Source: Limosilactobacillus caviae
Lineage (GTDB): Bacteria > Bacillota > Bacilli > Lactobacillales > Lactobacillaceae
NCBI RefSeq assembly: GCF_014635905.1
Contig: NZ_BMDS01000001.1
Span: 372,001 to 436,000, forward strand
DNA length: 64,000 bases
Direction: 5' to 3'
A program made the translations under genes and the position numbers. The notes under the pieces are model-generated. The model was not told the origin of the DNA and searched no databases. It saw nothing but the letters and a program-made list of their open reading frames with translations. Position 1 is the first letter of the stretch, and each line of letters begins with the position of its first letter. Below are positions 1-64,000 of the stretch, piece after piece.

Positions 1-942
1 CAAGAATTCGCCCTGGCTCCCGATGCTAAGGCTGTTCGTTTTGATATTTATACTACGGATGAAGCAGGTAACCACTATGATGTAGAGATGCAGGTTGCGG
101 ACCATCATAATATTGCTAAACGGATTCGCTACTATCAGACTGCTAGTTCAATGGAGGCTTATGACAAAGGGCAGCCTTATGAGCAGGCTGATGATTCTTA
201 TGTAATTTTCTTTTGTAATTTTGATCCCTTTCACCTCGACCAGCAACGTTATGTACTGCATAAACATATTGATGGATTACCGAAATATATAGTTGAGGAT
301 GGGCAAACCGATATTTTATTTAATGTTCCCTCATTGAAACATGATGTTGATCCAAAGATGCAGGCATTTTTAGATGTGATTGCCCAACGGAAAGTTGAAG
401 AGACCGATCCGCTTGTCGTAAAATTAAAGAAGCGAATGACAGTTGTAAAGCGGAATCGGAAATGGAGGTCGGAATATATGCGACGCTCATTATATGAAAT
501 GGATCAAGAGGCTCGTGAACGTAGGATCCAAGAGGGGGAACGTAGACTTCAAGAAGGAGAGCGCAAAATCCAAGAAGGGGAGCGCAGACTTCAAGAAGGG
601 GAGCGCAGACTTCAAGAAGGGGAGCGCAGACTTCAAGAAGGAGAACGTAAAATTAAAGAAGGGGAACGCAGGATTCAAGATGGAGAGCGTAAAATTAAAG
701 AAAAAGAACAGAAAATTCAAGATGTGCAGGAAAATTTAAAGGAAAAAAACCGTAAAGTTCAGGAAGAAGAACATAAGTTAAGCAGAGAAAAACAAAGATT
801 ACAAGAAAATCAGCAAAATTTGATTAAAAAGTTTATCGAAGGACTACGTGAATATGGTGTTGATGAAACAGCTATTAAAGAAAAAATAAAAGATAATTTT
901 AGCCTTTCAGATACTGAAATAAAAGATTATTTTTCTAAATAG
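1..942 (+). CDS. Rpn-family PD-(D/E)XK nuclease/transposase-like protein, 5' end missing
   Basis: The reading frame is open from the first base, so the N-terminus lies outside the window; 313 residues are visible. Near the new N-terminus the frame shows the PD-(D/E)XK core pattern: D15, then E29 and Q31 in the stretch YDVEMQ, as in the Rpn (recombination-promoting nuclease, PDDEXK transposase-like) family. Family members cut DNA and have been linked to recombination and, more recently, to phage defence. After about residue 155 the protein becomes a long charged coiled coil built from near-identical ERRLQEG heptads, followed by a short C-terminal globular tail. The ATG at 88 is not the real start, because it lies inside the nuclease core. 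A terminator follows. Family assignment is confident; the biological role is inference. Confidence 0.85.
   Translation, partial: QEFALAPDAKAVRFDIYTTDEAGNHYDVEMQVADHHNIAKRIRYYQTASSMEAYDKGQPYEQADDSYVIFFCNFDPFHLDQQRYVLHKHIDGLPKYIVEDGQTDILFNVPSLKHDVDPKMQAFLDVIAQRKVEETDPLVVKLKKRMTVVKRNRKWRSEYMRRSLYEMDQEARERRIQEGERRLQEGERKIQEGERRLQEGERRLQEGERRLQEGERKIKEGERRIQDGERKIKEKEQKIQDVQENLKEKNRKVQEEEHKLSREKQRLQENQQNLIKKFIEGLREYGVDETAIKEKIKDNFSLSDTEIKDYFSK
464..480 (+). promoter_or_regulatory. Internal ribosome binding site and in-frame ATG within the Rpn gene
   Basis: GGAGG at 464-468 is followed after 9 bases by ATG at 478-480, in frame with the nuclease gene. Initiation here would give a 154-residue protein (478-942) with the whole coiled coil and C-terminal tail but no nuclease core. 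E. coli Rpn proteins are known to have intragenic short products that inhibit the full-length toxin; that this site works the same way is inference. Confidence 0.45.
517..726 (+). repeat. In-frame 21-bp tandem repeats coding ten heptads
   Basis: Ten consecutive 21-base units encode heptads of the form E-R-x-(I/L)-x-(E/D)-G. The first eight (517-684) are nearly identical at DNA level and the last two have drifted (EKEQKIQDV). The length is a multiple of three, so copy-number change by slippage would keep the frame and simply lengthen or shorten the coiled coil. Confidence 0.9.
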
Positions 943-951
943 AATAAGGGG

Positions 952-976
952 AGTCTCCAGTTTTGGAGGCTTTTTA
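952..976 (+). terminator. Intrinsic terminator after the Rpn gene
   Basis: AGTCTCC (952-958) pairs with GGAGGCT (965-971), with one G-T pair and a 6-base loop, followed by TTTT. It sits 10 bases after the stop codon. Confidence 0.75.
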
Positions 977-1061
977 TGTTCGATAGTTTCAGAAAGCGCA
1001 GTAAATGAAGAGTAAGGTATAATATGTGTTTAGAATATACGATTTATAGGGGAGTTTCTTT

Positions 1062-2009
1062 ATGAAAAAAATAGCACTAATTATGTCCCTTTCGTTCATT
1101 ATTTTAGTAATGGGTGCTTGCGGAAGAACACATTCTGTTACTAAAACAAGTAGTGATACGACTAGTTCTTTGTCCAGTAGTCAACAAGCAAAAGATGATG
1201 TTTCATTGAACGCCGCGCAGTTAACTCCTGAACAGACAGCGGCCCTTGTTTTATATTATGGGGATGCGCACATGCCAGGGGCTGATAATTATGATTACTC
1301 TGCTAATATGGAAAAACGTGACCAGGGCGCAGTAGTAAAAATATATGATAGAAAAGCGGTCCCACAAGGAGAAGGTCCCACTGATAAATCATACCCTGAA
1401 GGAGCAAAAGAGCTTTATACCGTTAAACTAACTTCTGGTACTAATGAGAATGGACACCGTTTAAATTCAATTTATTATACAATTGTTGGCAAGAAAATTT
1501 ATTATGCAGATAGTCGGGGCAGCATCCGTAAAACAGGGGTAACCTTGAATGAAATGGTGACATATGCCAAAACTCACGGGGAAGTAAATCGTATCTTAAA
1601 TGTAGCTCAAAATACTCAGATTATGGACATGCGGGGCAAAGTTACAATCACCGATAAAGATGGTTTAACGACTCAACAACTAGGAACAATGGTTGCCCTC
1701 TCAAAATACCCTGATTGGTTTAAAGATCATGTTCAGAGTGGTGCGATGTACTATGGCACGCATTATGGTTATGGTGAAGTCTCGGATTATCAATATGTAA
1801 CAACTAATGGCGATCTAACTAGCTATATTTGGTTTAAACGTGATGGCAATAGTGTCACAATCAAAACAATTGAGCCAGATAAGAATCAAAGTATAGCAGA
1901 AACTCCGATGACCACTACCCATACGACAGTCTCAGCCCTAACAAATGAGAATCAACAAAATGAAGTTAATACGCTTGCAGATCAATTAAAGGCAATCGAC
2001 CAAAACTAG
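1062..2009 (+). CDS. Predicted lipoprotein of unknown function
   Basis: A 315-residue protein with a lipoprotein signal peptide: two lysines, a hydrophobic stretch, and a lipobox VMGAC with the lipidated cysteine at residue 20. A Ser/Thr-rich linker (about residues 25-47) follows, as in proteins tethered to the outer face of the membrane. The rest is rich in Tyr, Gly and Thr and has no motif I recognise. A TATAAT box at 1018-1023 lies 38 bases upstream of the start, so it probably has its own promoter. A small unknown gene follows after 14 bases with its own ribosome site and is probably cotranscribed. Surface location is well supported; function is unknown. Confidence 0.8.
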   Translation: MKKIALIMSLSFIILVMGACGRTHSVTKTSSDTTSSLSSSQQAKDDVSLNAAQLTPEQTAALVLYYGDAHMPGADNYDYSANMEKRDQGAVVKIYDRKAVPQGEGPTDKSYPEGAKELYTVKLTSGTNENGHRLNSIYYTIVGKKIYYADSRGSIRKTGVTLNEMVTYAKTHGEVNRILNVAQNTQIMDMRGKVTITDKDGLTTQQLGTMVALSKYPDWFKDHVQSGAMYYGTHYGYGEVSDYQYVTTNGDLTSYIWFKRDGNSVTIKTIEPDKNQSIAETPMTTTHTTVSALTNENQQNEVNTLADQLKAIDQN

Positions 2010-2023
2010 AAGAAGGATATATT

Positions 2024-2239
2024 ATGAGTAAAAAAGATAAGTATGATGTTCAAAAGTTTACAGGAATTCCAGTTGAGACAGATGCTGGAGGAAAGTATCA
2101 ATTAAAAGCTGACCAAAATGGTGAAACAAAATTACATACTTGGCGGACCGGAAAGCATACTAAGGGTAAATTTAGGCATCCCGGTCAGCTAATGCTAACA
2201 GAAAATAACCTAACTGTTGTGATCTTAAAAGCAGAATAA
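2024..2239 (+). CDS. Small hypothetical protein, 71 aa
   Basis: A short basic protein preceded by AGAAGGA about 9 bases before the ATG and 14 bases behind the lipoprotein gene, so probably in the same transcript. It has no signal peptide or membrane segment. The sequence holds several Lys, Gly and Thr residues and a central W-R-T-G-K-H-T-K-G-K patch that could bind nucleic acid or another acidic partner, but I do not recognise a family. The 99 bases that follow carry no clear gene and end in the ribosome site of the next gene. That it is a real gene rests on the ribosome site and spacing alone. Confidence 0.6.
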   Translation: MSKKDKYDVQKFTGIPVETDAGGKYQLKADQNGETKLHTWRTGKHTKGKFRHPGQLMLTENNLTVVILKAE

Positions 2240-2338
2240 GGATCGGCATAGTGAAACGCCCCTTCAAAGGTTTCTAACTGTAGATGTTACGGATGACGTA
2301 CTGAAGCAGGGACTTGCAGAGCTAAAGGAGTAAGGTTA

Positions 2339-3022
2339 ATGAAAACGTTAGTGATAGTAGCACATCCGCACCTTGCAAATTCGACAACTGAAGCATTTTT
2401 AAAAGCAGCTGCTGCCAATGAAAATAACGTTATCTGGCACGAATTGAAAGCACCGTTTGATCCGTCTCAAGAACAAGAACTGCTAAAATCAGCGACACGG
2501 ATTGTTTTCCAGTTTCCGATGTATTGGTATAGCGCACCAGCAATCTTAAAGCAATGGTTAGATGAAGTGCTGGATTCACGAATAACGAGCAATCAGATTC
2601 TTAAGGGGCGTCAGCTAGGGATTGTGACAACTTTGGCACATTCTGCTTCTGCATTTCAGCCAGGTGCAAGCCAGCAATATACGATCGCTGAAATCTTGCG
2701 GCCTTATGAAGCATTAGCACATTCTTTAGGAATGAAGTTTTTACCACCGTTTCCAATTTATCAATTTGCGCAACAAGACGAGGCTGAACGGCAACTGTTA
2801 TTTATTCGCTACCAGCAATATTTAACTGTTAATAATTTCTTGCATTTTAGCAACCGGACACAATGGTTTGTTGAGCGGCTTAATGACAAAATTAACGAAG
2901 AACATGATCCGCTTCAGCAGGCTAAGCTAGAACAATTATCGATGTTATTGACTGAGCAACAAGAAGAACTAGATGATTTACATGCTTCGATTGGATGGTT
3001 ACGCGCAAAAGAGGATGATTGA
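2339..3022 (+). CDS. NAD(P)H:quinone oxidoreductase-like flavoprotein
   Basis: A 227-residue protein of the flavodoxin-fold NAD(P)H dehydrogenase family (MdaB/KefF/YwrO type). The N-terminus TLVIVAHPHLANSTTE is the phosphate-binding loop for FMN/FAD, and the segment FQFPMYWYSAPAILKQWLDEVL is the hallmark second motif of these cytosolic two-electron reductases. They reduce quinones or other electrophiles with NAD(P)H. The length is slightly above the usual 180-200 residues because of a charged C-terminal helix after about residue 190. AAAGGAG stands about 8 bases before the ATG. A small gene begins one base after its stop region. The substrate cannot be told from sequence. Confidence 0.85.
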   Translation: MKTLVIVAHPHLANSTTEAFLKAAAANENNVIWHELKAPFDPSQEQELLKSATRIVFQFPMYWYSAPAILKQWLDEVLDSRITSNQILKGRQLGIVTTLAHSASAFQPGASQQYTIAEILRPYEALAHSLGMKFLPPFPIYQFAQQDEAERQLLFIRYQQYLTVNNFLHFSNRTQWFVERLNDKINEEHDPLQQAKLEQLSMLLTEQQEELDDLHASIGWLRAKEDD

Positions 3023-3023
3023 T

Positions 3024-3197
3024 ATGAACGAAAACCAACAATGGGCTCATAATGAGTTGAAAAATTTAATAAAAAATAGCCCATCTTATGAAGATCAAGC
3101 TTTCTACCGCGGATTAGATCAATTAATGCTTAAACAGGCACAACGTCTAATTAACGCAACCGGAGAACTTGATGGTCGTAGCTGGGCTGATAAATAA
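3024..3197 (+). CDS. Small hypothetical protein, 57 aa
   Basis: The start at 3024 is chosen because AAAGAGG (3008-3013) lies about 10 bases upstream; the frame is open further upstream but only inside the reductase gene. The product is hydrophilic and probably all helical, with no membrane segment and no family I recognise. It follows the flavin reductase without a gap, so the two are very likely cotranscribed and translationally coupled. A role as accessory to the reductase is possible but unsupported. Coding status rests on the ribosome site, the tight coupling and the protein-like composition. Confidence 0.6.
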   Translation: MNENQQWAHNELKNLIKNSPSYEDQAFYRGLDQLMLKQAQRLINATGELDGRSWADK

Positions 3198-3504
3198 ACT
3201 GGTTTAAAAATATAAAGCAGAAGTCTACCTACCACTTCAATAATAGACTTCCACCTTATCAGATAATTGTTTCAAAAAATGAAACTAGGGGGTTATTAAT
3301 ACCCATTCATTTTAACTGCACTATTAAAATGAAAAATATTACTGATAAAATTTATAAATATCATTTGATTGATAATGTCTTCAAAGGGAATTTATAGAAT
3401 AATATTTAGTAATACTTTACGGGTATCAGAGAATTATGAATCAAATTCTCGTCTTTTATTATAGAACAAATTATCATTAAAAAGTATAAAATTCTTAATT
3501 TATC
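3198..3504. other. AT-rich intergenic stretch with hairpins
   Basis: No gene is visible here. An 8-bp inverted repeat GAAGTCTA/TAGACTTC (3220-3227 and 3244-3251) lacks a T tract. A better terminator lies at 3429-3459. The remainder is AT-rich, with no convincing promoter, repeat or small reading frame with a ribosome site. Confidence 0.5.
3429..3459 (+). terminator. Candidate intrinsic terminator
   Basis: GAGAATT (3429-3435) pairs with AATTCTC (3444-3450) across an 8-base loop, followed by a T-rich run GTCTTTTATT. It would end transcription coming from the left; the distance from the last gene is large. Confidence 0.45.
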
Positions 3505-3882
3505 TTATTTTGCTGAAAGTTGTAAGTCCCTTTTGAGCTTTTCGGCTAAAATAACTGCTTGGTTATGTTCTTCGTCACGTGCACCATAAAGCAGGATAAC
3601 ATTTTGCGTTGATAGCTGATTTTGAACAATTGCTTTTAAGGAGTTGTAGTAGGCGGGCTTTGCGGCTAGTTCAGCTAGATAACGTTCACGGAATTCTGGA
3701 TAACGGGCGACGTCATGATTGAACCATTTACGTAGTTCGGTGCTGGGACCAACCTCTTTTAGCCATTTATCAAGGTGTGCATTTACTTTTGAAATACCTC
3801 GTGGCCAAATACGATCTACAAGAATTCGGTAGCCGTTTAAATCAGCTGGTTTTGTATAGATTCGTTCAACTTTAAGTTCCAT
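3505..3882 (-). CDS. DUF488 family protein
   Basis: A 125-residue protein of the DUF488 family, small cytosolic proteins of unknown activity. Recognisable pieces are the N-terminal VERIYTKPADLNGYRILVDR, then WPRGISK, the WLKEVGPSTELRKWF segment and the C-terminal LLYGARDEEHNQAVILAE. The start at 3882 is preceded by AAAGGAG with good spacing; a longer frame to 3966 exists but has no ribosome site and runs into the divergent gene's leader. It diverges from the mpg operon with about 60 bases between the two starts, so the promoters must overlap. Function is unknown; the link to DNA repair next door is only positional. Confidence 0.85.
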   Translation of the reverse strand: MELKVERIYTKPADLNGYRILVDRIWPRGISKVNAHLDKWLKEVGPSTELRKWFNHDVARYPEFRERYLAELAAKPAYYNSLKAIVQNQLSTQNVILLYGARDEEHNQAVILAEKLKRDLQLSAK

Positions 3883-3945
3883 GAGTGTCGATCTCCTTTG
3901 ATTAGTGTTAAGTTTAGGATAGTTCTTTTTAGGAGGAAAATAAAC

Positions 3946-4578
3946 ATGCTGACAAAATATCAACAATTTTTTACCGGCCGTCCAACAACCGAAATTGCAA
4001 AAGACCTATTGGGAAAAATGGTAAAGTATCAGGACGGAGATGAAATAGTTGGTGGCTATATTGTTGAAACTGAAGCATACTTAGGGGAGCAAGATTCAGC
4101 ATCACATGCTTTTAATGGGCGACGAACCGGTTATTCTGAATCATTATATGGGATGCCTGGCAACATCTACTTATACCAAATTCGGGGTCATTATTGTTTT
4201 GATATTGTCGTTCAAGATGCCGAAGAACCACAAGGAATTTTGCTACGAGGGATTGAACCAGCTATAAATGTAGAGAAAATGGCAGAAAATCGTCATATGA
4301 CTGGTGTAAATATTACAAATGGTCCAGGAAAACTGGTGCAGGCACTTGGCATTCATTCGCGTGATTTGGATGGTCAGCCGATGGAAACAAGTCCGCTAAC
4401 AGTTGATTTACAAGACTTTAAAATTCCCCGGGAAATTACTACCACAGCCCGTGTAGGAGTTAATATCAAAGGAGCTAACGGGCTTAGTCCACGCCGGTTC
4501 TATGTGAAGGGTAATCCCTATGTGTCTAACATGAAAAAGCGGGACATGGATATGGCAAACCATGGTTGGAAGGAGTAA
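3946..4578 (+). CDS. mpg: DNA-3-methyladenine glycosylase (AAG/MPG type)
   Basis: A 210-residue monofunctional glycosylase that removes alkylated purines such as 3-methyladenine and hypoxanthine in base excision repair. The motifs are clear: YIVETEAYLGEQDSASHA with the catalytic glutamate region, then RRTGYSESLYGMPGNIYLYQIRGHYCFDIV, LLRGIEP and NGPGKLVQALGI. The length fits the bacterial AAG family. The start at 3946 is fixed by AGGAGG at 3931-3936; the open frame back to 3898 lacks a ribosome site. The MoxR-like gene starts three bases after the stop, so this repair gene leads a four-gene operon with a MoxR ATPase and a VWA protein, an unusual partner set. Confidence 0.93.
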   Translation: MLTKYQQFFTGRPTTEIAKDLLGKMVKYQDGDEIVGGYIVETEAYLGEQDSASHAFNGRRTGYSESLYGMPGNIYLYQIRGHYCFDIVVQDAEEPQGILLRGIEPAINVEKMAENRHMTGVNITNGPGKLVQALGIHSRDLDGQPMETSPLTVDLQDFKIPREITTTARVGVNIKGANGLSPRRFYVKGNPYVSNMKKRDMDMANHGWKE

Positions 4579-4581
4579 ATA

Positions 4582-5727
4582 ATGGCGTTAACTTATCAAC
4601 AATTATTAACAGCAGTTCCGGTTGTCTTAGATGCTGGAAATGTTCCTAACATTGTCGGTGATGCTGGGATTGGAAAATCTGCGCTTGTACAGGAAGTAGC
4701 CATGAATTTAGATGCTAAACTATTTACGACTATTGTAAGCTTAAGTGAAAAAGGAGACTTAGCAATTCCGGTCCCGCCATTAACAAGCGAGTCTTTTGTT
4801 GAAACAAAGGATTATGGGCGATTAGCTAATGTTCAATTCGGCTATTCCGAAACATTAATTGATATTATCAAGTATGCAGAAACGCATCCTAATCGGTTGA
4901 TTCTGTGGTTCTTAGACGAATTCAATCGGGGAACACAGGCTGTCCAAAGCGAATTGATGAACCTTGTCCTTCAACGAAAGATTAATTCTTTACGATTACC
5001 CTCAACGGTGCGGATTATAATTGCAGAAAACCCTGATTCAACAATGACTGGCTTTGCAGATCGAGAATACGGGGTTGCAATTGGCGATGCAGCGATAAAA
5101 GATCGAACAGTTCGCCTTGTAATGACTAGTTCAACAACTGAATGGTTAAAATGGGCTAAGACTGCTGGAATTAATAAGTTAGTGATTGCTTACCTTGCTC
5201 AGTACCCAAATCAATTATTAGTTATTGAACCTAATGAGGAAGATTTAGCACCAACCCCGCGTGCATGGGAAAGAGTTTCGCGAAACTTAGACCAGCTTCA
5301 AATATTAGATGATGAAACACAACAACAGCTTGCTGCGGACATTTTTAGTGGCGACCTCGGTGCGGAAGTTGGGGTAGCTTTTGCGCAGTTTATTTTTGCT
5401 CAGGGCCATGAGTTGACAGTAAAAACATTAAAAAATGCGGAAAATGGTGAACAACAGTTTAATCAGGCGGATGAAGCAACAAAAATTAAGGTACTGCGCT
5501 CGTGGATCGGTCCAGAGTTAGCAACAGAAAAAGCTGCTATGCTGTTTTTGAAATATTTACAGCTTGTCAGTAATGATGGGCAATATGCAATTGTTCAAAC
5601 TGCTGGTGATAAATTAACCGAGCTTCTTCAACCAATGTATGAGCAAGCAATTAAACATCCCCAAGGAGCTGTTAGTCGGCTTTACCAATATTTTGCGGAG
5701 GTGGCTACCCGTGGTGATAATCGATGA
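4582..5727 (+). CDS. MoxR-type AAA+ ATPase
   Basis: A 381-residue AAA+ ATPase. Walker A is GDAGIGKS at residues 26-33, and Walker B is LILWFLDEFNRG around residues 106-117 with D112 and E113. A sensor-like stretch IIIAENPDSTM follows, then a lid domain. MoxR ATPases act as chaperones that help VWA-domain partners mature or remodel other complexes. The stop overlaps the start of the next gene by four bases (ATGA), and that next gene is a VWA/HExxH protein, the classic MoxR partner arrangement. It lies three bases after mpg. ATPase activity is well supported; the client is inferred to be the downstream gene product. Confidence 0.88.
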   Translation: MALTYQQLLTAVPVVLDAGNVPNIVGDAGIGKSALVQEVAMNLDAKLFTTIVSLSEKGDLAIPVPPLTSESFVETKDYGRLANVQFGYSETLIDIIKYAETHPNRLILWFLDEFNRGTQAVQSELMNLVLQRKINSLRLPSTVRIIIAENPDSTMTGFADREYGVAIGDAAIKDRTVRLVMTSSTTEWLKWAKTAGINKLVIAYLAQYPNQLLVIEPNEEDLAPTPRAWERVSRNLDQLQILDDETQQQLAADIFSGDLGAEVGVAFAQFIFAQGHELTVKTLKNAENGEQQFNQADEATKIKVLRSWIGPELATEKAAMLFLKYLQLVSNDGQYAIVQTAGDKLTELLQPMYEQAIKHPQGAVSRLYQYFAEVATRGDNR

Positions 5728-7019
5728 GCTTTGATAAACTCTTTTCACGGTTTAATCATTCACGTTCCGCTAAAGACCAACGACAAAACACAGATCAACG
5801 TGTCACTAGGGGAGTTATTAGCCTTTTACAGAGACAGCGGTTATTAGGTGAAGTCCTTTTGCAGCTTCCCAGAAAGTTTGATTTACGATTTTCTGCAGTA
5901 ATGGGATTAGAGTGGGAAAATAATAAATTACTATTATTCATTAATCCTGATAAGTTAGATAATCTTAGTTCAGATGAAATTGAGAATCTACTTGAACATG
6001 AAGCATTGCATATCATTTGGTTACACCCTTTAAGGTATGCTGCTAATCCGCACCAGCACCTTGTCCAAATCGCAACAGATGTAGCAGTTAATCAATACAT
6101 TTCAGAGCCACCTCGTAATACAGCTACCCTTAGCCAATTACAGCAGCTCCTTCGGCAAAAAATTGCACCACGGTTGGATTCTCAGGATTACCTTGATTTA
6201 TTGGAAAAACTACCAATTGAGCAACAAGAAAAATTGCGACATGCGGGAGTTAATCTAGATAAGGACAGAGGCAAAGGAAATGCAGTAGATGATAATCTTC
6301 AAAAATCGGATTCACATCATGGCTGGCGGGCAACTATAAAGGATGGGCACCAACTAAATAATCAACTAATTAAGTTGGCAAGTATCAAGCAGCTCTTGGC
6401 TAAAGCGTGGGAACAAACTCCTCAACGTGATCGGGGCTTATTGCCTGGAAATATAAAAAGTCAGCTACAAAATATAAAACAAATGAAGGCAGTTAACTGG
6501 CAACAAGTTCTTAAGCATCAATTTGGCTTGCTCGCACGGGGACAGATAGAGTCACACGCGAGATTTAATCGTCGTCAGCCATTACGGATGGATTTAGCAG
6601 GTAAAGTTACGAGATTGACACCAGCTATAGATATCTTTGTTGATAATTCTGGTTCGGTGAGTGATGAAGAGTTAGATCAAGCACTGGCAACGATTGAAAA
6701 GATGATTAGTCATACCAAATTGACAGCGACTGTTTACTCCTTTGATGCTAAGGTTACCTCAAAGGAGCAGCTTCGTGGGGGAAAGAAATTTATCCATACT
6801 CGTAGCGGTGGCGGAGGTACTAGTTTTCAGTGTGTTTTTGATTACCTCCATCAACATAACCTAACAAAGCGTGGACGAACAATCATAATTATTACCGATG
6901 GCTGGGGAGAAGAAAGGATTAATACTTATCATTATCGAAACATTTATTGGCTAATGATGACAAAGACAGATCAATTATCAGTAAAAGATCCGGTTGGTAA
7001 GGTCTTAGAAATGAGGTAA
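5724..7019 (+). CDS. VWA-like protein with HExxH metallopeptidase-like N-terminus (DUF2201 type)
   Basis: A 431-residue protein in two parts. The N-terminal half has an HEALH motif (H92, E93, H96), followed by DVAVNQYI, as in the DUF2201 putative metallopeptidase domain. The C-terminal part is a VWA-like domain with an intact metal-ion-dependent adhesion site: DNSGS at 307-311, a threonine at 366 in SGGGGTSF, and D392 in IITDGWGEE. There is no signal peptide or membrane segment, so it acts in the cytosol. It overlaps the MoxR gene by four bases, which implies equal synthesis and complex formation. Whether the HExxH site cleaves proteins is not known for the family. Confidence 0.87.
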   Translation: MSFDKLFSRFNHSRSAKDQRQNTDQRVTRGVISLLQRQRLLGEVLLQLPRKFDLRFSAVMGLEWENNKLLLFINPDKLDNLSSDEIENLLEHEALHIIWLHPLRYAANPHQHLVQIATDVAVNQYISEPPRNTATLSQLQQLLRQKIAPRLDSQDYLDLLEKLPIEQQEKLRHAGVNLDKDRGKGNAVDDNLQKSDSHHGWRATIKDGHQLNNQLIKLASIKQLLAKAWEQTPQRDRGLLPGNIKSQLQNIKQMKAVNWQQVLKHQFGLLARGQIESHARFNRRQPLRMDLAGKVTRLTPAIDIFVDNSGSVSDEELDQALATIEKMISHTKLTATVYSFDAKVTSKEQLRGGKKFIHTRSGGGGTSFQCVFDYLHQHNLTKRGRTIIIITDGWGEERINTYHYRNIYWLMMTKTDQLSVKDPVGKVLEMR

Positions 7020-7025
7020 TCATTA

Positions 7026-7319
7026 ATGGCAACAATATTAAATCCACAGGCAATGCAAAAAGTACTTACTCATAGTAAAGAATACCAACGGGCAATCGGA
7101 TTGCTTAATAAACAGTGGGATCCCGATGAACAGCCAATCTTTCGTAATGTTTTACAGTCAGCTGATGTCCAGTTTGCACGCCAATTACAGATTGCGGGAC
7201 TGGTTAAAGGCAAAATTAACTTGGGAAATTACCAGGCAGTAAATCAATTATTAATGCAACACGATTCGTGGTTTTCGGAGAGTGCCCGTAAGACTTTGTT
7301 AAATCCTTTTATAGATTGA
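7026..7319 (+). CDS. Hypothetical protein in the MoxR-VWA operon, 97 aa
   Basis: A 97-residue hydrophilic, helix-rich protein beginning six bases after the VWA gene and so the last member of the four-gene operon. I do not recognise a family. It has no signal peptide, membrane segment or cysteine. Because the other two partners form an ATPase plus VWA pair, a small third protein could be an adaptor or client, but that is inference. The 73 bases after it carry a TATAAT (7352-7357) that probably belongs to the pepO promoter. Confidence 0.65.
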   Translation: MATILNPQAMQKVLTHSKEYQRAIGLLNKQWDPDEQPIFRNVLQSADVQFARQLQIAGLVKGKINLGNYQAVNQLLMQHDSWFSESARKTLLNPFID

Positions 7320-7392
7320 AGCAAATTTATAAGAATTGTTAGAGAGCATAGTATAATAGTAAGTAATGTAACCTTTTAAGGAGGTCCTGCAC

Positions 7393-9297
7393 ATGGCAGT
7401 GGATAACGAATTAATAAAAAATGACCTGTATGAAGCAGTAAATGGTGAATGGTTGAAAACGGCTAAAATACCTGATGATAAGCCGGCAACCGGGGGATTC
7501 AATGACCTGGTTGATGAAATTGACAAGCAGCTTATGGATGACTTTGATGCCTATGCTGAGGAGAAAGAACAGTCTGATGATTCACGATTTAACGAGATGA
7601 TCAAACTATATCGCCTCGCTAAAAAATTTGATTGGCGAAAAAAGGTCGGACCGCAACCACTAAAACGAATGTTAGCTAGTGTTGACAGCCTTAAATCATA
7701 TGCTGACTACCAATCTCAATGGAAAAACTGGATATTAGCGGGGATGCCTTCTCCAATTAGTTTTGATATTGATGCTGATATGAAAAATGCTACTGTTTAT
7801 GCACTATTTGCCTCTTCACCATCCCTTATTTTGCCTGACAAGAGTTATTATGAGGAAGAAAAGAAAGAGCAGCATGACCAATTACTCCAACTCTGGTCTT
7901 CAATGGTCGAAGCATTAATGGATAAGCTTGGCTATAGCAAAGAAGAGGCGTCTAAGATCATTAACGACGCAATTAAGTTTGATGCTCTCCTTGCTCCTAA
8001 CGTCAAGAGCGCCGAGGAAGCAGCGGATTATAGTAAAATGTATAATCCACAAAGCGTTGCGGAATTAGCGACAGCGACAGATCAGCTTGATATTGCGTCC
8101 GTGATTAAGCAATTAGTTAATGAAGAACCTGAAAAAGTAATTGTGATGGAACCAGATTACTTTAAGGCACTTGATAAAATCTTGCGGGGTAACTTTGAAT
8201 TATTTAAGAGCTGGGCATTAGTTCGTGTCATTCGAGAAAATGCCAGCTACCTTGATGATGAGATGCGTGAAATCAACGGTCGCTATAGTCGCGCATTATC
8301 AGGGAGCAAGAAACCGGTTAGTCAGCGTAAGTTCGCTTACTACCTTGCACGTGATATGTTTAGCCAGGTTGCTGGGGATTACTATGGTAAAAAATACTTT
8401 GGCCCCCAAGCAAAAGCGGATGTGCACCACATGGTTGAACAAATGATTAAGGTTTATAAGGGACGGTTAACTAATAATAAATGGCTTAGCAAAGATACCC
8501 GTGATAAGGCAATTCTTAAACTTGATAAATTAGGAATTCAAGTAGGGTACCCGGATAAGATTCCTGCTCTTTACGATCAATTTAAGGTTGATGAAGAGGA
8601 ATCCCTAATTGCTAACTTAAACCAACTAACGGTAGTGGCTAATAAGGAATTATTTAGTCGTTGGAACAAACCAGTAGACCGGATGCGGTGGGAAATGAGT
8701 GCCGCAACAGTCAATGCCTACTATCACCCATTTAAGAATATTATTGTTTTCCCCGCTGCAATCTTACAAGCACCATTCTATTCATTGAAACAAAGCAGCA
8801 GTCAGAATTATGGTGGTATCGGAGCCGTTATTGCTCATGAAATTTCACATGCTTTTGATAATAACGGATCATTATTTGATGAATTTGGTAACCTCAATAA
8901 TTGGTGGACAGACGAAGACTCCGCACACTTTAAGCAATTAGCTCAAAAAATGATTAATGAATTTGATGGTATTCCATTTGCTGGTCAAAAGGTAAATGGA
9001 AAGTTAACAGTGTCTGAAAATATTGCAGATGCAGGGGGATTAAGTTGTGCCCTTGAAGCAGCTAAAACGGAGGCTGACTTTAACGCCCAAGAATTCTTTA
9101 TTAATTGGGCAACTATTTGGCGGATGAAAGCTACTGAACAATACATGCAATTGCTGCTTTCGATTGATGTCCACGCGCCACAAAAATTACGGGCAAACAT
9201 TCAAGCAGAAAACTTGGATGACTTCTACACAGCGTTTGACATTAAACCGGGTGACAAGATGTATCGTGCACCAGAAGAACGGGTTCATATCTGGTAA
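7393..9297 (+). CDS. pepO: Endopeptidase PepO, M13 (neprilysin) family
   Basis: A 634-residue zinc endopeptidase that cuts oligopeptides inside the cell, part of casein and peptide use in lactic acid bacteria. The zinc motif HEISH is at residues 482-486 within GAVIAHEISHAFDNNG. The second motif ENIADAGG supplies the third zinc ligand (E542) and the catalytic-helper D546. The family substrate-binding NAYYHP stretch (around residue 438) and the C-terminal PGDKMYRAPEERVHIW ending are present. The length is that of PepO, with no signal peptide or membrane anchor. AAGGAGG lies 9 bases before the ATG. It is a single-gene unit: TATAAT at 7352-7357 upstream and a terminator at 9317-9366. Confidence 0.95.
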   Translation: MAVDNELIKNDLYEAVNGEWLKTAKIPDDKPATGGFNDLVDEIDKQLMDDFDAYAEEKEQSDDSRFNEMIKLYRLAKKFDWRKKVGPQPLKRMLASVDSLKSYADYQSQWKNWILAGMPSPISFDIDADMKNATVYALFASSPSLILPDKSYYEEEKKEQHDQLLQLWSSMVEALMDKLGYSKEEASKIINDAIKFDALLAPNVKSAEEAADYSKMYNPQSVAELATATDQLDIASVIKQLVNEEPEKVIVMEPDYFKALDKILRGNFELFKSWALVRVIRENASYLDDEMREINGRYSRALSGSKKPVSQRKFAYYLARDMFSQVAGDYYGKKYFGPQAKADVHHMVEQMIKVYKGRLTNNKWLSKDTRDKAILKLDKLGIQVGYPDKIPALYDQFKVDEEESLIANLNQLTVVANKELFSRWNKPVDRMRWEMSAATVNAYYHPFKNIIVFPAAILQAPFYSLKQSSSQNYGGIGAVIAHEISHAFDNNGSLFDEFGNLNNWWTDEDSAHFKQLAQKMINEFDGIPFAGQKVNGKLTVSENIADAGGLSCALEAAKTEADFNAQEFFINWATIWRMKATEQYMQLLLSIDVHAPQKLRANIQAENLDDFYTAFDIKPGDKMYRAPEERVHIW

Positions 9298-9316
9298 AAC
9301 TTAATTTTTAATCTGT

Positions 9317-9366
9317 AAGAGTGTGGAGATGAAGCGCTATTGATGCCTTCTGTCACGCTCTTTTTT
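9317..9366 (+). terminator. Intrinsic terminator after pepO
   Basis: AAGAGTGTG (9317-9325) pairs with CACGCTCTT (9354-9362), with one G-T pair, and is followed by TTTT. The loop is long (28 bases). Confidence 0.7.
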
Positions 9367-9427
9367 AATGGCTACAGAACTTAGCGTGACATTTTGAACC
9401 CCATCTTGTAAGGTGTTAATAAGCTTA

Positions 9428-9441
9428 ATTTCCCGGGAAAT
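9428..9441. promoter_or_regulatory. Perfect palindrome upstream of the XRE regulator
   Basis: ATTTCCCGGGAAAT is a perfect 14-bp palindrome 28 bases before the TTG start of the regulator gene. The position suits an autoregulatory operator; no experimental link is visible. Confidence 0.4.
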
Positions 9442-9469
9442 AAATTTTAGATGAAGGTAGGAGAACTTA

Positions 9470-10117
9470 TTGAAATTTGCCGATAAGATAAAATTATATC
9501 GTCACCAGCATAATTGGACTCAGCAAGAGGTAGCAGAACGGCTTGCAATTTCACGAAAGACAATTTCTAGTTGGGAGAATAGTCGGAGTTATCCTGATAT
9601 ATTCATGCTGGTTCAAATAAGTGATCTCTACCACGTTAGCTTAGATAATTTATTACGGGAGGATCATGAAATGATGGATAATTATAAGGAAGAACATATC
9701 TCTAATAAAAAGAGCGATAGGGACTTTAGGAAGAGTTATCTTTATAATGCTGTTGGAAGTATATTTATGATGTTAAAGTTTATTCACGTTTTACCAGGAC
9801 ATGGTGGTATATTTGGAGTATTAATTGGAGCAATAATTGGCTTTACGATCGTGAATTTATACCTCTTGTTAGGCGAAACTAATTGGAATAGGGTGCGGAC
9901 TAACGAAAAGATTAGTTTTACACTGGCTTTTATTATTATTTTAAGTCTAGTATTAGCAATTAATTTAATTAACCCGTTGAGTCATATTCCAGGAAGGAGT
10001 GCGGACTATACTAGTGGCATAATTACTGGCCGTATTGTAGGCTCTATGATAGTTTCATTATCGTTAACCTGTTCATTCAGTTTGTTCCCGCAATTTAAGG
10101 AAAGGTCAGAGAAATAA
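9470..10117 (+). CDS. XRE-family regulator with C-terminal membrane segments
   Basis: A 215-residue protein. Residues 1-60 form a helix-turn-helix of the XRE/Cro type (WTQQEVAERLAISRKTISSWENSRSYPDI). From about residue 95 it is hydrophobic with three to four predicted membrane helices, so the DNA-binding head is probably anchored at the membrane. The start is TTG at 9470, chosen because GTAGGAG lies 7 bases upstream and the HTH begins at once. Its stop codon overlaps the ATG of the macrodomain gene by one base (TAATG), so both are translated together. A palindrome upstream may be its operator. The signal sensed is unknown. Confidence 0.85.
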   Translation: MKFADKIKLYRHQHNWTQQEVAERLAISRKTISSWENSRSYPDIFMLVQISDLYHVSLDNLLREDHEMMDNYKEEHISNKKSDRDFRKSYLYNAVGSIFMMLKFIHVLPGHGGIFGVLIGAIIGFTIVNLYLLLGETNWNRVRTNEKISFTLAFIIILSLVLAINLINPLSHIPGRSADYTSGIITGRIVGSMIVSLSLTCSFSLFPQFKERSEK

Positions 10118-10620
10118 TGCATAACATTAATGTTATTAAAGGCGATATTACGAAAGTAAAAGTAGACGCAATTGTTAATGCAGCTAACACAACCTTGATG
10201 GGTGGTGGCGGTGTTGATGGTGCAATCCATCGCGCGGCCGGGCCAGCTTTATATAATGCCTGTGAAAAATTTCATGGATGTCCAACGGGAGAGGCGCGGA
10301 TAACCGGTGGCTTTAATTTACCAGCAGAGTTTATTATCCATACACCAGGTCCGGTTTGGCATGGTGGAGATAATGGTGAAGATCAACTATTAGCTAACTC
10401 TTATCAAAATAGTTTGCAGCTAGCAGATCAACATTTGTGTCGAACAGTTGCTTTTCCATCTATCAGTACTGGCGTTTATGCTTTTCCGCTTCAAAGAGCA
10501 GCTAAGATTGCTATTGCAACGATAAAGAACTTTTTACCTACTGCTAATTATGTTGACCAAGTAACAATGGTCTGCTTTGACGATAGGACATTTGCAGCAT
10601 ATCAATCACAACTTTATTAA
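10117..10620 (+). CDS. Macrodomain protein, O-acetyl-ADP-ribose deacetylase (YmdB type)
   Basis: A 167-residue stand-alone macrodomain. The ADP-ribose-binding elements are visible: GDITKVKVDAIVNAANTTLMGGGGVDGAIHRAAG at residues 8-41 with the catalytic Asn and Asp positions, and FPSISTGVYAFPL around residues 113-125 for the phosphate loop. Enzymes of this group hydrolyse O-acetyl-ADP-ribose or remove ADP-ribose from acidic residues, in the cytosol. The length is exactly that of the YmdB class. It is coupled to the upstream membrane-anchored regulator by a one-base overlap. That pairing suggests control in response to a membrane signal, which is inference. Confidence 0.92.
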   Translation: MHNINVIKGDITKVKVDAIVNAANTTLMGGGGVDGAIHRAAGPALYNACEKFHGCPTGEARITGGFNLPAEFIIHTPGPVWHGGDNGEDQLLANSYQNSLQLADQHLCRTVAFPSISTGVYAFPLQRAAKIAIATIKNFLPTANYVDQVTMVCFDDRTFAAYQSQLY

Positions 10621-10663
10621 TAAACTGTTCAAACTAGTGGCAAATTTATTGTTAAACGTTTAT

Positions 10664-10698
10664 AATTTTCTGGATTGACTTTTTCAGAAAATTTTTTT
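10664..10698 (+). terminator. Intrinsic terminator between the macrodomain gene and the MFS gene
   Basis: AATTTTCTG (10664-10672) pairs with CAGAAAATT (10685-10693) across a 12-base loop and is followed by a run of T. It ends 8 bases before the AAAGGAGG ribosome site of the next gene, so it could also attenuate that gene. Confidence 0.65.
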
Positions 10699-10717
10699 GT
10701 TTTAAAGGAGGTTTATT

Positions 10718-11878
10718 ATGACGCACACTAAATTACGGTCATTTACTTTTATTCTTGTTGCATTTATGCTTGGGTGCAATGAGTTTATGGTCGTAGGTGT
10801 TTTATCAGATATTGCTCGCAGTTACCATGTCCCGCTTTCAACGGTTGGTTTTCTGGTTACCGCGTTTGCAGGTGTTTATGCAATTAGCACACCCATCATT
10901 ACAACCCTAACTAGTAATTGGAACCGGTATAAACTTTTGATGTTATTAATGACCATTTTCTTTATTGGCAATACATTAACGGCAATTGCACCCTCGCTTG
11001 GCTGGCTCCTACTTGCAAGAATTATCACGGCTGCTGTAGCGGGAACTATTATCTCACTAATTAATTTGTTGGTAAGTATCATTACACCGATGGATAAGCG
11101 GCCAATGGTTCTAGCATGGGTCGGCGCTGGCTTTAGTATTGCATCTGTTATCGGGGTTCCACTTGGGACAACAATCGCAACGTTGCTTTCCTGGCATGAT
11201 AGTTTTTGGATAATTTCTGGGTTAACGTTAATCGTATTTGCATTGCTTGCATGGTTAACGCCTCGCGATACACCACAAGTGAAGGGGAGTATTTTAGAGC
11301 AACTAGCGCTATTGAAAGACCACCGTGTTTTATTAGGAATTGGTATTACAGTAGCTGTTTTAAGTCTGCAGTATACTTTCTATACGTATGTCCGTCCGCT
11401 AATTACTAATGTTATGGGCTTTAGCTTAACTAGTTTAAACTGGCTGTTGCTTCTTTTAGGAGTGATGAGCATTATCGGGAATGAAATTGCTGGTTTAGTT
11501 GCAAGCAATAAAGGGGTTCAAAAGTTACCGGTTGTTTTCACGATAATGACAATTTTAAGTCTTATTTTGGGAGTCGCATTAGGAAATAAGGTTACTGGGA
11601 TGCTTACGCTAGCTGCGCTCTGTGTGGTTGTAATTATATATGGAACAACAATTCAGTTGGTATTTATTAGCGTGGCTGAAAAAGAATACCCCCAGTCACT
11701 AGCTTTGGCGACATCTTTAATCTCAATTTTTGCTAATGTCGGAATATCGCTTGGCTCATTTACGGCTTCGACTACGGTTAGCTTTGCGCGGCTGACTACA
11801 CTAGGATATGTAGGGGCGGTTTATGGTATTTTAGCCATCGCTTTTTCTTTTGCCCTTCGTCGTTTTTACCGAAAATAA
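10718..11878 (+). CDS. MFS transporter, drug/sugar exporter type (DHA1-like)
   Basis: A 386-residue protein with twelve predicted membrane helices. It resembles the AraJ/Cmr branch of the major facilitator superfamily, exporters of sugars, arabinosides or drugs driven by the proton gradient. Signs are the N-terminal FMLGCNEFMVVGVLSDIA in helix 1, the helix 4-5 segment LLLARIITAAVAGTIISL, and the helix 5 stretch GAGFSIASVIGVPLGTTIA typical of antiporters (motif C-like). AAAGGAGG stands 7 bases before the ATG. It is a single gene behind a terminator. The substrate cannot be deduced. Confidence 0.85.
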   Translation: MTHTKLRSFTFILVAFMLGCNEFMVVGVLSDIARSYHVPLSTVGFLVTAFAGVYAISTPIITTLTSNWNRYKLLMLLMTIFFIGNTLTAIAPSLGWLLLARIITAAVAGTIISLINLLVSIITPMDKRPMVLAWVGAGFSIASVIGVPLGTTIATLLSWHDSFWIISGLTLIVFALLAWLTPRDTPQVKGSILEQLALLKDHRVLLGIGITVAVLSLQYTFYTYVRPLITNVMGFSLTSLNWLLLLLGVMSIIGNEIAGLVASNKGVQKLPVVFTIMTILSLILGVALGNKVTGMLTLAALCVVVIIYGTTIQLVFISVAEKEYPQSLALATSLISIFANVGISLGSFTASTTVSFARLTTLGYVGAVYGILAIAFSFALRRFYRK

Positions 11879-11954
11879 TCAATGAATCTGCTGAAAAGTA
11901 AGCAAATAATAGCTATAATAAATCAGTAATACTAGTAGGGAGATTATTATAAGT

Positions 11955-13448
11955 ATGAATATTGTTTGGACATGGGATGTTGTTCGGCGGATTATTGAAG
12001 TCCTGTGGTTAATTAATGTTGCTTTTGCAGTTTGGACAGTTTTTCGTAGCCGGCGTGATATTGCATCAACGTGGGCATGGTTGTTAGTATTAAGTGTTTT
12101 GCCGGTAATCGGTTTTATTATGTATCTTTTTGTTGGCCGTCAGTTGTCACATGATGAGATATTTAGTATTCAAGATGAGCAAAAGCAGTTACGAATTAAA
12201 TATCTTGAAAAACAACGAAAGCTAAGTGAAGAACATGAATTAATGCCCAAAGGAAGCAGGCTGTCGCGAGATCGGCAGTTAGTAAACCTTTTTCTGAGCT
12301 TGAATGATTCAGTAGTAACTTTTAATAATAAAGTCCATGTTTTTGTTGATGGAAAGAAGAAATTTGACAAATTAATTGATGATATAAATCACGCAACTGA
12401 TCATGTGTATATTGAGTACTACTCTTTTTATGCTGATAATTTAGGCAAGCGTGTATTGAAAGCTTTGGAGGACGCGGCAGCTAGGGGAGTAAAAGTGCGG
12501 GTCCTTTATGATTTGAGCGGGTCTCATGGAACTACTTTTAAGTTTTTTAAGCATTTAGAAGAATTAGGTGGAGAAGCGCAGGCGTTCATTGCTGCCGCCA
12601 AAGCTTATTTCCAAACGCCGCGGTTAAATTATCACCTTCACCGTAAGCTTGCTATTATTGACGGGGAAATCGGCTATATCGGTGGCTTTAATATCGGTGA
12701 TCAATATGTTAGTGAAGATCCCAAATTTGGTTATTGGCGTGATACGCACCTTCGTGTTGTCGGTCAGGCTACAATGATGATGACAGTCCGCTTTGCGATG
12801 GATTGGAATACGACTTGCAGGAAGACACATAAAAAGAAAATCAATCTTGAAAATGAATTTAAAAACTTTGAATTAGTTGCTCCAACAGGTGATCCAGATG
12901 AGGTTCCGATGCAGATTGTTTCTTCTGGTCCTGATAATGAAAATTACTCGATCCGCCGCGGTTATGAATCAATTATTAGCTCCGCACGAAAGTATGTTTA
13001 TATTCAATCACCTTACCTTATTCCAGAAGATTCAGTGCTTGAGGCGTTAGTGATTGCTGCAAGAAGTGGGATTGATGTGCGGATCATGATTCCTTGTATG
13101 CCCGATCATCCATTTGTCTATCGTGCAACTGAATACTATGCTAAATACCTGGTTAATAATGGCGTGAAAGTTTATAAGTATAATAATGGCTTTATTCATT
13201 CCAAGACGATGGTTAGCGGGAGCAACATCGCATCTGTTGGTTCAGCCAATATGGATTACCGTAGTTTTCGTCTTAATTTTGAAGTTAATACGTTTGCATA
13301 TAATGAAGAACTAACGGCTCGCTTGAAGAAAGATTTCGAGGACGACATGAAGAAAAGTACTTTACTTACGCCAGAATATTTTGATAGTCAGTCAAAATGG
13401 CGGAAATTCAAGCAATACTTCTCAAGATTGTTATCGCCAATTTTATAA
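11955..13448 (+). CDS. cls: Cardiolipin synthase, PLD family, with altered second HKD motif
   Basis: A 497-residue membrane enzyme that joins two phosphatidylglycerols to cardiolipin. Two N-terminal membrane helices (about residues 10-30 and 40-60) precede two phospholipase D domains. The first HKD motif is intact (H229, K231, D236 in HRKLAIID). The second reads HSKTMVSG: H415 and K417 are present, but glycine 422 stands where the motif aspartate is expected; the following NIASVGSANMDYRSF is normal. In the PLD family this Asp supports the catalytic His. TATAAT at 11914-11919 lies upstream. It is probably still active, since the nucleophile and general-acid histidines remain; that should be regarded as inference. 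Confidence 0.9.
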   Translation: MNIVWTWDVVRRIIEVLWLINVAFAVWTVFRSRRDIASTWAWLLVLSVLPVIGFIMYLFVGRQLSHDEIFSIQDEQKQLRIKYLEKQRKLSEEHELMPKGSRLSRDRQLVNLFLSLNDSVVTFNNKVHVFVDGKKKFDKLIDDINHATDHVYIEYYSFYADNLGKRVLKALEDAAARGVKVRVLYDLSGSHGTTFKFFKHLEELGGEAQAFIAAAKAYFQTPRLNYHLHRKLAIIDGEIGYIGGFNIGDQYVSEDPKFGYWRDTHLRVVGQATMMMTVRFAMDWNTTCRKTHKKKINLENEFKNFELVAPTGDPDEVPMQIVSSGPDNENYSIRRGYESIISSARKYVYIQSPYLIPEDSVLEALVIAARSGIDVRIMIPCMPDHPFVYRATEYYAKYLVNNGVKVYKYNNGFIHSKTMVSGSNIASVGSANMDYRSFRLNFEVNTFAYNEELTARLKKDFEDDMKKSTLLTPEYFDSQSKWRKFKQYFSRLLSPIL

Positions 13449-13454
13449 ATCGAC

Positions 13455-13501
13455 AATTATCCCTGGTGAATGTTTGTTTTAATACTTCACTAGGGATAAT
13501 T
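13455..13501 (+). terminator. Hairpin terminator after cls
   Basis: AATTATCCCT and GTGAA (13455-13470) pair with TTCAC and AGGGATAATT (13486-13501), with one mismatch and a 15-base loop. The T tract behind it is weak. Confidence 0.6.
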
Positions 13502-13574
13502 ATTTACTTAAATTTTGCTTTTTGGTAATAATTTTATTTATAATAAATATGATCTTTAATTAAGGAATGATAAA

Positions 13575-14573
13575 TTGGTTACTATAAATGATGTTGCTAA
13601 ATTAGCTGGCGTATCGCGCTCTACCGCTTCACGAGCGTTTACCCCTAATTCAAGTATTAAACAAATTACAAAAGAGAAAGTATTTGCAGCTGCTAAACAA
13701 TTAAACTATTCGCCTAATTTCAGCGCTCGTAGTTTAGTTACACAGAAAAAGTATGTAATTGGCGTTTTTATGTCAAGAATTCATGCCGACATGTCAACTT
13801 ATTTTTCAAATATAATTAGTAGCGCTAATGCTGGGCTTCCTTCTAATTATCTATTGTCAGTTGCCGGTATTGACCAGTTAGAAGACTTTGACCAGTCTGT
13901 TAGAAATCGCTTTGATGGGGTAATTGTTGTAAGTCAATCCAAGAATGATGATACCTTTATCGATAAATTGAAAGAAGCCCGGATTCCTACAGTTGTGGTA
14001 TTAAGGCGAGTTGATTTACCTGAAATTGATAATATATATGCTAATGATCGAGTAGCAATGCATAATCTAGTTCAATATATTTATCGGCAAGGGCATCGAC
14101 GATTAGGGATTATCAACGGATCTGCCGAGTTCATTACTAGTGAGGTTCGTTACATAGGAATTAAAGAACAAGCTGAAAAATTGAAAATGAGCATTATCCC
14201 ATTTGCAACTAAACAAGGGCAATTTTCATTAACCACAGGGGAGGTAATGATGAATGAGATTTTGAATCTGCCACGATCTGATTGGCCGACTTGTGTTATA
14301 TGTGCTAGTGATGATATTGCTTTAGGAGCCTTAAAAGCATGTCATCAACATGATTTATCGGTTCCGCGGGATATATCAATAACGGGGTTTGATAATATTC
14401 CATATTCAATGGTATCAACACCATCATTAACAACTATTGAGAATCCATTGTCATTAATGATTGAAAATGGGATGAAATTCTTGCTCCAACGGATTAGTAA
14501 TTCGGCAACGGAAAGACAGACTCTCGTCATTGAACCATCCTTAATTATTCGCAGTTCTGTTAGCCCGCAATAA
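13575..14573 (+). CDS. LacI-family repressor of the beta-xyloside locus
   Basis: A 332-residue LacI/GalR-type regulator. Residues 1-22 form the helix-turn-helix (TINDVAKLAGVSRSTASRAF), then the hinge NYSPNFSARSLV, then a periplasmic-binding-protein-like sugar domain with the usual VICASDDIALGALKA and ISITGFDNIP motifs. The start is TTG at 13575, behind AAGGA, and matches the family N-terminus. Its own terminator lies at 14598-14632. Two palindromes with TGGGANCGNTCCCA cores follow directly, in front of a transporter and a GH43 enzyme, so it most likely represses those genes until a xylo-oligosaccharide or related sugar binds. The inducer is inference. Confidence 0.9.
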   Translation: MVTINDVAKLAGVSRSTASRAFTPNSSIKQITKEKVFAAAKQLNYSPNFSARSLVTQKKYVIGVFMSRIHADMSTYFSNIISSANAGLPSNYLLSVAGIDQLEDFDQSVRNRFDGVIVVSQSKNDDTFIDKLKEARIPTVVVLRRVDLPEIDNIYANDRVAMHNLVQYIYRQGHRRLGIINGSAEFITSEVRYIGIKEQAEKLKMSIIPFATKQGQFSLTTGEVMMNEILNLPRSDWPTCVICASDDIALGALKACHQHDLSVPRDISITGFDNIPYSMVSTPSLTTIENPLSLMIENGMKFLLQRISNSATERQTLVIEPSLIIRSSVSPQ

Positions 14574-14597
14574 GAAAATCATTTACTTATTGGATAT

Positions 14598-14632
14598 AAG
14601 ACTTAGGTTATTAAGATACCTTTGTCTTTTTT
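14598..14632 (+). terminator. Intrinsic terminator after the LacI-family gene
   Basis: AAGAC (14598-14602) and AGGT pair with ACCT and GTCTT (ending 14628) around a small internal loop, followed by a T run. Confidence 0.7.
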
Positions 14633-14643
14633 ATTCATTTAAA

Positions 14644-14657
14644 TGGGAACGTTCCCA
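14644..14657. promoter_or_regulatory. LacI-type operator O1
   Basis: TGGGAACGTTCCCA is a perfect 14-bp palindrome with a central CG, the standard form of a LacI-family operator. It lies 136 bases upstream of the transporter start and shares its core with the second palindrome at 14746-14767. Confidence 0.75.
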
Positions 14658-14745
14658 ATAATTAGTGGTCTAATGAATTATAGATGATACCGGTTACATC
14701 TATACAGTAAGTATGTTATTTTGAGAAATTGTATTTTTTTACTAT

Positions 14746-14767
14746 CTTTTGGGAGCGCTCCCAAAAG
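14746..14767. promoter_or_regulatory. LacI-type operator O2
   Basis: A perfect 22-bp palindrome with core TTTTGGGAGCGCTCCCAAAA (14747-14766). It is 25 bases upstream of the transporter ATG, in the leader, where a bound repressor would block elongation or, with O1 102 bases away, form a loop. Confidence 0.8.
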
Positions 14768-14792
14768 GCAAGAGAATAATGGGGTGAAAACA

Positions 14793-16028
14793 ATGTTATC
14801 AGAAAAAGCAGTTAAATCACGACCGCCTTATCGTATCGGTATCGGATTAGCTATTGGGGTCCTTTCGTGGTTATTACCATATGTTGGAGTTAATAGTACT
14901 TTATTGCCTGCGTTGTTACAGAAAATTGCACCAGCCCAGAAAGTGCAAATTATTGCTGAGGTTGCCACTATTGGAATGATAGTTGCAGCTATTGCTAATG
15001 TTGTTTTTGGAGTTTTGTCGGATAGAACAAGGTCGCGACATGGTAGGCGAACTCCGTGGATTATTATTGGCTCAATTGGCAGTGCGATTTGCTTTTGGCT
15101 AATTACAATTACAACTTCAATCCCAATGTTGTTAGTAATTTGGGGTGTTTATCAAGCAGCACTTAATGCAGTTGTTGGTCCATTATTGGCAATTCTTTCT
15201 GATTTGGTTCCTAAAAAGTATAAAGGGACAATTGCATCATTTTACGGAATTGCTAATTCAGTTGCTAATCCTTTGGGGACGATTGTTGCATCCCAATTTT
15301 TAACCAAAATTAATATGGGAATATGGACAATGATTGCAATTCAATTAGTATTGGGTTTTCTATGTGTTGCTGTTATTCATGAACCTGGGAATAAAGATGA
15401 TAAAGTAGAACCATTACATGGCTATCAATTAATTGAAGCATTTATTTTTCCAGTTCACGGACAGTTAAGAGACTTTTATTTATCATTATTCGGGAAGTTA
15501 TTAATAGTTGCAGCGCACTATATTATCGTAGGATATCAACTATATATCTTTATGGATTATATGAAATTAAGTTCAGGAGAAGCTGCATCAAGTCTTTCAA
15601 TTATGTCTACAATTTTAATGTTTACCGGGATGTTTTTTGCAGCTATTTCCGGCCCGATTGCTGATAAGATTGGAAGCATTAAGAAAATGATGGTTATTGC
15701 TTCCGTTGGTTTTGGAATTGGTGTACTAATGCCATTCTTTGATCCGCAACCTTGGACGATGTTTGCATACGCTGTTATTGGCGGATCATGTTATGGTATC
15801 TATAACTCAATTGATCAGGCATTGAATGTTTCCGTCTTACCTTCTAAAAAAGCGGCCGCTAAGGATTTAGGAATTTTAAATTTGGCTAATACGATTGGTC
15901 AGATTCTTGGCCCGATTGTAGCTTCTGTTGTAATTACTCAAATGGGCTATCACTTAATTTTTATGGCAGCATTTATAATGTGTGTAATTGGTGGGGTACT
16001 TTTCCAAATGATCCGAAAAGTTGCTTAG
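14793..16028 (+). CDS. MFS sugar transporter linked to GH43 (probable xyloside uptake)
   Basis: A 411-residue protein with twelve predicted membrane helices. The loop 2-3 motif GVLSDRTRSRHGRRTPWIIIG places it in the major facilitator superfamily near the sugar:cation symporters with an RxxxGRR loop. The start is ATG 14793 behind GGGGTG; an open frame reaches back to a TTG at 14721, but that would place operator O2 inside the coding region and has no ribosome site. The GH43 gene follows after 27 bases in the same transcript, and a LacI-family gene with its operators precedes. It probably imports the substrate of the GH43 enzyme; the exact sugar is inferred. Confidence 0.85.
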   Translation: MLSEKAVKSRPPYRIGIGLAIGVLSWLLPYVGVNSTLLPALLQKIAPAQKVQIIAEVATIGMIVAAIANVVFGVLSDRTRSRHGRRTPWIIIGSIGSAICFWLITITTSIPMLLVIWGVYQAALNAVVGPLLAILSDLVPKKYKGTIASFYGIANSVANPLGTIVASQFLTKINMGIWTMIAIQLVLGFLCVAVIHEPGNKDDKVEPLHGYQLIEAFIFPVHGQLRDFYLSLFGKLLIVAAHYIIVGYQLYIFMDYMKLSSGEAASSLSIMSTILMFTGMFFAAISGPIADKIGSIKKMMVIASVGFGIGVLMPFFDPQPWTMFAYAVIGGSCYGIYNSIDQALNVSVLPSKKAAAKDLGILNLANTIGQILGPIVASVVITQMGYHLIFMAAFIMCVIGGVLFQMIRKVA

Positions 16029-16055
16029 TATTAAAAAATAAATGAGGTGTTTTAC

Positions 16056-17600
16056 TTGAAACAAATACACAATCCTGTTTTAACAGGTTTTAATCCTGAT
16101 CCATTGCTTTTTCGTGATAATGAAAAATATTATCTTGTAGTTTCAACTTTTGAATGGTTACCAGGTATTAGAATTTATTCCTCACAAAATTTAGCAAATT
16201 GGAAATATGAGACTTCGGTAATTGGTGAATCAATGAATATTAATTTTCGAGGAAACCCTCGGGGATGCTCTATATGGGCGCCGTTTGCTACATATCATAA
16301 TGGTAAATATTATTTAGTTTATACTAATGTTAACTCAACGCGTGTTCCGTATAAGGATGTAGATAACTATATTGTTACGGCAAATGATATTCATGGACCT
16401 TGGAGTAAACCGGTATATATAAATAGTTCGGGCTTTGATCCTTCAATATTTTTTGATGGCAAAAAGGCATATTTTCTTAATGTATTGTGGGATTATCGAA
16501 TGGAGACGCATAATAAGTCCTGTGGTATTGAAATGCAGGAAATTGATCCTGTTTCATTTTCGCTGATTGGTAAACCGAAAAAAATATTTGATGGTACTAG
16601 TGCTAGAAAAACTGAAGCTCCTCAAATATACAAACATAACGGTTATTATTATTTAATGACAGCAGAGGGCGGAACCGGCTTAGAGCATCAGGAGACAGTT
16701 GCTCGCTCTACAAATATTTGGGGACCCTATGAAGTAGATCCTAATACGCCATTAATAACGTCGAAAAATCATCCTGAACTCAAACTACAATCAGCAGGAC
16801 ATGCTAGCTTAATGGAGACTAGTAACCATGAATGGTATATTGCTCACTTATGTACGCGACCGCTTTCTGGGAATAAACCAATTCTTGGACGGGAAACCGC
16901 TATTCAAAAGGTCAAATGGACGAATGATGGCTGGCTACATTTAGCTAATGAAGGCAATTTACCAGAAGTTGATGTACCTGCACCTCAAAATGCTGCATCA
17001 ATTCATCCTATTACGCATAAATTCACAGATGATTTAAAGCATGGATTAAATCAAGCCTATTGGAATACTTTACGACAATTTTCTGATCCTGAATGGCTTG
17101 TTGCTGATAGCAGGGGACTATTAATTCGTGGAGGTCAATCTCCACAATCTTTATTTGATCAGCATATGATTGCTACTCGTCAATGCGATTTTAAGGTGAA
17201 GGTTGCTGTTGATATGGAATACCGGCCTCGTACTTATATGCAACTAGCTGGCATAACTTTATACCTTGACACACTAAATTATGCGCTTTTGGTTATTACT
17301 GTAGACGAGAATAATAATCCGGTTATTGAGTTACAAAAAGAAGTTCAGGGTGAGTTCAATAGAATAAAACAAATTCCTATTAATGATCATGGTCAATACC
17401 ACTTAGAGGTTACTATAGACAACGAAGCTGCAAGCTTTATCATTGATGATGGGAACAATAGGCTTTCGCTTGGAACAACTGATATTTCGTTTTTATCAGG
17501 AGGATTTACTGGGAATTTTATCGGGTTGAACGTAATTGATATGCATCGTCGCAATTCAACGGCGGCACTATTTAAAAACTTCAGCTACATCCCTTTTTAA
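16056..17600 (+). CDS. Glycoside hydrolase family 43, probable beta-xylosidase
   Basis: A 514-residue intracellular enzyme (no signal peptide). The N-terminal five-blade propeller of GH43 runs to about residue 310 with the catalytic set D15 (NPDP, base), D128 (GFDPS, pKa modulator) and E187 (KTEAPQ, acid). Residues 320-514 form the C-terminal beta-sandwich typical of beta-xylosidases of this family. TTG at 16056 is chosen because GAGGTG at 16044-16049 is then correctly spaced; the GTG at 16047 would overlap that ribosome site. It removes xylose, or possibly arabinose, from short oligosaccharides imported by the neighbouring transporter. Confidence 0.9.
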   Translation: MKQIHNPVLTGFNPDPLLFRDNEKYYLVVSTFEWLPGIRIYSSQNLANWKYETSVIGESMNINFRGNPRGCSIWAPFATYHNGKYYLVYTNVNSTRVPYKDVDNYIVTANDIHGPWSKPVYINSSGFDPSIFFDGKKAYFLNVLWDYRMETHNKSCGIEMQEIDPVSFSLIGKPKKIFDGTSARKTEAPQIYKHNGYYYLMTAEGGTGLEHQETVARSTNIWGPYEVDPNTPLITSKNHPELKLQSAGHASLMETSNHEWYIAHLCTRPLSGNKPILGRETAIQKVKWTNDGWLHLANEGNLPEVDVPAPQNAASIHPITHKFTDDLKHGLNQAYWNTLRQFSDPEWLVADSRGLLIRGGQSPQSLFDQHMIATRQCDFKVKVAVDMEYRPRTYMQLAGITLYLDTLNYALLVITVDENNNPVIELQKEVQGEFNRIKQIPINDHGQYHLEVTIDNEAASFIIDDGNNRLSLGTTDISFLSGGFTGNFIGLNVIDMHRRNSTAALFKNFSYIPF

Positions 17601-17618
17601 TTAGAAATAAAATAAAAA

Positions 17619-17652
17619 CTGTAACGCTAACTAATTGGTGTTGCAGCTTTTA
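17619..17652 (+). terminator. Intrinsic terminator after the GH43 gene
   Basis: CTGTAACGCTAA (17619-17630) pairs fully, with three G-T pairs, with TTGGTGTTGCAG (17635-17646). The loop is 4 bases and CTTTTATT follows. Confidence 0.85.
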
Positions 17653-17673
17653 TTGTAGAGCCATATAAAAAAC

Positions 17674-17718
17674 GGCATGTCATGTAATGAGAAAGGCTTC
17701 TCATTACATGCCTAAATT
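17674..17718 (-). terminator. Terminator of metA-cysK, possibly bidirectional
   Basis: A perfect 12-bp inverted repeat, CATGTAATGAGA (17681-17692) and its complement (17699-17710), has a 6-base loop. On the minus strand it is followed by a T-rich run (17670-17675), as expected for an intrinsic terminator behind cysK. Confidence 0.8.
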
Positions 17719-17719
17719 T

Positions 17720-18643
17720 TTAATAATCAAATAATTCAGTTGAAAGGTAACGGTCACCGCCATCAGGAGCAACTGTAATTACTTTTTTGCCTTTGCCGAG
17801 CTTCTTAGCAACCTCAATTGCGCCCTTGATGTTAGCACCAGCAGAAATACCAACAAGGATTCCTTCTTGGTGGGCAACTTCACGAGCAGTGGCGATTGCA
17901 TCATCGCTCTTGACTTCGAGGATTCCATCATAAACGTCAGTATCGAGGACTTTAGGTACAAATCCAGCACTGATTCCCTGAATCTTATGCTTACCGCCTT
18001 TACCATCCTTCAAAACTGGTGATTCAGCTGGTTCAAGTGCATAAACCTGGACAGATGGGTTGGCGTTCTTCAAAGCGTGACCAACTCCCGTCAATGTACC
18101 ACCGGTTCCAACACCAGCAACAAAAGCATCAGGAATATCGTTGCCAAATGCTTCAAGAATTTCTTTTCCTGTTGTCTTTTCATGAATATCAGGGTTAGCA
18201 GGATTATTAAATTGCATTGGCATGAAGTAGCCTTTTTCATTTACTAGCTCTTCTGCTTTCGCAATTGCCCCCTTCATTCCATCAGCACCTGGAGTAAGAA
18301 TTAATTCAGCACCGTAGCCTTGCATGAGCTTCCGACGTTCAACGCTCATTGTTTCAGGCATTGTGATGATCAGGTGGTAACCCTTAGCAGCAGCAACCAT
18401 TGCAAGACCGACACCAGTATTACCTGAAGTAGGTTCGACAATAGTACCGCCAGCTTGCAGTTTACCGGCTTTTTCTGCTTCTTCGATCATTGCAAGGGCA
18501 ATTCGGTCCTTAATTGAGCCAGCTGGATTGAAGAATTCCAGCTTAACGTAAACGTCAGCAGCATCGTCAGGAACAACCCGATTTAACTTAACGATTGGCG
18601 TGTTTCCGATTAAGTTTGTAATAGAATTAGTGATTTCAGTCAT
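17720..18643 (-). CDS. cysK: Cysteine synthase A (O-acetylserine sulfhydrylase)
   Basis: A 307-residue PLP enzyme that makes cysteine from O-acetylserine and sulfide. K45 in NPAGSIKDR binds the cofactor; the substrate loop [12 protein letters not shown] (residues 68-79), the PLP phosphate loop [12 protein letters not shown] (around 176-187) and the C-terminal ISAGAN are all present. The length is normal. It follows metA after 5 bases in the same transcript, so homoserine activation and cysteine or related thiol synthesis are co-produced. In Lactobacillales such enzymes may also act on O-acetyl- or O-succinylhomoserine, so a role in methionine synthesis is possible. Expression probably depends on the leader upstream of metA. 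Confidence 0.95.
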
Positions 18644-18648
18644 AATAT

Positions 18649-19473
18649 TTACTCCTTTACCAATTGTTTTGTTTTTGCGTCGTTAGCAACGGTCTGAAGC
18701 CAATTATCGAAGAATACTTGTTGGGTTCGCTGCCAGCTAAATTGGGGATCTTTCATATGAAGCGGATCACGGAAATAGTTTTGCGGCTTAATATATTCGA
18801 CACCAGGATGTGTATTTCGTTCCCGTAAGTACTCTTTCAATAACGCATCTTGACCATATTCGAGGTGTGAGAATAAGAAATATTGATTCTTCTCGCGCGC
18901 ACGAAATGAGAATAAACGATTATCTTTAGTAGTAGCATTAATAATCAAACGTGGATCGCGAGCAATCTTGTTAATATCCAACTCAGCGTACCGAGCATGG
19001 GGAGCAAGAAAGCCATCATCTAAACCCGTTAATAACGGATCTTCATGTTGAATATAGTTATGAAAAACACCAAAGATTTTTTGAGGAAGAGGCATTTTAG
19101 AAATCCCATAAAGATAATTAGCAGCTGCCATTGCTCCCCAGCAAACATAAAGCTGTGGAATATTATTAGCGACCAAGCCGTCAATTAGTTGGTGAACTTC
19201 ATCGAGATAAGTGATTTTTTTGAATGGAAGCTGTTCAATTGGCGCACCGGTAATAATAAAAGCATCCATCGTTGCAACCTCTCCTAACTCTAAGGGCTGG
19301 GAAATTTGTTGAACAAGCTTAGGAACAGATCGTGAAGTATAGTGAGTTTGAGGATAAAAGTATTGAACATTAACACGGTGTGGCCCAGCGGAAAGGACCT
19401 TTGTAAACCGTTGCTGAGTATCTTCTTTGTCGTGCATTAGGTTAAGAATTCCTATTTTTAATGGAGTTGTCAT
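18649..19473 (-). CDS. metA: Homoserine O-acyltransferase (MetA/HAT-type)
   Basis: A 274-residue member of the MetA family, which acylates homoserine in the first step of methionine synthesis. The nucleophile is C111 in [15 protein letters not shown], and the catalytic pair is H203 and E205 in FSHLEYG. At 274 residues it is shorter than classic MetA (about 300), mostly at the C-terminus. The acyl donor, acetyl-CoA or succinyl-CoA, cannot be fixed with certainty from what I can see. GAGGTGA precedes the ATG. It is transcribed with cysK from a promoter at 19682-19710, through a leader with a candidate Cys-codon attenuator. Confidence 0.88.
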
Positions 19474-19507
19474 TATGGAATCACCTCGATTTAATCTAAA
19501 ACAAACT

Positions 19508-19592
19508 AAAAAACTGTTACTAGAACCTTAAAGCATCAATTAGCCACATTTAAAGAGAAGGGCTTGCCTAGCCTTAATTAGTTTAGCAACAG
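19508..19592 (-). terminator. Candidate attenuator hairpin in the metA-cysK leader
   Basis: Reading the minus strand, CTGTTGCTA (19592-19584) can pair with TAGTAACAG (19522-19514), with one G-T pair, and TTTTTT (19513-19508) follows directly. The pairing extends further with AAG against the T run. The 5' arm contains both Cys codons and most of the stop codon of the short leader reading frame. A ribosome held there would block the arm and allow read-through. Confidence 0.6.
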
Positions 19593-19633
19593 CTTGTTAG
19601 TTTTTGTTGAACGGTGGTGGTTATAAAAGTCAT
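19583..19633 (-). CDS. Putative leader peptide ending Cys-Cys
   Basis: A 16-residue reading frame, MTFITTTVQQKLTSCC, with a strong ribosome site GAGGAG (19648-19643) 9 bases before its ATG. It lies downstream of a good promoter and upstream of metA-cysK, which make sulfur amino acids. Its last two codons are TGT and TGC, directly before TAA, and they sit in the 5' arm of a terminator-like hairpin. This is the layout of a transcription attenuator sensing charged Cys-tRNA. There is an in-frame ATG three codons upstream (19642), but it touches the ribosome site. That it is translated and regulatory is inference from layout. Confidence 0.6.
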   Translation of the reverse strand: MTFITTTVQQKLTSCC

Positions 19634-19681
19634 GAACGACATCTCCTCATTTTATCGATCGCACTTATTATTAGTAATTAA

Positions 19682-19710
19682 AGTGTACCCGCTGGAATAG
19701 GAAATGTCAA
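19682..19710 (-). promoter_or_regulatory. Promoter of the metA-cysK transcript
   Basis: On the minus strand, TTGACA (19710-19705) is a perfect -35 box, followed by a 17-base spacer and TACACT (19687-19682) as -10. It starts 10 bases behind the stop codon of the ABC permease gene and gives a leader of about 200 bases before metA. Confidence 0.85.
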
Positions 19711-19720
19711 TTTATAGTAC

Positions 19721-21646
19721 CTAGCTTTGTTCAACGATTTTACGGTAAATTTTTGTGGTGAGACCATAAATTACAAAGTAAAGACATAGCAGAATTAATG
19801 TGATTGATACTGCGATTATCGTCATTAATTGAACATTGTAAAAATTAAATTGGATTAAAATTTGACGGATCGCCGGAATAGCGAAACAAAGGTTAATAAT
19901 CGCACCGACTACTGGTAGCATAAAGACCATCAATACTTGACTATGGATGCTCTTAGTTGTTTCTTTTTCACTTAACCCAACTTGTTGCATTGTCTTGAAA
20001 CGAGCTTGATCTTCATAACCTTCAGTGATTTGTTTGAAGTAGATGACAACGGTTGTCGTGATACCAAGCGCAAAACTAATGAGAATTCCTAAAAAGACGA
20101 TCCCGCCATAGAGACTTGTTAACTGGCTCTTAAGGTTTGTTCGAGAAGAATATACTTGGTTTGGTAAATGTAGCTTAGCCTGTAAATCATTCTCAAATTG
20201 AAGATGCTCTTTTTTGCTTCCGTTTAAGTGATAGTCGATTCCGATAAAGCAAATTGTGGCAGTATTTGCGGGAAGGTTATTGGTAATTACAAAAATAGGA
20301 GAATAAATCGAATGGCTAGGGTTGAAGTAATAATTGAAATTATGGAGGACCTTTGCCTGATACTTTTGTGAGCCTACTTGTAAGGATCCCTGATGTTCCT
20401 TGGCAGGAGAATAAATTAACGCCTTGTCTTTTCCTAGTTTGACTTTTTGGCCTGAAATTCGATTATAAGTAGCGGTTGACATTGTAATGATCGAATTAGT
20501 GGTTTGATTAGTCATATTTTCTAAACCACCTTGAATAATAAAATGATTGTTTTTCCAGTATCCGTATTGTGGCGCGCTGGTGGTAAATGTTAGCGGCTTA
20601 TCAAGGTGGGCCTGATGTTTACTTGCAACTGACTTGATAGTAGCTTCTTGCTGAGAAGAAAGCTTTTGCGAAGTAATAATAGTAAGATCGCGAGGCGCAA
20701 AGGAATTAACAGTATCATTGATTCCCGCATACATGGTTAATGAGGTAAAGAGGATCACGAGGACGGAACTGCAAAGTAAACAAATCGTTGCAAGACTAGC
20801 GCCGTTTTGCTCCATTCGTTGTAGCATTCCTGAAATGGCGATGAAGTGACGAGGCCGATAATAATATCGTTTGTTCTTTTGAAGAATTTTAAGAACAATG
20901 ATACTTCCAGTAATGAAAACAAGGTAGGTTCCAATTACCACTAAGAAAACTGCCAACATGAATGTCGATAAGGCGGATATTCGGGGCTTAACAGTAATTG
21001 TAAGGTAATAAGCGAAAGCAAGGGCAGCGACCCCGAGAAGTCCAGCAAAAGTGAATAGCTTTCCGTGACTAGCAATTTTAGCTTGTTTGGGCTGCCATAA
21101 TTCATTGGGATTTAAACGAAATAGTTTTATTAAGTCAATAACCATCAAGATTAAGAAAAAGCCGCCGATAATTAAAATTGTGGTGGTTACAGCAGGCCAT
21201 TCTACCCATGGTTGTGATAAATGCTCAATTTGCAACAAATGGGCAAAACCGAGAAATGCGAGGCGGTCAAAAATAACTCCGAATAAAATTCCGATAAAAA
21301 GACTAATTACTAGCAGATATAATTTTTCAATAATTGTTAATACCTGTAAATTACGGCTAGTCATTCCTAACATGCTGTACAGACCCATTTCCCGCTGACG
21401 TTGTTGCCATAAGAAACGGTTGACATAAATCATAAATGCAAGGGTTACAAGAATGATAAAGGTTGATCCTGTCTGCATTAATGCTTTAGTTACAGCTGCA
21501 CTTGGCAAATCTTTAAGACTACGGTTAATTTCAACCGCCTTAAAAATATAGTTAATAGCGACTAGCATTATCATTGAAATAAGGTAAGGAATGTAGACCT
21601 TAAGATTACGCTTAAAACTAGAATTGATTAGTTTGAAGAAAAGCAT
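19721..21646 (-). CDS. Bce-type ABC transporter permease (FtsX family)
   Basis: A 641-residue protein with ten predicted membrane helices and one large outside domain of about 200 residues between helices 7 and 8 (about residues 310-520), the signature layout of BceB permeases. These work with a paired ATPase to free lipid-bound cell-wall targets from peptide antibiotics such as bacitracin, and also act as the sensor for the linked histidine kinase. The N-terminal FtsX-like block includes the QQRQREMGLYSMLGMTSR coupling motif. It follows the ATPase gene after 3 bases. The antibiotic recognised cannot be read from the sequence. Confidence 0.9.
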   Translation of the reverse strand: MLFFKLINSSFKRNLKVYIPYLISMIMLVAINYIFKAVEINRSLKDLPSAAVTKALMQTGSTFIILVTLAFMIYVNRFLWQQRQREMGLYSMLGMTSRNLQVLTIIEKLYLLVISLFIGILFGVIFDRLAFLGFAHLLQIEHLSQPWVEWPAVTTTILIIGGFFLILMVIDLIKLFRLNPNELWQPKQAKIASHGKLFTFAGLLGVAALAFAYYLTITVKPRISALSTFMLAVFLVVIGTYLVFITGSIIVLKILQKNKRYYYRPRHFIAISGMLQRMEQNGASLATICLLCSSVLVILFTSLTMYAGINDTVNSFAPRDLTIITSQKLSSQQEATIKSVASKHQAHLDKPLTFTTSAPQYGYWKNNHFIIQGGLENMTNQTTNSIITMSTATYNRISGQKVKLGKDKALIYSPAKEHQGSLQVGSQKYQAKVLHNFNYYFNPSHSIYSPIFVITNNLPANTATICFIGIDYHLNGSKKEHLQFENDLQAKLHLPNQVYSSRTNLKSQLTSLYGGIVFLGILISFALGITTTVVIYFKQITEGYEDQARFKTMQQVGLSEKETTKSIHSQVLMVFMLPVVGAIINLCFAIPAIRQILIQFNFYNVQLMTIIAVSITLILLCLYFVIYGLTTKIYRKIVEQS

Positions 21647-21649
21647 TGT

Positions 21650-22405
21650 TTATTCACCGCCATTCGTTAAGGTCATCATTGTTTGGCTAATTTGCTGTTG
21701 ATAATCTTTTAGTGAAAGATCTCCACGATAAAGCTCATGATAGATTCGCCCATCCTTAATAAAGAGGGTGCGTTTAGCATGACTAGCAGCAGCGGCACTG
21801 TGCGTAACCATGATGATAGTTTGACCGTTAGCATTAACCTCATCAAAAAGTTCAAGAATTTCGTTGCTGGTGTTTGAATCTAAGGCCCCAGTTGGTTCAT
21901 CGGCGAGGAGAAGGTCAGGATGGGTAATTAGGGCACGTGCAATTGCAATACGCTGCTGTTGTCCTCCTGAAATCTCACTTGGGAAACGATCAATAATTTT
22001 ATCAATTCGTAAGCGGTCAATTAGGGGCTTGATTCGTTCTTCCATTGTTGTAACAGGTGTTTTTGCTAGGACAAGCGGTAAATAGATATTGTCACGATTT
22101 GAGAGGCTGTCAAGTAAGTTAAATTGTTGAAAAACAAAGCCGAGATGTTCGCGACGGTAATGTGCTGCGTCGTCTTTTGATAGTTGACGAAGATCTTGCC
22201 CATTAAGAACCACCTGACCATTAGTTGCCTGTTCTAGGGTTGCGATTATATTTAACAAGGTACTTTTACCAGCACCAGATTCACCCATGATTGCCACATA
22301 CTCCCCTTCTTCAACTTTAAAGGTAATATCTTTTAAGGCCATAACAGGGTTCGCGGAGTTAGGGTTGTATACGCGTTGAACGTGTTGGAGATTTAATACT
22401 GTCAT
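21650..22405 (-). CDS. Bce-type ABC transporter ATP-binding protein
   Basis: A 251-residue ATPase. Walker A is GESGAGKST around residues 39-47, the signature EISGGQQQR around 142-150, and Walker [13 protein letters not shown] around 164-175. It has the form of the MacB/BceA/LolD branch with [30 protein letters not shown]. It energises the permease encoded 3 bases downstream. Expression is probably induced through the response regulator of the same locus: a TTACA-N4-TGTAA palindrome lies 96 bases upstream, and a TATAAT box (22456-22451) overlaps the T run of the preceding terminator. Confidence 0.93.
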
Positions 22406-22450
22406 AATAGTTTTCCTTTCTGGTAAAGTGCTAAGTTTGATTATGTCTTA

Positions 22451-22502
22451 ATTATAAAAAGGTTCTGTACTACTTCCTACTTACGGAAACGTACAGAACC
22501 TT
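22451..22502 (-). terminator. Terminator of the regulator-kinase transcript, overlapping the ABC promoter
   Basis: A perfect 12-bp stem AAGGTTCTGTAC (22502-22491 on the minus strand pairing with 22470-22459) is followed by TTTTT. The same bases continue into TATAAT (22456-22451), the likely -10 box of the transporter operon. The terminator and the next promoter therefore share sequence. Confidence 0.75.
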
Positions 22503-22514
22503 ACAATTTTGTAA
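22501..22514. promoter_or_regulatory. BceR-type operator
   Basis: TTACAATTTTGTAA is a perfect palindrome matching the form TNACA-N4-TGTNA known for BceR-like response regulators. It lies about 45 bases upstream of the -10 box of the transporter operon, the expected activating position. Confidence 0.7.
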
Positions 22515-22522
22515 GCTTTAAA

Positions 22523-23500
22523 TTAAGCATGTTTAACGTTGGCTGACTGAAAAGATAAAATGGCTGTTGTTCCTCGGCCTTGGATTGATGAAACGCTAAC
22601 CTGAAAGTTTAATTGCTGAGTAACCTTTTTAACAAGGTACAACCCCATGCCAGTAGCAGCAGTTATTTGGTGACCATTTTCCCCAGTAAAGCCATTTTCA
22701 AAAATTCGTGGAAGATCAGTCGTTGGAATTCCGCAACCATGGTCAGTGATCCGTAAAGAATTAATTTCCCAGGAAATATTAATAGTATTGTTGGGGGCTG
22801 AGTATTTGATTGCATTTGAAAGTAGTTGTTCAATACAAAAGCGCAACCATTTACGGTCAGTAAGAATAGTAACTCCAGTTAAATTTTGTAACTCAGGAAT
22901 AAGCTGTTTATTAATAAAAATAGCTGAGTTTTGCTGTAGGATTGCGTTCACTAGCTGGGCAATATTAACCCATTGAAAATCGTAATCGTGGTTATTGATC
23001 GCTAGGCGTTCATCGCTTAATAGTAAATTTAGATAATAATTTGCTTGGTACGTATTTCTCTTAACTTCTTCACTGGTGACTGTTGGTGAATTTTCTGCAG
23101 CAGCAGTTAAACTTGTTAAATAATTTTTGATTTCGTGGGCAAATAATTCAAGGTGGTCAAGTTGTTCATGTTGTACTGCTTGTAATTGACGGATAGTCTG
23201 GATGTTTTTTGAGCGTTCTTTCTGCAGAATTTCAATAAGTCTTCCTTCAGTTATATTGGCGGGGTTAAAGTTGTCAAGCTGTGAAATCGTTAAATGGCGA
23301 AGACGATAGAATTGAATTGCACCTGTCCAAATAAGCCAAATGATAAAAATTGGAAGGGAGAAACGAATAGTGTCACCCCAAAAAACGATAGGAAGATTAT
23401 ACAAAATTGCTAGCAGACCGATTAGACCAATTAAAATTATATAACCGATAGTAGCAGGGAATATTGAACGGCAAAATAATTTGAAATAATACTTATTCAT
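22523..23500 (-). CDS. Intramembrane-sensing histidine kinase (BceS type)
   Basis: A 325-residue kinase with two N-terminal membrane helices (about residues 13-35 and 45-62) and almost no outside loop, the mark of BceS-type kinases that read the state of a partner ABC transporter instead of binding the drug. H122 in FAHEIKNYLTSL is the phospho-accepting histidine. The ATP-binding part has N-box-like FCIEQLLSNAIKYS, then ITDHGCGIP and TGMGLYLVKK. The ATG at 23500 overlaps the stop of the regulator gene by 8 bases (ATGAATAA); an upstream extension to 23560 lies within the regulator gene and is not used here. Confidence 0.92.
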   Translation of the reverse strand: MNKYYFKLFCRSIFPATIGYIILIGLIGLLAILYNLPIVFWGDTIRFSLPIFIIWLIWTGAIQFYRLRHLTISQLDNFNPANITEGRLIEILQKERSKNIQTIRQLQAVQHEQLDHLELFAHEIKNYLTSLTAAAENSPTVTSEEVKRNTYQANYYLNLLLSDERLAINNHDYDFQWVNIAQLVNAILQQNSAIFINKQLIPELQNLTGVTILTDRKWLRFCIEQLLSNAIKYSAPNNTINISWEINSLRITDHGCGIPTTDLPRIFENGFTGENGHQITAATGMGLYLVKKVTQQLNFQVSVSSIQGRGTTAILSFQSANVKHA

Positions 23501-24173
23501 GATCAACCACCAGGCGATAACCAAGGCCACGTTCTGTGTGAATACATTGACGTAAACCAATTGTGCTTAGTTTAGTTCTTAGACGGCTAATATTGACGTT
23601 GAGGGTGTTTTCATTGAGATATTTTCCACCTTGCCATAACCATTGCAGTAGTTGATCTTTAGAAACAGTTTTATTGCGATGACTAAGTAAAACTTGTAGC
23701 ATTGCCCCCTCAGTTGGAGTAAGTTGCGCAGTGCCGTATGCATTTGTAAGAACATTAGTAAGCGGGTTAAATGAATTATGCCCCCAGTCTAGTTTTTCCG
23801 TATCGGTTACCTGCTTATTTCGGCGTAACAAAGCTTGGATCTTTGCTAAGAGGACGGTCATTGTGAATGGCTTCATGATGTAATCATCAGCCCCAGCCGT
23901 AACTGCGTGCATGACATTGGTATCAATTTCTGCTGCGGAAATTACGATGATCGGTACTTGACTGTATTTACGGACTTCCTGAATCCAATAAAAACCATCA
24001 AAAGTAGGAAGAGTGATATCAAACAAAACAAGATCTGGCTTTGCAGTAATAATCTCGTTTGCAACGTTTGCCCAGTCCTTAACTGTGATGGTATCATGTT
24101 GCCATTTGCTTAAATTTTGCGCAATTGCATGGATAATGTCGGGATTATCCTCAACAATAAATATTTTAGCCAT
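23493..24173 (-). CDS. OmpR-family response regulator (BceR type)
   Basis: A 226-residue two-domain regulator. The receiver domain has the acidic pocket E8, D9, phospho-acceptor D52 (LVLFDITLP) and K103 region (DYIMKPF). A winged helix of the OmpR/PhoB type follows (PTEGAMLQVLLSHRNKTVSKDQLLQWLWQ, then ENTLNVNISRLRTKL). It is the first gene of the regulator-kinase transcript and probably activates the ABC transporter operon through the TTACA-N4-TGTAA site at 22501-22514. It diverges from an aldo/keto reductase gene. Its signal is inferred to be a cell-wall-active peptide antibiotic detected through the transporter. Confidence 0.93.
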   Translation of the reverse strand: MAKIFIVEDNPDIIHAIAQNLSKWQHDTITVKDWANVANEIITAKPDLVLFDITLPTFDGFYWIQEVRKYSQVPIIVISAAEIDTNVMHAVTAGADDYIMKPFTMTVLLAKIQALLRRNKQVTDTEKLDWGHNSFNPLTNVLTNAYGTAQLTPTEGAMLQVLLSHRNKTVSKDQLLQWLWQGGKYLNENTLNVNISRLRTKLSTIGLRQCIHTERGLGYRLVVDHE

Positions 24174-24235
24174 AATTTTTCCTCGTAAGTAGATTTAACA
24201 TCATAATACATTAGTTAGTTCAGAAAGGAAAATAC

Positions 24236-24316
24236 ATGTTTGACAATTTTGAATGGCTGTTTGAAAATAAGGCAAAAGGAAGTGGGAATGGATGGACATT
24301 AAGGATAATTTATTAA
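24236..24316 (+). CDS. Possible short upstream reading frame overlapping the aldo/keto reductase start
   Basis: An AAAGGAAAAT sequence stands 5-7 bases before an ATG at 24236 that opens a 26-codon frame beginning MFDNFEWLFENKAKG and ending 22 bases inside the reductase gene, in a different frame. It could couple translation of the reductase. Against it: TTGACA at 24240-24245 could instead be the -35 box of the reductase promoter, in which case the frame would not be transcribed. Confidence 0.3.
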   Translation: MFDNFEWLFENKAKGSGNGWTLRIIY

Positions 24317-25134
24317 CCCTAGCTGATGGTAACAAAATGCCGCAAGAGGGTTTTGGCCTGTACAAGGTAGATGGACAGGAAACGATGAATCAGGCGGTAA
24401 GCAAAGCGTATGAGATAGGTTATCGCTTATTCGATACTGCACAACTATATGGCAATGAACAAGAGGTTGGAAATGCCTTTAAACAATTAGCAATTCCACG
24501 TGATAATATTTTTGTTACAACAAAAGTCGCTGAGGGAAACCAGGGCTATGAGAAGGCAATCGAATCGGTCAAAGAATCATTACATAAACTACAAATGGAT
24601 TATGTTGACTTATTACTTGTTCACTGGCCGATTGAACGTTCATTTTTTGATACATGGCGGGCGTTTGAAGAAATGAAGAAGGCGGGACTTACACGATCGA
24701 TTGGTGTAAGCAACTACCAAATGATTCATCTTCAGTATTTAGCAACGCAAGCAAGTGAAATGCCTGTTGTTGATCAAATTGAACTGCATCCCCTATTAAC
24801 GCAAAAACCGCTATTACAATTTAATCGTCAGCATCAAATTGTAACGCAAGCATGGAGTCCGCTTGGCAGGGGAGCCGTTCTTAATGAGTCAATATTAAAA
24901 GATATTGCCGTTGCTCATGATAAATCAACCGCGCAAGTGATTTTACGCTGGCATTTGCAAAACGGCGTGTCATTTATCCCTAAGTCAGTTCACGAAGAAC
25001 GAATCGCACAAAATGCTGATATTTACGATTTTGAACTTAGTGCACAAGAAATGGCGCAGATCGACTCATTAAACGCCTACCATCGGACCGGCCGTGAACC
25101 AGAATTGGTGTATGAATATAATAAGCAATATTAA
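24292..25134 (+). CDS. Aldo/keto reductase
   Basis: A 280-residue NADPH-dependent reductase of the AKR5/2,5-diketo-gluconate reductase-like group. The catalytic tetrad is complete: D48 and Y53 in FDTAQLYGNE, K78 in VTTKV, and H111 in LLLVHWP. The C-terminal cofactor motif FIPKSVHEERIAQN is present. The typical reaction reduces aldehydes or ketones to alcohols in the cytosol. ATG 24292 is the only start that keeps the first beta hairpin; a G-rich AAAGGAAGTGGG lies upstream. It stands alone between the Bce regulator and a convergent pnuC gene, with a shared terminator. The natural substrate is not known. Confidence 0.92.
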   Translation: MDIKDNLLTLADGNKMPQEGFGLYKVDGQETMNQAVSKAYEIGYRLFDTAQLYGNEQEVGNAFKQLAIPRDNIFVTTKVAEGNQGYEKAIESVKESLHKLQMDYVDLLLVHWPIERSFFDTWRAFEEMKKAGLTRSIGVSNYQMIHLQYLATQASEMPVVDQIELHPLLTQKPLLQFNRQHQIVTQAWSPLGRGAVLNESILKDIAVAHDKSTAQVILRWHLQNGVSFIPKSVHEERIAQNADIYDFELSAQEMAQIDSLNAYHRTGREPELVYEYNKQY

Positions 25135-25138
25135 AAAA

Positions 25139-25178
25139 GCAGCAAAGCGATTGGAAAATTATCCACTCACTTTGCTGT
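25139..25178 (+). terminator. Bidirectional terminator between the reductase and pnuC genes
   Basis: CAGCAAAG (25140-25147) pairs with CTTTGCTG (25170-25177), flanked by A and T runs on both sides. It can end both converging transcripts. Confidence 0.75.
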
Positions 25179-25184
25179 TTTGTA

Positions 25185-25937
25185 CTACTCTAGGCCCAGT
25201 TCTTTAGCATAGGCAGATTCTTCTTCACTAAGTCGTTGACGTTCACGTTCGTTATACCATGGTGAAATGGTGAAGGCGAGAACATCATTAATTAGATAGA
25301 TTGAACTATTAACGGCCATTGCTAAAGTAGCTGAACCTTGCTTGTAAGAAACAAACCAAAGTACTAATTGGGCAAGACCGGATGCAAGCCACCAGAAGTA
25401 TTGATTGTTAAAACGTAAGAAACAGATGACACCAGCAGAAAGACTGATGGAGAAACTAATTGCATCAATCCATGGTCGTGGATCATCAGTTAAATTACCA
25501 ATCAAGTAACCTGAAACGAGATATACCGCAATGGTTGCCACAATAGCGATTGACCATGAACGGGCATTGAACTTACGAATCTTAGAAGCCATGTTAACGT
25601 TCCAGTTTGCAGAAAGTAATACTGGTAAATCGAGGGTAATAACATAGGCGATTTGCTCAACAATACTTAAATAATTTTTAGCACTAAAACCAGCAATAAT
25701 GAAACACAGTGCTGATAAAATGCCTAAGAAACCATTTACTGACTTTGCTGCATTAATTGCTAGAACACAAAGGACACCAGGCGTGGTACCGATAAAAGTA
25801 ATGACAGTAACCCATGTTATCGGGGCACTTACTAAGGTCATAACCTGACAGCCTAAACTGAAAAAGAATAGGTAATAGTTTTGTTGTGGCCAGCCCTTTA
25901 ACTGGTGGGCAAGAAATTTTAAATAATTGCTAAGCAT
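25185..25937 (-). CDS. pnuC: Nicotinamide riboside transporter PnuC
   Basis: A 250-residue membrane protein with seven to eight predicted helices of the PnuC family, which takes up nicotinamide riboside for NAD synthesis by facilitated diffusion. Typical elements are WVTVITFIGTTPGVLCVL and WWLASGLAQLVLWFVSYKQGS, close to the WxxW and NxxF substrate-binding helices. The ATG at 25937 (GGGAG 8 bases upstream) is used; a TTG one codon earlier is possible. A small palindrome CACAATATGTTGTG lies at 25994-26007 in its upstream region and could be a regulator site. It is monocistronic. Confidence 0.9.
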   Translation of the reverse strand: MLSNYLKFLAHQLKGWPQQNYYLFFFSLGCQVMTLVSAPITWVTVITFIGTTPGVLCVLAINAAKSVNGFLGILSALCFIIAGFSAKNYLSIVEQIAYVITLDLPVLLSANWNVNMASKIRKFNARSWSIAIVATIAVYLVSGYLIGNLTDDPRPWIDAISFSISLSAGVICFLRFNNQYFWWLASGLAQLVLWFVSYKQGSATLAMAVNSSIYLINDVLAFTISPWYNERERQRLSEEESAYAKELGLE

Positions 25938-26185
25938 CAATATAACTCCCTCTACTATATGTTGTATAAGTTGTGCTTTATATCAGTTAAGAACACAATA
26001 TGTTGTGGCTATAAAAAGCGACGTTTAATAGTATAGCGGGTCAAAATCAGAGATGCAATACCTAAAATTTTGTTTAATCAGTTGCTTAGAGCAATTGAAC
26101 AGCGAGGGATTAACCCTATTACCGAAAATAATAAATTAAAAAATTTTTGCTGTAATATTAAAGAAACTAAAATAGCTTATCAATG
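25938..26185. other. AT-rich intergenic region upstream of pnuC
   Basis: It holds the pnuC leader and promoter region and a 14-base imperfect palindrome CACAATATGTTGTG (25994-26007). The stretch nearest greA (26070-26185) shows no ribosome site, no hairpin with a T tract and no credible gene. Confidence 0.4.
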
Positions 26186-26683
26186 TTATAACTCAACTTT
26201 AACAATCTTAACCCGATATGATGATTGTGGCGCTTCAACGGTTACAATGGTTCCGGCGGTTTGATGAAGGAGGGCTTGACCGAGCGGGGAGTCGAAGGAG
26301 ATCTTTTGTTTAGCAATATCAGCTTCTTGCTTACCAACAATATGGTAGATTTCTTGCTCATCATCATCTTCAAATTCAATTGTGACGGTCGTACCAAGGT
26401 CAACAGTATGATCATCGCTAGGAGTCACAATTTCAGCGTATTGAAGCTGCTTGTTGAGATAACGCAGCCGGCTTTCGAGGTGGCGAAGTTCTCGCTTAGC
26501 AGTACTGTATTCCGTGTTTTCTGATAAGTCGCCAAGGGCGCGGGCAGCTTTTAACTGTTCTATTTTTGCTGGACGCTGCTTTTGTAATCCAGCAATTTGT
26601 TCCTCAATTTCATGATAACCATTAGCAGTCATTTTTTGAAAATAGACATTTTTCATTGCTTCTTGAATCTTTTTTCGTTGCAT
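26186..26683 (-). CDS. greA: Transcription elongation factor GreA
   Basis: A 165-residue GreA-family protein that enters the RNA polymerase secondary channel and makes it cleave backtracked RNA. Residues 15-85 form the antiparallel coiled coil with the tip sequence ALGDLSENTEYSTAKRE, which has the acidic D and E residues that hold the catalytic magnesium. The C-terminal domain is FKBP-like (TVTIEFEDDDEQEIYHIVG ... SPLGQALL). AAGGAG lies 11 bases upstream of the ATG. Lactobacilli often carry two greA copies; this one is a single gene, and a second copy would be outside the window. Confidence 0.92.
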   Translation of the reverse strand: MQRKKIQEAMKNVYFQKMTANGYHEIEEQIAGLQKQRPAKIEQLKAARALGDLSENTEYSTAKRELRHLESRLRYLNKQLQYAEIVTPSDDHTVDLGTTVTIEFEDDDEQEIYHIVGKQEADIAKQKISFDSPLGQALLHQTAGTIVTVEAPQSSYRVKIVKVEL

Positions 26684-26788
26684 TGGTATAATATCTCCTT
26701 ATGTATTAACAATCTAGTTATATTTACTAGATATAATTATGATATGATAGAAAGGAAAATTCAATTTGGAGACGGAGGACAATAGATA

Positions 26789-27907
26789 ATGAACGAACAA
26801 GAACAGCATATTGACCAGTTCCTTACTTCGTCCAACTATCATCAGTTATCTGCTAATCAGCAAAAACATGCACAGGATATTTTGACTCGTTTTAATAACC
26901 AGATGGCAAATGATCAGCATTTGACCGATACTACTTGGACACCAGAAGCAGTAAAAGCGGTCATGGTCGGGGAATTTATCGCTGATCCATCATTAACTAA
27001 TCAATTTGGGATTGCGGTTGTTCCGGTTTTACGTGCTTACCAAGAATTTTTGAAAGTTGATAATCTCGCTGAAGTCGTTAAGGCAATGGAAGAACAACGA
27101 ACAAAAATGAATGAATGTCGTAAAGCACATAAGACATGGGCCCAATTACACGGGGATGAAGAGCGCGAAGAAGAATCAGCGCCAGTTCAGGAAACTCCAG
27201 CTAAAGAAAAAGTTACATGGACACCTGAAAAATTTAAGGACTTGTTAGCAAATATTCAACAAGCTATTAAGACTGATCCGCACTTTAACAACCTTGAATT
27301 GGATAATGTCGAACTGAATTATGTTGTACAAGAGTTCTTAGAATTAATGGTTCAAGAATGTGCTGAATATCCAGATCAGTGGACTTTCAGTAACTTACAG
27401 CGGGTATTGGGCATGATGATGCCATTGGATCCGCATATTTCAATAAAGCAGATTCATAATATTGTACCAAGTGCACAGGCATTATTTGAATATATGAAGC
27501 AAAATGATTATATTGACATGGATCAGTATAAGCTCGGTTTAAAGGCAATTGCCAATATGCAACCGTCGGAAGACATGCTTGCTTCATTAAATCGTGATGA
27601 ACGTGAAACGCAATTAGTTCTATCGTTCATTAATAGTAATGGAATCGATACAGATGATGCAGATGTGGCTGAAGCATGGATGGATGATCATAAGCAAGAA
27701 GTTGCTGACTTTATGCGTGGCCTGTTAAATCCATGGGGTGAATATGAGCGGAAACGTTTAATTAAGCGTCAACGTGAAATGCAACAAAAGCAACAGCAAC
27801 AAATGGCTGTAAGTGACCATACCGATTCGCAGTTAAAGCGGAAGAAAAAGTCGCTTCAAGGTATTAAGTTTAGTAAAAAGGCCCGGCGCAAGTTACGTCG
27901 TCGGTAA
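26789..27907 (+). CDS. Hypothetical cytosolic protein, 372 aa
   Basis: I do not recognise a family. The protein is hydrophilic and helix-rich, with an acidic N-terminal two-thirds, a repeat-like pair of segments each starting with TWTPE (about residues 49 and 146), and a strongly basic C-terminus (KRKKKSLQGIKFSKKARRKLRRR) that could bind nucleic acid or ribosomes. It has no signal peptide or membrane helix. GGAGG-like GACGGAGGA precedes the ATG. A TATGAT box region lies about 45 bases upstream. It is followed after 21 bases by another unknown gene with a strong ribosome site, so both probably form one transcript ended by the hairpin at 28273-28303. Confidence 0.75.
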   Translation: MNEQEQHIDQFLTSSNYHQLSANQQKHAQDILTRFNNQMANDQHLTDTTWTPEAVKAVMVGEFIADPSLTNQFGIAVVPVLRAYQEFLKVDNLAEVVKAMEEQRTKMNECRKAHKTWAQLHGDEEREEESAPVQETPAKEKVTWTPEKFKDLLANIQQAIKTDPHFNNLELDNVELNYVVQEFLELMVQECAEYPDQWTFSNLQRVLGMMMPLDPHISIKQIHNIVPSAQALFEYMKQNDYIDMDQYKLGLKAIANMQPSEDMLASLNRDERETQLVLSFINSNGIDTDDADVAEAWMDDHKQEVADFMRGLLNPWGEYERKRLIKRQREMQQKQQQQMAVSDHTDSQLKRKKKSLQGIKFSKKARRKLRRR

Positions 27908-27928
27908 TTAATAAAGGAGGAATCCGTA

Positions 27929-28255
27929 ATGAGCGTTGAAATTCCAGAAAATATGGAAGATGTAGCAATGCAACTAGCTCAACACAAGGTCCGCGGTGAG
28001 CAGGTTGATGAAACAACTGTTATTCAAAATGCGGTTCGGGATATACTCCAAGCATTTTTTGACGAAGCTCTTGAAGGTCATTATGATGATGTTAACTGGG
28101 ATGAAAATGACTTAGTTGTTACTGATGTTATGGGTAATGAGGCTGGTCGTGTTCACCCACAGTCAGATTCATTTGTTAATGATTTTAAGACGGATGCTGA
28201 CTCGTTAATTGAACGACTCGAGGAGGAAACGGCTAGAATTGTTGGTGGTCGTTAA
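27929..28255 (+). CDS. Hypothetical acidic protein, 108 aa
   Basis: A small very acidic protein (many Asp and Glu) with no signal peptide, membrane segment or known motif. AAAGGAGG stands 8 bases before the ATG, so it is well translated. It is the second gene of a two-gene transcript behind a protein with a strongly basic tail. An acidic partner of that basic protein is a reasonable guess, but nothing in the sequence proves it. It ends just before a strong bidirectional terminator. Confidence 0.7.
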   Translation: MSVEIPENMEDVAMQLAQHKVRGEQVDETTVIQNAVRDILQAFFDEALEGHYDDVNWDENDLVVTDVMGNEAGRVHPQSDSFVNDFKTDADSLIERLEEETARIVGGR

Positions 28256-28272
28256 AGCCTAATAAAAGAAAA

Positions 28273-28303
28273 AATGACCAGTGGAATATTTCCATTGGTC
28301 ATT
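28273..28303. terminator. Bidirectional terminator
   Basis: AATGACCAGTGGAA (28273-28286) pairs with TTCCATTGGTCATT (28290-28303), one G-T pair, with a 3-base loop. An A run precedes it and a T-rich run follows, so it serves both the gene at 27929 and the convergent gene at 28311. Confidence 0.85.
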
Positions 28304-28310
28304 TCTCTTT

Positions 28311-28535
28311 TTAAAGACGATTTTTAATTTCATATGGCTTGGATTTTTTGTGCTCAGCTGGTAAAGCATCTTTAGCATAAAAAATAGCATATTCTTTATC
28401 GTTAGGATCCTTTGCGATAACAAGATCGTCATTGCGACGCTCGCGCTTGAAAATTTGGCCCTTCCGAACTGCTTCATTGTAATCATTAATGTTAGCAACT
28501 GAATCGCCAGGATTAAAGAAAATTCTTGTTTCCAT
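28311..28535 (-). CDS. Small hypothetical protein, 74 aa
   Basis: The start at 28535 is preceded by AAGGAGG with 8 bases spacing; longer frames would include that ribosome site. The product is a charged 74-residue protein with the segment NPGDSVANINDYNEAVRKGQIFKRERR and no signal or membrane segment. I do not recognise a family. It begins 13 bases behind the PEBP-like gene and is probably the last gene of a four-gene operon (esterase, phosphatase, PEBP-like, this). Its function is unknown. Confidence 0.7.
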   Translation of the reverse strand: METRIFFNPGDSVANINDYNEAVRKGQIFKRERRNDDLVIAKDPNDKEYAIFYAKDALPAEHKKSKPYEIKNRL

Positions 28536-28548
28536 TGTCATTTCCTCC

Positions 28549-29055
28549 TTACGCACGACTTGGTAAATCAACTTGTACTTTTGCTAGAATATGTCCTTTG
28601 GCGGCGTGAATGAAATCATTAAGCCAGTACTTGTTTTCTAAGGGTAATGTGTCATCCAAGGCAAACACCATTAAGGTATAGTTATGAGTTTTATCAGGTG
28701 GTTGTGGACCTACATAGCCGCTGGTAATAAGTGGATCGCCATTTACTAGTGAACCGGCATTACTATTATTTCCTTGAACGAATTGAGCGGCTAAGTTTCG
28801 ACTAGCATTAGCAGGAATATCCGTTAATGTTCCGGGGATGTTAGCTGCTAGCCAATGGATCCACGTGAAACCACAAACAGGTGTTGAATCGTAATCAACA
28901 AATACAATCGCAAATGTTTTGGTATCGGCAGGAGCGTCTGTAATCTTTATTGGGAAAGACTTGATTGGGTGATCAGCTAATATATCCGCTGCAGGCGCGT
29001 ATTTACCATATTCATCGGCTAACATTCCGTTAACTAATGGTACTGAGATTTGCAT
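28549..29055 (-). CDS. YbhB/YbcL-type PEBP (Raf kinase inhibitor-like) protein
   Basis: A 168-residue protein of the bacterial phosphatidylethanolamine-binding-protein family. The ligand-pocket motifs are clear: FVDYDSTPVCGFTWIHWLAANIP (DxD...HW core) and SGYVGPQPPDKTHNYTLMVFALD (GPxPP...H). Length is typical. It has no signal peptide, so it acts in the cytosol. The bacterial members have no well-defined function; binding of small anionic ligands or inhibition of proteases has been suggested for relatives. It lies between a tyrosine phosphatase gene and a small unknown gene in one operon. Confidence 0.9.
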   Translation of the reverse strand: MQISVPLVNGMLADEYGKYAPAADILADHPIKSFPIKITDAPADTKTFAIVFVDYDSTPVCGFTWIHWLAANIPGTLTDIPANASRNLAAQFVQGNNSNAGSLVNGDPLITSGYVGPQPPDKTHNYTLMVFALDDTLPLENKYWLNDFIHAAKGHILAKVQVDLPSRA

Positions 29056-29089
29056 AAAAATCCCTCCTCATAAACAATTATAATCTAGG

Positions 29090-29872
29090 TCAGTCTAAAT
29101 ACAATTCCCGCAGTTCTTTTATTTCAGCAGGAGTTATCCCGAGATATTCATTAAGGTAATGATCAACATTTCCATAATTTTGATTAATATTTTTTATTGC
29201 GGTATTGATATAATCAGGTGCGACAGAAGCAAGGGCGGCACGATTCGTTACCAATTCTTCACTAGCCCCGTTATCCCGCATTTCTTGTAGCCAGTTATTT
29301 CGGAACTCTTGGGTAACAGTATTAGTCAATAAGTAATCTTCTATAATAACTTTTTGTTCTACCCCTAGAGCGCTAAGGATAAGAAATGATGCCATTCCAG
29401 TCCTATCTTTTCCAGCAGTGCAGTGAAAAAGCAAGGCACCGTGTTTATTGCTTAATAGAAGCTTAAATAAATCTTGATATGCTTGCTTTGCAGAATTGAC
29501 AGTTGTCATTCGCTGGTAGACATCAATCATATGATGATATCCATTACCCGGCTTCTGCATTTGTGCAGCGATTTCCTCATCACTGTGCGATGCATCGGTT
29601 TCATCTGATTCAAAAACCGGTAAATGATAGTAAGCAGCAGTAGCAGGAACACGGTCAGGAGCCTTTTTTACCTCATCAGGGGCACGCAGGTCAACATCAA
29701 TTGTAACCGGGATTGCGTCTAGTACTTTTAAATCATCTTGTCCCAATCGAGCGAGCGATCCAGTTCGAAGCAGACGTTGCCATTTCGTCGTGTGGCCGTC
29801 GCTAGTAGGATAGCCGCCTAGGTCGCGGAAATTATAGCCATTTTTTATTGGTAATAATCGTTGGTTAGCCAT
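29090..29872 (-). CDS. Tyrosine/dual-specificity protein phosphatase
   Basis: A 260-residue phosphatase of the bacterial Tyr_phosphatase3 (LipA/MptpB-like) group. The P-loop HCTAGKDRTG (CX5R) is at about residues 153-162, with the preceding AYQDLFKLLLSNKHGALLFHC. The N-terminus NFRDLGGYPTSDG and the LRTGSLARL stretch are family marks. These enzymes remove phosphate from tyrosine or from phosphoinositides. The ATG at 29872 has GAGGAGG 6 bases upstream; the longer frame to 29887 would overlap that site. There is no secretion signal. The operon partners are a GDSL esterase upstream and a PEBP protein downstream. Confidence 0.9.
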   Translation of the reverse strand: MANQRLLPIKNGYNFRDLGGYPTSDGHTTKWQRLLRTGSLARLGQDDLKVLDAIPVTIDVDLRAPDEVKKAPDRVPATAAYYHLPVFESDETDASHSDEEIAAQMQKPGNGYHHMIDVYQRMTTVNSAKQAYQDLFKLLLSNKHGALLFHCTAGKDRTGMASFLILSALGVEQKVIIEDYLLTNTVTQEFRNNWLQEMRDNGASEELVTNRAALASVAPDYINTAIKNINQNYGNVDHYLNEYLGITPAEIKELRELYLD

Positions 29873-29901
29873 AGGAATCCTCCTCATATTATTTCTTAGT
29901 T

Positions 29902-30870
29902 TTATTGTACACTGGATTTATGTAAAAGCGGACTTAAAGCTTTTGCCAGCATTTTTCCTTCTGCAATGGCGCCTCGCTGATCGGGGTGTAATCCATCTGT
30001 AAAACTATGCTTCCAGCTATTTGTTTCGATGATGGGACACTGATGATTAGCTGCAATTGACCGAATTTCTTGGGCAAAAGTTTGACTAAATGGAATCATT
30101 ATTGTCAACGGGGTATTTGGAAAAGTTAATTTGATTTGTTGGACAAACAAGTCAAAAGCGGCAATGAATTGTTTTACAGGGAACCGGCGATCGTTGACAC
30201 CTAAGTTAAGTACTGTTAAATCAGGACGGTTAGGGGTCCATAAGTCTTGCGCATCGATTCTTGCTAAAAACTTATTAGCAGTAGGAACGCCACCAGTGGC
30301 AGAACGTAATACCCCGCCAGCGGAATAGGCAATTCGCACGCTATCGGTATTGAGGATATCAGCGCTAATGGCTGCATAATTTTTCTCGGGACGATAATCA
30401 AATGAAGGATGGTCACCAGCAACCCAGCATCCAGCAGTAATAGAGTCGCCAATAAAGTTGATTATTGACCGTTTGGAAGATTGTATAAGGTTTCCTTGAT
30501 TTAGAATAATTCCCTTGATCGCAAAGCCCTCATTACCAGTCCATACTTCATCAATATCGGTATTACCAGCTGCCATAATCTCAATAATATGTGATTCAGG
30601 GCTTACAGAAATTGCGATTTTTCCTAAAGCAGCTTGATAGCGATGCCAGTCCCCGTTATCAATCCGAATAGCAAAAACCTGGCTTGGTGAAAGGAAGTTT
30701 TGATTTGCGATAACTTCCACATAGCACTTGGTTGCTCCTTGAATTTTAAAACGTAGATAACTACCCAAATTGGTTGTATACAAGGCGGAAGTGTTGTTAA
30801 TTTTTTTAACCGTCCAACGACCTGTCCGCGAAGCAAGCTTAATTAAATCTTTTGGGATATATTTTTTCAT
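29902..30870 (-). CDS. SGNH/GDSL-type esterase, probably carbohydrate-active
   Basis: A 322-residue hydrolase. Residues 1-120 look like a small beta-sandwich (FKIQGATKCYVEV, FAIRIDNG) as seen at the N-terminus of CE2-type acetyl-xylan esterases; residues 135-322 are the SGNH domain with block I GDSITAG (catalytic Ser), block III LGVNDRR and block V DGLHPD (Asp, His). No signal peptide is seen, so it would deacetylate imported sugars. GGAGG precedes the ATG. A CcpA-like palindrome lies 71 bases upstream. It leads a four-gene minus-strand operon and diverges from galK. Confidence 0.88.
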   Translation of the reverse strand: MKKYIPKDLIKLASRTGRWTVKKINNTSALYTTNLGSYLRFKIQGATKCYVEVIANQNFLSPSQVFAIRIDNGDWHRYQAALGKIAISVSPESHIIEIMAAGNTDIDEVWTGNEGFAIKGIILNQGNLIQSSKRSIINFIGDSITAGCWVAGDHPSFDYRPEKNYAAISADILNTDSVRIAYSAGGVLRSATGGVPTANKFLARIDAQDLWTPNRPDLTVLNLGVNDRRFPVKQFIAAFDLFVQQIKLTFPNTPLTIMIPFSQTFAQEIRSIAANHQCPIIETNSWKHSFTDGLHPDQRGAIAEGKMLAKALSPLLHKSSVQ

Positions 30871-30940
30871 AAAAAGCCTCCGTCTATGTTAAATAGTGTA
30901 GCATTTTGACAGGCGACGGGGCTATTTATTTTTATTTTAT

Positions 30941-30954
30941 AGAAAACGTTTTCT
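30941..30954. promoter_or_regulatory. CcpA-type cre site between the esterase and galK genes
   Basis: AGAAAACGTTTTCT is a perfect palindrome and matches 12 of 14 positions of the cre consensus TGWAANCGNTNWCA. It sits between the divergent esterase and galactose operons and could affect either. A second weaker match, TGAAAGCGCTTGTT (30973-30986), overlaps the galK -35 box. Confidence 0.6.
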
Positions 30955-30984
30955 TTATTGATAACATTAATTTGAAAGCGCTTG

Positions 30985-31013
30985 TTGACGGGCGGGTGAA
31001 AAAGGAGTAAATT
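30985..31013 (+). promoter_or_regulatory. Promoter of the galactose operon
   Basis: TTGACG (30985-30990), a 17-base spacer and TAAATT (31008-31013) form a reasonable sigma-A promoter. The expected start, near 31020, falls in the palindrome at 31018-31035. Confidence 0.65.
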
Positions 31014-31017
31014 ATAT

Positions 31018-31035
31018 TTAGTAAAAGTTTACTAA
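31018..31035. promoter_or_regulatory. Galactose repressor operator upstream of galK
   Basis: TTAGTAAAAGTTTACTAA has perfect 8-bp arms around two central bases. It sits just behind the galK promoter, where a LacI-type repressor would block initiation. A near copy lies in front of the galactoside permease (40420-40437). Confidence 0.75.
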
Positions 31036-31064
31036 TGTTTGTTTGATGTATGGAGGTTATTCTG

Positions 31065-32243
31065 ATGGATAAGCAACAATTTTTAGCTGAATACCAAGAC
31101 GTCTTTAAGGAACCAGGACAAGATGTATTTTTCTCACCAGGTCGGATCAATGTAATTGGGGAACACACTGATTATAATGGCGGACACGTTTTCCCTTGTG
31201 CTATTAGTATTGGTACGTATGGAGTATATGGTCTGCGTGAAGATACAACGGTTGCTATCTACTCGGCAAACTCAGCCAAGGAAGAAGATAGTAAGATTAT
31301 TACTTTTGATATTAATGATGAAGAACCACAAAGCGCAAAAGATGAGAAGTGGGTTAATTACTTCAAAGGGATGCTGGTTTACTTAAAGCAACGCGGTTTT
31401 AAGATTGACCATGGTTTTAATTTATACATTCATGGATTCCTTCCATATGGTTCAGGCTTATCGTCGTCTGCATCAATTGAAATGCTGATGGGTAATATCT
31501 TAAAAGATGAATTTAACCTTGACATTGATGAGATTGAACTTGTTAAGCTTGGTCAAAAAACGGAAAATGATTTTGTCGGCTTAAACTCTGGAATTATGGA
31601 CCAATTCGCGGTTGGAATGGGTAAAGAAAATAATGCAATTTACCTTGACTGTAATACCCTTGAATATAAGTACTTGCCACTTGAACTAGGTGACTACGAA
31701 ATCGTGATTATGAGTACCAATAAGAACCACTCATTAGCAGGTTCAAAGTATAATGAGCGGGTTCAAGAATGTGAAGAAGCTGTTAACCGGCTTAATAAGA
31801 AACTTAATATTACTAAACTTGGTGAATTAGATTCCGATACGTTCGATCAATACACTTACTTAATTAATGATGACACGTTAATTCGCCGTGCCCGTCATGC
31901 TGTTAGTGAAAACGAACGAACAAAGAAGGCCATTGACGCAATGGAAAAGGGTGACCTTGAAGAATTAGGCCGGTTAATCAATGCTTCTCATGTCTCGCTT
32001 AAATATGATTATGAAGTTACCGGAAAAGAATTAGATACACTAGCTGAAAATGCATGGGGTCAGCCAGGCTGCCTTGGTGCTCGAATGGTCGGTGGCGGAT
32101 TTGCTGGTAGTGCAATCGCCATTGTTAAAAAGTCAGCTGCCGATGAATTTAAGAAAAATGTTGGTAAAATTTACCGTGACAAGATTGGTTATGACGCTAG
32201 TTTCTATGATGCTGAAGTTGTTGATGGACCACATAAGCTTTAA
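31065..32243 (+). CDS. galK: Galactokinase
   Basis: A 392-residue GHMP kinase that phosphorylates galactose to galactose 1-phosphate, first step of the Leloir pathway. The galactokinase signature SPGRINVIGEHTDYNGGHVFP is near residues 28-48, the ATP loop PYGSGLSSSASIE near 127-139, and the C-terminal GGGFAGSAIAIV motif near 340. ATG 31065 has TGGAGG 8 bases upstream; the GTG/ATG-like start 15 bases earlier would precede this ribosome site. It is the first gene of galK-galT-galR. It is controlled by the operator at 31018-31035 and probably by CcpA. Confidence 0.96.
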   Translation: MDKQQFLAEYQDVFKEPGQDVFFSPGRINVIGEHTDYNGGHVFPCAISIGTYGVYGLREDTTVAIYSANSAKEEDSKIITFDINDEEPQSAKDEKWVNYFKGMLVYLKQRGFKIDHGFNLYIHGFLPYGSGLSSSASIEMLMGNILKDEFNLDIDEIELVKLGQKTENDFVGLNSGIMDQFAVGMGKENNAIYLDCNTLEYKYLPLELGDYEIVIMSTNKNHSLAGSKYNERVQECEEAVNRLNKKLNITKLGELDSDTFDQYTYLINDDTLIRRARHAVSENERTKKAIDAMEKGDLEELGRLINASHVSLKYDYEVTGKELDTLAENAWGQPGCLGARMVGGGFAGSAIAIVKKSAADEFKKNVGKIYRDKIGYDASFYDAEVVDGPHKL

Positions 32244-32269
32244 TAGTATTTTAGTGGGGGAATGAGAAA

Positions 32270-33721
32270 ATGAAGTTAATGGAAAAGTTTGCTGATCAGG
32301 TAATCGCCAGTGGAACGTATGAACCGCTTGATCGAATTTATATTTTAAATAAGATTCGCGGATTCGTGGGTGATGAAGATGTTGAAGCAAAAGACGATGA
32401 ACCGGTTGTTAGCCAATTAGTTGATTTAGCCGTTAAGCGTGGCAAGATTGATGATGGTCAGACTGCTAGAGAGATTTTAAATGATCAATTATACGATTTG
32501 ATGACACCAACGCCATCAGCAGTTAATCATAAATTCTGGGAAAAGTATCAACAGTCACCGGCAACAGCGACTGACTGGTTCTATAATCTTTGTACCAGTA
32601 ACGACTATGTTAAGGTGGCAGCAATCAAGAAAAATGTTGTTTTTGACAAGCCAACTAAATATGGAAATCTTGAAATTACGATCAACCTCTCAAAACCAGA
32701 AAAAGATCCTAAAGCAATTGCCGCCGCTGCTCATGATACAGCTAAAAAATATCCGCAATGTGCTCTTTGTATGGAAAATGAAGGTTATAAAGGACGACTT
32801 GGTCAAGCCGCACGGAGCAACCACCGGATTATTCGGATGACAATTGGCGGTCAGCAATGGGGATTCCAATATTCACCATATGCTTATTTCCATAAACACT
32901 GTATTTTTCTTGATAGTAAGCATGAACCGATGAAAATTAATCGGCAAACTTTAATTAACTTGGTTGAAATCGAGAAACAGCTCCCTGCTTACTTTGTCGG
33001 TAGTAATGCTGACTTACCAATTGTCGGTGGGTCAATGCTTGCTCATGAACATTATCAAGGTGGTAAGCATGTCTTTCCAATGATGAAGGCTTCAATCAAA
33101 GAGAAACTAGCATTTGATGATTATCCAGCCGTTGAAGCCGGAATCGTAAATTGGCCAATGAGTGATATTCGGCTAACAAGTACAAATACGGAGCAATTAA
33201 TTGATCTTGGAACGCATATTATCAATGTTTGGGATCATTATAGTGATGAAAGTCTTGATATTAAAGCGTTTGATGGTCAAACACGCCACCATACAGTTAC
33301 GCCAATCATGCACCGTGAAGATGATAAGTTTATTCTTGACTTAGTGCTGCGTGACAACAATACTAGTGATAAGTATCCGCTAGGCATCTTCCACCCACAC
33401 GAAAAGCTATGGCACATTAAGAAGGAAAATATTGGTTTGATTGAAGTGATGGGTCGAGCAATTCTTCCGGCACGGCTTAAGAATGAATTAAATGAAGTTA
33501 AGAAGTTCTGGCTCGGTGCTGAAAATAAGATTGCTGATAGTCACCTTCCGTGGGCTAAGGAAGTTCAATCAAAGGTAAAGATTACCGAAGACAATGTTGA
33601 TGAGGTAATGGAACAGGAAATTGCCAATATATTTGCTAATGTTTTAGAGAATGCCGGTGTATTTAAAGACGATGCAAGCGGAAAAGAAGGTTGGCAACGG
33701 TTCGTTGATGTCTTAAAATAG
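32270..33721 (+). CDS. galT: UTP/UDP-glucose-hexose-1-phosphate uridylyltransferase, GalT type 2
   Basis: A 483-residue enzyme that swaps galactose 1-phosphate and UDP-glucose. It belongs to the longer Firmicutes GalT class (about 490 residues), unrelated in layout to the 350-residue E. coli form apart from the core. Marks are CALCMENEGYKGRLGQAARSNHRIIR with the paired cysteines, and GGSMLAHEHYQGGKHVFPM, which has the HxH-like nucleophile segment. GGGGGA precedes the ATG. It follows galK after 26 bases. The epimerase GalE and mutarotase GalM are not in this window. Confidence 0.95.
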   Translation: MKLMEKFADQVIASGTYEPLDRIYILNKIRGFVGDEDVEAKDDEPVVSQLVDLAVKRGKIDDGQTAREILNDQLYDLMTPTPSAVNHKFWEKYQQSPATATDWFYNLCTSNDYVKVAAIKKNVVFDKPTKYGNLEITINLSKPEKDPKAIAAAAHDTAKKYPQCALCMENEGYKGRLGQAARSNHRIIRMTIGGQQWGFQYSPYAYFHKHCIFLDSKHEPMKINRQTLINLVEIEKQLPAYFVGSNADLPIVGGSMLAHEHYQGGKHVFPMMKASIKEKLAFDDYPAVEAGIVNWPMSDIRLTSTNTEQLIDLGTHIINVWDHYSDESLDIKAFDGQTRHHTVTPIMHREDDKFILDLVLRDNNTSDKYPLGIFHPHEKLWHIKKENIGLIEVMGRAILPARLKNELNEVKKFWLGAENKIADSHLPWAKEVQSKVKITEDNVDEVMEQEIANIFANVLENAGVFKDDASGKEGWQRFVDVLK

Positions 33722-33750
33722 TTTTAACCTAAAAGAGAAAGGGGCACTGA

Positions 33751-34749
<999 letters not shown>

Positions 34750-34756
34750 ATCTGCT

Positions 34757-34804
34757 AAAAAAGCAAGGTAACCGGGAATCTCTTCTCAGTCGCCTTGCTT
34801 TTTT
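34757..34804. terminator. Bidirectional terminator after galR
   Basis: AAAAAAGCAAGG (34757-34768) pairs with CCTTGCTTTTTT (34793-34804). The arms are perfect, with a 24-base loop. It serves galR and the convergent dedA gene. Confidence 0.85.
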
Positions 34805-35415
34805 CATTTCTTAATTCTTTTTTGATACCACCGATATGCAAAGTAAAGACAAATAACTGCCATTATACCAATAGCAATCGTAGTATATTCGTTGAAAATG
34901 ATTACGATTTTATTCCAGGATTGGCCGACCCATGCCCCGAGGACGACAAGGATTGTATTCCAGAGGGCACTTCCAATAACGGTTAAGACGCAAAATTTTC
35001 CTAATGAGGTTTGGGCAATCCCAGCAGGAATCGAAATTAAGCTTCGGATAACGGGGATGCATCGCCCGTAAAAAATACCACTGGTGCCGTGATTATTAAA
35101 CCAATTAACTGCTTTTTGCGCATCGTCATGATGAAAGCCGAGCGTCTTAAATAACCGATGATCGAGAAGCCGTGTAAGTCGTGCAACTGTTAATTGGCGA
35201 CCGACTGCATATAGAATTAGCGCACCAATCAATGAGCCAATGGTTGCAGCGCTAATCACGCCAATAATCGACAAGGTCGTCGTAGTAGTCATAAATCCGC
35301 TCATTGTGAGAATAATTTCGGATGGTAGCGGAGGGAAAACATTTTCGAGGGCAATTAATAAGGCAATTGCTATGTACCCAAATTGATTAATAAAGTCCGT
35401 TATCCAAGCATTCAT
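34804..35415 (-). CDS. DedA-family membrane protein
   Basis: A 203-residue protein of the DedA/SNARE-associated family with about five membrane segments and reentrant loops. The N-terminal NVFPPLPSEIILTMSGF is the family signature with the E and D-like acidic residue in the first loop. The middle FYGRCIPVIRSLISIPAGIAQTSLGKF motif is also conserved. Recent work links DedA proteins to flipping of undecaprenyl phosphate or phosphatidylethanolamine across the membrane. It stands alone, converging with galR, with CAGGAG 6 bases before the ATG. Its role here is inferred from the family. Confidence 0.92.
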   Translation of the reverse strand: MNAWITDFINQFGYIAIALLIALENVFPPLPSEIILTMSGFMTTTTTLSIIGVISAATIGSLIGALILYAVGRQLTVARLTRLLDHRLFKTLGFHHDDAQKAVNWFNNHGTSGIFYGRCIPVIRSLISIPAGIAQTSLGKFCVLTVIGSALWNTILVVLGAWVGQSWNKIVIIFNEYTTIAIGIMAVICLYFAYRWYQKRIKK

Positions 35416-35599
35416 AAATTACTCCTGTTCAATTAATAGTCTTTAATAACGATATCATATTAGCAAAACTTTCAGGGAAGATTAATCCTTTCTTTAGTTA
35501 AAATTACGAATTATTAATGATCCTTTATAGCTTTGAAGTGAATGAAACATTAGGGATAGTTCTAAAGTGTTCGGTTTTAATTGAATAAAATCTTAAAAT

Positions 35600-35632
35600 T
35601 TGCTAAAATCTTGCTAAAAATGTGCTAAAGTA
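35600..35632 (+). repeat. Three 11-bp direct repeats in front of the symporter gene
   Basis: TTGCTAAAATC, TTGCTAAAAAT and GTGCTAAAGTA follow each other with an 11-base period, all sharing GCTAAA. They run directly into TATAAT (35631-35636). The period is close to a DNA helical turn, so they could be activator half sites on one face. Confidence 0.55.
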
Positions 35633-35664
35633 TAATAAGACTACATAAGGGAGATTGATGTAAA

Positions 35665-36969
35665 GTGAAGCGATATCGTTTCGGGCGCCTTAGTATGGGC
35701 TGGCAGATTATGATCGGGCTAGTCCTTGGTATTATTTGTGGATTAATTTTCTATCAAAATAAGGGTGCCATCACTGTTATGCAGAGCTTAGGAACAATCT
35801 TTATCCGGCTGATTCAGATGATCGTAATGCCAATCGTTGTTTCTTGCTTGACTGTTGGAATTGCTAATATTGGTGATATTAGAAAGTTAGGACGGATTGG
35901 TGGAAAGACTCTAATTTATTTTGAGGTTTTGACGACCATTGCGTTAATCTTAGGGATAGTAATGGCTAATGTTACGCATCCTGGATCATTCATTGATATT
36001 CATAAACTTCATGCGACTGATATTTCACAATACATGTCAACTGCAAAGTCAGCTGAACACAATAGTGGATTTTGGCCATTGATTTTGTCGATTATTCCAA
36101 CGAATATTTTTAAAGCAATGTCAGATGGGGATATGATGCCTGTTATCTTATTCTCTGTTCTTTTTGGACTTGGTATTGCAGCTGTTGGTGAAAAGGCTAA
36201 AATTCTGATTGACGTATTAAATGGTGTTTCAGAAGTTATGTTCAAGGTTACTAATTGGGTAATGAAGTTTGCACCAATTGGGGTCTTTGGATTGATTGGA
36301 ATGACAATTGCTGAAATGGGAATCAGTGCATTACTGCCATTGGGATTATTTATTCTGATTGCATACGTGACGATGCTTATTTTTATTGTTGTTGTTCTAG
36401 GAATTACCGCCCATATATTCCATTTACGTTATTGGAAGACGATGCGAGCTATTCTTGATGAGATTGTATTAGCATTTACAACTGCTAGTTCTGAGGTTAC
36501 GTTGCCACGATTGATGAGAAAGACTCATGAGATGGGCGTAAGCAAGGGAATTACCGCCTTTGTTATCCCAACCGGTTATACCTTTAACCTTGATGGATCT
36601 GCTATTTATCAATCATTAGCTGCAATCTTCTTAGCACAGGCTTATGGTCTCCATCTTAGTCTTGCTCATCAGATTACCTTATTAATTGTATTGATGATTA
36701 CAAGTAAGGGAATGGCTGGTGTACCAGGAGCCTCGTTTGTTGTCCTTCTTGCTAGTGTATCAACGATTGGTGTTCCAATGGCGGGATTAACTTTTATCGC
36801 CGGAATCGATCGGTTTGTTGATATGGGACGGACTGCCGTTAATGTGGTTGGTAATTCAATTGCTACACTTGTTATTGGTGAATCAGAAGGTGCGCTTGAC
36901 CGTGAAAAGTATAATGCGTACTTAGATAATTACGGAAAAGAGACCTCTACAAAGACCGAAACTAAATAA
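35665..36969 (+). CDS. Dicarboxylate/amino acid:cation symporter (DAACS, GltP type)
   Basis: A 434-residue membrane protein of the Glt/GltP/DctA family with eight helices and two reentrant hairpins. It imports glutamate, aspartate or a C4-dicarboxylate with protons or sodium. The first hairpin is TTASSEVTLPRLMRK, the substrate helix IPTGYTFNLDGSAIYQSLAAIFLAQ, and the second hairpin GVPGASFVVL. The start is GTG at 35665, with AAGGGAG 11 bases upstream; an ATG at 35658 leads to an early stop. TATAAT at 35631-35636 is the likely -10 box. The substrate, glutamate or malate type, is not settled by these motifs. Confidence 0.92.
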   Translation: MKRYRFGRLSMGWQIMIGLVLGIICGLIFYQNKGAITVMQSLGTIFIRLIQMIVMPIVVSCLTVGIANIGDIRKLGRIGGKTLIYFEVLTTIALILGIVMANVTHPGSFIDIHKLHATDISQYMSTAKSAEHNSGFWPLILSIIPTNIFKAMSDGDMMPVILFSVLFGLGIAAVGEKAKILIDVLNGVSEVMFKVTNWVMKFAPIGVFGLIGMTIAEMGISALLPLGLFILIAYVTMLIFIVVVLGITAHIFHLRYWKTMRAILDEIVLAFTTASSEVTLPRLMRKTHEMGVSKGITAFVIPTGYTFNLDGSAIYQSLAAIFLAQAYGLHLSLAHQITLLIVLMITSKGMAGVPGASFVVLLASVSTIGVPMAGLTFIAGIDRFVDMGRTAVNVVGNSIATLVIGESEGALDREKYNAYLDNYGKETSTKTETK

Positions 36970-36979
36970 AACTCAAAAA

Positions 36980-37012
36980 CGAGGTGAAGAAAAATTCTTC
37001 GACCTCGCTTTT
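36980..37012. terminator. Bidirectional terminator
   Basis: CGAGGTGAAGAA (36980-36991) pairs with TTCTTCGACCTCG (36995-37007) with a single bulged G. A and T runs flank both sides, serving the symporter gene and the convergent Lrp gene. Confidence 0.85.
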
Positions 37013-37017
37013 TTATG

Positions 37018-37497
37018 CTACTTTTGTTCATTTTGTTCTTCTGGTAGATTATTTTGCGACGATGCTAACCTAACACCACGATGTTCGACACTAGTGCTAA
37101 AGACAATTTGTGTACTAGTCTTACCAAATCGTTGTTGAATAGTATTGATAAAATCGTCTAAATCAGTAGTTGAGGGAAAGACAACCTCCATTATTTCAGA
37201 ATAATCACCGGTTACACAATTACATTCAATTACATTCGGAATTTGTTGAATGTACGGATAAAACTCCTGCTTTTGTCGTGGTTCAAGTTGAACTTGAATG
37301 AAAGCTTTAACATGAAAATCGATTTTTTCCATGTTTACACTTGTATGATAACCAGTGATAATTCCGCTTTTTTCTAATTTATTAATTCGCGCTGCAATTG
37401 CTGGGGATGAAATAAAACATTCTTTGGAGAGCTCTTTCAAAGAAGCGCGGGCATTTTTTTGAAGAAGATTAATAATCTTTCGGTCGATCTTGTCCAT
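37018..37497 (-). CDS. Lrp/AsnC-family transcriptional regulator
   Basis: A 159-residue regulator. Residues 1-60 are the winged helix (MDKIDRKIINLLQKNARASLKELSKECFISSPAIAARINKLEKSGIITGY with the classic AsnC start), and residues 70-145 the RAM ligand-binding domain (CNCVTGDYSEIMEVVFPSTTDLDDFI). It typically senses an amino acid and forms octamers. It converges with the symporter gene and diverges from a universal stress gene, with an AT-rich region of about 200 bases that could hold its sites. The amino acid and the targets are unknown. The neighbouring amino-acid-type symporter is a reasonable but unproven target. Confidence 0.92.
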   Translation of the reverse strand: MDKIDRKIINLLQKNARASLKELSKECFISSPAIAARINKLEKSGIITGYHTSVNMEKIDFHVKAFIQVQLEPRQKQEFYPYIQQIPNVIECNCVTGDYSEIMEVVFPSTTDLDDFINTIQQRFGKTSTQIVFSTSVEHRGVRLASSQNNLPEEQNEQK

Positions 37498-37711
37498 TTA
37501 GTACGGCCTCACTTTCAAAAATTAAAGATATATTTGATATACTAAGGGTACTCTAATTAAAGATTAATGTATAGTATAAATTTTATAAAATAATAAATTA
37601 ATTAAAATTTGTTTGAAGCATGATTATTTCAGTTTCTATTACTTCCTTCCTCAAAAAAATGGTATAATTTAAGTAAATATATACTTGTTGTTTGAATGGA
37701 GGTTCAAACTT

Positions 37712-38176
37712 ATGGATCAAGAATATCAAAACATCCTAGTTCCAGTTGATGGTTCTAAGGAATCAGAATATGCATTACACCGAGCTATCGCTATTGCCAA
37801 GCGAAACGGCGCTCATATAGATATCTTAAATGTTATTGATACACGAGCAATGGCTTATAATTTTGCTGGTATGTCAGATGGAAGTATTGCGTACCAATTG
37901 GTTGACAAATCAAAGCAATACCTTGATGAATTATTAAAGGATGCTAAGAATAAGGATGATTTTGATAACCTTGACATCCACATTCGTCTTGGTAATCCAA
38001 AGACTATCATTTCGTTTGACTTCCCTCGTGATCACCACAACGACATGATTATTATCGGTGCTAGTGGATTATCACGGATGCAACGGGCAGTGATGGGGTC
38101 AGTTACATCATACGTAAAGCGTAACGCACCCGTTGATGTTCTGGTTGTACGGACTGATGTAGATCAAGTTAAGTAA
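37712..38176 (+). CDS. Universal stress protein, UspA type
   Basis: A 154-residue universal stress protein. It has the N-terminal ILVPVDGSKESEYALHRAI and the ATP-binding pattern G-2X-G-9X-G(S/T) in IIGASGLSRMQRAVMGSVTSYV, so it belongs to the nucleotide-binding group. These small cytosolic dimers accumulate in stress and starvation. ATG 37712 has TGGAGG about 8 bases upstream; the frame back to 37685 has none. An extended -10 box TGGTATAAT lies at 37660-37668. It is monocistronic, followed by the hairpin at 38196-38230. Confidence 0.92.
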   Translation: MDQEYQNILVPVDGSKESEYALHRAIAIAKRNGAHIDILNVIDTRAMAYNFAGMSDGSIAYQLVDKSKQYLDELLKDAKNKDDFDNLDIHIRLGNPKTIISFDFPRDHHNDMIIIGASGLSRMQRAVMGSVTSYVKRNAPVDVLVVRTDVDQVK

Positions 38177-38195
38177 TTGTTTATATAAAAAGATT

Positions 38196-38230
38196 AGGGC
38201 TAATGGTATTAATTACTATTAGCTCTTTTC
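38196..38230 (+). terminator. Intrinsic terminator after the stress-protein gene
   Basis: AGGGCTAAT (38196-38204) pairs with ATTAGCTCT (38218-38226), with one G-T pair and a 13-base loop, followed by TTTTC. Confidence 0.75.
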
Positions 38231-38329
38231 TTATATCTTGTTGCGGCTGACAACATTAGTGAGCACCCATGAAAACCCAATAATTGTAGTTTACGATTGT
38301 GCCTTAGAATAGAATGTATGAAGAATAAT

Positions 38330-38371
38330 AAACGGGAGGAGCCACTCGAATTAGAGCAGTTCCTCCCGTTT
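38330..38371 (-). terminator. Intrinsic terminator after lacS
   Basis: AAACGGGAGGA (38330-38340) and TCCTCCCGTTT (38361-38371) form a perfect 11-bp stem. On the minus strand it is followed by ATTATTCTTC, a moderate T tract. Confidence 0.8.
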
Positions 38372-38390
38372 GACAGAGAAAGATATTTAA

Positions 38391-40337
38391 TTATTTTTTA
38401 GTGACTTCCATAACCACATCAGTAGTCGTCACTTTATCACCAGCGTCTTTCAAGAGCTTAATATCAAAGTCTTTACTGTTAGTGACAGTAACCATGACAG
38501 TATCATCAAGGCCAGCTTTCTTAATTGCTGGGTCCCAGAATTCCATTAGTTCTTGGCCTTTGTCAAAGTGTTGATCCTTATCAAAGTAACTAATAAATCC
38601 TGTACCACGAAGCTTAACAGTATCGATACCAACGTGGATAAGTAGCATAATACCATTATCAGATTCAATACCGATTGCGTGACGAGTAGAGAAGGTTGCT
38701 CGTACGGTTCCGCTAAATGGTGCGATAACCTTACCATCAGATGGTGTGATAGCAAACCCTTTACCCATGTTGCCAGAAGCAAAGGTCTCATCATTGACAT
38801 CCTTTAAGTCAACAAGGCTACCAGCTACAGGTGAAGTGATGTTAGTAACACCTGGTTGTGGAGTAGGGGTGGATTCACTAGCAGTGTTGTCAGTGTTATT
38901 AAATTGCTTACCCCAAGTTTGTTCTAGTTCAGCAACAATCTTAGCATGTGATTTTTCATCCAATTTAACTTTAAGAACAAAGATAATGATACCAACAATA
39001 ATTAAAGCGATTGGAATTAAGAACATGTAAATCTTAAATACATTTACACCATGTGCTGTGACAGTGGCAGCGGTAGCACCACCGGTCATACCAGCGGCAA
39101 CAGTAGCCATAACAACAACCCCGTTAGCAACAGCCCCACCAAATTTATCAAGTAATGGACGAATTGATAAGGTGAGTGATTCGTCACGGTGACCTAATTT
39201 AAGTTGACCATATTCAACTGAGTCGGTGATAGTCATAAGCACAACTAAGAAAATAATTGGTTGTGGGATAAAGAATAATTCAGCCCCAAGCAAAACTAAT
39301 GCTAATGACTTACCAGCAAAGGCAAAAATTAAGGCACCAAGGACTTCAATGGAGGCAGCGCCATAGAATAACTTGTGACGACCAATCTTTCCAGAGAAGA
39401 GCGGGAAGGCAAAAACAGAAATTACACCAACGATTGTGTTTAGACCACCAAGGATTGAGAAGGCCTTGGCGTCACCTAAAATATAAGTGAAGTAATAAAG
39501 TTCAAAACTATTTAACAAGGTTTGTCCAGTTGTGAAGAATAGGTAGGACATTGCTATAGCTAAAAGCTGGTCATTCTTGATTAGAATATGGAGAATGTCT
39601 TTAAGCTTAGTTTCTTCTTTATTTTCACGAAGTAATGATTTCTGTTCGTGAGTAAATAGCCCAACACCAATGGCAGTAATTGCTGAAATTGCAGCAACAA
39701 TTGCGGCAAAGATGAACCAACCACGGTCATCACCAGTACCACCATTTTGGTTTATCGAGAAGAATAGAACCATTGGCATGATAACAAATCCGATGATCTG
39801 CCCACCAATTGTTGAACCAACCCGGGCAAATGTTGCTATTTTATCACGTTCATGTGAATCAAAAGACATCGCTGGGACCATTGACCAGAAACCAACATCA
39901 TTAAAGGAGTAGAACACATCCATAATGATATAAATAATAGCAAATACAACTAAGTATAGAATAGGATTGCTTGTGTTCAATCCTCCTAGTGGTGTGAATA
40001 AGGCTGCAAGTAAAATGGCTGAAATAATACCACCGCCAACAACCCATGGTTTAAATTTACCCCATTTAGTGTTAGTTCGATCAATTGCGTTTCCGATTAA
40101 CGGATCAATTAATAATTCAACGATCCGTAAAGTCATGATAATACCACCGACATAAGCAACCATTCGATTATCGAAGGCTTTATCATTAGTGGTAAATAAG
40201 TGACCGGTAACATACATCATAAAGTAGGTAGAAAGTAGTGCAAAGAAAGCATCATGTCCGAATGCACCTAAAGAATAGGCAAGGCGAGAGCGGACAACGT
40301 GTGGATCTTTTTTTGCAGTATCAATTTTCGTATCCAT
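38391..40337 (-). CDS. lacS: Galactoside permease of the GPH family with C-terminal EIIA domain
   Basis: A 648-residue protein. Residues 1-470 are a twelve-helix glycoside-pentoside-hexuronide:cation symporter (NAIDRTNTKWGKFKPWVVGG, then YSFNDVGFWSMVPAMS). Residues 500-640 are a glucose-type EIIA domain with phospho-acceptor H568 in LLIHVGIDTV. This is the LacS/RafP design: lactose, raffinose or melibiose transport tuned by HPr phosphorylation. GGGGAG precedes the ATG. A strong cre site (40386-40399) and a palindrome like the galK operator (40420-40437) lie upstream. No beta- or alpha-galactosidase gene is in this window. The favoured sugar is inferred as a galactoside. Confidence 0.93.
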   Translation of the reverse strand: MDTKIDTAKKDPHVVRSRLAYSLGAFGHDAFFALLSTYFMMYVTGHLFTTNDKAFDNRMVAYVGGIIMTLRIVELLIDPLIGNAIDRTNTKWGKFKPWVVGGGIISAILLAALFTPLGGLNTSNPILYLVVFAIIYIIMDVFYSFNDVGFWSMVPAMSFDSHERDKIATFARVGSTIGGQIIGFVIMPMVLFFSINQNGGTGDDRGWFIFAAIVAAISAITAIGVGLFTHEQKSLLRENKEETKLKDILHILIKNDQLLAIAMSYLFFTTGQTLLNSFELYYFTYILGDAKAFSILGGLNTIVGVISVFAFPLFSGKIGRHKLFYGAASIEVLGALIFAFAGKSLALVLLGAELFFIPQPIIFLVVLMTITDSVEYGQLKLGHRDESLTLSIRPLLDKFGGAVANGVVVMATVAAGMTGGATAATVTAHGVNVFKIYMFLIPIALIIVGIIIFVLKVKLDEKSHAKIVAELEQTWGKQFNNTDNTASESTPTPQPGVTNITSPVAGSLVDLKDVNDETFASGNMGKGFAITPSDGKVIAPFSGTVRATFSTRHAIGIESDNGIMLLIHVGIDTVKLRGTGFISYFDKDQHFDKGQELMEFWDPAIKKAGLDDTVMVTVTNSKDFDIKLLKDAGDKVTTTDVVMEVTKK

Positions 40338-40385
40338 GTTAACTCCCCTTTTCTACAACAACATAAAATATCTTACAGCCATAAT

Positions 40386-40399
40386 AGTAAGCGTTTTCA
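40386..40399 (-). promoter_or_regulatory. CcpA-type cre site upstream of lacS
   Basis: On the minus strand this reads TGAAAACGCTTACT and matches 13 of 14 positions of TGWAANCGNTNWCA. It lies 49 bases upstream of the lacS start, near the promoter, and predicts glucose repression. Confidence 0.7.
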
Positions 40400-40419
40400 C
40401 AGGAAAAGTCAATGTAATT

Positions 40420-40437
40420 TTAGTAAAGTTTTACGAA
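40420..40437. promoter_or_regulatory. Galactose repressor operator upstream of lacS
   Basis: TTAGTAAAGTTTTACGAA matches the galK operator (TTAGTAAAAGTTTACTAA) in both arms except for one base in the right arm and the centre. It is 83 bases upstream of the lacS start, which suggests a common repressor. Confidence 0.65.
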
Positions 40438-40460
40438 AAAGAGGGTTAATATGAAAAAAA

Positions 40461-40727
40461 TTATTCTTTAAAGGCCAATTGCATTACCTGTGCCTGCGAA
40501 AATTTTAACTTGTTAGCGCTTAAATTAATATATTTATTTATGATTCGCGGATCAGCATGAATATCGTTTGCTAAGAAGTCATGAATAGTAGTAACACTTT
40601 CACCAGCAAGACGTAGATGGAGGATTGTCATTGTGACTGCTAATTGTTCTACTTTAGCGGCAGAAAGGGTAGCAGGGGCCGTTTCAACAACACCTTGATA
40701 ATAACCGTTCATAAATACTTTATTCAT
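40461..40727 (-). CDS. Hypothetical protein, 88 aa
   Basis: The start at 40727 has GGGAGATG upstream with 5 bases spacing. The product is a small helix-rich protein with a possible coiled part and the segment TIHDFLANDIHADPRIINKYINLSANKL, resembling a compact helical bundle. I do not recognise its family. It ends 20 bases before the gal-type operator of lacS and lies between gnd and lacS on the same strand; the gnd terminator hairpin (40792-40817) separates it from gnd. Its promoter is not evident. Function is unknown. Confidence 0.65.
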   Translation of the reverse strand: MNKVFMNGYYQGVVETAPATLSAAKVEQLAVTMTILHLRLAGESVTTIHDFLANDIHADPRIINKYINLSANKLKFSQAQVMQLAFKE

Positions 40728-40791
40728 AAAATCATCTCCCATTTAATCAAAACACTATTTAGGCTGCTTGTTAAGAAATTTAAAACTAAAA

Positions 40792-40817
40792 AACGACCGA
40801 GATTTCTCTCAGTCGTT
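40792..40817 (-). terminator. Intrinsic terminator after gnd
   Basis: AACGAC and GAGA (40792-40801) pair with TCTC and GTCGTT (40806-40817) around a single mismatch. On the minus strand it is followed by a T-rich stretch. Confidence 0.7.
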
Positions 40818-40835
40818 AAATCAAAAATTATTTGA

Positions 40836-42272
40836 TTATTGTTCTTCGTACCAGCTGTAGTGGAAGTTACCAGGACGGTCTGTACGTTCGTAAGTGTGAG
40901 CACCGAAGTAGTCACGTTGAGCTTGAAGCAAGTTAGCAGGAAGCACTTCTGAACGGTATGAGTCGTAGTAACTAATAGCAGCACTAAGTGAAGGAACAGG
41001 AATACCAGCCTTAACAGCAAGGGCAACAACGTCACGAATAGCCTTTTGGTACTTCTTAGCAATGTCCTTGAAGTAGTCATCAAGGAGTAAGTTCTTCAAG
41101 TCTGGGTTCTTAGTGAAGGCATCAGTGATGTTTTGTAAGAATTGTGCACGAATAATGCATCCTGCACGCCAGATTTGTGCTAATTCGCCATACTTAAGGT
41201 TCCAGTCGTAACGTTCTGAGTCAATACGCATTTGTTCAAATCCTTGTGCGTAACTCATAAGCTTACCGAAGTAAAGTGCTTGACGTACTTTTTCGATTAA
41301 TTCTTCCTTGTTGTCGATTGAAACAGCTTCAGTGTCAACTGGTAATTCCTTGCTTGCTTGAACACGTTCGTCCTTCATCATTGAGATGTAACGTGCGTAA
41401 ACAGCTTCAGTAATAACTGATTGAGGAGCACCATCATCAAGGGCAGTCATTGAACTCCACTTACCAGTACCCTTGTTAGCACCACGGTCAAGGATCATAT
41501 CAACGATAGGCTTGCTCTTGTCGTCACCAAGGTCATCCTTACGAGTAAGGATATCAGCAGTAATGTCAACAAGGTAGCTGCTTAATTCACCCTTGTTCCA
41601 TTCAGCAAAGGTCTTAGCAATGTCGTCAACAGGCATCTTTAATACGTTACGCATGATGTTGTAACTTTCGTCGATTAATTCTTCATCACCGTATTCGATA
41701 CCGTTGTGAACCATCTTAACGTAGTGACCAGCACCGTTTGGTCCGATGTAGGCAACACATGGCTTGCCGTCTTCTTCAGCCTTAGCAGCAATCTTAGTAA
41801 GGATTGGAGCAACTAAGTCGTAAGCTTCCTTTTGACCACCAGGCATAAGTGATGGACCGTGAAGGGCACCTAATTCACCACCGGAAACACCCATTCCGAT
41901 AAAGTTAATACCAGACTTGTCTAACTTGGCGTTACGAGCCATGGTATCGTGGAAGTTGGTGTTACCACCATCGATTAGAACATCACCCTTGTCAAGCAAT
42001 GGTAATAATTCGTCGATAAGAGCATCAGTTGGCTTACCAGCCTTAACCATCATAAGAATCCGACGAGGCTTTTCTAGTGAGTCAACGAATTCCTTAATAG
42101 TGTAGCTAGGTACTAACTTCTTGTCACTGTGGTCACGCATCATATCGTCAGTCCGGTTACGGTGACGGTTGTATACACCTACAGTAAAGCCACGGCTTTC
42201 GATGTTAAGTGCAAGGTTCTTACCCATAACAGCTAAACCAACAACACCAATTTGTGCTTTTTGATCAGACAT
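40836..42272 (-). CDS. gnd: 6-phosphogluconate dehydrogenase (decarboxylating)
   Basis: A 478-residue enzyme that oxidises 6-phosphogluconate to ribulose 5-phosphate with NADP or NAD. The Rossmann start is [15 protein letters not shown] (residues 8-22), the substrate loops are GGNTNFHDT and [21 protein letters not shown], the catalytic lysine sits in [20 protein letters not shown], and the C-terminus ends with [20 protein letters not shown]. The ATG at 42272 has GAGGAGAG upstream; a TTG start 18 bases earlier would overlap that site. It has its own promoter (42319-42346) despite following zwf. It feeds the phosphoketolase pathway. Confidence 0.96.
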
Positions 42273-42318
42273 TAAAGTCACTCTCCTCAATACTTATGTA
42301 ATATATTTCACAACCTCG

Positions 42319-42346
42319 ATTATAACAAAATTTGGTGATAGTGCAA
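42319..42346 (-). promoter_or_regulatory. Promoter of gnd
   Basis: On the minus strand, TTGCAC (42346-42341), a 16-base spacer and TATAAT (42324-42319) form a strong sigma-A promoter directly in front of gnd. Confidence 0.85.
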
Positions 42347-42375
42347 ACGCTAAACATCAAATTTTATAAATAAAA

Positions 42376-42409
42376 AAGCAATTTACAGTAAAAATACTAT
42401 AAATTGCTT
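42376..42409 (-). terminator. Intrinsic terminator after zwf
   Basis: On the minus strand, AAGCAATTTA (42409-42400) pairs with TAAATTGCTT (42385-42376) and a T run follows. It separates zwf from gnd so the two are independent units. Confidence 0.8.
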
Positions 42410-42416
42410 GAAATGA

Positions 42417-43898
42417 TTAATGATTTAAACGGTAAACCCACTTACGACCATCACGGGCTAACAGTTCATCTGAAGCTGCTGGTCCCATTGAACCTGGTGT
42501 GTAGTTAGGGAATTGAGGCTTTTCAATGTCCCAAAGTTTCCGAATAACATCAACGAACTTCCATGCGTAAGCAATTTCTGCCCATGAAGCAAAGTTAGTG
42601 TGGTTTCCTTCAAGTGCATCGTGGAAGAGACGTTCGTATGGTTCTGGAGATTCCTTCTTGTCAGAATCACTTTGTAAGAATTGTAAGTCAACGGGTTCAG
42701 TAGTGAAACCTTGCCCAGCGCGCTTGGCGTTTAATTGAATTGCAAAACCTGAGTTAGGTTCAACAAAGATAGTCAATACGTTAGAGTTAAGGGATTGATC
42801 ACTTTCAGAACGAGGGTTGGCAAAAATATCGATTAATGGTTTCTTGAAGACAACGTCAATACGAGTAAATTTGTCAGCTAACTTCTTACCAGTCCGAACG
42901 TAGAATGGTACACCAGACCAACGATAGTTATCAAACATTAACTTAGCAGCAACAAATGTTTCAGTACCAGATTCTGGGTCAACGCCATCTTCATGACGGT
43001 AAGCGTTAGTCCCTTCACCAGCATCATATTGTCCACGAACAAAGTTAGCAGCTGCTTCGGATGGAGTATAAAGACGAAGACTACGAAGCGCCTTAATCTT
43101 TTCAACCCGAACATCAGCATCAGTAAATGCGACAGGTTGTTCCATTGCCAATTGGGCAACGATTTGCATGATGTGGTTTTGTACCATATCACGTAAAGCA
43201 CCAGATTGGTCATAGTAACCAGCCCGTTCTTCAACACCAAGCTTTTCACTTAATGTTACCTGGATGTTGTCGATGTAACGGTTATTCCAGAGAGATTCAA
43301 TCATTGTGTTACCAAAACGTAATGCTTGAATGTTTTGAACCATTTCCTTACCAAGGTAGTGGTCAATCCGGAAGATTTGATTTTCGCTAAATGTTTGTGA
43401 CAATTCATCATTAAGCTTTTTAGCAGATTCAAAGTCACGTCCAAATGGCTTTTCAATAACAAGACGGTTGAAGCCATTGTCAGTTAATAATCCTTGCTTC
43501 TTCAAGTTTAGTGCAATAGTACCAAAGAATTGTGGGGCCATTGACATGTAGAAGAGGCGGTTGCCTTCAGTACCGAATTGTTCATCTAATTCAGCGAGGC
43601 GTTGCTTGAGAATTTCGTAGTGTTCAGGCTTAGTAACATCGTGAGATTTGTAGAAAAAGTGCTTTGAGAATGCATCTGCTTGACCATTCTCAGTTTCAGG
43701 AATGTTACTAATTGATTCACGAACAATCTTTTGGAATTCTTCGTCAGTTAATGGACGACGTGAAGTTCCTAATAATGCAAAGTGGTCAGCTAGGTAGCCT
43801 TTTTGATATAACTTGAACAAAGCAGTATAAAGTTTACGCTTTGCAAGGTCACCAGTAGCACCAAATAATGTAATGACAGCCTTATTTTCTGTAGCCAA
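42417..43898 (-). CDS. zwf: Glucose-6-phosphate 1-dehydrogenase
   Basis: A 493-residue enzyme that oxidises glucose 6-phosphate and makes NADPH or NADH. The cofactor loop is LFGATGDLAKRKLYTALF (residues 9-26). The catalytic block RIDHYLGKEMVQN carries the RIDHYLGK signature, and EKPFGRD is present. The TTG at 43898 has AAGGAG 8 bases upstream (43912-43907); the GTG at 43907 would overlap that ribosome site. A perfect 16-bp palindrome abuts the ribosome site. It feeds the phosphoketolase route used by heterofermenters. Confidence 0.95.
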   Translation of the reverse strand: MATENKAVITLFGATGDLAKRKLYTALFKLYQKGYLADHFALLGTSRRPLTDEEFQKIVRESISNIPETENGQADAFSKHFFYKSHDVTKPEHYEILKQRLAELDEQFGTEGNRLFYMSMAPQFFGTIALNLKKQGLLTDNGFNRLVIEKPFGRDFESAKKLNDELSQTFSENQIFRIDHYLGKEMVQNIQALRFGNTMIESLWNNRYIDNIQVTLSEKLGVEERAGYYDQSGALRDMVQNHIMQIVAQLAMEQPVAFTDADVRVEKIKALRSLRLYTPSEAAANFVRGQYDAGEGTNAYRHEDGVDPESGTETFVAAKLMFDNYRWSGVPFYVRTGKKLADKFTRIDVVFKKPLIDIFANPRSESDQSLNSNVLTIFVEPNSGFAIQLNAKRAGQGFTTEPVDLQFLQSDSDKKESPEPYERLFHDALEGNHTNFASWAEIAYAWKFVDVIRKLWDIEKPQFPNYTPGSMGPAASDELLARDGRKWVYRLNH

Positions 43899-43910
43899 AA
43901 TGTTCACTCC

Positions 43911-43926
43911 TTCTGAAATTTCAGAA
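43911..43926. promoter_or_regulatory. Palindrome overlapping the zwf ribosome site
   Basis: TTCTGAAATTTCAGAA is a perfect 16-bp palindrome whose last two bases on the minus strand are the first two of AAGGAG. It could be an operator, or an RNA hairpin that limits ribosome access. Confidence 0.45.
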
Positions 43927-43979
43927 AATTCTTATACCGTGACAATTATATACTCTTAAAGCACAATCTGCACTAGTAA

Positions 43980-43993
43980 AGGAAACGTTTTCT
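43980..43993. promoter_or_regulatory. Weak cre-like site upstream of zwf
   Basis: AGGAAACGTTTTCT has the cre core AANCGNT but, on the better strand, matches only 11 of 14 consensus positions. It lies about 80 bases upstream of the zwf start. Confidence 0.35.
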
Positions 43994-44154
43994 GAGATGA
44001 ATTCTTAGAAAAGCTAAATGGACCATTGATGATAAATGGCTTATTAATCAGTGGTTGGCAAGCGATTATCAATAAGTGGTCTAGATCAAAAAACTTTTAA
44101 AATAAATTTGTGATTAATTGGGCTAATTGCTAAAAACCTAATAAAAAAGAAAAA

Positions 44155-44177
44155 GAAGAGCTAATTAGACGCTCTTC
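44155..44177 (-). terminator. Terminator after the MFS gene
   Basis: GAAGAGC (44155-44161) pairs with GCTCTTC (44171-44177), and on the minus strand a long T-rich run follows. Confidence 0.8.
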
Positions 44178-44183
44178 AAAAAG

Positions 44184-45362
44184 TTAAACAAATTGTTTCC
44201 GTTCTGCGATAACTCCACAAACTGTAAAGAAGATAGCAGCAATTGCAATTACAATTAAACTAGCAATCCAATTATGGGTTTGAGAATATAGGTTACCAAC
44301 TACAATTGGTCCTAATGCTGCAATCAAGTAACCAATTGATTGAACCATTCCCGAAAGATTCCGCGTATCAGCAGCGCTCTTTGTCTTAAGTCCAAATAGG
44401 GTCATGGCAAGGACAAATGTTGTCGTTGTACCCATTCCAAGGAAAAGCGCAACAAATGCATAATAGACAAAGGAATTAACAGGGAAGAACATCATCCCCG
44501 TCCCAATAAGTGAAACGATACCTGCGAATAGCATAATAGGCTGACGGTTTTTCATCTTAGTAGCGATTACAGGTACCAAGAATGCAAACGGCATTGAGAA
44601 TAGCTGTAGTAATCCAGCTACTAGGCTTGCTTGGTCGCTGGATAAGCCGGCATCCATTGCAATTGTTGGCAGCCATGCAACAATGCTGTAGAATACAAAA
44701 CATTGTCCCCCGAAGAACAAAAGCAACCACCAAGCATTAGCATTTTTCCACATATTTGTTTCAGGCTCGTTAGCAGTATCATCACTAGCAGCTCGTTGAT
44801 TATATCGTAGGTTAGGTGCCCAAACGACTGCTGCAATTAGGGCGATGATACTAATGATAATCACAGCGGTTTCCCAGCTTGTAGCGTGAGTAATTGGTGT
44901 AATAGCATAAGCACCAATTGCTGCAAACAGGGTCATAGCAACATTGTACATTCCCGTAACACTACCAATACGGTTAGGCAGCTTATCGGAAATAATTGCG
45001 GGTAATAATACATTAATACAAGTAATCGCTGCCCCTACTAAAATTGTCCCAATCATTAACGATGAGAAATTTAAAATTCGGAGATATGAACCAACAAACA
45101 TTAAAATCATTGCTAATTCAATTGTTAATTCATTACCGATCCGTTGAGCAAGGGTAGAGACAAGAGAAGATAATAATCCAAAACAAAGTAATGGAATTGT
45201 TGTTAAGATTCCGAGGCTGGTTGTTTCAACATTAAATGTGCCTGCAATGTCTTTAACAACAGAAGGGATTGCTGTAATCGGCATACGCATGCAGACACCG
45301 AGGAGCAATAAGCCAAGGATTAACAACGGACTATGCTTTTTGACTTTTTCCAAAAAATTCAT
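44184..45362 (-). CDS. MFS transporter of the CynX/NimT group
   Basis: A 392-residue protein with twelve predicted membrane helices that resembles the cyanate/nitroimidazole transporter-like (CP/CynX) branch: MRMPITAIPSVVKDIAGTFNVETTSLGILTTIPLLCFGLLS near the start and the loop AQRIGNELTIELAMIL. The substrate is unknown. The ATG at 45362 sits right behind AAAGG, unusually close; a TTG three codons later would be better spaced, so the true start may be 45353. It is a single gene ending at the terminator 44155-44177. Confidence 0.82.
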   Translation of the reverse strand: MNFLEKVKKHSPLLILGLLLLGVCMRMPITAIPSVVKDIAGTFNVETTSLGILTTIPLLCFGLLSSLVSTLAQRIGNELTIELAMILMFVGSYLRILNFSSLMIGTILVGAAITCINVLLPAIISDKLPNRIGSVTGMYNVAMTLFAAIGAYAITPITHATSWETAVIIISIIALIAAVVWAPNLRYNQRAASDDTANEPETNMWKNANAWWLLLFFGGQCFVFYSIVAWLPTIAMDAGLSSDQASLVAGLLQLFSMPFAFLVPVIATKMKNRQPIMLFAGIVSLIGTGMMFFPVNSFVYYAFVALFLGMGTTTTFVLAMTLFGLKTKSAADTRNLSGMVQSIGYLIAALGPIVVGNLYSQTHNWIASLIVIAIAAIFFTVCGVIAERKQFV

Positions 45363-45530
45363 CCTTTCATTTTATATCGGCCTGATAATAGACTAGACAA
45401 TTATATCATAATGTTCTTTCAGTTATGATTAATATACGGTTAGAAGTGGCTAATCCAATTTAAGAACCAGTTTGACTGAAACCGATTCAAAACATATAAT
45501 CAACAGTGAATATTTTTTCGGAGGAACACT

Positions 45531-45956
45531 ATGACGGCGATATACCCATACCTGACATTTGAAAATGCTAAGGAAGCCATGTCTTATTACGAGCAAGAAT
45601 TTGGCGCTCAAATTACATATCACGAACCCTTAACTAAGGAACAAGCAGAGAACCTCGGACTGCCGATTGACCAGTTAAATCGGACAACGTTGCGCGGTGA
45701 ATTTTTAATTGCGGGTCAAAAGATTATTTGTGCAGATGCGACGATGGGAAATCCCCAGACATCTACTTTGATTTCGATCTTACTTGATTTTGAGAATGAG
45801 GAAGATAAAGCACGAGATTTGTTTAATCGTTTGGCAAACTCTGAAAATCAACGAGTTACGGTGCCTTTTGGTGATTGGGTATTAGGTAATGTGATGGGTC
45901 AAATAGTGGATAGGTACGGGATAACCTGGCTGATAAGTGCTAGTAAACAGGGATAA
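45531..45956 (+). CDS. VOC-superfamily (PhnB/glyoxalase-like) protein
   Basis: A 141-residue protein with the two beta-alpha-beta-beta-beta modules of the vicinal-oxygen-chelate fold and the PhnB-type sequence IYPYLTFENAKEAMSYYEQEFGA and FGDWVLGNVMGQIVDRYGITWLIS. Such proteins bind metal or small ligands, but their function is usually unknown. CGGAGGAAC precedes the ATG. It is a single gene with a downstream bidirectional hairpin shared with nrdI. Confidence 0.85.
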   Translation: MTAIYPYLTFENAKEAMSYYEQEFGAQITYHEPLTKEQAENLGLPIDQLNRTTLRGEFLIAGQKIICADATMGNPQTSTLISILLDFENEEDKARDLFNRLANSENQRVTVPFGDWVLGNVMGQIVDRYGITWLISASKQG

Positions 45957-46007
45957 CAGGTGTAAAAGAGAATGAATTAGTTCCCAATTTCCTGCTATAT
46001 TAAGATA

Positions 46008-46050
46008 AAAAGAGACTTAGAAAAATTTTATTTTTCCAAGTCCCTTTTTT
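46008..46050. terminator. Bidirectional terminator between the VOC gene and nrdI
   Basis: A long imperfect stem with a GACTT/AAGTC centre (46014-46018, 46038-46042) is flanked by A runs before and T runs after. It overlaps the nrdI stop region. Confidence 0.7.
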
Positions 46051-46517
46051 TAAGCATTAATTTCGCTCCAACGTTTAGAAAGAATAGTGTAAATTCTTTC
46101 AATATCTTGAGATGTTCCCCGTAATTCATAATCAGCGAGAAATGGTGCGTCAAATTCTCGTGAATACTTACGGGCAGTTAGACAGTACTGTTCGTTGAAG
46201 TTTTTATTACCACTACCAACGACACCGATGCATTGCTTAGCGTTGTCGTTGTAAGAAATATATTCTCCCAATGCGTTTGTCATGATTTCGGTAAAGCCAG
46301 AATCAATCCCATTTCCCCCATTTAAGTATGTAGGAACAAAAGCGAAAAATGGTTCTGTTTCGTCAGCAGGAATGGTCTGATCGCTAACTTCCTTTAATTC
46401 GAGTAATGGTCGGTCAGCGCTAATACTGTGCTGCTGTTTAGCATAACCTTGCATCCGCGTTAAGAAGGAACGGGTATTTCCCTCAAGTGAGATATAAATA
46501 ATATTCATTGGTGCCAT
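46050..46517 (-). CDS. nrdI: NrdI-type flavodoxin
   Basis: A 155-residue flavodoxin of the NrdI family, which supplies the oxidant that builds the dimanganese-tyrosyl cofactor of class Ib ribonucleotide reductase. The FMN loop is ISLEGNTRSFLTRM (residues 9-22), then VPTYLNGGNGIDSGF and VVGSGNKNFNEQYC. AAGGAAG lies 8-9 bases before the ATG. Unusually, no nrdE, nrdF or nrdH gene stands beside it in this window; they are normally linked. Related flavodoxins acting elsewhere are possible but the motifs fit NrdI well. Confidence 0.88.
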   Translation of the reverse strand: MAPMNIIYISLEGNTRSFLTRMQGYAKQQHSISADRPLLELKEVSDQTIPADETEPFFAFVPTYLNGGNGIDSGFTEIMTNALGEYISYNDNAKQCIGVVGSGNKNFNEQYCLTARKYSREFDAPFLADYELRGTSQDIERIYTILSKRWSEINA

Positions 46518-46636
46518 ATTTTTTTCTTCCTTCTAAATTAGATTTAATTTGATTGTAAAATTTACAAAGACTATTTTAGTGGAATCTGGTGCTAAATAAA
46601 AGAACAATTCCCTTATTGTTGTCAAAATGTAAAATT

Positions 46637-47965
46637 TTACTGAGCTGGGGTGGTAACAATAAAGCTATCAATATAAGAATGGTGGTAGTCCTTAATTTTT
46701 AAGGATAGACTAGCCAATTTAATGGTTTCTCCCTCATGAACGTTATGATAATTATCTAAAATATAGCCCGATAATGTTACGACATCATTGTCTTCGGGAA
46801 TCTTAAGTTCAACGTTAAAAAATCTTTCAAAGTCATAAACGGTTGTTTTGCCATCAACACGGTACTGATTTTCGCTAATTTTTGAAATCATATTGTCTGA
46901 TACGTTATCAATTTCATCACGAACAGTTCCGAATAATTCTTCATAAATGTCTTTATCAGTAATAATGCCGCTAGTACCACCGTATTCATCGACGACAACG
47001 ACCATTGGTACTCGTGTCCTAATCATTAATTTAAGAACTTCGGTAATAGGAGTCGTCTCAGGAGTGGTGGGTAAATGCCGAAGAACTTTGGCAAGTGATA
47101 CGTTGCCGTTAATCTGCTTTTGCCGGATCAAATCATAGTTAAAAACATAGCCTAGAATCTTATCTTTATCATTGTTGGCAACAACGGGCAATCGGCTATA
47201 TTTTGTTTTTAAGTATAGCTTGATTGCATCATCAACAGTCTCGCTTATGTCAATAACCGTTAGCTGGGTACGATCAATCATAATATCTTTAGCAACTTTG
47301 TCATTGAAGTCAAATGCCCGTTCCATGTATAACAAGTCGTTATGTTCTAATTCGCCGCCTTTTACGGCATTGCGTGATAGGCTGATAATCTCACTTTGCG
47401 ATAAAACATCTTGGCTTTCATCGGCAGGTTTCATTCCGAGCATTCTAACAATTCCATTGGCTGAAGAATTGAGTAACCAAACAAATGGGTAAAAAGTAAT
47501 GTGGAAATAATGAAGCGGCGTGGTAACAAACATTAGTGTTTTAATCGGCAAGTCGATACTAATGTTTTTTGGTACGATTTCAGTCAATACCACTTCAAAG
47601 TATGTTAAAAGTAAAACACCGACAATCGCACTGATAACGTGAATGGCACTATTATTTAATGGCCAATTTGGTAAAGATAAAGCATTTGCCAGAAGAAATT
47701 CGATTGTATCTTCACCGACCCAACCAAGAATAATTCCGCAAATTGAAACCCCAACCTGAGTAGTTGATAGGTATTCGGTCAAATTGGTAACCATCTTAAT
47801 TGCTCGGTTGATTTTTGGTGACGGTTTATCACGCTTTTCCTGCATTTCTTCTAAGGCGGTAACTCTCGCTTGAACTAGGGCAAATTCAGCTGCAACAAAA
47901 AAAGCAGCAAAAATAAAGGTAATGATAATAATTATAAAATTAGTTAACAACTGGCTGTCATTCAA
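46637..47965 (-). CDS. CNNM/CorC-type transporter protein (DUF21, CBS pair, CorC_HlyC)
   Basis: A 442-residue membrane protein. Residues 1-190 are the DUF21 transmembrane domain, 205-330 two CBS domains that bind ATP or similar nucleotides (PVVANNDKDKILGYVFN, VVVDEYGGTSGIITD), and 345-430 the CorC_HlyC domain. Family members are magnesium/cation transporters or efflux regulators, often called hemolysin-like. The start is TTG at 47965, with GAGGA 8 bases upstream; the ATG nearby is out of frame. It is monocistronic and diverges from a pseudogene. Confidence 0.9.
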   Translation of the reverse strand: MNDSQLLTNFIIIIITFIFAAFFVAAEFALVQARVTALEEMQEKRDKPSPKINRAIKMVTNLTEYLSTTQVGVSICGIILGWVGEDTIEFLLANALSLPNWPLNNSAIHVISAIVGVLLLTYFEVVLTEIVPKNISIDLPIKTLMFVTTPLHYFHITFYPFVWLLNSSANGIVRMLGMKPADESQDVLSQSEIISLSRNAVKGGELEHNDLLYMERAFDFNDKVAKDIMIDRTQLTVIDISETVDDAIKLYLKTKYSRLPVVANNDKDKILGYVFNYDLIRQKQINGNVSLAKVLRHLPTTPETTPITEVLKLMIRTRVPMVVVVDEYGGTSGIITDKDIYEELFGTVRDEIDNVSDNMISKISENQYRVDGKTTVYDFERFFNVELKIPEDNDVVTLSGYILDNYHNVHEGETIKLASLSLKIKDYHHSYIDSFIVTTPAQ

Positions 47966-48134
47966 AATAACATTCCTCGTTTCGATAAATGAGTATAATT
48001 CCTGTGTATTATTTTACCATTCGCCGAAGAGGTTACCAGTTAAAGAAAACTAAAAAGAAATATTGGATTATTTCGTTCATTAACTAAAAAATGATAAGAT
48101 TAGTAGGGATAAAGAACTTAAGAAAAGAGGTTTC

Positions 48135-48988
48135 ATGTTGAGTAGTATTACAATTAATGATTTGGTTTTTGATGCCAAGTCAGGAGATCAGTTAGATAAC
48201 GTTTCATTAGAGTTGAAGTCACCGCAAATAGTAGGTATCTGCAGTAATGATACAGGTGCTGCAACAGCTTTAGAGGATTTGCTGGCAGTTCGTGGGAAAA
48301 TTTTGAATGGGGATGTCACAATCAACGGGGTACCATTCAAAAAGTATAAGCGGCAAAGCAAAAATGAAATCGGCCGAATTGATGATGTAGTCCTAAAGGG
48401 GAAAACAATTGAAAAAGCAATCAAACATGCATTGCATCATAAAGAAAATGCCCTAACGCCAGAGCAAACTTTCGAGATGATTAAGGCGCTGAATTTAAAA
48501 CCTGACCAAGTAGTAGGAGAGTTGAGCAAATCTCAACAGCTTGAATTGCGATTAATTATCCTGCTTGCTTGGCAACGCTCAATCGTTATTTTAAGCAATG
48601 CGTTTGATGGCATTGAAGGCTTCTTGGCAGCCTTGTTAAAGATTACACTCAGAAAGTCAACGCGTTAGTCTTATTTACCAGCAAGAATATCTCAACATTA
48701 ATGCGTTTTGCAGGTATTTTATATTACTTTAGCGGTAGCCACTTAACTTCTGCTCGTGACTTATCGATGAATGATGGGGTTGACTGTACGGTTACTGTAA
48801 TGGGAACCGGTTTTCCAATTGAAAATGCTGTAAAATTAGGTGCTCATATGTTGGAAGAAGCAAGTGATGAATTAAGGTTTCTTTTCACGGGGAATATTCA
48901 AACGCTGCTTCCACTGTTGGAACAAAGCACGATTACTGATGTCCGAATTGAGGACGCAACAATTGAAGATGAATTAATGGCATATTAA
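48135..48988 (+). pseudogene. Degenerate ABC-ATPase-like gene with a frameshift
   Basis: The first frame (48135-48668) has the shape of an ABC ATPase but its Walker A is broken (CSNDTGAATALED instead of GxxGxGK), the signature reads LSKSQQL, and Walker B reads VILSNAFDG. The frame ends at a stop after TLRKSTR, while a second frame continues seamlessly from about 48638 (KDYTQKVNALVLFTSKNISTLM and onward to 48988), as if one base were lost near TTAAAGATT. It is catalytically dead even if read through. It is followed after 19 bases by a dinucleotide-binding protein gene. Confidence 0.75.
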
Positions 48989-49007
48989 TTTAACTTAGGA
49001 GGTTATG

Positions 49008-49532
49008 ATGAGTCGCATTGTTATTGTTAGTCGCCGTCATGATAAATTAGTATCAACAGTTATGAAAAAGGTCCCAGAAGCAGTTGCACTTACTAATTTT
49101 AAATTTGAAATTCAAAATGGGGATGTTTTGTGCTGGCTGCCTACTGTTAATGAGGCTGTAGATGATGAAGTACAGGAATTAGCTGCTTTGCTTGATCATT
49201 CGCTATTTCTGCCAGCTAAGATTGTGATGCTTTCGATTGCCGGGACAGCAGACGATGCGACGAATCAGCAATTGCAAAAGTGGTATGGAAGACAAGCAAC
49301 CCAAATAGTATTTGCGCATCAATATGCAATAAAAATGATTGATGAATTTGAATTACCATATACGATTGTTAGAGCATTGCCAATCATTAGCGATGAAACG
49401 ACATTGAAAATCGTTGACGAGGGTAAATCGTTACAGGGTGAAGGAATTGGAATAGCACAGGTAGCGCAAGTGATTAAACGAGCGGTCACTACCGATGTTT
49501 TTAAGAATCAGTCGGTTGGGATTGCGCCGTAA
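49008..49532 (+). CDS. NAD(P)-binding (atypical SDR-like) protein
   Basis: A 174-residue protein, possibly of the atypical SDR/NAD(P)H-binding type. The N-terminus RIVIVSRRHDKLVSTVMKKVPEAVALTNFKFEIQNGDVL and the segment LPYTIVRALPIIS match the general form of NmrA-like domains (YTIVRxLP). The glycine-rich loop expected at the very start is poor, so cofactor binding is uncertain. ATG 49008 has TAGGAGG 5 bases upstream; a neighbouring ATG at 49005 would be too close. It follows the ABC relic after 19 bases and precedes a DUF1836 gene by 16 bases, so the three probably share a transcript. Confidence 0.6.
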   Translation: MSRIVIVSRRHDKLVSTVMKKVPEAVALTNFKFEIQNGDVLCWLPTVNEAVDDEVQELAALLDHSLFLPAKIVMLSIAGTADDATNQQLQKWYGRQATQIVFAHQYAIKMIDEFELPYTIVRALPIISDETTLKIVDEGKSLQGEGIGIAQVAQVIKRAVTTDVFKNQSVGIAP

Positions 49533-49548
49533 GAAAGTGGGTAAGGAT

Positions 49549-50076
49549 ATGGATAAATTAGAGGAATATCAAAGATGGCAAAACAACTTGGCACGAGTGC
49601 GGTTTCCACGGTGGAAAGAGCTTCCGACGCTGGGTTTGTATGTTGATCAGGTAGTAGCAATTGTAAATGAGCAGCTAAGCCATTTAGGGATTGAACCGCT
49701 TACGAAATCGATGGTAAATAATTATGTTAAAAAGAAGGTTATCCAAGCACCGATAAAAAAGAAATATGCGGTAAATCAATTAGTGGACTTATTACTTATT
49801 GGACTCTTAAAATCTAACTTCTCCTTAGATGACATTCGTGCAGGGATCGCACAAGTGACAATAAATTCATACCCACAAGCTGCTTATGACCGTTTTGTTG
49901 AAATATTAAATGCGCTATTGGCTGGAAAAGAAATTCCAAGTGATAACGTGATTAACCCGCAAAGCGATCGGTTAATGACTTTAGCATTAAAGTCTGTATT
50001 ATCACGAATGCACGCTGCTCAGCTATTGAATGCAATGCAAAAAATTGCCCAGCCTGCTCCATTAGATGAAAAATGA
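49549..50076 (+). CDS. DUF1836 domain protein
   Basis: A 175-residue protein of the DUF1836 family, usually small cytosolic proteins with a helix-turn-helix-like core found in Firmicutes. The core is WKELPTLGLYVDQVVAIVNEQL and MVNNYVKKKVIQAPIKKKYAVNQLVDLLLIGLLK. This resembles MerR-type winged helices and suggests DNA binding, which is inference. ATG 49549 is the start used; the weak ribosome site GTAAGG lies close. It is the third gene of a possible operon and is followed by a MarR gene with its own operator-like palindrome. Confidence 0.8.
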   Translation: MDKLEEYQRWQNNLARVRFPRWKELPTLGLYVDQVVAIVNEQLSHLGIEPLTKSMVNNYVKKKVIQAPIKKKYAVNQLVDLLLIGLLKSNFSLDDIRAGIAQVTINSYPQAAYDRFVEILNALLAGKEIPSDNVINPQSDRLMTLALKSVLSRMHAAQLLNAMQKIAQPAPLDEK

Positions 50077-50085
50077 TTTTATATT

Positions 50086-50107
50086 TTTTGTTGCAATTAC
50101 AACAAAA
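50086..50107. promoter_or_regulatory. Operator-like palindrome upstream of the MarR gene
   Basis: TTTTGTTG (50086-50093) and CAACAAAA (50100-50107) form an 8-bp inverted repeat around 6 bases, 36 bases before the MarR start. Size and position suit a MarR-type operator. Confidence 0.6.
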
Positions 50108-50142
50108 TAGATTTAATATGATGCTAAGGAGAATTTTTATCA

Positions 50143-50595
50143 ATGATTGATATTCTACGTGAAATCGGGATGATTGATCGTGCGTTAGACTCAATTGCTA
50201 ATATTGAATTTAAACAAATTGATTTGGCGCGCGGTCAATATCTCTATGTTGTCCGGATTTATGAACACCCAGGGATTATTTCAGAACAATTATCGAACTT
50301 GATAAAGGTAGACCGTACAACGATTGCCCGTGCTGTAAAGAAACTTGAAAAGAACGGCTTTATTGAAAGAAAAAGCGATCAAACGAATAAGAAGATTAAG
50401 CGGCTATATGTAACCCAAAAAGGGAAAGACATTTATCCATTCATTATTCGTGAAAATCAGTATTCTAATAGTGAAGCTTTAAAGGGTTTTTCAGAAAAAG
50501 AGGCCCAACAAGTTCATGATTACCTTGTTCGGATCCGTCAAAATATTGATGGCGATTGGGACACGGTTAAGCATGGTGGCAAACGTCAATATTAA
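50143..50595 (+). CDS. MarR-family transcriptional regulator
   Basis: A 150-residue regulator with the winged helix of MarR: YVVRIYEHPGIISEQLSNLIKVDRTTIARAVKKLEKNGFIERK and the wing SDQTNKKIKRLYVTQKGKDI. Dimer helices lie at both ends. AAGGAG stands 11 bases before the ATG. The B3/B4 gene follows after 20 bases and a palindrome (50086-50107) lies upstream, so the regulator probably controls itself and its neighbour. The ligand is unknown. Confidence 0.92.
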   Translation: MIDILREIGMIDRALDSIANIEFKQIDLARGQYLYVVRIYEHPGIISEQLSNLIKVDRTTIARAVKKLEKNGFIERKSDQTNKKIKRLYVTQKGKDIYPFIIRENQYSNSEALKGFSEKEAQQVHDYLVRIRQNIDGDWDTVKHGGKRQY

Positions 50596-50615
50596 TTAAA
50601 TGAGGAGATCATTTT

Positions 50616-51341
50616 ATGAAGCAAGTAACGATTGATCCAAGTTTTTGGGAACTTTTTCCTGATGCACAAATTAATATTCTATTTGCTAATGGGATTGACA
50701 ACCATGATAATGAGGATACGTATCCTGAACGTAAAAAATTATTAGCGGATGCTACTCATGAAGCTGATAAATTTTTAACTAATGAAACTTTTCGTTTAAA
50801 TCCTGTTGTTGACCAATGGCGTAAAACTTTCCAACAATTTAAGAAGAAAAAGGGTGCTCGTTCCTCTATTGAGGCATTGTTAAAACGTGCTAGTCAAGGT
50901 CGGCAATTTGAGCCAATTGAACCCCTGGTTGATGTATATAACAGTATTTCATTAAGCTACGGCGTTCCGGTTGGAATTGAAGATCGTAATAAAATTGCTG
51001 GCGACCTTCATCTTGGTGTAGCTAAGGGTGGCGAAGAATTCCGTCCAGTTGGTGCAGAAGACGATGAGCCAGCTCTTGAAGGGGAAGTAATTTATTATGA
51101 TGATGAGGGTGCAGTTTGTCGTTGCTTGAATTGGCGTGAAGCTCAGCGGACTATGCTAACGCAGGATTCACAAGATGTTGTTGCTGTAATGGAAGCTACC
51201 AATTCAGAACAGATTGAGCGGGCCAATGAAGCAATGGAAAAATTAAGCGAACTGATTAACCATTATTTTGGTGTTGAGACGTCAAAGGTTTATCATTTAA
51301 CTAAAGAACATCCGGTTGCTGAAGTGCCAGAGAATTTATAA
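50616..51341 (+). CDS. B3/B4 tRNA-binding-domain protein
   Basis: A 241-residue cytosolic protein with a B3/B4 domain, the editing domain of phenylalanyl-tRNA synthetase beta subunits, here stand-alone. The VYNSISLSYGVPVGIEDRNKIAGDLHLGVAKGGEEF stretch is the family core, and RKTFQQFKKKKGARSSIEALLKRA precedes it. Such free-standing forms might edit mischarged tRNA or bind amino acids, but the function is not established. It follows a MarR gene after 20 bases in the same transcript, so its level is probably regulated. Confidence 0.85.
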   Translation: MKQVTIDPSFWELFPDAQINILFANGIDNHDNEDTYPERKKLLADATHEADKFLTNETFRLNPVVDQWRKTFQQFKKKKGARSSIEALLKRASQGRQFEPIEPLVDVYNSISLSYGVPVGIEDRNKIAGDLHLGVAKGGEEFRPVGAEDDEPALEGEVIYYDDEGAVCRCLNWREAQRTMLTQDSQDVVAVMEATNSEQIERANEAMEKLSELINHYFGVETSKVYHLTKEHPVAEVPENL

Positions 51342-51349
51342 TAATAAGA

Positions 51350-51394
51350 GAAAAACGCTAAAAATTGACTGTTAGTCGATCTTTAGCGTTTTTC
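51350..51394. terminator. Bidirectional terminator
   Basis: GAAAAACGCTAAA (51350-51362) pairs with TTTAGCGTTTTTC (51382-51394) with perfect arms; the loop holds a small GACT/AGTC stem. It ends both converging transcripts. Confidence 0.88.
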
Positions 51395-52495
51395 TTAGTT
51401 TTGTGTTCGTTTTTGCGCGTCAGTTCGTATTAATTTGTAAATTGCGGCAAAGAAAGGAACGGTAAACATCATTCCAAGGATTCCAGAAATCCCACCACCA
51501 ATAATAACTGCTGCAAACACCCATACGCTTGGCAAGCCGATTGACTTACCAACGACTAATGGATAGGTAATCCGATTATCCAATTGCTGTAAAAGAATAA
51601 TAAAGATTAAAAAGATGCCAGCTTGAAGCGGTGAGATGGCAAATATGATAATAACACCAATACTTGCACCAAGGATTGCACCAATTATTGGGATCAAAGC
51701 GCCAAATGCAGTTACAACACCAATCATTGAGGCATAGGGCATCCTTAAGATCGTCATTCCAATAAAACATGAGATTCCTAGAATGGCAGCATCTTTGCAC
51801 TGACCAATGATGTAGTTACTATAACTTTCATCGAAAACCCTTATTACTTTAATTATCTGTGCCTGATAACGACTGCAATATGTTGTAAGCAGCTTTGAAA
51901 ATTGATGGTGAAGCATTTCTTTATAAATCAGGAGATAGATTGAGAAGAAGATGGCGATTACGGCAGTTGTAGCAGCTGAGAAGACAGAAGAGGCTGTCGA
52001 AATAACAGTTCTAAAGGTTCCGCCTACACCAGTTGTAAGGTATTTACCAACCTTTTCCCATTGAATATTGCGCGTGTTAAAGTTATTGAGAAGCCCCTTG
52101 AAATCACTGTTATGTTCAAAATAATCAATGAAGTTATTAATTACATGACTATGATTTGCAATTAGCAATTTAACGCAGGTGACTAATTCCGGAATAACAA
52201 GCGAAAAAACAATCGCAACTAATAAGATGATTGTTAAATACGACATTATGATTCCAAAAGGTCGTTTGAACTTTTGCTGTTTACTTTTTGAAAATAAATG
52301 TGTATATAAACGCTCATACTGATTCAATAGCAAGTTAACGATATAAGCAATTAAACAGCCAATTAATAGTGGCACTGCGGCCGAAAAAACGGTTTGAATA
52401 ATTTTAGCGATATTTCCCCAATAAGTAATTGCTAGGTAAAGAACAAATAGGGCAAGGGCCAAAGAAAGATGGTGATGATTAATATAGCGTTTCAA
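51395..52495 (-). CDS. AI-2E/PerM-family membrane protein
   Basis: A 366-residue protein of the AI-2E (PerM/YdbI/YtvI) family with seven to eight membrane helices. Marks are the N-terminal AVPLLIGCLIAYIVNLLLNQYE and the C-terminal QLDNRITYPLVVGKSIGLPSVWVFAAVIIGGGISGILGMMFTVP. Members export small signals or act as sodium/proton antiporters; which applies here is unclear. The start is TTG at 52495 with AAGGAG 8 bases upstream. It follows a TIM-barrel gene after 11 bases. Confidence 0.9.
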   Translation of the reverse strand: MKRYINHHHLSLALALFVLYLAITYWGNIAKIIQTVFSAAVPLLIGCLIAYIVNLLLNQYERLYTHLFSKSKQQKFKRPFGIIMSYLTIILLVAIVFSLVIPELVTCVKLLIANHSHVINNFIDYFEHNSDFKGLLNNFNTRNIQWEKVGKYLTTGVGGTFRTVISTASSVFSAATTAVIAIFFSIYLLIYKEMLHHQFSKLLTTYCSRYQAQIIKVIRVFDESYSNYIIGQCKDAAILGISCFIGMTILRMPYASMIGVVTAFGALIPIIGAILGASIGVIIIFAISPLQAGIFLIFIILLQQLDNRITYPLVVGKSIGLPSVWVFAAVIIGGGISGILGMMFTVPFFAAIYKLIRTDAQKRTQN

Positions 52496-52506
52496 AACGA
52501 GGCTCC

Positions 52507-53337
52507 TTAGTTGGTAAGTTTATTATAGAGATTTAGCAAATATTCGTGACTTTCAAGCTGTTCACGACAATCATTTTGATCTTTTAGATTGATTTCATAA
52601 ATACTTGTTGCAGCTGTGTTCAGACGAGGCAATACAGCTGCCCAATCAATCTTACCAGTTCCTAACGTAAGGCTGTCATGAGTTTTTCCCATTGAATCAA
52701 CCAAATGATAATGAACAATATTATTCTTCAGATGCTCTAAAGATTGCTGGAGCCCTTGATTGTCACCGTGAAGCTCAATGAAACAATGAGAAGTATCAAA
52801 AGCCAGCCTGTAATTATGAGCAAGGATCTCGTCTTCTTGGTCAGGATCCCCGTAAGCAAAGACTGGTGCAATTGAGTTTTCAAACATAATGTGATCGCCG
52901 CCAGCTGCTGCAAAACGATCTAAACGCTGATAGACTGCTTCTCGTGCTGTTTCGACGTTTGGATAAAGTGAAACAAAATAGTGTGATTCAGGGCCGGCAT
53001 ATCCGCCGTGGATTAAAACTTGAACGTCTAAATCATCTGCAAGATAGAGGAGCTTTTCTGTCGTCATCTCAATAAAGCGATATAGGCCAGGGTATAGTCT
53101 TTCTGGAGCAACAACTTCTGAATGATGCTCATGGAAACTCATTGGATGGTGGAGAACGATATGCGTAATTCCGCTATCCTTGACATATTGGATTGCATCA
53201 TAGAGGCGGTGATACCCTTCTGTAGTAAAATCACCACTGGCGGTAAAGAACTCGTAAGTCATGGGCTTATATTTTAGACGATTATCAATTTGTGATTGCT
53301 GACTGCTTCCCTTTAATCCTAATTGTGGTTGAAACAT
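52507..53337 (-). CDS. TIM-barrel protein (xylose isomerase/AP endonuclease 2-like)
   Basis: A 276-residue protein of the AP_endonuc_2/sugar-epimerase superfamily. The metal-site residues expected of a TIM barrel appear: HIVLHHP, VLIHGGYAG, HIMFENSI, LAFDTSHCFIE, VHYHLVDSMGK and SIYEINLKD. The acidic and histidine residues at the strand ends (E in FENS, D-H in DTSH, H in YHLVD, E in YEIN) suggest an active metal centre. Function could be a sugar isomerase or an endonuclease IV relative; the lack of more of the Nfo motif set favours the former. CAGGAGG precedes the ATG. Confidence 0.82.
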   Translation of the reverse strand: MFQPQLGLKGSSQQSQIDNRLKYKPMTYEFFTASGDFTTEGYHRLYDAIQYVKDSGITHIVLHHPMSFHEHHSEVVAPERLYPGLYRFIEMTTEKLLYLADDLDVQVLIHGGYAGPESHYFVSLYPNVETAREAVYQRLDRFAAAGGDHIMFENSIAPVFAYGDPDQEDEILAHNYRLAFDTSHCFIELHGDNQGLQQSLEHLKNNIVHYHLVDSMGKTHDSLTLGTGKIDWAAVLPRLNTAATSIYEINLKDQNDCREQLESHEYLLNLYNKLTN

Positions 53338-53435
53338 AAAAAAGCCTCCTGATTAAACTATCTATTGTTATATCTTACCAGATTTTTAACCAATCGCTGT
53401 GGTAAGATACCATATTGAGGGAAGAGGTGTTTCAC

Positions 53436-54344
53436 ATGAAACAATGGTTGCCAAGTCAACCGCTCATACTAACGCCAATTATTCCATTAATGTGGACGAC
53501 TGGCTGGGCTTGCATGGCATCTGCCTATACCGTTCTAGGAGTTCAACCGCCTTATTCAGTTCAACTACAGGAGTCAATCCTACTTATATCAGCCGTAATT
53601 CTGGTGGCTAATATCTATAACTTACTCTTAATATCTCAGCGAATTGAACGGTACCGTGATTATCCAACGTATGGTCCGCGAACATTATTATTAGCAATTG
53701 TCCTAATTGTTTCCATTGTCATGGCATGGGGGCAGCCCAAAGCAATTTTAGTACCGAATCGTTTAACCTTTTTTGTGGCCGCTTTTATTATTTTGAATTT
53801 TTTGCAAGCACTTCTTAGTGAGTTCTTTACTCTTTTTGAGCGGCCCGTTACAAGACGAAAGCTTGCTTCAATGTATTTACCGACAGTAACTTTATGTTTG
53901 TCTGGCCTTATTATTCCTGCTTGCGTTAACGTACATGATAGTTGGCAACTGCCGCTTATGGGATGTGGTTGTAGTTTGCTAATTTATTTTACTTGGGAAA
54001 CTTGGCAAAATTTACCAGGGATACTTAGTAAAGGTTCGGTGAATAATAGCATAATGTATGAATTGCTGGTTGGAATAAATCTCGCGTCTGCAATGCTTAC
54101 TATTATTAGCGGAGTGCTATTTTTTGTTTTTAGTATGGTTGAACGGAGGTTTATCTTTAGCCTCTATTGCTTTGTAATTAGTCTTCCTATTAATGGGATA
54201 AGCGGCCTGCTGATCAGTGCTCTTCAACGTTATAATAATGATTATCGCTATGGACACGTTAAAGGAAAACCGCAACGGTATATTTATTGTGGGATGCTGA
54301 TAATGATTATTTTTATTATCGCTGTATTTTATCTAGCAGCTTAA
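53436..54344 (+). CDS. Polytopic membrane protein of unknown function
   Basis: A 302-residue protein with about nine to ten predicted membrane helices and no recognised family motif. It is Trp- and Cys-containing with PLMWTTGWACMAS near the N-terminus and a final helix before the C-terminal AA. ATG 53436 has GAGGTG about 6 bases upstream; the track back to a TTG at 53415 lacks a ribosome site. It is divergent from the TIM-barrel gene with a gap of about 100 bases. Its closeness to the glycerol region may be coincidental. Confidence 0.6.
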   Translation: MKQWLPSQPLILTPIIPLMWTTGWACMASAYTVLGVQPPYSVQLQESILLISAVILVANIYNLLLISQRIERYRDYPTYGPRTLLLAIVLIVSIVMAWGQPKAILVPNRLTFFVAAFIILNFLQALLSEFFTLFERPVTRRKLASMYLPTVTLCLSGLIIPACVNVHDSWQLPLMGCGCSLLIYFTWETWQNLPGILSKGSVNNSIMYELLVGINLASAMLTIISGVLFFVFSMVERRFIFSLYCFVISLPINGISGLLISALQRYNNDYRYGHVKGKPQRYIYCGMLIMIIFIIAVFYLAA

Positions 54345-54472
54345 TTGAAAATTATTTCTAGTAAGAACATTAAATTATTGCGGACTAAATTGTAAAATAT
54401 TGCTGTTAATAAACAAATAATCTTATAAAGACAATAAAATATATGATAGGTGTGCTAACATTATACTTGTAT

Positions 54473-54486
54473 AGAAAGCGCATACA
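54473..54486 (+). promoter_or_regulatory. cre-like site upstream of the glycerol facilitator
   Basis: AGAAAGCGCATACA matches 12 of 14 positions of TGWAANCGNTNWCA. It lies 36 bases before the start codon, after a possible TATACT -10 box. The remaining stretch 54345-54472 is AT-rich with no gene. Confidence 0.5.
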
Positions 54487-54521
54487 ATTTGGGAATAACT
54501 TAAAAAGGTTGGTGTTGTGGT

Positions 54522-55229
54522 ATGCATGGATTTATTGGCGAATTCTTTGGCACAATGGTTCTTATTCTATTGGGAGCCGGGTGTTGTGCTGGTAATAGTT
54601 TAAACAAGACATATGGTAAACAAAGCGGCTGGTGGTTCATTTGTATTTCATGGGGATTAGCAGTTACGATGGGGGTCTATGTTGCAGGTTTTCTCGGTTC
54701 ATTGGGACATTTAAATCCAGCTGTAACAATTCCGTTTGCTATTTTTGGCCTGTTCCCATGGAGTAATGTGGTACCTTATTTACTTGGTCAATTCCTCGGT
54801 GCATTTGTTGGTGCAGTATTAGTAATTATTCAGTTTTATCCACAATTTAAAGCAACTCCAAATGAAGAAGAAGGAAATAGTGTTGGTATTTTTGCTACCC
54901 GTCCTGCAGTGAATAGTCCAATTTTTAACTTTTTATCAGAAGTGATTGCGACCTTTGCATTTATTTTTGTACTTTTAAATCTTGGTAACTTTACTCAAGG
55001 CATGAAACCATTTATTGTCGGGCTGGTTATTGCTGTTGTTGGTACATGTCTTGGTACGACAACAGGTTTTGCCTTAAATCCGGCTCGTGATTGGTCACCA
55101 CGTTTGGCATATACTATTTTGCCGGTTCCAAATAAAGGAGCTGCAGAATGGTGGTATGCTTGGGTTCCAATGTGTGGGCCAATTGTTGGGGGCCTTCTTG
55201 CATGTGCTTTACAAACAGCGCTTGTTTAA
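54522..55229 (+). CDS. pduF: Glycerol/propanediol diffusion facilitator (PduF/GlpF type)
   Basis: A 235-residue aquaglyceroporin with six helices and two half helices. The two pore motifs are GHLNPAVT (around residue 66) and ALNPARDWSPR (around 186); the second has the aspartate after NPAR typical of glycerol facilitators. It lets glycerol or 1,2-propanediol enter passively. It stands upstream of eutJ and the pdu operon and is separated from eutJ by a terminator-like hairpin at 55241-55268. GlpF would be an equally good name; PduF is chosen from context. Confidence 0.88.
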   Translation: MHGFIGEFFGTMVLILLGAGCCAGNSLNKTYGKQSGWWFICISWGLAVTMGVYVAGFLGSLGHLNPAVTIPFAIFGLFPWSNVVPYLLGQFLGAFVGAVLVIIQFYPQFKATPNEEEGNSVGIFATRPAVNSPIFNFLSEVIATFAFIFVLLNLGNFTQGMKPFIVGLVIAVVGTCLGTTTGFALNPARDWSPRLAYTILPVPNKGAAEWWYAWVPMCGPIVGGLLACALQTALV

Positions 55230-55240
55230 TGATGATATAA

Positions 55241-55268
55241 AAGGGGAGGCTAAGCAGCCTCTTTATTT
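55241..55268 (+). terminator. Intrinsic terminator after the facilitator gene
   Basis: GAGGCT (55246-55251) pairs with AGCCTC (55256-55261), extended by G-T pairs, with a 4-base loop, followed by TTTATTT. Confidence 0.75.
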
Positions 55269-55301
55269 AGTTTAAATGCGGTAGCCCGTAGGAGAAAGCT
55301 A

Positions 55302-56135
55302 ATGGAAAAAGAAATATTAAAGAATAGTAATGAACAATTAAAAAAATTCGCAATGATTGTTAACGGCGATAAGCCCATGCGCAAAGTTAAGCCTGAAGAA
55401 AAACTAAAGGCAGGGGTAGATTTAGGAACCTCTTCAATCGTTTTAACGGTCCTTGATTCTAAAAATAGAATTGTGTATGGAGCATATGAATATGACCATG
55501 CAGTTCAAGACGGTATCGTAGTTAATTTTATGGAATCAGTTAATATTTTAAGGCGCCTAAAGGAAAAGGCTGAGAAAGTGCTAGGATGTGAGCTTAAGAC
55601 AGCCTGTGGTGCAATTCCTCCGAAGACTGGTGAAAAAAGTGCTAAAGTGGTTGCTAATGTTATTGAAGAAACAGGTATGATTTGTACAGGTATTGAAGAT
55701 GAACCAACAGCGGCAGCTAAATTTCTGCGATTAGCTAATGGTACGGTTGTTGATATTGGTGGAGGAACCACTGGAATTAGTGTTTTCAAGAATAATAAGC
55801 TCATTCATGTTATTGATGAAGCAACGGGTGGTTTCCACATGACGCTTGTTCTGGGCGGACGCTATAAGATTAAGAATGACGAAGCAGAACAACTAAAGCG
55901 TAATAAAGATAAGGAACCTGAAGTGTATGCCGTTATTAAACCAGTTGTAGAAAAGATGGCAGCAATTGTTCAAAACATGGGTGCGGAAGTTATCGACCCA
56001 GTAATCGTTGTAGGCGGTGCTACTAACTTTGCGGAATTTACAACCACATTTAGTAAGTCTTTGAAGCGTAAGGTTTATAAGCCGCTTTATCCACAATTCG
56101 TAACGCCATTGGGTATTGCAATGTTTGACGATTAA
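55302..56135 (+). CDS. eutJ: EutJ-type Hsp70/actin-fold protein
   Basis: A 277-residue protein with the actin/Hsp70-type ATP fold: phosphate 1 loop GVDLGTSSIVLTVLD (residues 38-52), phosphate 2 loop VDIGGGTTGISVF (around 149-161) and adenosine motif IVVGGATNF. EutJ belongs to ethanolamine microcompartment operons and is thought to be a chaperone or reactivation aid. Here it stands with glycerol genes, as in L. reuteri pdu clusters, and no ethanolamine lyase genes are visible. The N-terminal 35 residues before the fold (MEKEILKNSNEQLKKFAMI) form a helix that could direct it to the shell. GTAGGAG precedes the ATG. Confidence 0.88.
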   Translation: MEKEILKNSNEQLKKFAMIVNGDKPMRKVKPEEKLKAGVDLGTSSIVLTVLDSKNRIVYGAYEYDHAVQDGIVVNFMESVNILRRLKEKAEKVLGCELKTACGAIPPKTGEKSAKVVANVIEETGMICTGIEDEPTAAAKFLRLANGTVVDIGGGTTGISVFKNNKLIHVIDEATGGFHMTLVLGGRYKIKNDEAEQLKRNKDKEPEVYAVIKPVVEKMAAIVQNMGAEVIDPVIVVGGATNFAEFTTTFSKSLKRKVYKPLYPQFVTPLGIAMFDD

Positions 56136-56162
56136 AACAATAAATAAAGTGAAATACACGTA

Positions 56163-56208
56163 AAAAGCTCTCTCAAATCGACTTCTGGGCCGATATGAAA
56201 GAGCTTTT
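56163..56208. terminator. Bidirectional terminator between eutJ and pocR
   Basis: AAAAGCTCT (56163-56171) pairs with AGAGCTTTT (56200-56208), with an inner ATCG/CGAT pair. It ends both converging transcripts. Confidence 0.82.
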
Positions 56209-56215
56209 GCTATCT

Positions 56216-57310
56216 TTAAATAATTTTTTCAGTATAAATCCATTGTATTACTGAACGGTCAAAAACGTTTATTTCACTTGCAGGAATAATTGGTTGTGAG
56301 CAATCTACTGTATAAACCCAACCGGCTTTGTTACGGACATCGTTTAAATCGTTGATTGAATAGATGTAAGGATACCCGTTTAAATCGCGGGCTTTAAATG
56401 AGATTTCGTTCTTATTAAAGAAGTCTTTTGAAATTTCATAAACAGATTTATTAGATCGCCATTGGAGATTTCGCGGGATGGTATAAATTTTCTTAATTGC
56501 AGAATTATATTTACGATATTTTGAAGGTGTCATCCCAACTTTCTGTTTAAAAATCTTAGTAAAGTAACTTGTTTGTGAGAACCCAACCGAATGAGCTAAT
56601 TTATTTATTGGCGTATTTGTAAAAATAAGCTTTTCTTGTGCAAGAGCAATCTTTTGCAAATTGATGTAATTGATGAAGTTGTCATTAAAGTAGTTCTTAA
56701 AGATTCGACTTAAGTACGAAGGAGATAAATATATTTTTTGAGAAACGTTTTCGAGGGTTAATGATTTTTCGAGATTGGAGTTGATATATTTTAATGCCAT
56801 CATGATATTTTTTTCAATATCAGATGGTGACGAATCTCCTGCATTATTGCCATTGACTGTGAAATTCGTTGGAAGCGGATAGACGCCAGCACCAGTTGGA
56901 GCCTCAGAGATACTTAAAATGCTGTTAAGGGATTGAGCTAATGAGGAAGCCTTAGAAGCCTCAATTGGATCTAAGATAATAATTTGATTGGATTTATCAC
57001 TAATGATTTCTTTGAGTGATGTTTCGATATATTTTCCACACAATTTAATAAAGTCAACATCAATATGTGAGGCATCAAGAATAAAAAATCCGCTCAAAGA
57101 ACAATTAACAGCCAGTGGAAAAAGAAAGTAGTTTTTGAATCCTAGTTTCCTTAAATAATCTAGGGATACATTTGAATCAAAAAGAAGCGTATTACAATCT
57201 ACAACAGTGCCAGTCACACTTGTGAAAACAATATTATTCTTAGTGAGATCTTGAAAAGTTTTAGTAACTCTTTGGATGTCGTTAAGAAACTTTGATGAAT
57301 ATTCGTACAT
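56216..57310 (-). CDS. pocR: PocR/PduR-type AraC regulator of the pdu operon
   Basis: A 364-residue AraC-family activator. Residues 1-130 have the size of the PocR sensory domain. Residues 168-268 are the two helix-turn-helix motifs of AraC (LTLENVSQKIYLSPSYLSRIFKNYF and INKLAHSVGFSQTSYFTKIFKQKVGMTPSKYRKY). Unusually, a further 95 residues follow the DNA-binding domain. In Salmonella, PocR activates pdu and cob genes in response to propanediol. Here the gene diverges from pduA with a 254-base shared region that holds a palindrome and a cre site. AGGTGG precedes the ATG. Confidence 0.92.
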   Translation of the reverse strand: MYEYSSKFLNDIQRVTKTFQDLTKNNIVFTSVTGTVVDCNTLLFDSNVSLDYLRKLGFKNYFLFPLAVNCSLSGFFILDASHIDVDFIKLCGKYIETSLKEIISDKSNQIIILDPIEASKASSLAQSLNSILSISEAPTGAGVYPLPTNFTVNGNNAGDSSPSDIEKNIMMALKYINSNLEKSLTLENVSQKIYLSPSYLSRIFKNYFNDNFINYINLQKIALAQEKLIFTNTPINKLAHSVGFSQTSYFTKIFKQKVGMTPSKYRKYNSAIKKIYTIPRNLQWRSNKSVYEISKDFFNKNEISFKARDLNGYPYIYSINDLNDVRNKAGWVYTVDCSQPIIPASEINVFDRSVIQWIYTEKII

Positions 57311-57482
57311 AAAAAATCCACCTAACTTATCTTATTTAGAGGTTATTATCAACTATACCCCTACCATACTAGCATATATTTATGCAAAGTAAGCGCTATT
57401 TTGTCAATTTAGTAACATATAATTATGCTTTTTTGTCTTTCTATCTAATATACAGATTTTTAAGATAATATATTATAAACGC

Positions 57483-57502
57483 CATGTTATAGAATGAACA
57501 TG
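57483..57502. promoter_or_regulatory. Inverted repeat upstream of pduA, possible PocR site
   Basis: CATGTT (57483-57488) and AACATG (57497-57502) are complementary arms around 8 bases, in the region between pocR and pduA. The repeat stops 8 bases before the cre site. Confidence 0.4.
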
Positions 57503-57510
57503 TACCAAAT

Positions 57511-57524
57511 TGTAAGCGATTTCT
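57511..57524 (+). promoter_or_regulatory. CcpA-type cre site upstream of pduA
   Basis: TGTAAGCGATTTCT matches 13 of 14 positions of TGWAANCGNTNWCA, 41 bases before the pduA start. It predicts repression of the pdu operon when a preferred sugar is present. Confidence 0.7.
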
Positions 57525-57564
57525 TTCATCGCTGATTGTGTTTATACTTTAGGAGGCAATTTTT

Positions 57565-57843
57565 ATGGGACAAGAAGCACTTGGTTTAATTGAAACTAAA
57601 GGACTTGTAGCATCAATTGAAGCTGCCGATGCAATGGTTAAGGCAGCTAATGTTAAATTGATCGGTCAAGAAAAAATTGGTCACGGATTAGTAACTGTTA
57701 TGGTTCGTGGTGATGTTGGTGCTGTTAAAGCATCAGTTGACGCTGGTGTTCAGGCTGCTGAAAATATTGGGGAAGTTGTTTCTAACTACGTAATTCCACG
57801 TCCTCAATCTGAAGTCGAAAAGCTCTTACCAAATAAAGAATAA
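57565..57843 (+). CDS. pduA: Microcompartment shell protein PduA
   Basis: A 92-residue single BMC-domain shell protein that forms hexamers with a central pore for substrate. Typical pieces are [28 protein letters not shown] and the edge lysine region, and [40 protein letters not shown] stands before the ATG. It is the first gene of the pdu operon, with the upstream region of 254 bases shared with pocR. An intercistronic hairpin behind it (57857-57905) may raise its dose relative to the enzymes. Confidence 0.95.
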
Positions 57844-57856
57844 GTTTTTAAAGGTT

Positions 57857-57905
57857 AAAGCCCTTATACAGACTGCAAGATACAAATATCTGTAATAAGA
57901 GCTTT
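57857..57905 (+). promoter_or_regulatory. Intercistronic hairpin between pduA and pduB
   Basis: AAAGC and CTTAT-ACAGA on the left pair with TCTGT-AATAAG and GCTTT on the right with a few bulges. A short T-rich stretch follows. It may be a partial terminator or a 3' stabiliser of pduA RNA. Confidence 0.5.
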
Positions 57906-57940
57906 ATTATTAGGAGCTTTTATAAGCAGGAGGCAAAAAA

Positions 57941-58657
57941 ATGAATGACTTTCTAAATTCTACTAGCACAGTTCCCGAATTTGTCGGTGCTAGTGAAATT
58001 GGTGACACTATCGGAATGGTGATTCCACGTGTTGACCAACAATTACTAGATAAATTGGATGTTACAAAACAATATAAGACACTAGGAATTTTGAGCGATC
58101 GTACTGGTGCTGGTCCGCAAATCATGGCAATGGATGAAGGTATCAAGGCTACTAATATGGAATGTATTGATGTTGAATGGCCACGTGATACCAAAGGCGG
58201 CGGTGGTCACGGATGTTTAATCATCATTGGTGGTGACGATCCAGCTGATGCACGTCAAGCAATTCGTGTTGCTCTTGATAATCTTCATCGAACATTTGGG
58301 GATGTTTATAATGCGAAAGCCGGGCACCTTGAACTACAATTTACAGCTCGTGCTGCCGGTGCTGCTCATCTTGGCTTAGGCGCAGTTGAAGGAAAAGCTT
58401 TTGGATTAATCTGTGGTTGTCCTTCAGGTATTGGTGTTGTTATGGGAGATAAAGCGTTGAAGACTGCTGGTGTAGAACCACTAAACTTTACTTCTCCTAG
58501 TCACGGAACAAGTTTCTCAAACGAAGGATGCTTGACCATTACCGGTGATTCAGGTGCCGTTCGTCAAGCTGTTATGGCTGGACGAGAAGTTGGATTAAAG
58601 TTGTTGTCACAGTTTGGTGAAGAACCAGTTAATGATTTCCCATCATACATTAAGTAG
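57941..58657 (+). CDS. pduB: Microcompartment shell protein PduB
   Basis: A 238-residue trimeric shell protein with two BMC domains in tandem (about residues 40-130 and 140-230). The first carries KQYKTLGILSDRTGAGPQIMAMDEGIKATN, the second AGAAHLGLGAVEGKAFGLICGCPSGIGVVMGDKALK. The N-terminal 40 residues are outside the domain and in the Salmonella protein anchor shell to core. CAGGAGG precedes the ATG. It is followed after 24 bases by pduC. Confidence 0.95.
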   Translation: MNDFLNSTSTVPEFVGASEIGDTIGMVIPRVDQQLLDKLDVTKQYKTLGILSDRTGAGPQIMAMDEGIKATNMECIDVEWPRDTKGGGGHGCLIIIGGDDPADARQAIRVALDNLHRTFGDVYNAKAGHLELQFTARAAGAAHLGLGAVEGKAFGLICGCPSGIGVVMGDKALKTAGVEPLNFTSPSHGTSFSNEGCLTITGDSGAVRQAVMAGREVGLKLLSQFGEEPVNDFPSYIK

Positions 58658-58681
58658 ATCTGGAAGGAGGACTACTTTATT

Positions 58682-60358
58682 ATGAAACGTCAAAAACGTT
58701 TTGAAGAACTAGAAAAGCGGCCAATTCATCAAGATACATTTGTTAAGGAATGGCCTGAAGAAGGTTTCGTTGCAATGATGGGTCCAAATGACCCTAAGCC
58801 AAGTGTAAAAGTTGAGAACGGTAAGATTGTCGAAATGGATGGCAAGAAGCGGGAAGACTTTGACCTAATTGACCTCTATATTGCTAAGTATGGAATTAAC
58901 GTTGACAATGTTGAAAAGGTTATCAATATGGACTCAACTAAGATTGCACGGATGTTAGTTGATCCAAATGTATCACGTGAATCCATTATTGAAATTACTT
59001 CTGCACTAACTCCAGCGAAAGCCGAAGAAATTATTAGTAAGCTTGACTTTGGTGAAATGATTATGGCTATCAAGAAGATGCGTCCGCGTCGGAAACCAGA
59101 TAACCAATGTCACGTTACTAACACGGTTGATAACCCTGTTCAAATTGCTGCTGATGCTGCTGATGCTGCGCTTCGTGGCTTCCCAGAACAAGAAACTACT
59201 ACTGCCGTTGCCCGTTACGCACCATTTAATGCTATTTCAATCTTGATTGGTGCTCAAACCGGTCGTCCTGGTGTATTAACACAATGTTCTGTTGAAGAAG
59301 CAACCGAATTGCAATTAGGAATGCGTGGCTTTACCGCTTATGCTGAAACTATTTCAGTTTATGGTACTGACCGGGTATTTACTGATGGTGATGATACACC
59401 ATGGTCTAAAGGATTCCTTGCATCATGTTATGCATCACGTGGTTTGAAGATGCGGTTTACTTCAGGTGCCGGTTCAGAAGTTTTGATGGGTTACCCAGAA
59501 GGTAAGTCAATGTTATATCTTGAAGCGCGTTGTATTTTACTTACCAAGGCTTCAGGTGTTCAAGGGCTTCAAAACGGTGCCGTAAGTTGTATTGAAATTC
59601 CAGGTGCTGTTCCTAACGGTATCCGGGAAGTTCTTGGTGAAAACCTATTATGTATGATGTGTGATATTGAATGTGCTTCTGGTTGTGACCAAGCATACTC
59701 ACACTCAGATATGCGGCGGACTGAACGGTTTATTGGTCAATTTATTGCCGGTACTGATTACATTAACTCTGGTTACTCATCAACTCCTAACTACGATAAT
59801 ACATTCGCTGGTTCAAACACTGATGCAATGGACTACGACGACATGTATGTTATGGAACGTGACTTAGGTCAATACTATGGTATTCATCCAGTTCAAGAAG
59901 AAACAATTATTAAGGCTCGTAATAAGGCTGCCAAGGCATTACAAGCTGTATTTGAAGATCTTGGACTACCTAAGATTACTGATGAAGAAGTTGAAGCTGC
60001 TACATATGCTAACACTCACGATGACATGCCAAAACGTGACATGGTTGCAGATATGAAAGCCGCTCAAGATATGATGGACCGTGGTATTACTGCTGTTGAT
60101 ATTATTAAAGCTCTTTATAACCATGGATTTAAGGACGTTGCTGAAGCCGTATTGAACCTTCAAAAGCAAAAGGTTGTTGGTGATTACCTTCAAACTTCAT
60201 CAATCTTTGATAAAAATTGGAACATCACTTCTGCTGTAAATGACGGAAATGACTACCAAGGTCCAGGTACTGGATATCGTCTATATGAAGACAAGGAAGA
60301 ATGGGACCGGATTAAAGATCTTCCATTCGCACTTGATCCAGAACACTTGGAACTATAG
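58682..60358 (+). CDS. pduC: Propanediol/glycerol dehydratase large subunit
   Basis: A 558-residue large subunit of the B12-dependent diol dehydratase. It converts 1,2-propanediol to propionaldehyde and glycerol to 3-hydroxypropionaldehyde (reuterin). The barrel motif GCDQAYSHSDMRRTERFIGQFIAGTDYINSGYSSTPNYDN is characteristic, as is RPGVLTQCSVEEATELQLGMRGFTAYAET. It has the usual length of this subunit (about 555). GGAGGA precedes the ATG and pduD follows after 17 bases. It is inside the shell made by PduA and PduB. Confidence 0.97.
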   Translation: MKRQKRFEELEKRPIHQDTFVKEWPEEGFVAMMGPNDPKPSVKVENGKIVEMDGKKREDFDLIDLYIAKYGINVDNVEKVINMDSTKIARMLVDPNVSRESIIEITSALTPAKAEEIISKLDFGEMIMAIKKMRPRRKPDNQCHVTNTVDNPVQIAADAADAALRGFPEQETTTAVARYAPFNAISILIGAQTGRPGVLTQCSVEEATELQLGMRGFTAYAETISVYGTDRVFTDGDDTPWSKGFLASCYASRGLKMRFTSGAGSEVLMGYPEGKSMLYLEARCILLTKASGVQGLQNGAVSCIEIPGAVPNGIREVLGENLLCMMCDIECASGCDQAYSHSDMRRTERFIGQFIAGTDYINSGYSSTPNYDNTFAGSNTDAMDYDDMYVMERDLGQYYGIHPVQEETIIKARNKAAKALQAVFEDLGLPKITDEEVEAATYANTHDDMPKRDMVADMKAAQDMMDRGITAVDIIKALYNHGFKDVAEAVLNLQKQKVVGDYLQTSSIFDKNWNITSAVNDGNDYQGPGTGYRLYEDKEEWDRIKDLPFALDPEHLEL

Positions 60359-60375
60359 AGAGGAGGTAATCTCTT

Positions 60376-61086
60376 ATGGCTGATATCGATGAAAATTTAC
60401 TTCGTAAGATCGTTAAAGAAGTTTTAAACGAGACTAATCAAATTGATACTAAAATCAATTTTGACAAGGATAATAACAGCACTGCAACTGCTACCGAAGA
60501 AGTTCAACAACCAAACAGTAAGGCGGTTCCTGAAAAGAAACTTGATTGGTTCCAACCAATTGGTGAAGCAAAACCAGGTTACTCAAAGGATGAAGTTGTA
60601 ATTGCCGTTGCACCTGCATTTGCGACAGTTTTAGATAAAACTGAAACTGGTATTCCACATAAAGAAGTTCTTCGGCAGGTAATTGCCGGTATTGAAGAAG
60701 AAGGACTTAAGGCTCGAGTAATCAAGGTATACCGGACCTCAGATGTTGCTTTCTGTGCTGTTCAAGGTGATCACTTATCTGGTTCAGGAATTGCAATTGG
60801 TATCCAATCTAAAGGAACAACTGTTATTCACCAAAAGGATCAAGACCCATTAGGTAATCTTGAACTATTCCCACAGGCTCCGGTTCTTACACCAGAAACC
60901 TTCCGGGCAATTGGTAAAAATGCAGCGATGTATGCTAAAGGCGAATCTCCAGAACCAGTTCCAGCTAAGAACGATCAACTTGCTCGTATTCACTACCAAG
61001 CTATTTCAGCAATTATGCATATTCGTGAAACTCATCAAGTTGTTGTTGGAAAGCCTGAAGAAGAAATCAAAGTTACGTTCGATTAA
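60376..61086 (+). CDS. pduD: Propanediol dehydratase medium subunit
   Basis: A 236-residue medium subunit of diol dehydratase, which helps bind the B12 cofactor. Residues 1-20 ([20 protein letters not shown]) are an amphipathic helix, the well-known kind of encapsulation peptide that brings the enzyme into the microcompartment. A flexible linker of about 30 residues follows, then the folded part beginning near [18 protein letters not shown] precedes the ATG. It is followed by pduE after 13 bases. Confidence 0.96.
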
Positions 61087-61099
61087 GGAGGCATAACAG

Positions 61100-61615
61100 A
61101 TGAGTGAAGTTGATGATTTAGTAGCAAAGATCATGGCACAGATGGGAAATAGCTCATCTTCTGACAGTTCAGCAAGTGCTACTTCAGTAAATAATGGTAA
61201 GGAAATGACAGCAGATGACTATCCTCTTTACCAAAAACACCGTGATTTAGTAAAGACGCCAAAGGGATCAAACCTTGATGACATTACCTTACAAAAGGTT
61301 GTAAATAACCAAGTTGATCCAAAAGAATTACGTATTACTCCAGAAGCTCTAAAACTCCAAGGTGAGATTGCCGCAAATGCTGGTCGACCAGCAATTCAAA
61401 AGAACCTGCAACGGGCTGCTGAATTAACGCGTGTACCAGATGATCGTGTCTTACAAATGTATGATGCATTACGTCCATTCCGTTCGACAAAGCAAGAATT
61501 ATTAGATATTGCTAAAGAGCTTCGTGATAAATATCATGCTGAAGTATGTGCGGCTTGGTTTGAAGAAGCTGCAGATTACTATGAAAGCCGAAAGAAGCTC
61601 AAGGGTGATAACTAG
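61100..61615 (+). CDS. pduE: Propanediol dehydratase small subunit
   Basis: A 171-residue small subunit of diol dehydratase. The N-terminus MSEVDDLVAKIMAQMG is another short amphipathic helix followed by a Ser-rich linker, so it too may direct the enzyme to the shell. The folded core begins at DYPLYQKHRDLVKTPKGSNLDDITLQKVVNNQVDPKELRITPE. AAGGAGG precedes the ATG. It is followed by pduG after 27 bases. Confidence 0.96.
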   Translation: MSEVDDLVAKIMAQMGNSSSSDSSASATSVNNGKEMTADDYPLYQKHRDLVKTPKGSNLDDITLQKVVNNQVDPKELRITPEALKLQGEIAANAGRPAIQKNLQRAAELTRVPDDRVLQMYDALRPFRSTKQELLDIAKELRDKYHAEVCAAWFEEAADYYESRKKLKGDN

Positions 61616-61642
61616 TATTTGATAAAGTAGGGAGTTTTTTGT

Positions 61643-63490
61643 ATGGCAACTGAAAAGGTAATTGGTGTTGATATTGGTAATTCTTCCACTGAAGTAGCGT
61701 TAGCTGATGTTGCCGATAATGGAACAATTAACTTTATTGGCTCTGGAATAGCCCCTACTACTGGTATCAAGGGTACAAAGCAAAACCTAGTTGGAATTAG
61801 AGATTCCATCAATCAAGTTCTTAATAAGGCTAATTTAACAATTAATGATATTGATCTTATTAGGATTAATGAGGCAACACCGGTTATTGGTGACGTAGCG
61901 ATGGAAACAATTACTGAAACTGTCGTGACTGAGTCAACCATGATCGGGCACAATCCTGATACTCCAGGCGGTATTGGGACAGGAGCAGGAATAACGGTTA
62001 AACTATTAGATCTTGTAAAAAAGACTGATAAAAATAAAAACTATATTGTTGTTGTTCCTAAAGATATTGATTTTGAAGACGTTGCTAAGTTGATTAATGC
62101 ATATGTTGCTTCAGGTTATAAGATTACAGCTGCAATTTTAAAAAATGATGATGGTGTGTTAGTTGATAATCGATTGAATAAGCCAATCCCGATTGTTGAT
62201 GAAGTTGCCATGATTGATAAAGTTCCGTTAGACATGTTGGCAGCTGTTGAGGTTGCTGGTCCGGGACAGGTTATCTCGCAGCTTTCGAATCCATATGGTA
62301 TTGCTACCTTATTTGGATTAAATTCCGAAGAAACTAAAAACATTGTTCCAGTCTCACGTGCGCTTATTGGTAACCGCTCTGCTGTTGTTATTAAGACACC
62401 AGCAGGGGATGTCAAGGCACGTGTAATCCCAGCAGGAAATATTATCATTAACGGTGATACGGGAAAAGAAGAAGTCGGCGTTTCAGAAGGTGCTGATGCC
62501 ATTATGAAGAAGGTTTCTAGTTTCCGTCATATTAATGATATTACCGGGGAATCTGGGACTAATGTTGGTGGAATGCTTGAAAATGTTCGCCAGACAATGG
62601 CTGACTTAACTGGAAAGAAGAATAGTGAAATTGCTATTCAAGATTTGCTGGCTGTAGATACACAGGTACCTGTAGAAGTTCGTGGCGGTTTGGCTGGTGA
62701 GTTCTCTAATGAATCGGCAGTTGGAATTGCTGCAATGGTTAAATCTGATCACCTTCAAATGGAAGTAATTGCTAAGTTAATTGAAGATGAATTCCATACG
62801 AAAGTTGAGATTGGTGGTGCTGAAGTTGAATCTGCAATTCGTGGTGCTTTAACAACGCCAGGAACAGATAAACCGATTGCAATTCTTGACTTAGGTGCCG
62901 GATCAACAGATGCTTCAATTATCAATAAAGAAGACCAAACTGTAGCAATTCACTTAGCTGGTGCTGGTGACATGGTTACGATGATTATTAACTCTGAATT
63001 GGGATTAAATGACATTCACTTGGCAGAGGATATTAAGCGCTATCCATTAGCTAAAGTCGAAAACATATTCCAAATTCGGCATGAGGACGGATCAGTACAG
63101 TTCTTTGAAGATCCGCTTCCGTCGTCATTGTTTGCCCGTGTCGTTGTAATTAAACCAGATGGGTATGAACCGGTTACCGGAAATCCAAGCATTGAGAAGA
63201 TCAAGCTGGTTCGCCAAAGTGCAAAAAAGCGTGTGTTTGTAACAAATGCATTGCGAGCTCTTAGGTACGTTAGCCCAACAGGTAACATTCGTGATATTCC
63301 ATTTGTTGTAATTGTTGGTGGTTCTGCCTTAGACTTCGAGATACCACAATTAGTAACAGATGAATTAGCGCATTTTAATTTAGTTGCTGGTCGTGGAAAT
63401 GTTCGTGGAATAGAAGGACCAAGAAATGCCGTTGCGACAGGATTGATTCTCCGTTATGGCGAAGAAAGAAGGAAGCAATATGAACAATGA
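61643..63490 (+). CDS. pduG: Diol dehydratase reactivase large subunit
   Basis: A 615-residue ATP-dependent reactivase that swaps damaged B12 for fresh cofactor in the dehydratase. It has an actin/Hsp70-like fold with phosphate 1 loop [14 protein letters not shown] near the start and phosphate 2 loop [13 protein letters not shown] around residues 415-427. The family-specific middle [16 protein letters not shown] and [28 protein letters not shown] are present. GGGAG precedes the ATG. Its end overlaps the start of pduH by 11 bases, so the two subunits are coupled. Confidence 0.96.
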
Positions 63491-63836
63491 TTCAGAGCGT
63501 CCTTCAATCATCGTGGGTGTTGAAAATGGAACTGCTATTCCCAAGAGTGCTACACCACTATTTAACGGGATTGAAGAAGAACAAATACCAGTAGCGGTCA
63601 GAGAAATCGATATTGATAACGTTGTAAGCCGAGCATATCAATCGGCGCTTGCATCGCGATTATCGGTTGGGATTGCTTTTGATGGTGATCGTTTTATCGT
63701 TCACTATAAAAATTTAAAAGAAGATAAACCGCTATTCGATGAAACAATTAGCGATGGTAAGCAATTACGAATTCTAGGAGCAAATGCAGCGCGATTAGTA
63801 AAGGGAATTCCCTTTAAGGAAATGGTAAACAGGTGA
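63480..63836 (+). CDS. pduH: Diol dehydratase reactivase small subunit
   Basis: A 118-residue small subunit of the dehydratase reactivase, with a fold like the medium subunit of the dehydratase so that the two can swap. It has IIVGVENG near the start and [18 protein letters not shown] 63480 has AAGGA about 6 bases upstream and overlaps pduG by 11 bases; the earlier start at 63456 lies deeper inside pduG and lacks a ribosome site. It is followed after 7 bases by pduK. Confidence 0.93.
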
Positions 63837-63843
63837 TTTAGTT

Positions 63844-64000
63844 ATGAAGTCTTTAGGCTATGTAGAATGTAATGGATTATCTGGTGCTATTGTTGCTGCT
63901 GATCGAATGCTAAAGACTGCGGATGTTGACCTTAGTAGTATTCAAAATACAAAGGGAAATGGCTGGGTTACATTACAAGTTAGCGGTGAACTATCTGCTG
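63844..64000 (+). CDS. pduK: Microcompartment shell protein PduK, 3' end cut by the window
   Basis: The frame starts at ATG 63844, behind AGGTGA, and is open to the window end (52 codons visible). The visible part MKSLGYVECNGLSGAIVAAD and DVDLSSIQNTKGNGWVTLQVSGEL is a BMC domain, less similar to PduA than PduJ would be. In L. reuteri, pduK follows pduH, which supports the name. The C-terminal extension that typifies PduK, which can hold an iron-sulfur site, lies beyond the window. Confidence 0.8.
   Translation, partial: MKSLGYVECNGLSGAIVAADRMLKTADVDLSSIQNTKGNGWVTLQVSGELSA

Follow-up and report, generated by a model that had tools for sequence, protein, structure and literature searches.

A predicted cysteine-codon attenuator before the metA–cysK operon of Limosilactobacillus caviae, with related leaders across the Lactobacillales

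How is the operon of metA and cysK, on the minus strand of Limosilactobacillus caviae contig NZ_BMDS01000001.1, controlled? In the 64,000-nt stretch of DNA analysed here (hereafter the window), the initial annotation had described a promoter, a leader open reading frame (ORF) that has a ribosome site and ends in Cys-Cys-stop, and a hairpin with a T run whose 5′ arm holds the Cys codons and the stop. All three were found (Table 1). The Shine–Dalgarno (SD) motif lies nine bases before the ATG at 19633, the hairpin proper (19593–19513; 81 nt) has a predicted ΔG of −24.1 and runs into a U tract (19513–19508), and 39 nt separate the hairpin end from the metA start. The locus thus carries (i) an SD-preceded leader ORF between promoter and first gene, (ii) a run of codons for the operon's product that is conserved as codons (CC or CCC, with TGT and TGC interchanging) and (iii) a predicted intrinsic terminator between leader and first gene, as in an attenuator. 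We consider it highly probable that the element is a ribosome-mediated transcription attenuator sensing cysteinyl-tRNA. This reading, already offered by the initial annotation, is supported by sequence tests of anatomy, conservation, covariation and spacing; what we infer is that, in the cell, the leader senses tRNA and switches between termination and read-through.

Table 1. Positions of the leader elements and operon genes in the window
Feature	Position	Strand	Basis or remark
Promoter TTGACA-17-TACACT	19682..19710	minus	10/12 consensus matches; relatives similar by eye
Shine–Dalgarno GAGGAG of the leader ORF	19643..19648	minus	AGGAG or similar in relatives
Leader ORF MTFITTTVQQKLTSCC-TAA, 16 codons	19583..19633	minus	Sequence and relatives
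Putative regulatory Cys codons TGT TGC, abutting TAA	19586..19591	minus	Conserved in relatives
Leader stop codon TAA	19583..19585	minus	
Terminator stem 5′ arm (base): Cys codons, stop and flanks	19580..19593	minus	Pairing and covariation
Terminator stem 3′ arm (base)	19513..19526	minus	Pairing and covariation
Predicted intrinsic terminator, hairpin and U tract	19508..19593	minus	Energy-model fold
First operon gene, 'metA' (HTS fold; probable serine O-acetyltransferase)	18649..19473	minus	Pfam PF04204
cysK, cysteine synthase A	17720..18643	minus	TIGR01139 above cut-off

A small hairpin is predicted around the leader's SD motif, which occupies its loop (19671–19623 in the window, and in relatives); by eye its stem reads ACGAC..GUCGU in several relatives and UAAGCAU..AUGCUUA in locus L018, and it could have a pausing role or tune initiation. 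The genes adjoining the operon on the minus strand (19721–24173) look by eye like a Bce-type peptide-antibiotic sensing module; they encode a large permease and an ABC ATPase, together with a histidine kinase and a response regulator.

With the NCBIfam models for homoserine acetyltransferase and homoserine succinyltransferase, the window protein annotated MetA reaches just 207 and 183 bits, far short of the respective cut-offs of 460.5 and 495. A Lacticaseibacillus paracasei gene annotated metA encodes a serine acetyltransferase according to the available text of PMC6004538, which cites Bogicevic 2016. The window 'metA' is probably a serine O-acetyltransferase as well; serine acetylation by this protein would give a two-step cysteine operon, so the product is most likely cysteine and not methionine. 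The earlier assignment of these genes to sulfur amino acids therefore stands for cysteine but not for methionine. For the L. paracasei cysE–cysK operon, the same available text reports a change of ~2-fold by RNA-seq that was not significant by RT-qPCR and saw no hint of regulation in the 5′-UTR (PMC6004538), and the accessible part of PMC12785664, on L. reuteri CysK, does not mention regulation.

Taken alone, the window is barely above chance. The promoter by itself is no evidence because such sites are as frequent as chance predicts (11 found in 3.5 kb vs 10.7 expected). The base of the stem forms 12 of 14 pairs, a value equalled by 21 of 500 shuffles, and Cys-Cys occurs in one of the 55 SD-preceded short ORFs (8–40 codons) of the window, namely this leader. 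Folding of the leader, which the initial annotation had proposed as a check, predicts the hairpin; the z-score of the whole-leader fold is uninformative (z −0.89; 38 of 200 shuffles equally good). A stem that is just mildly above chance in the window would also fit a plain intrinsic terminator or RNA-stability hairpin beside a chance short ORF, with no cysteine sensing; the relatives described below bear on this. With them added, the signal is clearly above chance.

This genome is rich in T-boxes (28 matches, 15 above the cut-off), and a T-box, SAM or other known riboswitch or leader could be thought to act here too. None of the 28 matches lies at this leader. In agreement with the earlier remark that no T-box core or S-box is visible, the window has no Rfam match at gathering score, T-box and SAM included, and an E-value search of the leader returned two weak microRNA hits only. 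Rfam models found nothing over the leader in 12 leader-bearing loci, nor in 20 loci picked mostly for lacking a leader, nor in 20 loci outside the family. Control by one of these known elements is thus extremely improbable.

We then compared the upstream regions of relatives for the favoured reading, a cysteine-codon attenuator. Of 50 genomes from the genus, 39 have a MetA match, which in some is merely a distant paralogue, and the 30 best same-genus MetA loci were taken for comparison. An SD-preceded Cys-Cys ORF lies upstream in 25 of the 30: CC or CCC stands directly before TAA in 21 (type I; TGT-TGT-TAA in 11 and TGT-TGC-TAA in 10), and four loci (L029–L031 and L036) have an internal CCC. 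The Cys-Cys leader is absent in five (L013 and L032–L035). In L013, from the close relative G017, the gene order is swapped, with metA directly behind cysK and without a leader. Leader peptides in this set vary between clades except for the Cys run. The Cys-Cys-stop ending, which the initial annotation had proposed to look for in relatives, is thus retained while the other residues drift.

The proposed pairing also covaries, including synonymous TGC/TGT swaps that are matched in the opposite arm. The covariation set holds 19 of the 21 type I leaders (14-pair arms, 15 distinct rows); L018 and L019 were omitted because their U tract is absent and their stem degenerate. Against shuffles that ignore the relatedness of the leaders, pairing cells make up 95.2% of the stem (87.6% shuffled), the covariation score is 0.363 (0.222 shuffled, reached by 0/500) and 20 cells are changed on both sides (8.4 shuffled; 0/500). 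Two weaker measures are pairs changed on both sides (5 vs 3.3; 24/500) and pair types (15 vs 13.7; 128/500). Sliding the arms by 1–3 columns gives a covariation score of at most 0.187. At the wobble position of the last Cys codon, C-G (7) alternates with U-A (6); the swap leaves Cys unchanged and is compensated by the opposite arm. In L018 and L019, ~120 nt before metA, the SCCC-TAA ending is retained, the hairpin is degenerate and the U tract is missing; the stem comparison there gives 11 of 14 pairs at the wrong place, with 66/500 and 60/500 shuffles as good. Their leader is possibly decaying or translation-acting.

In type I leaders, to which the window belongs, the Cys codons and the stop form the base of the terminator. 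Their arms were located by pairing, the hairpins measure 72–94 nt with a ΔG of −24 to −42, and hairpin plus U tract are found in 19 of 21 (the window and 18 others), L018 and L019 being without. We propose that RNA polymerase starts ~40 nt before the leader ORF and that a ribosome translates the leader behind the polymerase. With plentiful cysteine, the ribosome would read the Cys codons, reach TAA and leave, upon which the 5′ arm would pair with the 3′ arm made ~50–70 nt later and transcription would stop at the U tract. With scarce cysteine, the ribosome would pause with its A site on the first Cys codon, and its footprint, extending ~12 nt beyond, would cover nearly all of the 5′ arm; the hairpin base could then not form and the polymerase would continue into the putative serine acetyltransferase gene and cysK.

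According to folding predictions, stalling on Cys would weaken the terminator. Without a ribosome, the pairing probability of the 3′ arm's final 8 nt is 0.86–1.0 in each of the 19 type I leaders that have a U tract (window 1.0); with a ribosome on the Cys codons it is 0.02–0.72 (window 0.19), the weak hairpins of L011, L012 and L014 still pairing the 3′ arm in the stalled state (0.71–0.72). With the stop codon in the A site, values range from 0.01 to 0.79 (window 0.5). Since a ribosome at the stop covers the same arm, the off state of type I would have to rest on fast ribosome release. In the window leader, we saw no strong structure competing with the terminator and no separate antiterminator strand. 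What counts against the scheme is that, in B. subtilis, RNA polymerase reportedly runs ahead of the ribosomes. In its favour, B. subtilis ribosomes are denser on Cys codons during serine starvation, according to the available text of PMC3862929.

Leaders of a second architecture (type II) have an internal Cys run, a stop 30–105 nt past the first Cys codon and a separate terminator downstream. Beyond the same-genus set, a search of the order with MetA gave 28 new loci (L037–L064), of which the upstream regions of 13 were examined (L060 and 14 more distant loci were left out); leaders were found at L037, L039 and L043–L045, and L038, L040 and L041 are without. One scan of GTDB r220 found the leader in 33 of 51 named loci, from Limosilactobacillus, Ligilactobacillus salivarius, Liquorilactobacillus, Lactobacillus and Companilactobacillus (17/17 in the last). 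The 18 named loci without it include other species of Limosilactobacillus, Ligilactobacillus and Liquorilactobacillus as well as four distant MetA outgroups. There is hardly any upstream DNA, or none, at L073 and L113; L111 shows a single stray CC ORF. A T-box at L076 (3911–4172) lies behind metA (3001–3780) and hence is not this leader. In Limosilactobacillus reuteri WF-AA1-C (L068, ~3800–5500), an insertion of ~1.7 kb separates metA and cysK. A contig titled Faecalicatena absiana (L084) carries a lactobacillus-type metA–cysK with a CCC leader, which would be contamination, a mislabel or a transfer.

Cys leaders precede two different cysteine operons. The second, cysK2-ctl1-cysE2 of L. paracasei, is log2 2.9–3.2 higher in cysteine-deficient than in methionine-deficient medium; its 5′-UTR has high read coverage, a premature rho-independent terminator and no T-box, an antisense RNA at the operon may add to its control, and its cysteine-response mechanism is called 'yet to be discovered', all according to the available part of PMC6004538. 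Searching plasmids by tblastn, the window MetA returned only distant MetA proteins and the window CysK returned L. paracasei plasmids. Three plasmid copies of this operon (L116–L118) carry an SD-preceded leader that reads MTQSMFNAINCCCRTT(L/R)FWRCSAC or nearly so, and the terminator reported in PMC6004538 stands behind this type II leader. The leader DNA matches 32 plasmid records, all from Lacticaseibacillus.

In a cysK2 search of 201 genomes of the family, 95 gave a match, the weaker matches including the window's own cysK. A CC or CCC ORF lies upstream of cysK2 at all 46 places examined, out of 49 at an identity of at least 62%. These 46 and the three plasmid copies make 49 leaders, of which 47 show both an SD motif and a terminator in our pipeline, L165 and L167 failing the SD pattern. 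One of the 46 belongs to the window's own genome, on another contig (G000, contig 4, 39498–40406; L177): a second cysteine-operon gene, of cysK2 type, with its own CCC leader MKNNYFVNANTCCCESRLMRLTFWYTHF. Outside the family, a Cys-Cys ORF is present at 18 of 21 loci from five further families of the order and absent at L212, L213 (where the locus is truncated) and L219; L196 failed the SD pattern. Re-examination of 20 of these loci found leader and terminator in 17, a leader at L208 for which no terminator was found, and L212 and L219 leaderless, i.e. a terminator call in 17 of 18 leaders. The initial annotation had made its proposal for metA–cysK in lactobacilli; the attenuator is supported there, but the leaders extend beyond both that operon and that group.

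This spread bears on the plain terminator with a chance ORF. Cys-Cys is retained before two operons and in several genera, and terminator pairing cannot explain its conservation because it is conserved also in leaders whose Cys codons are not part of that stem. Furthermore, scanning both strands of every locus collected up to that stage for SD-preceded ORFs (8–45 codons, CCC or CC end) yielded the metA and cysK2 leaders and just three strays (L068 minus strand, L110 and L126). We therefore regard a mere terminator as very improbable.

Type II leaders have the predicted anatomy of a classical antiterminator and terminator. If a ribosome stalls at the Cys run, the strand left free, which in many leaders lies ~14 nt past Cys codon 1, would pair with the terminator 5′ arm as an antiterminator; if it reaches the stop, that strand would be covered and the terminator would form. 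We examined 36 of 39 metA-side and plasmid rows with a terminator below −13 kcal/mol, including L116–L118 and omitting L036 by the energy cut and L039 and L080 by name (their terminator pick looked wrong); L037 and L072 are one and the same leader. Because the rows were selected by terminator energy, the presence of a terminator in these 36 is no test. In 35 of 36, the terminator 5′ arm pairs more with upstream RNA when the ribosome stands on the first Cys codon than when it stands at the stop, the exception being L117 (0.45 vs 0.57) and L087 being a tie within 0.01. A ribosome at the stop covers all predicted antiterminator partners in 36 of 36. The antiterminator region folds with z ≤ −2.3 in 15 leaders, whereas in 21 its stability is not clearly beyond that of shuffles (Companilactobacillus-type and L096; z −1.8 to +0.7). 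Type II leaders thus have a predicted, mutually exclusive antiterminator governed by ribosome position, though a weak one in Companilactobacillus and its group. All calls of terminators and antiterminators are predictions from an energy model, and leader counts are not independent events because many leaders come from close relatives or from one species in two collections.

The spacing of the pairing strand was analysed in 57 leaders (47 from cysK2 and 10 metA type II leaders outside the Companilactobacillus group). The 7-mer at +14 to +20 from the first Cys codon (Cys1) is fully complementary to the terminator 5′ arm (G-U allowed) in 37 of 57, with 13 different sequences; at shifted positions this holds for 0, 6, 2 and 5 of 57, and after shuffling for 76 of 2850. 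Position +14 is about the expected leading edge of a ribosome with Cys1 in the A site. The three L. paracasei/casei plasmid leaders match at just 5/7 positions, and outside the family the full 7/7 match at +14 occurs in just 2 of 17 leaders, most of the remainder having their pairing strand further downstream. The energy-best antiterminator helix starts within the Cys codons in 18 of 47 cysK2 leaders, and in several type II leaders the antiterminator would be hidden by a ribosome stalled on Cys codon three.

Companilactobacillus-type leaders (L043–L045, L093–L095, L097–L109, L114 and L115) have a conserved C-terminal peptide, ..CLIPLN in nearly all, which suggests that the peptide or another RNA feature may matter. 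Such conservation leaves room, in this group, for an arrest-peptide sensor, in which the nascent peptide, alone or through an action of free cysteine on it, would stall the ribosome at the stop as in TnaC; type I Cys codons abut the stop, where a ribosome would mask the same arm. However, beyond close relatives only the Cys run is common (89 distinct peptides in 108 rows, where each of the three plasmid leaders appears twice), type II leaders have their ends elsewhere, and induction by free cysteine would turn a biosynthetic operon on, the wrong sign. We give this sensor a very slim chance and retain cysteinyl-tRNA as the probable signal.

In a quick tree of 86 MetA proteins (midpoint root, near-copies from two collections included), type I forms one branch of 28 rows (SH-aLRT 98), which includes the leaderless L013. 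As it is a single branch among type II and leaderless MetA rows, type I looks like a derived, compact version of the classical three-strand attenuator. TAA is recognised by both release factors. All 21 type I leaders stop with TAA, a preference that is merely suggestive because TAA also belongs to the stem; the 39 metA-set type II rows have TGA (24), TAG (9) and TAA (6), and the 47 cysK2 leaders have TAA (32), TAG (11) and TGA (4).

Control could alternatively act on translation or through Rho, as has been proposed for mycobacterial polycysteine leaders, with the stalled ribosome altering access to the metA ribosome site or blocking Rho. L018 and L019 have a leader without a U tract, and Cys leaders without terminators are reported in Actinobacteria in the available text of PMC1262725. 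Set against these are the hairpin and U tract of the other 19 type I leaders, terminator calls in 36 of 39 type II metA-side and plasmid rows, 47 of 49 cysK2 leaders and 17 of 18 leaders outside the family, and the antiterminator geometry of type II. We judge control of this kind improbable and prefer transcription attenuation.

Taken further, the data lead us to favour, with some reserve, a regulon across the Lactobacillales in which Cys-codon attenuators act on serine acetyltransferase–cysK and cysK2-cgl-cysE. In one Limosilactobacillus clade, the regulatory codons and stop would have been rebuilt as the terminator 5′ arm, with the ribosome as sole antiterminator and UAA release as the off signal. 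If true, this would (i) give the Lactobacillales a cysteine-sensing regulon, (ii) offer a possible explanation of the cysteine response of L. paracasei cysK2-ctl1-cysE2, which concerns sulfur metabolism in dairy strains, and (iii) provide a natural test of ribosome–polymerase coupling in these bacteria.

Amino-acid control by leader peptides is textbook knowledge for enterics and seldom reported in Firmicutes, where T-boxes dominate. Among the titles and opening parts of abstracts in one open-licence library (subscription papers being outside this scope), we found no earlier description of a Cys attenuator in Lactobacillales. Mycobacterial polycysteine ORFs are reportedly leaderless, going by the title of Canestrari 2020. 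As described in the accessible text of PMC1262725, the polycysteine leaders of mycobacteria and other Actinobacteria resemble ours in being short ORFs with a Cys run near the stop before cysteine genes, but no conserved terminator hairpin was found there. Also comparable is the uORFC-8-2 motif before cysS in Rhodobacterales, a sequence-based proposal of a Cys attenuator, with two tandem Cys codons within a stem and a U-rich terminator; it differs in its alphaproteobacterial hosts and in the gene, for cysteinyl-tRNA synthetase (PMC8632094, available part). Within Firmicutes, the histidine leader peptide before hisS/hisZ in bacilli also replaces a T-box, but it has histidine codons and other genes (PMC2965389, available part). 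Rli60 of Listeria monocytogenes is, like the present candidate, a ribosome-mediated attenuator in a Firmicute; according to the available text of PMC5864092 it was tested by mutation, and it differs in its branched-chain codons, its ilv-leu genes and its conventional terminator and antiterminator.

Type I would be a minimal switch in which one strand provides both the sensor codons and the terminator arm. The trp, his and leu leaders of enterics are ribosome-mediated attenuators, in which a leader ORF with codons for the end product and alternative hairpins let ribosome position decide, and type II fits them in the anatomical points tested. Unlike those leaders, the present ones use cysteine as the amino acid and occur in Lactobacillales, and in type I, where no separate antiterminator strand was seen, the putative regulatory codons and the stop codon themselves form the terminator 5′ arm.
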